Positions 1 through 21,761 of a DNA stretch of 21,761 nt are shown piece by piece. Origin of the DNA: an uncultured Pseudomonadaceae bacterium (lineage in GTDB: Bacteria > Pseudomonadota > Gammaproteobacteria > Pseudomonadales > Pseudomonadaceae); NCBI GenBank assembly GCA_947630465.1, contig CANRHT010000008.1, positions 1-21,761 on the forward strand, in the 5' to 3' direction. The notes beneath the pieces are model-generated. The model was given only the letters and a program-made list of their open reading frames with translations. It ran no database searches and had not been told where the DNA came from. Positions within the stretch are counted from its first letter, which is position 1. Each line of letters begins with the position of its first letter. Made by a program: the position numbers and the translations under genes.

Positions 1-303
1 GAGCGCGAATTGACCGTCAACGACAGCACCTTACGCTTACTGGCCATTCGTCAACAGCGTTTGCTGCATGCGTTAGAGCTGCGCGGACATGGTGCGCAAG
101 AACATATTCAGCTGGCGGTTCCCCAAGAGCAACACTGGCGCAACGGCGAACTCGCACCCGCCTTAATCAGCGCCCGCGCTTACCCTACATGGTCCAGTCT
201 AAATGGCGCTAAGCCACAACCCAGCAGTGCTCGCATGCAAGCGCTGACCGAGCTATTAACCCGCCTTGATCAAGCATACGCGCAACCTGAGCAGTCTGAA
301 TAA
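1..303 (+). CDS. 3' end of an unrecognised gene (partial)
   Basis: The reading frame is open from the first base of the window to a TAA at 301-303, so this is the C-terminal 100 residues of a longer protein; the TTG at position 10 could serve as a start but nothing supports it. The fragment is rich in Leu, Gln, Arg and Ala, soluble and probably helical, with no membrane segment and no motif I recognise. It ends 66 bases before the convergent bfr gene, with a long stem-loop between them. I cannot name a family. The coding call rests on the uninterrupted frame and on the clean gene-end context. Confidence 0.5.
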   Translation, partial: ERELTVNDSTLRLLAIRQQRLLHALELRGHGAQEHIQLAVPQEQHWRNGELAPALISARAYPTWSSLNGAKPQPSSARMQALTELLTRLDQAYAQPEQSE

Positions 304-304
304 C

Positions 305-346
305 CTTGCCGGTCAGCTCAGCAGTAGTACTAAGCTGTCCGGCAAG
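305..346. terminator. Stem-loop between convergent genes, possible bidirectional terminator
   Basis: The arms at 305-318 and 333-346 pair over 14 positions with one T-T mismatch, closing a 14-base loop. It lies immediately after the stop of the partial gene and 23 bases past the end of bfr. Neither strand has a run of T after the stem, so intrinsic termination would be weak or would need Rho or another factor. Confidence 0.45.
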
Positions 347-369
347 AACAACATCAGTGCTAACTCGTA

Positions 370-846
370 TCAGTCCGCTTCGCCCATTTGCGTTTGCAAA
401 TAGTTTTGAATGCCTACTTTTTCGATCAAGCCCAGCTCAGTTTCTAACTGATCAATATGCTCTTCTTCATCGTCAAGAATGACTTTCAAGATATCGCGGC
501 TGACGTAATCTTGTACCGCTTCACAATGACCAATGGCTGCGAGTAAATCAGTGCGCGCCAGATGCTCAAGAGCCAAATCACTGGCCAACATTTCTTGAGT
601 GTTCTCACCGATCTGTAGTTTGCCCAGATCTTGCAAATTAGGCAGGCCTTCGAGGAATAAAATACGCTCAATCAAGGTATCGGCATGGCGCATTTCTTCA
701 ATGGATTCTTCATATTCCCATTTAGCCAACGCCTTTAAGCCCCAGTCTTTATACATACGTGAATGTAAAAAATACTGATTAATGGCTACCAGTTCGTTAC
801 CGAGAATACGGTTGAGATGCTCAATTACTTTAGTGTCGCCTTTCAT
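370..846 (-). CDS. bfr: Bacterioferritin (heme-containing, ferroxidase-active)
   Basis: A 24-subunit iron store of the cytoplasm: it oxidises Fe(II) at a di-iron centre and lays down a ferric mineral core. The ATG at 846 gives 158 residues, the usual Bfr length, with a GAGGG element upstream; an in-frame TTG 33 bases further up would add 11 atypical residues. All ferroxidase ligands are visible at canonical positions: Glu18, Glu51, His54, Glu94, Glu127 and His130. Met52, the heme ligand between subunits, is also present, so this is the heme-binding BfrB-like class. The gene follows bfd on the same strand (93 bases apart); the Bfd ferredoxin reduces the Bfr core through this heme to release iron. 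No defects seen. Confidence 0.95.
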
Positions 847-935
847 CTGCGCGCCCTCATCAATTGGAGTGATGGACAAAGCATAGCAGACTCACAGAGG
901 CGACTGTATAAAGAATAGCCTGTCAGGAGCGCTGC

Positions 936-1142
936 TTAAATGGCGTAAGCCAAGTCATCGGCAGAAGCGATGAGGGTGTCTTTAATGGCATGCTGGGTAA
1001 TTGTTTTCGCGCTGCAGGCACATTTACCACACTGTGTGCCGCAACCGGTGATCTCGCGCACCTCACGCCAGCTGCGTGCGCCCTCTTCCACCACTTGGCG
1101 GATTTTATGATCAGTAACACCTTTGCATAAACAGATATACAT
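936..1142 (-). CDS. bfd: Bacterioferritin-associated ferredoxin
   Basis: A small [2Fe-2S] protein that docks on bacterioferritin and passes electrons through its heme to mobilise stored iron. The ATG at 1142 gives 68 residues starting MYICLC, the normal Bfd start; an upstream in-frame TTG adds eight residues and is less likely. The four cluster ligands have the Bfd spacing: Cys4, Cys6, Cys38 and Cys41 in the GCGTQCGKC segment. A fifth and a sixth cysteine (Cys34, Cys43) are nearby. The gene sits upstream of bfr on the same strand. A palindromic Fur-box-like site overlaps its predicted -10, consistent with induction when iron is scarce. Confidence 0.93.
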   Translation of the reverse strand: MYICLCKGVTDHKIRQVVEEGARSWREVREITGCGTQCGKCACSAKTITQHAIKDTLIASADDLAYAI

Positions 1143-1168
1143 AGACTGGCCCAAGCAAATAAACAACT

Positions 1169-1204
1169 GATACGAATGCTAATGATTCGTATCTATAATT
1201 GCAA
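1169..1204 (-). promoter_or_regulatory. Predicted bfd promoter with overlapping Fur-box-like palindrome
   Basis: On the minus strand, TTGCAA (1199-1204) and TAGCAT (1176-1181) are separated by 17 bases, a sigma70-type layout ending 33 bases upstream of the bfd ATG. A perfect inverted repeat, GATACGAAT / ATTCGTATC (1169-1177 and 1185-1193, 7-base centre), covers the -10. By my count its core matches the 19-base Fur consensus at about 11 positions. Binding of Fur-Fe(II) here would block the promoter; this is inference from sequence. Confidence 0.5.
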
Positions 1205-1282
1205 GCCTCTATTCCTATTTAGCGCTACCGCTCATCAGTCTGACTCCAACCGATACTGCTCTACACATGGCCCACTGTTGGT

Positions 1283-1324
1283 CTGATCTGCGCGCAGTCG
1301 CTCATGCTGCTGCGCGCAGATCAG
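1283..1324. terminator. Perfect 15-bp stem-loop after the DAHP synthase gene
   Basis: CTGATCTGCGCGCAG (1283-1297) and its exact complement (1310-1324) flank a 12-base loop. On the minus strand it begins five bases after the DAHP synthase stop, the normal place for a terminator. No U-tract follows, so it may act as an RNA 3'-end stabiliser or a factor-dependent terminator. Confidence 0.55.
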
Positions 1325-1329
1325 CTGTG

Positions 1330-2427
1330 TTACTGATTCAGTTGCGCGACCGCCTGCAATAACATCTGTGCAGTGGCGTCCCAGCCCAAGCAACCATCGG
1401 TAATGGAAACGCCATACTGCAAGTTATCGCAGAGCGCTTGCTGGCCATCCACTAAGTTACTTTCCAACATGACGGCGCGCAAACGGTGCTCGCCAGCAGC
1501 GCGTTGCGCCAAGACAGACTGTAAAACCTGCGGCTGTAACTGCGGATTTTTACCGCTGTTGGCATGACTGCAATCGACCATCAGCGCCGGATCTACATGC
1601 GCTTGAGTTAAGGCCGCGCAGGCTTGTGCGATGCTGTGTGCATCATAGTTTGGCCCGTGATGCCCACCGCGTAACACTAAGTGCGTATCAGGATTACCCT
1701 GAGTGGCCACCAAGGCGGCACGACCTTGAGCATCTAAGCCAAAGTGCTGGTGCGCATGCGCAGCAGAACGCATCGCATCTGTGGCAATACCCACACTGCC
1801 GTCCGTACCGTTTTTAAATCCTACTGGAAAAGCTAAACCACTGACCATCTCGCGGTGAATTTGCGACTCACTGGTACGCGCACCAATCGCCGCCCAGCTC
1901 AGCAAGTCATCAAAGTAGCCCGCCGCCATAGGTTGTAACAGCTCGGTTGCCACCGGTAAATTGAGCTCCAGCATCTGTAGCATCAACTGACGTGAAAGTT
2001 GCAAGCCCTGTGCCATATCCGCACTGCCATCCAGATGTGGATCGTATAACAGCCCTTTCCAGCCCACAGTGGTGCGCGGTTTCTCAATATAAACGCGCAT
2101 CGCCAACAGCATGTGCTCGGATACCTGCTGCGCTAACACCGCTAAGCGCTCGGCGTATTCCAGTGCTTCGTCAATATTGTGAATAGAACAAGGGCCTATC
2201 ACCACCAATAAGCGCGAATCTTCACCCTTTAAGATGGCCCGCACCTGTTCGCGCTGCTGCTGTACCCGTCGCGCCAGCTCAGCTGTGAGCGGCAGTTGCT
2301 GACGTAATTCTTGCGGGCTGGCTAAGACTTGCGTGTGACGTGCGGCCTTAGGCAATGTTGTGATGGCTGCCAGATCCAATGCGCTGTGGCTGTGGTCGAG
2401 AGCAAGAGCTGTATTTAAAGCGTTCAT
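1330..2427 (-). CDS. 3-deoxy-7-phosphoheptulonate (DAHP) synthase, class I (AroF/AroG/AroH family)
   Basis: Catalyses the first step of the shikimate pathway, condensing phosphoenolpyruvate with erythrose 4-phosphate to DAHP. The 365-residue length fits the E. coli AroF/G/H type. Visible motifs include GPCSIH (78-83), EKPRTTVGWKG (115-125), GARTSESQIHREMVSG (182-197), GFKNGTDG (203-210) and DCSHANS (285-291). Candidate metal ligands are Cys80, His288, Glu322 and Asp344. The N-terminal extension is where family members bind the feedback amino acid, but I cannot tell from sequence whether this is the Tyr-, Phe- or Trp-sensitive form. The ATG at 2427 has an AAGGA Shine-Dalgarno five bases upstream. 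Upstream lies a leader peptide and terminator arranged as an aromatic attenuator. Confidence 0.95.
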   Translation of the reverse strand: MNALNTALALDHSHSALDLAAITTLPKAARHTQVLASPQELRQQLPLTAELARRVQQQREQVRAILKGEDSRLLVVIGPCSIHNIDEALEYAERLAVLAQQVSEHMLLAMRVYIEKPRTTVGWKGLLYDPHLDGSADMAQGLQLSRQLMLQMLELNLPVATELLQPMAAGYFDDLLSWAAIGARTSESQIHREMVSGLAFPVGFKNGTDGSVGIATDAMRSAAHAHQHFGLDAQGRAALVATQGNPDTHLVLRGGHHGPNYDAHSIAQACAALTQAHVDPALMVDCSHANSGKNPQLQPQVLQSVLAQRAAGEHRLRAVMLESNLVDGQQALCDNLQYGVSITDGCLGWDATAQMLLQAVAQLNQ

Positions 2428-2464
2428 AATTATCCTTGGCTTAGCGGCTGTACCGCTAGGCGCT

Positions 2465-2569
2465 TTACTGAGTTAATCGTCGTAAACAATGGGGTAACGC
2501 CAGCTTGTGATTGCTAAAGCGCCAGCTCAAATCATCAAAACGCTCTGGATAATCGGCATACATGGCCAT
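2465..2569 (-). CDS. Small ORF (34 aa) between the attenuator and DAHP synthase
   Basis: The ATG at 2569 is preceded by AGAGGA with seven bases of spacing, a good ribosome site, and the frame runs 34 codons to TAA at 2465-2467, ending 37 bases before the DAHP synthase ATG. The peptide starts MAMYADYPERF and holds two Tyr, two Phe and one Trp. It is in a different frame from the synthase. It lies after the terminator, so it would be made only when attenuation is relieved. I recognise no family. It could be a real small protein, a translational coupler for the synthase, or chance. Confidence 0.4.
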   Translation of the reverse strand: MAMYADYPERFDDLSWRFSNHKLALPHCLRRLTQ

Positions 2570-2604
2570 GTACTAATCCTCTTAATCAAAAAAAATGAAA
2601 ATCT

Positions 2605-2643
2605 AAAAACAAAAAACCCCGGGTGGGAAGCCAACCGGGGTTT
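2605..2643 (-). terminator. Intrinsic terminator of the aromatic leader (attenuator)
   Basis: On the minus strand a 13-position stem with one mismatch (arms 2631-2643 and 2614-2626) closes a CTTC tetraloop and is followed by a T-rich run (complement of 2605-2616, eleven T in twelve bases). It sits 52 bases after the leader peptide stop and 178 bases before the DAHP synthase start. This is the strongest intrinsic terminator of the window, and it lies upstream of a gene rather than after one. Confidence 0.85.
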
Positions 2644-2694
2644 ATCTAAAGCAGTGGTAGGCGACCCGTTAAAAGAGGCCCACCTGTATGAATA

Positions 2695-2826
2695 TCAGGC
2701 GCGCCTTTGGCTAAACCAATATCCATAAAAATAATACGCTGCAGAGTTATCTAACAAACGCGCACAGGTCAATAACACAGCAAGTGGCTGCGTAACTGAC
2801 ATCAATTTAAGTGCGTGATTTAACAT
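2695..2826 (-). CDS. Aromatic-rich leader peptide (43 aa) of the DAHP synthase attenuator
   Basis: The ATG at 2826 has a GGAGAG Shine-Dalgarno four bases upstream. The frame runs 43 codons to TGA at 2695-2697. Residues 31-38 are Tyr-Tyr-Phe-Tyr-Gly-Tyr-Trp-Phe (bases 2713-2736), that is four Tyr, two Phe and one Trp in eight codons, followed by only five more residues (SQRRA). Such a run just before the stop, in front of a terminator and an aromatic biosynthesis gene, is the mark of a control-codon leader peptide. The peptide probably has no function beyond positioning the ribosome. Basis: directly read; the role is inferred from the trp, phe and his leaders. Confidence 0.8.
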   Translation of the reverse strand: MLNHALKLMSVTQPLAVLLTCARLLDNSAAYYFYGYWFSQRRA

Positions 2827-2849
2827 AGAACTCTCCAAACAGAGCAATT

Positions 2850-2878
2850 AACATACTGCATGCGTATCGCTAGTGCAA
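2850..2878 (-). promoter_or_regulatory. Predicted promoter of the leader and DAHP synthase
   Basis: On the minus strand TTGCAC (2873-2878) and TATGTT (2850-2855) are spaced by 17 bases. Transcription would start near 2843, leaving a short 5' UTR with the leader Shine-Dalgarno. The -35 match is modest. I saw no clear TyrR or TrpR operator. Confidence 0.5.
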
Positions 2879-2884
2879 CTGGGC

Positions 2885-3439
2885 TTAACGGTCTGTGCGG
2901 TAAATTTTATCGCCATTTAAGCCACGACCCCAAGGTAAACCTGAGTTCTGCCAGCCATTTTTCAAACGCATGCCTGCTTGTGGACCTTCGCTCAAAGCAT
3001 CGCCCTGAAAGCCATTGACAACAAAGCGCGCATTCGGCAAACCGGCTTCACGTAAGACAATAGCGCTGGGCTCACCGCGCTCACTACCCGAGCGGCACAT
3101 GGTGATCACTTCAGTGTTTTCATCCCAGCCGCGTTTAGCCAGTTCAGCCTTGATCTGCTCAACAAACTCAGGATTGCGCTCCATTGGGAAGATATTGCGC
3201 TCGGCGTTCCACTTGCTGCGGTCAGCCATTAGAAAGGGGATATTCACATCCACTGCATCAGTGAAACCCACAAACATAATTTCTACCGGATCACGCACAT
3301 CAACTAAGAGCATCGGCTGCTCGCTTTGTTGAGTTTTCGCGTAAGCATCTTCAGCGCTGATGGCTAATTCCACTGCTTGCACAGAAAAAACGGCCAGTGA
3401 TAACAGTGCACCACCAAGTAAACGTTGTAAGTGTGTCAT
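2885..3439 (-). CDS. Exported rhodanese-like domain protein
   Basis: A single rhodanese domain behind an export signal. The ATG at 3439 gives 184 residues starting with a typical signal peptide (MTHLQRLLGGALLSLAVFSVQA, cleavage likely after QA at 21-22), with GGAGA eight bases upstream; longer in-frame starts would put a poor extension in front of the signal. The domain shows VDVRDPVE (46-53) and the active loop CRSGSER with Cys115 as the expected persulfide or thiolate residue. The product should be periplasmic or outer-face membrane attached. Substrate and partner are unknown; rhodanese folds carry sulfur or act in redox and regulatory roles. It lies between the HAD gene and the DAHP synthase leader, same strand. 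Confidence 0.85.
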   Translation of the reverse strand: MTHLQRLLGGALLSLAVFSVQAVELAISAEDAYAKTQQSEQPMLLVDVRDPVEIMFVGFTDAVDVNIPFLMADRSKWNAERNIFPMERNPEFVEQIKAELAKRGWDENTEVITMCRSGSERGEPSAIVLREAGLPNARFVVNGFQGDALSEGPQAGMRLKNGWQNSGLPWGRGLNGDKIYRTDR

Positions 3440-3512
3440 GGGCTGAATCTCCATTGAGTAAGTTGCAACATAATACACTATCGTAAATTAATTACAGCAG
3501 GCACACGGCGCT

Positions 3513-4172
3513 TCATTCATCACGCAAACTGATCACTGACCAACCACGCTGCAACGCTAAGGTACGCAAGGTGTCATCAGGGTCCACGGCCACCGCATGA
3601 GTGACTTGCTCAAGCAGCGGCAGATCATTATGTGAGTCACTGTAAAAATAACTGTCCGCCAATGTTGCTTGATGCTCAGCGAGCCACTCATTCAGGCGAG
3701 TAATTTTACCCGCTTGAAAGCTGGGTACATTGACGAGCTCACCAGTGTATTGTCCGCCTTGCATACCGCATTCAGTCGCAATTAAATGCTCCACACCTAA
3801 ACGCTGGGCAATGGGGCCCGTAATAAAGCGATTGGTGGCCGTAATAATCATTACTACATCACCAGCTGCACGGTGCTGAGCTAAGAGCGCTTCACCCTTG
3901 GGCAAAATCAGCGGCTCAATACAATCGCGCATAAACTCAGCATGCCAAGCATCAAGCTGTGCCTTATCGGTGCGCCCCAGCACTTCTTGGCAAAAGTTTT
4001 GATACGCCACGACATCCAATTTACCGGCCAGGTAGTCGGCATAAAAACTATCGTTTTTTGCACGATAAGCCTCCACGTCGACCAAGCCACGCGCGCACAG
4101 ATACTCGCCCCACTGGTGATCACTGTCACCGGCTAATAAGGTGTTGTCCAAATCAAAAATAGCCAAACGCAC
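3513..4172 (-). CDS. HAD-superfamily subfamily IB phosphatase (SerB-like)
   Basis: A cytoplasmic haloacid dehalogenase-type phosphohydrolase. The GTG at 4172 gives 219 residues starting [13 protein letters not shown], with AAGG eight bases upstream; the longer frame reaching 4292 adds about 40 unlike residues and crosses the intergenic region with rppH. Motif I is FDLDNTLL with Asp7 as nucleophile and Asp9 as acid/base; motif II is IITATN; motif IV is [10 protein letters not shown], binding Mg2+. The large insert between motifs I and II is the helical cap of subfamily I. Relatives are annotated as histidinol-phosphatase or phosphoserine phosphatase, but substrate cannot be read here. It is divergent from rppH, as in Pseudomonas from memory. 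Confidence 0.88.
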
Positions 4173-4315
4173 GGCAGATACCTTAATTAATGCTAAAAAG
4201 AACCCGCAGCATAACGATTTTCTATGCGCCTGCCCATTCTGACCATAAAGCGCGTTGCCGCCTGAGCGCCCTTTGTGGAACAATGGCAGCAAGACTTTGA
4301 GTACAGGGTGCGGAC

Positions 4316-4801
4316 ATGATTGATTCAGATGGCTTTCGTCCGAATGTTGGCATTATCCTGACTAACGATGACGGACAAGTGCTCTGGGCGCGACGCGTTA
4401 ATCAAGATGCATGGCAGTTTCCACAAGGTGGTATTAATCCACATGAAAGCGCTGAAGAAGCGCTGTACCGTGAGTTGCATGAAGAAATAGGCCTACAGCA
4501 GGACGACGTGGATATCCTCGCTTGCACACGTGGCTGGCTGCGTTATCGCTTGCCACAACGTTTAGTACGCACCCACAGTCAACCGCTGTGTATTGGCCAG
4601 AAACAAAAGTGGTTTTTATTGCGTTTGCGCAGCAGTGATGAACGTGTGCGTATGGATTTAACCGAAAAGCCTGAATTTGATGGTTGGCGCTGGGTCAGTT
4701 ATTGGTACCCTTTAGGCCAAGTGGTGGCATTTAAACGTGATGTGTACCGGCGTGCTTTAAAAGAGCTCGCTTACCAACTCCCTACTCGAGACTCTCTTTA
4801 A
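4316..4801 (+). CDS. rppH: RNA pyrophosphohydrolase RppH
   Basis: A Nudix hydrolase that removes pyrophosphate from the 5' end of primary transcripts and so starts RNase E-dependent mRNA decay. The 161-residue product opens [15 protein letters not shown], the standard RppH start. The Nudix box runs from Gly38 to Leu60 ([23 protein letters not shown] region) with catalytic Glu53, Glu56 and Glu57. WQFPQGGI before the box and the C-terminal VAFKRDVY segment are typical. AGGG lies seven bases before the ATG. It is followed by ptsP 31 bases later, a pairing common in gammaproteobacteria. Confidence 0.95.
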
Positions 4802-4832
4802 GTTGTCCGACTCAACACGCACTGATAGCAGC

Positions 4833-7112
4833 ATGTTGACTATGCTGCGCACCATCTCTCAAGAAGTAAACGCAGCTAAGGATTTACCTGCGGCGCTGGC
4901 GATCATCGTTAAACAAGTGCGCGTAGCGATGAACAGTCATGTGTGCTCAGTGTATTTATACGAGGCCGCACGCGACCGCTACATACTGATGGCCACTGAA
5001 GGTCTAAATAAAGGCTCAGTGGGTAAAGTCAGTATGGCTTCGCATGAAGGTTTGGTTGGCTTAGTCGGCAGTCGTGCAGAAACCATTACCCTTGAAGATG
5101 CCACCAACCATCCGCGTTTTTTATATTTCCCGCAAACCGGTGAAGAGCGTTACGCCTCTTTTTTAGGCACGCCTATTATTCACCATCGCCAAGTCATGGG
5201 TGTATTGGTCGTTCAGCAAAAAGAGCGTCGCCAGTTTGATGAGGGTGATGAAGCTTTTTTAGTCACCATGAGCGCACAACTCTCAGGGGTCATCGCCCAC
5301 GCTGAAGCCACCGGTTCCATTCGCGGCTTGGGTAAGCAAGGTAAAGGTATTCAGGAAGCGCGCTTTATCGGCGTACCTGGCGCGCCCGGCGCTGCACTCG
5401 GCACCGCTGTGGTGGTATTGCCAGTGGCAGATTTGGATGTGGTGCCAGATAAAGCTGTCAACGATATTGCTGAGCAATTGCAGTTATTTAACTCAGCCCT
5501 AGAATCAGTGCGTGCTGATATCCGCACCTTATCGGCGCGTCTCTCCAGTCAATTACAGCCGCAAGAACGCGCTTTATTTGATGTGTATTTAATGATGCTC
5601 GAACACACTGCTTTAGCCGGTGATGTGATTCGTGAAATCAACACGGGACAATGGGCGCAAGGGGCATTACGCCAAGTCGTCAGCAAACATATCCAACGCT
5701 TTGAGCACATGGATGATGATTACCTGCGTGAGCGTGCCTCTGATGTGAAAGATCTGGGCCGACGCTTGCTCTCGTATTTGCAGCAAGCGCAGCAACAAAC
5801 CTTGATCTACCCCGACAACACCATTTTAGTTAGCGAAGAATTATCGCCAGCAATGCTCGGTGAAGTGCCACCGGAAAAGCTGGTGGGTTTGGTATCAGTG
5901 CTGGGTTCGCGCAACTCGCATGTGGCTATTCTGGCACGCGCCATGGGCATTCCAACCGTAGTGGCGGCAGTGGATTTGCCTTATACCCGCCTCGATGGGA
6001 TTGAGTTAATTCTTGATGGGTATCACGGTGATGTGTTTACCAACCCCAGCTTACTGTTGCGCCAGCAATATGCCGAAGTGGTTGAAGAAGAGCGTTTAAT
6101 CAATCGAGACTTAGACAGCTTACGCGGCCTGCCCTGCGTCACTTTAGATGGTCATCATCTGCCGCTGTGGGTCAATACCGGTTTACTCGCTGACGTAAAA
6201 CGCGCACAACAACGCGGTGCGGAAGGCGTCGGCTTGTATCGCTCAGAAGTGGCCTTTATGGGCACGTCACGTTTTCCCAGTGAAAGTGAACAAGTGGTGA
6301 TGTACCGCGAGCAACTGCAAGCCTTTCACCCCTTGCCTGTCACCATGCGTACGCTGGATATTGGCGGTGATAAACCGCTGTCGTATTTCCCCATTAAAGA
6401 AAGCAACCCCTATTTAGGTTGGCGCGGCATTCGTATCACCCTCGATCACCCGGAGATTTTTCTGGTGCAAGTGCGCGCGATGATCAAAGCCAGTGCCGGT
6501 TTAGACAACCTGCACATTTTGCTGCCAATGATTTCTGGTGTGCATGAACTCGATGATGCCCAGCACTTAATTCATCGCGCTTGGGGTGAACTGATCAGCG
6601 AAGGTCTGGCAGTCAAAATGCCCGACATTGGCGTGATGATTGAAGTGCCTTCAGCGGTGTATCAAGCGCGCGAACTGGCACGTATGGCTGACTTTATCTC
6701 CGTCGGTTCTAACGACTTAACCCAGTACTTATTAGCCGTCGACCGTAACAATGCTCGGGTCGCGGCACTCTATGATTACCTGCATCCGGCGGTACTTCAG
6801 GCTTTACAAGAAGTGGTCAGCGCGGCGCACGCTGAAGGCAAACCCGTGAGTATTTGTGGGGAAATGGCGGGCGATCCAGTGGCTGCGGTGTTATTACTGG
6901 CGATGGGCTTTGATAGCTTATCGATGAACTCAACCCATTTACCCAAGGTTAAGTGGCTGTTGCGTAAGATGACTCATACTCACGCGAAAGCCTTACTGGA
7001 TGAAGTGTCGATGATTGATAATCCAGAAGTGATTCACAGCACCCTCAATCTTGCACTGAGTAATTTAGGACTCGGCAAAGTACTCAACCCCGCGTCCAGC
7101 GTACAAACTTAA
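4833..7112 (+). CDS. ptsP: Nitrogen phosphotransferase system enzyme I (EI-Ntr)
   Basis: Autophosphorylates from phosphoenolpyruvate and passes the phosphate to NPr (PtsO), then to EIIA-Ntr (PtsN), a regulatory chain without sugar transport. I use the ATG at 4833 (MLTMLRTISQEVNAAKD), which gives the 759 residues usual for Pseudomonas PtsP; an in-frame TTG at 4803 adds ten residues and neither has a strong ribosome site. An N-terminal GAF domain (about 16-155) is followed by the EI N-terminal part, the phosphohistidine segment GSRNSHVAILARA with His363, and the PEP-binding barrel with GGDKPLSYFPI, GVMIEVPSA, SVGSNDLTQY and SICGEMAGDP (Cys675). All catalytic motifs look intact. It likely shares a transcript with rppH. 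Confidence 0.95.
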   Translation: MLTMLRTISQEVNAAKDLPAALAIIVKQVRVAMNSHVCSVYLYEAARDRYILMATEGLNKGSVGKVSMASHEGLVGLVGSRAETITLEDATNHPRFLYFPQTGEERYASFLGTPIIHHRQVMGVLVVQQKERRQFDEGDEAFLVTMSAQLSGVIAHAEATGSIRGLGKQGKGIQEARFIGVPGAPGAALGTAVVVLPVADLDVVPDKAVNDIAEQLQLFNSALESVRADIRTLSARLSSQLQPQERALFDVYLMMLEHTALAGDVIREINTGQWAQGALRQVVSKHIQRFEHMDDDYLRERASDVKDLGRRLLSYLQQAQQQTLIYPDNTILVSEELSPAMLGEVPPEKLVGLVSVLGSRNSHVAILARAMGIPTVVAAVDLPYTRLDGIELILDGYHGDVFTNPSLLLRQQYAEVVEEERLINRDLDSLRGLPCVTLDGHHLPLWVNTGLLADVKRAQQRGAEGVGLYRSEVAFMGTSRFPSESEQVVMYREQLQAFHPLPVTMRTLDIGGDKPLSYFPIKESNPYLGWRGIRITLDHPEIFLVQVRAMIKASAGLDNLHILLPMISGVHELDDAQHLIHRAWGELISEGLAVKMPDIGVMIEVPSAVYQARELARMADFISVGSNDLTQYLLAVDRNNARVAALYDYLHPAVLQALQEVVSAAHAEGKPVSICGEMAGDPVAAVLLLAMGFDSLSMNSTHLPKVKWLLRKMTHTHAKALLDEVSMIDNPEVIHSTLNLALSNLGLGKVLNPASSVQT

Positions 7113-7129
7113 GAGTAAGGCTGATCTGT

Positions 7130-8413
7130 ATGCATTCACGTATTAAATATGTTGCCGCACTGCTGCTCGCGCTACAGAGTCTGCCGAGTGTTGCGGCCGA
7201 GCATGACAGTGTCAGTTTTATGCATTGGTGGGTATCTAAAGGTGAGCAAGCCAGTATCAATGTCCTTAAAAACAGGCTCACTCAGCAAGATATTGAGTGG
7301 GACGCGAAGGCCTACGCTGGTAGCGGTACCTCACGCTACGGTGATGTTTTGGTTAAGCGGGTTGCCACAGGTACACCGCCTACAGCGGCACAATTAGTTG
7401 GTTACGATATCCAAATGTGGGCCGAGCAAGGTGCTTTGCATTCACTGGATGACTTAGCCATCGCGGGCGAGTGGGATGAGGTTGTTCCCAACGATATCCA
7501 GTTGCTGTCCAAATACCAGGGGCACTGGATTGCTGCACCCATCAACGCACACTCGACGAATTGGCTCTGGGTTAATAACACACTGCTTGAGCAAATCGGT
7601 GGTCACGAACCTGATAACTGGAGCGAGCTGATTTATTTGCTGGATAAAGCCCAAGCGGCGGGGATTATTCCGCTGGCTATTGGCGGCGAAGCTTGGGAGC
7701 ACACGCTCCTGTTTGAATCTGTCGCAGCGGGTGTGGGCGGTGCTGAGTTTTATCGTCATGCGTTTATTGATCTTGATACCCATGCTTTAGACCCTGAACG
7801 GCTCCTGACTATTTTTCAACGCATGAGCAAACTGCGTACGTATATCGATCCCGAATTTGCCCAACGTTACTGGGATGAAGCCACCGATTTAGTGTACCAA
7901 GGTAAAGCCTTGTTGCAGGTGCAAGGCACTTGGGTGAATGGTGAATTTATAGCTCAAGATTTAACGGCCGGGGTTGATTACCAATGTTTTAACTTCCCAG
8001 ATACCCAAGGTATATTTTTATTCAACAGCGACCAATATGTTTTCTTTAAAGACAGTCAAACTGATAAACAGACACTGGATCGCTTTGTCACAACTTTAAT
8101 GGATACTGACTTTCAGCGTGACCTAAATCACCGTACGGGTGCTGCGCCTGCGCGTACCGATGTGCCCTTAACCAGCTTTAATGCCTGCGGCCAGCGCAGT
8201 ATTGCGCATATGCGCAGTAGCAATATGCGCCGCTCTTTAATGGGCTCAATCGCTATGGGTAATGCCAGCCCTCCCGATGCCAAAGAGGCGATTTATCAAG
8301 TGGTCAGCGAGCACTTCTATGGCCGTATCAGTAACGAGCAAGCCGTAGCGCAATTGCAAGCTGTTATCGCCACGGCTGCCGCTGCCAAACAGGCTATAGC
8401 GGCGGCAAATTAA
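7130..8413 (+). CDS. ABC-type sugar-binding periplasmic protein (family 1, GtsA-like), orphan
   Basis: A solute-binding protein of the carbohydrate ABC transporter family, 427 residues. The signal peptide is MHSRIKYVAALLLALQSLPS followed by VAA, with cleavage near residue 23. The mature start (SVSFMHWW with a GEQASINVLK helix) and the NAHSTNWLWVNN segment resemble glucose/mannose-binding GtsA proteins of Pseudomonas. There is no lipobox. TAAGG lies nine bases before the ATG and ptsP ends 17 bases upstream, so they may be cotranscribed. No permease or ATPase gene is in the window, so it either works with a transporter encoded elsewhere or has a sensing role. Ligand identity is uncertain. Its last 20 bases overlap the convergent NRDE gene. 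Confidence 0.85.
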   Translation: MHSRIKYVAALLLALQSLPSVAAEHDSVSFMHWWVSKGEQASINVLKNRLTQQDIEWDAKAYAGSGTSRYGDVLVKRVATGTPPTAAQLVGYDIQMWAEQGALHSLDDLAIAGEWDEVVPNDIQLLSKYQGHWIAAPINAHSTNWLWVNNTLLEQIGGHEPDNWSELIYLLDKAQAAGIIPLAIGGEAWEHTLLFESVAAGVGGAEFYRHAFIDLDTHALDPERLLTIFQRMSKLRTYIDPEFAQRYWDEATDLVYQGKALLQVQGTWVNGEFIAQDLTAGVDYQCFNFPDTQGIFLFNSDQYVFFKDSQTDKQTLDRFVTTLMDTDFQRDLNHRTGAAPARTDVPLTSFNACGQRSIAHMRSSNMRRSLMGSIAMGNASPPDAKEAIYQVVSEHFYGRISNEQAVAQLQAVIATAAAAKQAIAAAN

Positions 8414-9146
8414 GCTGAACTTGCGTGGAAGACTCACTATCCAATGCATAACTGCGCTCAGTCATCTGCACAGCGCCATCAGCAAACATACGCACTAACT
8501 GAGTCACCCGAGTGCCATACACTTCGCCGCGGATAAATATACTCGAGAGCATGCGCTCCATGGCCAAGCCAACACCGGTATCAGGTAACTGATCGTCATC
8601 AGCGCGTTGCTCGTCTTGCATCAAGGCCAATAACAGCTGATCGTCAGCCTGTAAATGCTGAGCAAAACGACTGCGTATGCGTACTAATTTTGGCCAAGGC
8701 GTATCTAAACTGCCATTACACAACGCGTAGATACCGGGACTTAAACGCACAGGGCGCGGCTGCCGAGAACTGACATACCACATCGTCTCTAGATCACCGA
8801 GGAGCAAATTAAAACCACTGTAGTGCTGCGCTGCGCTGCCAACCTGCCGCGCATAAGCCTCTGCACTGAGAGGCGTGGTTAAGTAATCACTGACGAGGGC
8901 GCCACGTGAGCGCATAGGCTTGGCTAAATTGTCACCTCGAATATTGGTCAGCGCGGCAAAACGGCGCTGCGCAGTGACACCCAGCCAAGTGCCACCGGCC
9001 TCTAAATCACGCCCAGCATAAATACTGGGCTGATCCGACCACTGCGCCAAAGCAGCACTGGGTCGTGCTTTAACTTCATCACGATTCGCCAGCAATAGCA
9101 GCGGTTGCGCGTTACCCGGCTGCCAAGAGAACACAACTAAACACAT
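8394..9146 (-). CDS. NRDE family protein (TANGO2 homologue)
   Basis: A 250-residue protein of the family named after its Asn-Arg-Asp-Glu motif, seen here at 21-24 (LLLANRDE). Other signs are the MCLVVF start with Cys2, GGTWLGV near 51-57, the ALTNIR segment, and YGTR in the C-terminal part. Human TANGO2 and some bacterial members have been linked to heme handling; bacterial function is poorly settled and Cys2 suggests an N-terminal-nucleophile-type fold. It is the last gene of a minus-strand run after the NfeD-like gene (29 bases apart), and it ends inside the coding sequence of the convergent sugar-binding protein. Confidence 0.85.
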   Translation of the reverse strand: MCLVVFSWQPGNAQPLLLLANRDEVKARPSAALAQWSDQPSIYAGRDLEAGGTWLGVTAQRRFAALTNIRGDNLAKPMRSRGALVSDYLTTPLSAEAYARQVGSAAQHYSGFNLLLGDLETMWYVSSRQPRPVRLSPGIYALCNGSLDTPWPKLVRIRSRFAQHLQADDQLLLALMQDEQRADDDQLPDTGVGLAMERMLSSIFIRGEVYGTRVTQLVRMFADGAVQMTERSYALDSESSTQVQLNLPPL

Positions 9147-9175
9147 AACTGATCCACTTCCACCTCAACTGCAGG

Positions 9176-9631
9176 TTAAACAGACGTCGCCGTGCTCACT
9201 GCAACTTGCAATACGGTACCATCCTGGCCAATCACTTTAACCCGCTGCCCAACAGCTGCATCGGGGCCACTCACTAACCAATAACTGTCACCCGCTTTGA
9301 TTTTGCCACGTCCACCAATGATTGCTTCGTGCACAACAAATTCGCTCCCGAGCAACTCGCTGCCGCGCCGATTTAAACGCGGAGCAACCGCAGGTAAAGT
9401 GCGCAAACGGCGCCACCATAACCAAGCTGTCGCCAATGACAACACCGCAAAACTGATAAACTGCCACGCCCAAGAGAGCTCGGGAAACACCAGCACCAAC
9501 AGCCCCACCAGCGCCGCCGCCGTACCAAACCATAAAAAATAGCCGGCGGTGCCAAACACTTCAATAATCAACAGTACTGCAGCAAAAGCCAGCCAATCCC
9601 ACACGGCTAAGTTTTGCAAATAGGTACTCAT
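9176..9631 (-). CDS. NfeD-like membrane protein (short form)
   Basis: A 151-residue membrane protein with hydrophobic helices at about 11-35, 37-50 and 54-72, then a soluble C-terminal OB-fold-like domain (about 90-148: [33 protein letters not shown]). This is the short NfeD type lacking the N-terminal protease domain. NfeD proteins pair with SPFH/stomatin proteins, and here its ATG overlaps the stop of the SPFH gene by four bases (ATGA), indicating translational coupling. E. coli YbbK/QmcA and YbbL-type pairs are analogous. Exact role in membrane quality control or microdomains is not settled. Confidence 0.88.
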
Positions 9632-10548
9632 GCCTTTTTCCCATCAAACGAGGCTTTAACAATTTCACTGATACCACCAATGCTACCAATCAACTGACTG
9701 GCTTCCAGTGGCATCATAATGACTTTACTGTTATCCGCTGAGGCGATATTGCCGAGGGCATCGATATACTTTTGCGCGACAAAGTAATTCACCGCCTGCA
9801 CGCTACCGCTGCTGATCGCTTCTGACACCATGCGCGTGGCTTCAGCTTCAGCTTGAGCAGCACGCTCACGCGCTTGCGCTTCAAGAAAGGCCGCTTCGCG
9901 CTTACCTTCTGCCTTCAGGATTTGCGATTGTTTTTCACCTTCGGCGGTTAAAATATCAGCCTGACGACGGCCTTCAGCTTCTAAAATAGAGGCGCGCTTA
10001 AGTCGTTCAGCCTTCATCTGACTGGCCATGGCCGCGACAAGATCCGCTGGCGGGGTGATATCTTTAATTTCAATACGGGTAACTTTTACCCCCCAAGGCG
10101 CAGTGGCTTGGTCAACGGTATGCAACAAACGCTCGTTAATCACATCGCGCTGGCTGAGCATCTGATCCAACTCCATCGAACCCAATACGGTACGGATATT
10201 GGTAATCACCAAGTTTAAAATCGCATACTCTAAATCACTGACTTCATAAGCGGCTTGGGCGGTGTTAACCACTTGAAAAAAGCACACCGCATCAATGCGC
10301 ACAATGGCATTATCGGCACTGATCGCTTCTTGTGCGGGGATATCTAAGACACGCTCCATCACGCTGATTTTGCGTCCTACGGTATCCATAATCGGCACAA
10401 TAATATTTAAACCCGGTTTTAGCGTGCCGGTATAACGACCAAAACGCTCGACCGTCCATTCATACCCTTGCGGCACCACCTTAAAGCCCATAAAGACGAT
10501 GGCGGCAATTAAGCCAACAAATAAAAACAAGACTAAACCAATATCCAT
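9628..10548 (-). CDS. qmcA: SPFH/stomatin-family membrane protein (QmcA-like)
   Basis: A 306-residue slipin/stomatin protein. One N-terminal membrane helix (about 3-22) is followed by the SPFH domain ([22 protein letters not shown], about 26-47, through [11 protein letters not shown] near 175), then a long Ala/Glu/Lys-rich coiled coil (about 180-245) and a short hydrophobic tail. Such proteins form ring-like membrane assemblies linked to quality control with FtsH-type proteases. GGAG lies five bases upstream of the ATG. It is coupled to the NfeD-like gene. A consensus -10 (TATAAT, minus strand) lies 37 bases before the start. Confidence 0.92.
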
Positions 10549-10584
10549 ACATACTCCGTGACGACAAGAAGGTTGAACGCTCGA

Positions 10585-10590
10585 TTATAG
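10585..10590 (-). promoter_or_regulatory. Predicted -10 box upstream of qmcA-like gene
   Basis: The minus strand reads TATAAT here, in the 66-base gap between the ATPase stop and the qmcA-like start. The base run at the -35 distance (CTATTG) is weak, so the promoter call rests mainly on the perfect -10 and its position. Confidence 0.35.
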
Positions 10591-10614
10591 GGCTAAGATC
10601 CGCCGCAATAGCAG

Positions 10615-12402
10615 CTATTTTTGCTGACTTTGCGGCGTCACACGTAAAATCTCTTCAATGGTACTCAGCCCTGCAGCCACCTTCTGCGCGCCGGATAAAC
10701 GCAAACTGCGCATCCCGTCGCGATACGCTTGGTTTTTTAATGCCACCAAGTCGGTATCCGCCATAATCAGCGGCTTGATGGCATCATTGAGTTGCATAAT
10801 CTCATAGACTCCTGCACGGCCACGGTAACCTGTCTCGCGACACTCAATACACCCCACGGCCTGCTGCGCACTTTTAGGTAAAGGCGCACTCCACGGATAG
10901 GTCAGCGCATTCCAGTCTTCGGCACTGATTGCCACCGGCGCTTTACAATGCGGACACAAGGTACGCACCAAACGCTGCGCCATGACGCCCAATAACGTTG
11001 CCTTAAGTAAGTAATAAGGCACACCCAGTTCAAGCAAACGCGTAATAGCGCTGGGCGCATCATTGGTGTGCAAGGTTGACAGTACTAAGTGTCCGGTTAA
11101 AGCCGCTTGAATGGCCATTTCTGCGGTTTCTAAGTCGCGAATTTCGCCGATCATGATGATATCGGGATCTTGCCGCATCAAAGCGCGGATGCCGCTGGCA
11201 AAATTCAAATCAATATTGTGCTGCACTTGCATCTGATTAAAAGACGACTCAATCATCTCAATAGGATCTTCGATGGTGCAGACATTCACCTCTTCCGTCG
11301 CCAGTTGTTTCAAGGTGGTGTAGAGCGTGGTAGTTTTGCCTGATCCGGTCGGGCCGGTCACCAAAATAATGCCATTGGGCTGGCACGTCATACTGCGCCA
11401 GCGCTGCAGGTCTTCAGCGGAAAAACCCAGCTGATCAAAGCCTTTCAGCAGCACTTCAGGATCAAAAATACGCATCACCAACTTTTCACCAAAGGCGGTG
11501 GGCATGGTGGATAAGCGCAGTTCCACTTCATTGCCAGCGGGCGTTTTAGTTTTGACCCGACCGTCTTGCGGCTTACGCTTTTCCGCAACGTTCATGCGCC
11601 CCAAAGACTTTAAGCGGCTGACCACCGCCATAGTGACCTGCGCTGGAAACTGATAAACAGTGTGCAAAACACCGTCAATACGAAAACGTACCGAGCCTTG
11701 TTCGCGCCGCGGCTCAATATGAATATCACTGGCGCGCTGCTGAAAGGCGTACTGAAACAACCAGTCAACAATATTAACGATATGCGCGTCGTTGGCATCG
11801 GGCTCTTGATCGCTAGCACCTAGGTTAAGCAGTTGCTCAAAATTGCCCACACCACTGATAAATTGATCACCGGCAGTAGCGCCCGATACCGAGCGTGCCA
11901 GTCGGTAAAACTCAGTGGTAAAACGCTGAATATCAGCAGGGTTGGCCACCACACGCTTAATCGGACGACGCAGCACATGGGCTAAATTAGCTTCCCAGCC
12001 ATGCATAAACGGCTGCGCACTGGCAATGGTGACGCAGGTGCTATCGGTAGCGACCGCAACAATTTTATGACGCTGAGCAAACGCATAAGACATCAAAGGT
12101 GTCACCGCCGCCACATCAATTTTTAGCGGGTCAATGCGCAAATACGGCTGCTGTGCCCACTCCGCCAACCATAGAGTCAGCGTTTCTAAATCCAACTTGC
12201 GCCCAGCGCGGGTAAGATCGTTCAACTGTTGGTTGGCGATGTACTCCAAAGGATGCAGATGTACCGTCGCTGCATCACCGCGGCGGGCGGCAAGACAGTT
12301 TTCCGCCATATCCTGATCAATACGCCCCTGCTTAACCAGTTCGGTTAGGACGTCGTTGAGATCTAATAAACGTTCAGGCGTATGCATCGAGGCCGACGGC
12401 AT
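10615..12402 (-). CDS. GspE/PilB-family secretion ATPase (orphan)
   Basis: A type II secretion/type IV pilus-class hexameric ATPase of 595 residues. The N-terminal half (about 50-170) resembles the MshEN/T2SSE_N region. The ATPase core begins near 205 and shows the Walker A GPTGSGKTT (350-358), Asp box CTIEDPIE (375-382), Walker B region DPDIIMIGEIRD (412-423), His box TGHLVLSTLHTNDA (436-449) and a zinc site with Cys483, Cys486, Cys518 and Cys521. AGGGA six bases upstream supports the ATG at 12402. No pilin, inner-membrane platform or secretin gene is nearby, as at the equivalent P. aeruginosa locus from memory. It may serve an assembly system encoded elsewhere. Confidence 0.92.
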   Translation of the reverse strand: MPSASMHTPERLLDLNDVLTELVKQGRIDQDMAENCLAARRGDAATVHLHPLEYIANQQLNDLTRAGRKLDLETLTLWLAEWAQQPYLRIDPLKIDVAAVTPLMSYAFAQRHKIVAVATDSTCVTIASAQPFMHGWEANLAHVLRRPIKRVVANPADIQRFTTEFYRLARSVSGATAGDQFISGVGNFEQLLNLGASDQEPDANDAHIVNIVDWLFQYAFQQRASDIHIEPRREQGSVRFRIDGVLHTVYQFPAQVTMAVVSRLKSLGRMNVAEKRKPQDGRVKTKTPAGNEVELRLSTMPTAFGEKLVMRIFDPEVLLKGFDQLGFSAEDLQRWRSMTCQPNGIILVTGPTGSGKTTTLYTTLKQLATEEVNVCTIEDPIEMIESSFNQMQVQHNIDLNFASGIRALMRQDPDIIMIGEIRDLETAEMAIQAALTGHLVLSTLHTNDAPSAITRLLELGVPYYLLKATLLGVMAQRLVRTLCPHCKAPVAISAEDWNALTYPWSAPLPKSAQQAVGCIECRETGYRGRAGVYEIMQLNDAIKPLIMADTDLVALKNQAYRDGMRSLRLSGAQKVAAGLSTIEEILRVTPQSQQK

Positions 12403-12426
12403 AAAATATCCCTGTGTAATCGCTCA

Positions 12427-12461
12427 ATAAAACAGGCATACCGAGCAGCTCAGCATGCCCG
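12427..12461 (-). terminator. Terminator after the CYTH-CHAD gene
   Basis: On the minus strand an imperfect stem (about 14 pairs including G-U, bases 12433-12461, small loop near 12447) is followed by TTTTATT (complement of 12426-12432). It starts 15 bases after the CYTH-CHAD stop and precedes the ATPase ribosome site, so the two genes may be separate units or only partly coupled. Confidence 0.55.
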
Positions 12462-12476
12462 ATATAAAACCACCGT

Positions 12477-13841
12477 TTAACGCATCAATTGCTTCCACGC
12501 AGTGAGGGTCAAAATTGTGCCCAACTGCTCGCGGCGCAGCACTAAAGCTTCAGCATCTAACGGCTGTAAAGCAATGGCATGCAACTCACGCAAACTACCA
12601 AATAAACGATCACTGTCAACCAGTTCGGTTATCTGGCGGGCGGCCTGCAACCAAGTTAACAAGCGCTCAATACGCGGTGCTTGCTCGGCTAAGTCTTCGG
12701 GTTGACGCATATAGCGATGCACTTGCAAGCCTTGTGCTTCATCTTGCAAAAACTGCAGTAACCAATTTTGTAGTGTGGCTGCACCTTGTCGAGCACCACG
12801 CGGCGTACGCTTGGTCTGCCAAGCTTTATCTTGCAGCCACAGTGCCAGCGCCAAGGACAACTGCCCCCAACGCGTCTCGGTTAACTCTGCAGCAAACTGC
12901 ACCGGCATCGCCGTACGCGCATCTTGATCATCGGTGGCTGTTAAAATAGGTGCACGCCATGCATCAATTAAAACATCCAACTGCGCGCGTAAAGCATTGC
13001 TTGAGGTACGTGGCGCCGATTGACCCAAACTGGCCAATAAAGCGCGCAGACTGACCAACTGCTGCAGCCACTGCTCTAATAATTTCCAATGCCCATTAAA
13101 GCGGTACTGTTCGGCCAAACGCTGACTGTTACCCAGCAACTGCCACGCAATGGCGGCAAAAGCGTCATCCAGCGGCATCTCTGCGCTTAACTCAGCGGGC
13201 GTGGCATGTACGCTGTAGCTGTTGGCATCAAATAAACGGTAGCCACGCTCAGCTTTACTGATATCACAAGGCATTAAAGCAACATCCGCTGACAACTCCA
13301 GCGCCAGCTCCAGCAATGCCGCAGGGTCACCCGCGCGCAACTCTAACTCAACTTCGCAAATCTCTTCTTGCTGCTGGTCGGCAATCACTAAGCCTTGATC
13401 CAGCGCCACCTCAACCACTGTTTCAACGCCAGCACGTAACCAACTCAGCTGCGCAAACTGACGCTTAAAGTCGGTACTAAATACAACTTTTAATTGCTGT
13501 TTATCTAAGCTGTGCAAACTCTCGGGCCAGCAGCTGTCATCCAAGTGTTCGAGCTGTAATGCATCACTGTCTAAGTACCAATCCCACTCATTACGCTCGG
13601 ATAATCCGGCGACACTGGCACCTTTACTCTTTAACGTTTGGATCAATTGCTCGCCATCACGACGAATTCGCAGCGCCACTTGGCTATTTGCTAGGGCAAA
13701 ATCAGTTGTATCGTAATACCGATTCAGGAGCTCACGGGTCTGCCACTCGCCTACACCACGCGCCGCTAAACTGGCGTGTTCACGCAGCATAGGGAGGTTT
13801 TCGGGACTGATGCGTAGCTTTATTTCGGTTTCTTTAGCCAT
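12477..13841 (-). CDS. CYTH and CHAD domain protein (inorganic triphosphatase YgiF-like)
   Basis: A 454-residue protein with an N-terminal CYTH tunnel domain (about 1-200) and a C-terminal helical CHAD-type region (about 225-454). The CYTH signature ExExK is at the very N-terminus (Glu4, Glu6, Lys8 in KETEIKLRI), followed by basic and acidic strands such as ALRIRRDGEQLIQTLKSKG, VEVALDQG and CEVELEL. Family members such as E. coli YgiF hydrolyse inorganic triphosphate with divalent metal. The C-terminal half lacks the usual CHAD basic motif of the VHxxRVxxRRLR type, so polyphosphate binding by this half is uncertain. It is divergent from the DUF47/PiT phosphate genes, which fits a polyphosphate or phosphate connection. 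Confidence 0.88.
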   Translation of the reverse strand: MAKETEIKLRISPENLPMLREHASLAARGVGEWQTRELLNRYYDTTDFALANSQVALRIRRDGEQLIQTLKSKGASVAGLSERNEWDWYLDSDALQLEHLDDSCWPESLHSLDKQQLKVVFSTDFKRQFAQLSWLRAGVETVVEVALDQGLVIADQQQEEICEVELELRAGDPAALLELALELSADVALMPCDISKAERGYRLFDANSYSVHATPAELSAEMPLDDAFAAIAWQLLGNSQRLAEQYRFNGHWKLLEQWLQQLVSLRALLASLGQSAPRTSSNALRAQLDVLIDAWRAPILTATDDQDARTAMPVQFAAELTETRWGQLSLALALWLQDKAWQTKRTPRGARQGAATLQNWLLQFLQDEAQGLQVHRYMRQPEDLAEQAPRIERLLTWLQAARQITELVDSDRLFGSLRELHAIALQPLDAEALVLRREQLGTILTLTAWKQLMR

Positions 13842-13881
13842 GTTATTCTCAATTCAAATTGTTGCTTGTGTATCGTCATGC

Positions 13882-13923
13882 TGGTCGAACCCTATGACAG
13901 CACCGTATAATCTAGCCTGTCAT
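13882..13923 (+). promoter_or_regulatory. Predicted promoter of the DUF47-PiT operon with flanking inverted repeat
   Basis: A perfect TATAAT (13906-13911) lies 35 bases before the DUF47 ATG; the -35 (TGGTCG, 13882-13887) is weak with 18-base spacing. ATGACAG (13894-13900) and its complement CTGTCAT (13917-13923) sit symmetrically around the -10. CTGTCAT is also the half-site of a Pho box, but no second direct repeat at 11 bases is present, so PhoB control is not supported. Confidence 0.45.
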
Positions 13924-13946
13924 TATTAATCGAGCGCAGCTCTCTT

Positions 13947-14624
13947 ATGTCGATAAACCCGTTTGTTAGTTTGTTTGGTCGCTCACCCATTGGGCCAATG
14001 CAACAGCACATCGCCAAAGCACATGAGTGTGCATCAAATTTGGTGCCTTTTTTCCAAGCCATCATCGCGCAAGATTGGACGCGTGTTGAAGAGGTCCAAC
14101 AAGAGATGTCTCGGCTGGAAAAAGAAGCCGATAAACTCAAGCGCAATGTGCGTATTCACTTACCTAAAAGTCTATTTTTGCCTGTACCACGTTCAGATTT
14201 ACTTGAGCTGCTCAGTGTACAGGACAAAGTTGCCAATCGCGCAAAAGACATTGCTGGGCTGATGCTGGGCCGGCAGATGATTATTCCTCAACCGCTACAG
14301 CCGATGATTCTGGCTTTTGTGCAACGCGTCGTTGATGCCAGTGAACAAGCACTGACCGCAATGAACGAGTTGGATGAAATCTTGGAAACAGGTTTTGGCA
14401 ACCGTGAGGTCAATCGCGTCACTGCAATGATTGAAGTGCTTGAAGATATTGAGCACGATACCGACCGCATGCAAATTGAAGTGCGTCGTACCTTATTTAA
14501 GCTAGAGAAAGACATGCCGCCTGTGGATGTCATGTTCCTCTACACCATCATCGAATGGATTGGTGATGTTGCTGATCGCGCTGAGCGCATCGGTAACCGA
14601 CTGGAACAATTGCTTGCGCGCTAA
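13947..14624 (+). CDS. DUF47 / PhoU-like phosphate transport accessory protein (TIGR00153 family)
   Basis: A 225-residue, all-helical cytoplasmic protein related to PhoU. It begins SINPFVSLFGRSPIGPMQQH and carries the family's repeated acidic/basic helices (EEVQQEMSRLEKEADKLKRN near 50-69; EDIEHDTDRMQIEVRRTLFK near 167-186; IIEWIGDVADRAERIGNRLE near the end). PhoU-like proteins bind metal through such E/DxxxD motifs. DUF47 genes typically precede PiT phosphate transporters and are thought to modulate them; here the PiT gene starts 37 bases downstream. The ATG at 13947 has only a weak ribosome site. Confidence 0.92.
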   Translation: MSINPFVSLFGRSPIGPMQQHIAKAHECASNLVPFFQAIIAQDWTRVEEVQQEMSRLEKEADKLKRNVRIHLPKSLFLPVPRSDLLELLSVQDKVANRAKDIAGLMLGRQMIIPQPLQPMILAFVQRVVDASEQALTAMNELDEILETGFGNREVNRVTAMIEVLEDIEHDTDRMQIEVRRTLFKLEKDMPPVDVMFLYTIIEWIGDVADRAERIGNRLEQLLAR

Positions 14625-14636
14625 TCATTAGCGCGC
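14616..14636. repeat. 21-base perfect palindrome over the DUF47 stop codon
   Basis: GCGCGCTAAT and its exact complement ATTAGCGCGC are separated by one base. The palindrome includes the last codons and the TAA of the DUF47 gene and lies 25 bases before the PiT start. In RNA it would give a GC-rich 6-bp stem with a nine-base loop. It could stabilise the 3' end or tune expression of the downstream gene; no U-tract follows directly. Confidence 0.6.
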
Positions 14637-14661
14637 CCCACCTGGAACAAGCGGATTTTTT

Positions 14662-15927
14662 ATGTCTCTTCTATCAGACTACGGCACTATATTATTAGTC
14701 TTAGCCTGCCTTTTTGGCTTTTTTATGGCATGGGGCGTTGGTGCAAATGACGTCGCCAACGCCATGGGTACTTCAGTAGGCTCGCGTGCACTGACCATTA
14801 AACAAGCCATTGCTATTGCCATGGTTTTTGAATTCTGCGGTGCATATTTAGCGGGAGGAGAAGTTACCGAAACCATTAAAAACGGCATCGTCGATATTGA
14901 TGTAATGACCGCAGATTTACTGGTTTTGGGCATGATGTCAGCACTGCTGGCAGCAGGCACTTGGCTGCTCATTGCCACCAGTAAAGGCTGGCCGGTATCC
15001 ACCACTCATACCATTATCGGTGCAGTGGTTGGTTTCGCTGCCTTTGGTGTATCAGTTGAGGCCGTACATTGGAGTGCTATTTTACCGATCACTGCCAGCT
15101 GGGTGGTCACGCCGTTCTTATCTGGCGTCTTAGCTTTCGGCCTGTTCGTCAGTGTACAAAAGCTGATTATCAATACTGATAATCCCTTTGAGAACGCCAA
15201 GCGTTATGTACCCTTTTATATGTTTCTAACCGGCTTTATGGTTGCCTTAATGACACTGTCAAAAGGTTTGAAGCATGTCGGTCTTGAGATCAATAGCGAG
15301 CAAAGCGTACTGCTGGCGGTGGGTGCAGGTATTTTAGTGATGCTGCTGGGAATTGTGTTGTTACGTCGCGTGCAAATTGCGCCCGATGCCGATCGCAGTA
15401 CCTACTTCGCTAGCGTCGAAAAAGTCTTTGCCACCTTAATGATCTTCACCGCTTGCTCCATGGCTTTCGCCCACGGTGCTAACGATGTGGCCAATGCTGT
15501 CGGTCCACTCGCTGCTATTGCGGGAGTGATTCAAAGCAATGGTCTGGGCGAAGTGGGTGCTAAATCCGCTGTGCCAGCCTGGGTATTATTGCTGGGTGCG
15601 GTCGGTATCGTAATTGGTTTAGCCACTTATGGTTATAAAATCATTGCCACCGTCGGCCGCGGCATTACTGAACTGACGCCCAGTCGTGGTTTTGCTGCGG
15701 AGTTGGCTACCGCCTCCACAGTAGTGGGCGCTTCTGCGATTGGTTTACCCGTCTCCACCACGCACACCTTAGTCGGTGCGGTATTAGGGATTGGTTTAGC
15801 GCGCGGTATCAGTGCACTGAACTTGCGTGTGATTGGTTCGATCTTTATGTCGTGGGCCATTACCTTGCCGGCAGGTGCCTTCCTGGCAATTGTCTTCTTC
15901 AGTATTTTGAAACTGATCTTTCTTTAA
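14662..15927 (+). CDS. PiT-family inorganic phosphate transporter
   Basis: A 421-residue inner-membrane permease moving phosphate (as metal phosphate) with protons. Both PiT signature repeats are present: GVGANDVANAMGTSVGS near 26-42 in the N-terminal half and AHGANDVANAVGPLAA near 271-286 in the C-terminal half. The SKGWPVSTTHTIIGAVVGFA and IGLPVSTTHTLVGAVLG segments form the second pair of inverted-repeat motifs. About ten hydrophobic helices can be read. It follows the DUF47 gene and likely shares its promoter. Low-affinity, constitutive uptake is the family norm; no Pho box was found. Confidence 0.94.
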   Translation: MSLLSDYGTILLVLACLFGFFMAWGVGANDVANAMGTSVGSRALTIKQAIAIAMVFEFCGAYLAGGEVTETIKNGIVDIDVMTADLLVLGMMSALLAAGTWLLIATSKGWPVSTTHTIIGAVVGFAAFGVSVEAVHWSAILPITASWVVTPFLSGVLAFGLFVSVQKLIINTDNPFENAKRYVPFYMFLTGFMVALMTLSKGLKHVGLEINSEQSVLLAVGAGILVMLLGIVLLRRVQIAPDADRSTYFASVEKVFATLMIFTACSMAFAHGANDVANAVGPLAAIAGVIQSNGLGEVGAKSAVPAWVLLLGAVGIVIGLATYGYKIIATVGRGITELTPSRGFAAELATASTVVGASAIGLPVSTTHTLVGAVLGIGLARGISALNLRVIGSIFMSWAITLPAGAFLAIVFFSILKLIFL

Positions 15928-15942
15928 TACTGCGCCTTAAGC

Positions 15943-15978
15943 TTTTCAGGTGCGGTGTGATTGCACCGCGCCTGAAAA
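15943..15978. terminator. Long stem-loop after the PiT gene
   Basis: Arms 15943-15957 and 15964-15978 pair over 15 positions with a single G-U and a six-base loop. It starts 15 bases after the PiT stop. The T-run is at the 5' foot and the A-run at the 3' foot on the plus strand, the reverse of a canonical terminator, so efficiency on either strand is doubtful. Confidence 0.5.
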
Positions 15979-15997
15979 AACGGCACTCTTCTCTGCA

Positions 15998-16028
15998 CTG
16001 ACAGCCCGTCACTTTAGATCGTTATAAT
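15998..16028 (+). promoter_or_regulatory. Predicted argA promoter
   Basis: TATAAT (16023-16028) is a perfect -10, 31 bases before the argA ATG. CTGACA (15998-16003) matches five of six -35 positions but with a long 19-base spacer. No ArgR box was recognised. Confidence 0.45.
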
Positions 16029-16059
16029 CATTGAGCTGTCGCCCTGACTGGACACGCTC

Positions 16060-17370
16060 ATGCACGATTACGTTAACTCGCTCCGCCATTCATCGCCCTA
16101 TATTAACGCGCACCGTGAACGCACTTTTGTGGTGATGTTACCTGGCGAAAGTATCGCTCATGAAAACTTTGGCAATACCGTGCATGACTTAGTGCTCCTG
16201 CACAGTTTAGGTGTGCGCTTAGTGCTGGTGTTTGGTTCACGCCCGCAAATTGAAGCACGTCTCAACGCCAAAGGTTTAGCCTCGCACTATCATCAAGATT
16301 TGCGCATCACTGATGCGGCAACACTCAGCTGCGTGCTCGATGCGGTTGGGCAGTTACGTGCGGCAATAGAAGCGCGTTTATCCATGGATATTGCTGCCTC
16401 GCCGATGCAAGGTGCGCGGTTACGCGTGGCGGGCGGCAATCTAGTTACAGCACGGCCTTTAGGCGTCATTGACGGTGTGGATTATCTACACACCGGCGAG
16501 GTGCGACGCATTGATAGCAAAGGTATTAAACGCTTACTGGATGACCGCAGTATTGTGCTGCTGCCTCCGCTGGGTTATTCGCCGACTGGAGAAACCTTTA
16601 ATCTGGCCTGCGAAGATATTGCGACCCGCACCGCCATTGAACTGCAAGCCGATAAACTCGTGCTATTCAGCGCAGAGCAAGGCTTATTGGATGCTGAAGG
16701 TGTCTTAATTCGCGAACTGCAAGCACAGCATGCAGAGCCTCATTTACAACGTTTTAGAACACAGGTGCAACACGAGCAGGCAGAGCTTTTACATGCTGCA
16801 GTACAAGCCTGCCGTGGTGGCGTGCCGCGCTGCCACATTATCAGTTATCACCTTGATGGCGCTTTACTGACAGAAATGTTCACTCGTGATGGTGGCGGTA
16901 CTTTGGTGGATCAAGGTCAGTTTGAACAAGTACGCGAAGCGCAGATTGACGATGTGGGTGGTTTGCTGGAGTTGATTCGTCCGCTAGAAGAACAAGGTGT
17001 TTTGGTGCGCCGCTCGCGTGATTTGATTGAGCGAGAAATCACCCAGTTTAGTATTGTTGAGCGCGACGGTTTAATTATCGCGTGTGCGGCTTTATATCCG
17101 TTTCCCGAACATGCCACCGGCGAACTGGCCTGCTTAGCTGTGCACCCCGACTACCGCCATGGCGGGCATGGGGATGTTTTACTGGCACGCATTGAACAAC
17201 GCGCACAAAAATCACAGCTGACATCGCTGTTTGTGCTGACCACACGCACTGCACACTGGTTTCAAGAGCGCGGTTTCGAGCCTTGCACCCTTGAGCAACT
17301 CCCCAGCGCTAAGGCATCACTGTATAACTTTCAGCGCAACTCTAAAGTCTTTCGTAAAACGTTAAGTTAA
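16060..17370 (+). CDS. argA: N-acetylglutamate synthase (two-domain ArgA)
   Basis: Acetylates glutamate with acetyl-CoA, the first step of arginine biosynthesis. The 436 residues comprise an amino acid kinase-fold domain (about 1-280), which in this family binds the feedback inhibitor arginine rather than ATP, and a GNAT acetyltransferase domain (about 290-436). The kinase-like part shows VVMLPGESIAHENFGNTVHD and VLVFGSRPQIEARL. The GNAT motif A is visible as LACLAVHPDYRHGGHGDVLL near 357-376, with FERGFEPC-like C-terminal elements (WFQERGFEPC). Length and layout match Pseudomonas ArgA. It stands alone with its own predicted promoter. Confidence 0.94.
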   Translation: MHDYVNSLRHSSPYINAHRERTFVVMLPGESIAHENFGNTVHDLVLLHSLGVRLVLVFGSRPQIEARLNAKGLASHYHQDLRITDAATLSCVLDAVGQLRAAIEARLSMDIAASPMQGARLRVAGGNLVTARPLGVIDGVDYLHTGEVRRIDSKGIKRLLDDRSIVLLPPLGYSPTGETFNLACEDIATRTAIELQADKLVLFSAEQGLLDAEGVLIRELQAQHAEPHLQRFRTQVQHEQAELLHAAVQACRGGVPRCHIISYHLDGALLTEMFTRDGGGTLVDQGQFEQVREAQIDDVGGLLELIRPLEEQGVLVRRSRDLIEREITQFSIVERDGLIIACAALYPFPEHATGELACLAVHPDYRHGGHGDVLLARIEQRAQKSQLTSLFVLTTRTAHWFQERGFEPCTLEQLPSAKASLYNFQRNSKVFRKTLS

Positions 17371-17395
17371 TAGTCTTTAGGCTTAAAAGCTATTA
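17368..17395 (+). terminator. Weak AT-rich stem-loop after argA
   Basis: TAATAG-T-CTTT pairs with AAAG-CTATTA (ten pairs with one bulge) starting at the argA stop codon. There is no U-tract after it, so this is only a tentative 3'-end structure. Confidence 0.25.
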
Positions 17396-17439
17396 GAGTG
17401 CAAATACGTTGCTCTGCACTGCTTTAAGGGCGCAGCAAC

Positions 17440-17468
17440 CTGTCACGCGCAACTGAATACGTTATATT
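17440..17468 (+). promoter_or_regulatory. Predicted promoter of the TAXI-TRAP operon
   Basis: CTGTCA (17440-17445) and TATATT (17463-17468) are spaced by 17 bases and end 36 bases before the binding-protein ATG. A GAATA/TATTC inverted repeat overlaps the -10 region. Confidence 0.45.
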
Positions 17469-17504
17469 CTCTAGCGCGTTGAATAATAATTAAGGAGAAC
17501 TCCC

Positions 17505-18479
17505 ATGATCAAAGGCAAAACCCTCGCATGGGCGCTGTCCATGACCCTCGCTGGTATCAGCTTGAGCGGTATGGCGCAGGCCGAAGAAAAATACATCACT
17601 ATTGGTACCGGCGGACAAACAGGCGTGTATTACGTTGCTGGCCAATCCATTTGCCGTTTTATTAACCGTGACAGCAAAACCAGCGGTATCCGTTGTAACG
17701 CACCAGCCAGTGGCGGTGGTGTAGCCAACGTTAACGGCATTCGCAGCGGTGAATTCAACTTTGGTGTGATGCAATCTGACCATCAATACAAAGCAATGAA
17801 AGGCTTAGCGCCTTTTGAAGCCGAAGGTGCGATGGATGATATGCGTGCACTGTTCTCCTTACAGAGTGAAGTCTTCACTGTATTGGCGCGTCGTGATTCA
17901 CACATTGCTAACTTTGATGATCTAAAAGGTAAGCGCGTCAATATCGGTAACCCAGGTTCCGGTCAACGCGACACCCTTGATGAAATCATGCAGAAAAAAG
18001 GTTGGGATCGCAGTGTGTTTTCTTTAGCGGCTGAGCTTAAAGCAGCTGAGCAAGCCAGCGCCCTCAATGACAACAATATTGATGCGATGACCTACTTCGT
18101 CGGCCACCCCAACGGTGCAATTCAAGAAGCCACTACCACGGTAGACGCAGTTTTAGTCCCAGTAACCGGCCCGGAAATTGATGCGCTCTTAGCAGAAAAA
18201 AGCTACTACACTAAAGCAGAAATCCCTGGTGGTTTGTACACCGGTAATGACCTGCCAACGCCATCCATTGGCGGTAAAGCCGTACTTTCAACCAGCAGCA
18301 AAGTCAGCCCTGATCTCGTCTATCAAATGGTGAAGTCAGTGTTTGATAACCTTGATCGTTTCAAGCGTTTGCACCCAGCCTTTAAAGATTTAAAAGCTGA
18401 GGAAATGATTGAAGCCGGTTTGTCTGCACCTTTACATGAAGGTGCTATTCGCTACTACAAAGAGCGCGGCTGGTTATAA
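17505..18479 (+). CDS. TAXI-family TRAP transporter solute-binding protein
   Basis: The periplasmic receptor of a TRAP-type secondary transporter, 324 residues. The ribosome site is excellent (AAGGAGA six bases before the ATG). The signal peptide ends at AQA (24-26), giving a mature start EEKYITIGTG. The family signature GTGGQTGVYY (34-43) is followed by the RCNAPASGGGVANVNGI region, LKGKRVNIGNPGSGQRDT and a C-terminal LHEGAIRYYKERGWL. Cys50 and Cys64 may form a disulfide. TAXI proteins commonly bind carboxylates such as glutamate, but the ligand is not readable here. The fused permease follows after a terminator, which would keep the binding protein in excess. Confidence 0.93.
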   Translation: MIKGKTLAWALSMTLAGISLSGMAQAEEKYITIGTGGQTGVYYVAGQSICRFINRDSKTSGIRCNAPASGGGVANVNGIRSGEFNFGVMQSDHQYKAMKGLAPFEAEGAMDDMRALFSLQSEVFTVLARRDSHIANFDDLKGKRVNIGNPGSGQRDTLDEIMQKKGWDRSVFSLAAELKAAEQASALNDNNIDAMTYFVGHPNGAIQEATTTVDAVLVPVTGPEIDALLAEKSYYTKAEIPGGLYTGNDLPTPSIGGKAVLSTSSKVSPDLVYQMVKSVFDNLDRFKRLHPAFKDLKAEEMIEAGLSAPLHEGAIRYYKERGWL

Positions 18480-18501
18480 GCTATCGCTTGCTTGTGTTCT
18501 G

Positions 18502-18546
18502 CCCCTTTCTCCACGCGTGACCTCGTGTGGAGAAAGGGGTTTCTTT
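18502..18546 (+). terminator. Intrinsic terminator between binding protein and permease
   Basis: CCCCTTTCTCCAC (18502-18514) pairs perfectly with 18527-18539, extendable by three inner pairs, leaving a six-base loop, and is followed by TTTCTTT. It lies 22 bases after the TAXI gene and 23 before the permease ATG, leaving no room for another promoter, so the permease must be reached by read-through. Confidence 0.85.
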
Positions 18547-18569
18547 AGATTCTCATCAGGTTAGCTGCC

Positions 18570-21161
18570 ATGTCAGATAAACACCTCTCCGCCGAAGAAC
18601 TGATTGCGCAAGACTCAGGCGCACGCCTACCTGACGGCATCATGGCTAAAGTCATCGCCGGCCTGGCGTTACTCTGGTCGCTGTTTCAGTTATGGATTGC
18701 CTCGCCTTTACCTTTTATTGTGGGCGCAGGGGTATTTAATGACACAGAAACACGCTCTATTCACTTAACCTTTGCCTTGTTATTGGCTTTTTTAGCCTAC
18801 CCAGCTTTTAAACGCTCACCACGCAACCGTGTCCCCTTAGTGGATATGGCGTTGGGGTTGGTGGCGGCAGCCAGTGCGGCGTACTTATTTATTTTCTATC
18901 AAGATTTAGCCCTACGCCCCGGCACTTTAACCAATGCTGATCTAATCACTGCCTGCATTGGTATTCCATTATTACTCGAAGCCACGCGCCGTACTTTAGG
19001 TCCACCGCTGGCCATTATTGCTTTACTGTTTTTGACTTACAGCGTCGCTGGCCCTTATATGCCCGACATGCTTGCGCACCGCGGTGTCAGTTTTACCGCA
19101 CTGGCCAACCATCAATGGATCACCACTGAAGGTGTCTTTGGTATTGCGCTGGGGGTGTCCACCAGTTTCGTTTTCCTCTTTGTATTATTCGGTGCTTTAT
19201 TAGAACGCGCCGGTGCAGGTAACTATTTTATTCAACTGGCTTTTAGTTTATTGGGTCATATGCGTGGCGGCCCTGCCAAAGCTGCCGTAGTGGCTTCAGG
19301 CTTAACCGGGATGATTTCCGGCTCATCCATCGCCAACGTCGTTACCACTGGTACTTTTACCATTCCAATGATGAAGCGTGTGGGTTTTTCCGCAGAAAAA
19401 GCCGGCGCTGTCGAAGTGGCCTCATCGGTCAACGGGCAAATTATGCCGCCGGTAATGGGTGCCGCCGCCTTCTTAATGGTTGAGTATGTCGGTATTCCCT
19501 ATGTGGAAATCATTAAGCATGCATTTTTACCAGCAGCCATTTCCTATATCGCGCTGCTGTATATCGTGCATTTAGAAGCACTCAAACTGGGCATGCAACC
19601 CATCGGCAATTACCAACCTAAACCTTGGTTGCGCCGCTTAACGGGCTTTGCATTTGGTGCAGCACTGATCTCTGGAATCTCGCTGGCAGTGTATTACGGC
19701 TTAGGTTGGCTCAAACCCGCTCTGGGCGAGCATGCACTGTTAGGAATAGGTATTTTATTAGCCATTGCTTATTTGGGCTTATTAAAAGTTGCCGCGAGCA
19801 ATCCACCACTCGAACAAGAAGACCCTGATAAGCCCATCGAAGAATTACCCAAAACCCGCACTGTATTGTTATCAGGTCTGCATTTTGTCTTACCTGTAGT
19901 GGTGTTGGTGTGGTGTTTGATGATTGAGCGCTTATCACCCGGCTTGTCTGCGTTCTGGGGCAGCGTGATGCTGATTTTTATTTTGCTCACCCAGCGTCCC
20001 ATTTTAACCTGGATGCGTACCGATGGTAGCTTTGATCACGGCGGTTGGGGCGATGGCTTAGTTGATCTGCGTGAGGGCATGATCGCCGGCGCGCGCAACA
20101 TGATTGGTATTGGTATTGCCACCGCCGCTGCGGGGGTAATTGTTGGTGCGGTATCGCAAACAGGCGTGGGTTTAGTCTTAGCTGACTTAGTGGAATTGCT
20201 CTCTATGGGCAACTTACTATTGATGCTGATGTTTACTGCCGTATTCAGTTTGATTTTAGGTATGGGCTTACCCACCACGGCCAACTACATCGTAGTGTCT
20301 AGCTTATTAGCACCGGTGATTGTGACCCTTGGCCAGCAAAATGGCTTAATTGTGCCGCTGATTGCCGTGCATTTATTTGTTTTCTATTTTGGCATCATGG
20401 CTGATGTCACCCCACCTGTGGGTCTGGCTTCATTTGCAGCCGCCGCCGTATCAAAAGGCGATCCCATTAAAACTGGGGTGCAGGCGTTCTACTACAGCTT
20501 GCGTACTGCCGCATTGCCATTCTTATTTATCTTTAATACCGATTTACTGCTGATTAATATTGGTGTGTTACATGGTATTTTGATTTTTATTGTCGCCACT
20601 ATCGCGATGCTCATTTTTGCTGCTGGCACCCAAGGTTGGTTTATTACCCGCAGCCGCTGGTACGAAAGTGTCTTGTTATTACTGGTCGCCTTTACCTTAT
20701 TCCGTCCCAGTTTCTGGATGGATATCGCCCACGATCCTTACCAAGATATTGCCCCCAGTCACATGATCCAAGCTTTGGGACAAGTTGATGAGGGCAGTAA
20801 CTTACGTTTGCGTATTAAAGGTGAAGATGATCTCGGCGAGCAGCATGAATTTGTCGTGCTCTTGCCTGTACCGGGCGGAGCCAATGGTGAAGAGCGGATG
20901 CAAGCACTGGGCTTAATGTTGGTTGAAGAAGACGGTAAAACCTTGATCGACAACGTGGCCTTTGCCAGTCAAGCGGCTGATTTAGGATTAGAGTTTGATC
21001 AAGAAATTGTGCTGGTACGTGCGCCAACCGACCGCATGCGTAAAGAAATCATGTGGATTCCAGGCGTATTATTACTGTTGGTCGTCAGCTTTTTGCAATG
21101 GCGTAGAAAGCGCAGTTCTGTAGCGCAGCCGCTCAGCACACCGACGCATACAGCGTATTAA
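18570..21161 (+). CDS. TRAP transporter fused permease (DctQM type) with C-terminal DUF3394-like domain
   Basis: An 863-residue inner-membrane protein joining the small four-helix subunit and the large transport subunit, as is usual for TAXI systems. Hydrophobic helices run from about residue 30 to 690. Signature segments are SGSSIANVVTTGTFTIPMM and VNGQIMPPVMGAAAF in the first half of the M domain, and AAAGVIVGAVSQTGVG and GMGLPTTANYIV (near 563-574) in the second, plus FYFGIMADVTPPVGLASFAA. After the last transport helices comes a soluble segment (about 715-835) with a closing helix and basic tail, matching the DUF3394 tail of some TAXI permeases. Its role is unknown. galE follows 22 bases later on the same strand. 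Confidence 0.92.
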   Translation: MSDKHLSAEELIAQDSGARLPDGIMAKVIAGLALLWSLFQLWIASPLPFIVGAGVFNDTETRSIHLTFALLLAFLAYPAFKRSPRNRVPLVDMALGLVAAASAAYLFIFYQDLALRPGTLTNADLITACIGIPLLLEATRRTLGPPLAIIALLFLTYSVAGPYMPDMLAHRGVSFTALANHQWITTEGVFGIALGVSTSFVFLFVLFGALLERAGAGNYFIQLAFSLLGHMRGGPAKAAVVASGLTGMISGSSIANVVTTGTFTIPMMKRVGFSAEKAGAVEVASSVNGQIMPPVMGAAAFLMVEYVGIPYVEIIKHAFLPAAISYIALLYIVHLEALKLGMQPIGNYQPKPWLRRLTGFAFGAALISGISLAVYYGLGWLKPALGEHALLGIGILLAIAYLGLLKVAASNPPLEQEDPDKPIEELPKTRTVLLSGLHFVLPVVVLVWCLMIERLSPGLSAFWGSVMLIFILLTQRPILTWMRTDGSFDHGGWGDGLVDLREGMIAGARNMIGIGIATAAAGVIVGAVSQTGVGLVLADLVELLSMGNLLLMLMFTAVFSLILGMGLPTTANYIVVSSLLAPVIVTLGQQNGLIVPLIAVHLFVFYFGIMADVTPPVGLASFAAAAVSKGDPIKTGVQAFYYSLRTAALPFLFIFNTDLLLINIGVLHGILIFIVATIAMLIFAAGTQGWFITRSRWYESVLLLLVAFTLFRPSFWMDIAHDPYQDIAPSHMIQALGQVDEGSNLRLRIKGEDDLGEQHEFVVLLPVPGGANGEERMQALGLMLVEEDGKTLIDNVAFASQAADLGLEFDQEIVLVRAPTDRMRKEIMWIPGVLLLLVVSFLQWRRKRSSVAQPLSTPTHTAY

Positions 21162-21183
21162 TTTAAGGATATGAGGCCATAGC

Positions 21184-21761
21184 ATGCAGCAATCTATTTT
21201 AGTAACCGGTGGCGCTGGCTATATTGGTTCGCATACCACGCTGGCGTTGTTGGAAGCGGGACATGAAGTGATTGTGTTGGACAATCTCGCCAATAGTTCG
21301 CTGGAATCCCTGCGTCGTGTGGAAGCGATTTGTGGAAAAAAACCTACTTTTATTGAAGGTGACATTCTTGATCGCACTCTGCTTGATTCCATTTTCACGC
21401 AGCACAGCATTAGCGCTGTTTTGCATTTCGCTGGCTTAAAAGCAGTCGGCGAAAGCGTGCAACAGCCACTGGCTTATTATGAGAATAACGTCAGCGGCAG
21501 TGTGGTGTTATTTCAAGCGATGGCCGCAGCAGGTGTCTTTAATTTGGTGTTCAGTTCGTCCGCGACTGTGTATGGCGAACCCAAGCAGATGCCGATTAGC
21601 GAAGATTGCCCAACGGGTACTCCTACCAATCCTTATGGCCGCTCCAAGCTGATGATCGAAGAGATTCTGCGTGATTTAGCCCTCTCTGAGCCGCGCTGGA
21701 GTATCGCTCTGCTGCGCTATTTTAATCCTGTCGGTGCACATAAAAGTGGGCTGATTGGTGA
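21184..21761 (+). CDS. galE: UDP-glucose 4-epimerase (5' part, runs off the window)
   Basis: Interconverts UDP-glucose and UDP-galactose using bound NAD; supplies galactose units to surface polysaccharides. The first 192 codons are present; no stop is reached. The Rossmann motif TGGAGYIGSH is at 8-17, the family segment LHFAGLKAVGES near 80-91, the FSSSATVYG serine region near 122-130, and the catalytic YxxxK as Tyr151 and Lys155. RYFNPVGAHKSG closes the visible part. The ATG at 21184 has GAGG seven bases upstream. It follows the TRAP permease by 22 bases and may be cotranscribed, though no functional link is evident. Confidence 0.95.
   Translation, partial: MQQSILVTGGAGYIGSHTTLALLEAGHEVIVLDNLANSSLESLRRVEAICGKKPTFIEGDILDRTLLDSIFTQHSISAVLHFAGLKAVGESVQQPLAYYENNVSGSVVLFQAMAAAGVFNLVFSSSATVYGEPKQMPISEDCPTGTPTNPYGRSKLMIEEILRDLALSEPRWSIALLRYFNPVGAHKSGLIG

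Follow-up and report, generated by a model that had tools for sequence, protein, structure and literature searches.

The window, that is the whole stretch of 21,761 nucleotides of DNA analysed here, carries on its minus strand aroF, which encodes a type I DAHP synthase, preceded by two short open reading frames (ORFs) with aromatic codons and, between these two, an intrinsic terminator. The genes and signals of the locus are as follows:

2850-2878, minus strand: candidate promoter, TTGCAC (2878-2873), 17 bases, TATGTT (2855-2850); 7 of 12 consensus bases
2836-2831, minus strand: Shine-Dalgarno sequence GGAGAG of leader peptide 1, 5-10 bases ahead of the ATG
2826-2695, minus strand: ORF of leader peptide 1, 43 codons plus UGA (stop 2697-2695)
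2736-2713, minus strand: control run YYFYGYWF, codons 31-38 of leader peptide 1
2569-2465, minus strand: ORF2, 34 codons (MAMYADYPERFDDLSWRFSNHKLALPHCLRRLTQ), with Shine-Dalgarno sequence AGAGGA upstream; Tyr, Phe and Trp codons
2437-2433, minus strand: Shine-Dalgarno sequence AAGGA of aroF
1330-2427, minus strand: aroF, type I DAHP synthase of 365 aa

Leader peptide 1 reads MLNHALKLMSVTQPLAVLLTCARLLDNSAAYYFYGYWFSQRRA; a longer form of the same ORF with a TTG start begins at 2847. The original prediction, made from the DNA letters alone, had described a 43-codon ORF with YYFYGYWF at codons 31-38, followed by five codons and the stop, with a good Shine-Dalgarno sequence and a DAHP synthase gene downstream. 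This is exactly what lies at the locus: GGAGAG precedes the start codon, and the downstream gene product matches TIGR00034 (aroFGH) with an E value of 1.9e-131. A promoter had also been placed just upstream. Its motif is present and conserved, TTGC[AG]C-17-TATGTT being kept in 12 of 12 loci of the same genus, but it is weak (7 of 12 consensus bases), and a consensus promoter scan called no minus-strand site.

Directly upstream of the leader promoter lies a gene for a rhodanese-domain protein (PF00581; 2885-3478, minus strand). A further type I DAHP synthase of the source genome has no leader of this kind (L132; G000:C3:15528-16505), and a 282-aa protein that shares its Pfam family (G000:C132:3991-4785) is probably KdsA. 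No match to a type II DAHP synthase was found in 12 of 12 genomes of the window's genus.

Occurrence of the leader and conservation of its aromatic codons

Presence of the leader follows the type of DAHP synthase. Under one fixed rule (five or more aromatic residues within the final 18 codons of an ORF, with Tyr, Phe and Trp all represented) an aromatic leader lies upstream of 82 of the 90 leader-type DAHP synthases of the order, as against 2 of 49 other DAHP synthases; 40 of 1800 (2.2%) and 45 of 980 shuffled upstream regions pass the same rule (2-5%). The eight leader-type loci that fail it still have leaders, outside its limits. Nearest relatives of the enzyme were taken as the best 80 of at least 587; L085, for which there was no upstream sequence, was dropped, leaving 79 loci. 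In 78 of these 79 an upstream ORF has four or more aromatic residues, all three kinds among them, close to its end, by a screen that takes the ORF with the most aromatic kinds and that in L107 and L108 took an ORF other than the leader; the true leader run of both, YYFWQF, contains all three aromatic residues as well. Eleven further leader-type relatives from four families of the order all have a leader (11/11), and the layout recurs in all 10 Acinetobacter loci, with leader and terminator sequences of their own. Of 14 loci belonging to neither Pseudomonas nor Acinetobacter, 8 gave no terminator in a strict screen.

A set of 97 distinct leaders was picked by G[YF]WF plus five or more aromatic residues within eight codons; the choice itself fixes Trp and the last Phe, and it somewhat favours the counts for earlier codons. 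Aromatic codons occupy the three positions ahead of GYWF in 89, 92 and 96 of these leaders. Tyr and Phe codons interchange freely at these three positions, where the aromatic codons are TAT, TAC, TTT and TTC only, bar one TGG at each of two positions. Given the way this set was chosen, the differing leader versions of other lineages are better evidence. Halomonas-type leaders carry the runs YWYWF, FWYGYF and GYGYWF, and Acinetobacter leaders YFYFWQY and YYFWQFR; Tyr, Phe and Trp codons are thus all present in the leaders of separate lineages (Pseudomonas, Halomonas-type, Acinetobacter). Within the window's genus the control run changes little (pN/pS 0.27) and the earlier part of the leader much (0.59). 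The alignments and these ratios bear out the expectation that the aromatic run, the stop and the terminator are conserved while the earlier peptide drifts. Conservation at the codon level also suggests that leader 1 is translated.

As for codon usage at the three positions before GYWF in the 97 leaders, Phe is written TTT 107 times and TTC 40 times, and Tyr TAT 107 times and TAC 21 times; in aroF, TTT is a rare Phe codon (11 of 248). The choice of codons in the control run may tune halting.

Terminator and alternative folds of the leader RNA

Five helices were considered in the leader RNA:

2687-2727, minus strand: hairpin 1:2 (2727-2715 with 2700-2687), by folding
2677-2705, minus strand: alternative helix 2:3, GGCGCGCCUG (2705-2696) with CAGGUGGGCC (2686-2677)
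2656-2684, minus strand: hairpin 3:4, anti-antiterminator (2684-2678 with 2662-2656), by folding
2625-2667, minus strand: proposed antiterminator helix 4:5, GGGUCGCCUACC (2667-2656) with GGUUGGCUUCCC (2636-2625)
2605-2643, minus strand: intrinsic terminator 5:6, stem 2643-2614, U-tract 2616-2605, by folding

None of 200 shuffled sequences folds as well as the leader RNA (z -4.6). The terminator begins 51 bases past the leader 1 stop, its stem being followed by TTTTTTGTTTTT to 2605. A simple consensus terminator scan called none at this locus; the intrinsic terminator with U-tract that had been predicted after the leader stop is nevertheless clear by folding, conserved and covarying.

For the leader alignment 108 loci were offered, of which four were lost by the terminator pattern and one was without leader; filtering the other 103 at 90% identity left 31. 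In these 31 sequences the terminator conformer (1:2, 3:4, 5:6) has 95.3% of cells paired, as against at most 57.5% for slid versions, and five pairs with two-sided changes, a number matched by 0 of 500 shuffles; further pair types were not clearly above shuffles (43 of 500 equal them). Four of the five pairs are in the terminator, which has 98.3% of cells paired, and one is in the outer two helices of hairpin 1:2, where the change is found in the window itself. These outer helices have 95-96% of cells paired and the innermost pair 77%; the Tyr-Gly-Tyr-Trp codons fall in arm 1 of this hairpin and the stop codon in arm 2. Hairpin 3:4 has 91.7% of cells paired and no two-sided change. For the alternative conformer (2:3 plus 4:5) the paired share is 84.1%, as against at most 59.2% for slid versions (2:3, 82%; 4:5, 86%), with no covariation above shuffles in either helix across the 31 sequences. 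RNAalifold, run on the leader alignment, predicted the terminator and 3:4, and a different, shorter hairpin instead of 1:2.

The influence of a translating ribosome was modelled by moving a ribosome edge along 28 of the 31 aligned sequences (three were lost by the pattern), with the RNA cut before the 3' arm of the terminator; the values are normalised sums and can exceed 1. With the edge at -3 to +12 nt of the Trp codon, the mean value for 2:3 is 0.84-0.97, and that for 3:4 goes down to 0.26-0.33. Helix 2:3 then drops to 0.60 (+15) and 0.04 (+21), and edges between +21 and +30 give 3:4 a value of 0.96-1.00. The window is like the mean: it switches at -6, 2:3 is dominant from -6 to +12 nt of the Trp codon, and the reversal falls between +15 and +21. 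Helix 4:5 goes up in the folding model when the ribosome edge matches the aromatic run. The leader thus has the parts, their conservation and, in a thermodynamic model, a folding switch.

Ribosome footprints being approximate, we assumed an edge about 13 nt ahead of the A site, from which it follows that the switching range is the aromatic run, with the last Phe codon of the control run at its edge. These folds suggest that halting on the aromatic run up to Trp would free the antiterminator and that a ribosome near the stop would permit termination. With a larger footprint at the stop, or with edges at or beyond +36, the folding model prefers 4:5 over 3:4, which argues against a long ribosome pause at the leader stop. 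Since the terminator is stronger than helix 4:5, any antitermination would need to rely on kinetics.

The same structure bears on the number of amino acids sensed. Arm 1 (UAUGGAUAUUGG) holds Tyr and Trp codons that structure alone would conserve, the switching range stops at about the Trp codon, and UAU, UGG and UUU of YWF are near-invariant (94, 97 and 96 of 97, UGG by the selection motif). The leader might then effectively sense one or two amino acids, Tyr and Phe first, with Trp and the last Phe serving the RNA hairpin. We regard this as rather unlikely, since Halomonas-type and Acinetobacter leaders differ in sequence yet keep all three residues (78 of 79 loci by the richest-ORF screen).

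Relation to the catalogued sRNA P15

From the control codons to the terminator the leader coincides with an Rfam family:

2616-2737, minus strand: match to Rfam RF00627 (P15), 82.9 bits, above the cut-off of 70

Rfam lists RF00627 as 'Pseudomonas sRNA P15', type Gene, in an entry line without a leader peptide. The original prediction does not mention this match. Of 198 genomes sampled from the family, 156 have a P15 match, which exceeds the cut-off in 153. Twelve of the 42 P15-negative genomes were examined. Eleven are without this DAHP synthase, their only one sharing 49-52% identity with that of the window; the remaining genome, from the window's genus, matches the window's enzyme in part (residues 144-363). 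The aroF gene of P. aeruginosa is presumably PA1750. A word search of the main text of a P. aeruginosa 3'-end map (PMC8297930) returned neither PA1750 nor P15.

Could P15 be a free trans-acting sRNA, the ORF and its aromatic codons being incidental? It is filed as an sRNA gene, and in PMC2375449 it is counted among the sRNAs that Livny et al. detected in P. aeruginosa; a terminated leader, however, would appear as an sRNA in any case. P15 is moreover tied to one gene, as 11 of the 12 examined P15-negative genomes are without this DAHP synthase, and both the codon-level conservation of the aromatic residues and the occurrence of the same arrangement with unrelated sequence in Acinetobacter fit a leader. 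A free sRNA is accordingly very improbable in our judgement, and P15 is likely the terminated leader RNA of a known gene.

A second short ORF between terminator and aroF

ORF2, between the terminator and aroF, is absent from the original prediction and is new here. By a WRF motif or its Acinetobacter form it was found in 74 of the 79 nearest-relative loci (best 80 of at least 587, minus L085), i.e. in 52 of 52 Pseudomonas-type, 12 of 16 Halomonas-type and 10 of 10 Acinetobacter loci as grouped by names in the sequence records; four Salinicola loci and L111 yielded none by the WRF motif. Of 110 distinct WRF-type copies, 102 have a Shine-Dalgarno-like core. A Tyr-rich stretch lies before WRF, whose Arg codon is CGA in 105 and whose Phe codon is UUU in 109. 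This UGG-CGA-UUU core is almost fixed in relatives; the ORF2 of the window has CGC, not CGA. In aroF of loci L032-L096, CGA accounts for 42 of the 1246 Arg codons, and TTT for 11 of the 248 Phe codons.

In the window's genus ORF2 is very probably translated, as judged by a pN/pS of 0.13 over nearly its whole length (10 distinct sequences of 12). The 50-codon type has a pN/pS of 0.56, with 0.33 for codons 1-18 and 0.72 for codons 19-50 (33 distinct of 35). ORF2 had no Pfam match, and its 85 relatives by protein search were, where named, hypothetical or uncharacterised, with no functional name seen. After WRFS, the copies of L040-L104 (P. fluorescens type, Halomonas type) have RS, SDR or SGR, and GG similarly placed across families; this conserved part is perhaps an RNA element. 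The pattern was not seen in P. stutzeri-like and P. citronellolis-like loci. Downstream of ORF2 lies one further feature:

2439-2461, minus strand: hairpin between the ORF2 stop and the aroF Shine-Dalgarno sequence, by folding

RNAalifold gave no consensus structure for the ORF2 region or the spacer behind it, the sequences being very different and the alignments poor (the spacer alignment comprised 38 of 46 clusters, four Acinetobacter clusters and L090, L095, L098 and L116 being left out); per-sequence tests were therefore used instead. In 27 of the 45 clusters tested the spacer hairpin is more stable than in shuffles (p<0.05), the remaining one of the 46 having too short a spacer; the window has p=0.063. 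It stands in the same place, with different sequence, in Pseudomonas-type and Acinetobacter loci.

ORF2 may encode a small functional protein or be a simple coupling ORF, unrelated to amino acid sensing. The low pN/pS over nearly the whole length in the window's genus and the close spacing of ORF2 stop, hairpin and aroF Shine-Dalgarno sequence speak for this. Over the wider set, however, the common part is just the Tyr-rich stretch and WRF, the length varies from 29 to 50 codons in Pseudomonas-type loci, codons 19-50 of the 50-codon type are less constrained than codons 1-18, and a protein function leaves the near-fixed CGA and UUU, rare in aroF, unexplained. We put this possibility at well below even.

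Alternatively, ORF2 might be a translational attenuator, in which base pairing between the Trp-Arg-Phe segment and the start region of aroF blocks translation until a ribosome stalls on the aromatic codons. In 13 of 46 clusters, three of them Acinetobacter, the complementarity between the Trp segment and the aroF start is better than with shuffled starts (p<0.05); the combined p is 2e-6 if the clusters are independent, which they are not. The pairing is strong in some clusters and uses different bases in Acinetobacter. It is absent in the window (p=0.40); among seven clusters from the window's genus, one has it (L172, p=0.03; L032, p=0.97), and swapped aroF start regions are about as good overall (p<0.05 in 3 of 46, combined p 0.13). 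A general pairing was therefore rejected and is retained as lineage-limited only. When the Trp codon is masked in the folding model, the aroF start becomes more open, with a gain above 1 kcal/mol in 17 of 46 clusters and of 3.7 kcal/mol in the window. A ribosome on the Trp segment opens the start by a mean of 0.94 kcal/mol, but a median of just 0.26, as compared with 0.05 kcal/mol for a ribosome at ORF2 initiation (p 0.035, 27 of 46 clusters); at the ORF2 stop a ribosome closes it by 1.1 kcal/mol on average. Neighbouring ribosome positions, however, open the start as the Trp codon does. The pairing, masking, spacer-hairpin and neighbouring-position tests cover the ORF2 loci apart from 12, mostly Halomonas-type, to which no aroF start was assigned. 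We put a translational attenuator, too, at well below even, and a second, translational lock on aroF via ORF2 is plausible, if weakly supported.

A pairing of the ORF2 core with attenuator arm 4 (GGGUCGCC) was also considered. It is good by eye in some species, and it was rejected on an informal look at the alignment because the middle base of the arm varies and the core does not.

Discussion

Leader-peptide attenuation is a textbook mechanism, and we consider it highly probable that ribosome-mediated transcription attenuation operates at the locus described here and adjusts transcription of aroF, at the entry step of the shikimate pathway, to the charging of Tyr-, Phe- and Trp-tRNA. With all three tRNAs charged, the ribosome would reach the UGA and 3:4 would stay formed, upon which terminator 5:6 would stop transcription near 2605 and leave a short RNA, P15. 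If any one tRNA is short, the ribosome would halt on the YYFYGYW run and cover arm 1; arm 2 would then pair with 3, arm 4 would be free for 5, and with 4:5 formed RNA polymerase would continue into ORF2 and aroF. The scheme supposes ribosome halting, tRNA sensing, antitermination and an equal weight of the three amino acids. Of the mixed Tyr/Phe/Trp leader reading combined charging that had been proposed for this locus, the parts and their conservation stand; the sensing of each tRNA is what we infer from them.

The original prediction held that attenuators usually respond to one amino acid. This has to be corrected, as mixed-residue attenuators are not unusual: the ilvGMEDA leader has branched-chain control codons, and the thrABC leader those for Thr and Ile. 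Both share control codons for several amino acids with the present leader, but these are not aromatic. The E. coli his leader is a six-segment attenuator, in which AB, CD and EF (the terminator) compete with BC and DE, with seven His codons; the chain of hairpins is similar here, and the two differ in the His codons, the gene and the sequence. Two short ORFs occur in the mgtCBR leader as well, but there with other signals and another gene; here both ORFs have aromatic codons.

Aromatic attenuators are on record, too. In Corynebacterium glutamicum, a Phe-Tyr-Phe leader (aroR) precedes the DAHP synthase gene aroF (PMC4046766, PMC11802643). As here, aromatic codons lie before a DAHP synthase gene; unlike here, the available text gives Phe-Tyr-Phe only, names no Trp and mentions no second ORF, and the organism is an actinobacterium. 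PMC2659441 lists an aroF attenuator sensing Tyr-tRNA for Shewanella, citing an E. coli paper. The E. coli trpL, pheL and pheST leaders are described as ribosome-mediated attenuators that respond to aromatic amino acids (PMC11802643), and attenuation of trpE and trpGDC in P. putida appears as a title in the reference list of PMC8297930. These leaders respond to one amino acid each and control terminal branches or a tRNA synthetase, not the entry step.

The original prediction left it open whether this exact leader had been described. In part it is on record: its 3' portion is RF00627, and a Phe-Tyr-Phe attenuator of a DAHP synthase is known from C. glutamicum. The peptide strings of leader 1 and ORF2 were not found in the literature searched, outside of which lie the likeliest papers, on P15 and on gamma-proteobacterial aromatic attenuators. 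New with respect to that literature is a leader with all three aromatic amino acids on the entry enzyme, present in several families, catalogued as an sRNA and with a second aromatic ORF in series.

A double lock, in which leader 1 gates completion of the transcript and ORF2, on the completed transcript only, sets aroF translation via its aromatic codons and a slow Trp-CGA-UUU core, is a reading to which we would give somewhat less than an even chance. The pair of ORFs would then predate the split of Pseudomonas, Acinetobacter and Halomonas relatives, the sequences having changed since.

The first shikimate step answers to three end products, for which E. coli employs several enzymes and the TyrR and TrpR repressors. 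If the proposed attenuator is correct, one leader would add three signals by construction, since a shortage of any one amino acid would open aroF, and it would do so in a large group of well-studied bacteria. The catalogued 'sRNA' P15 gains a likely role as terminated leader, and ORF2 offers a test case of one biosynthetic gene gated twice by the same signal.
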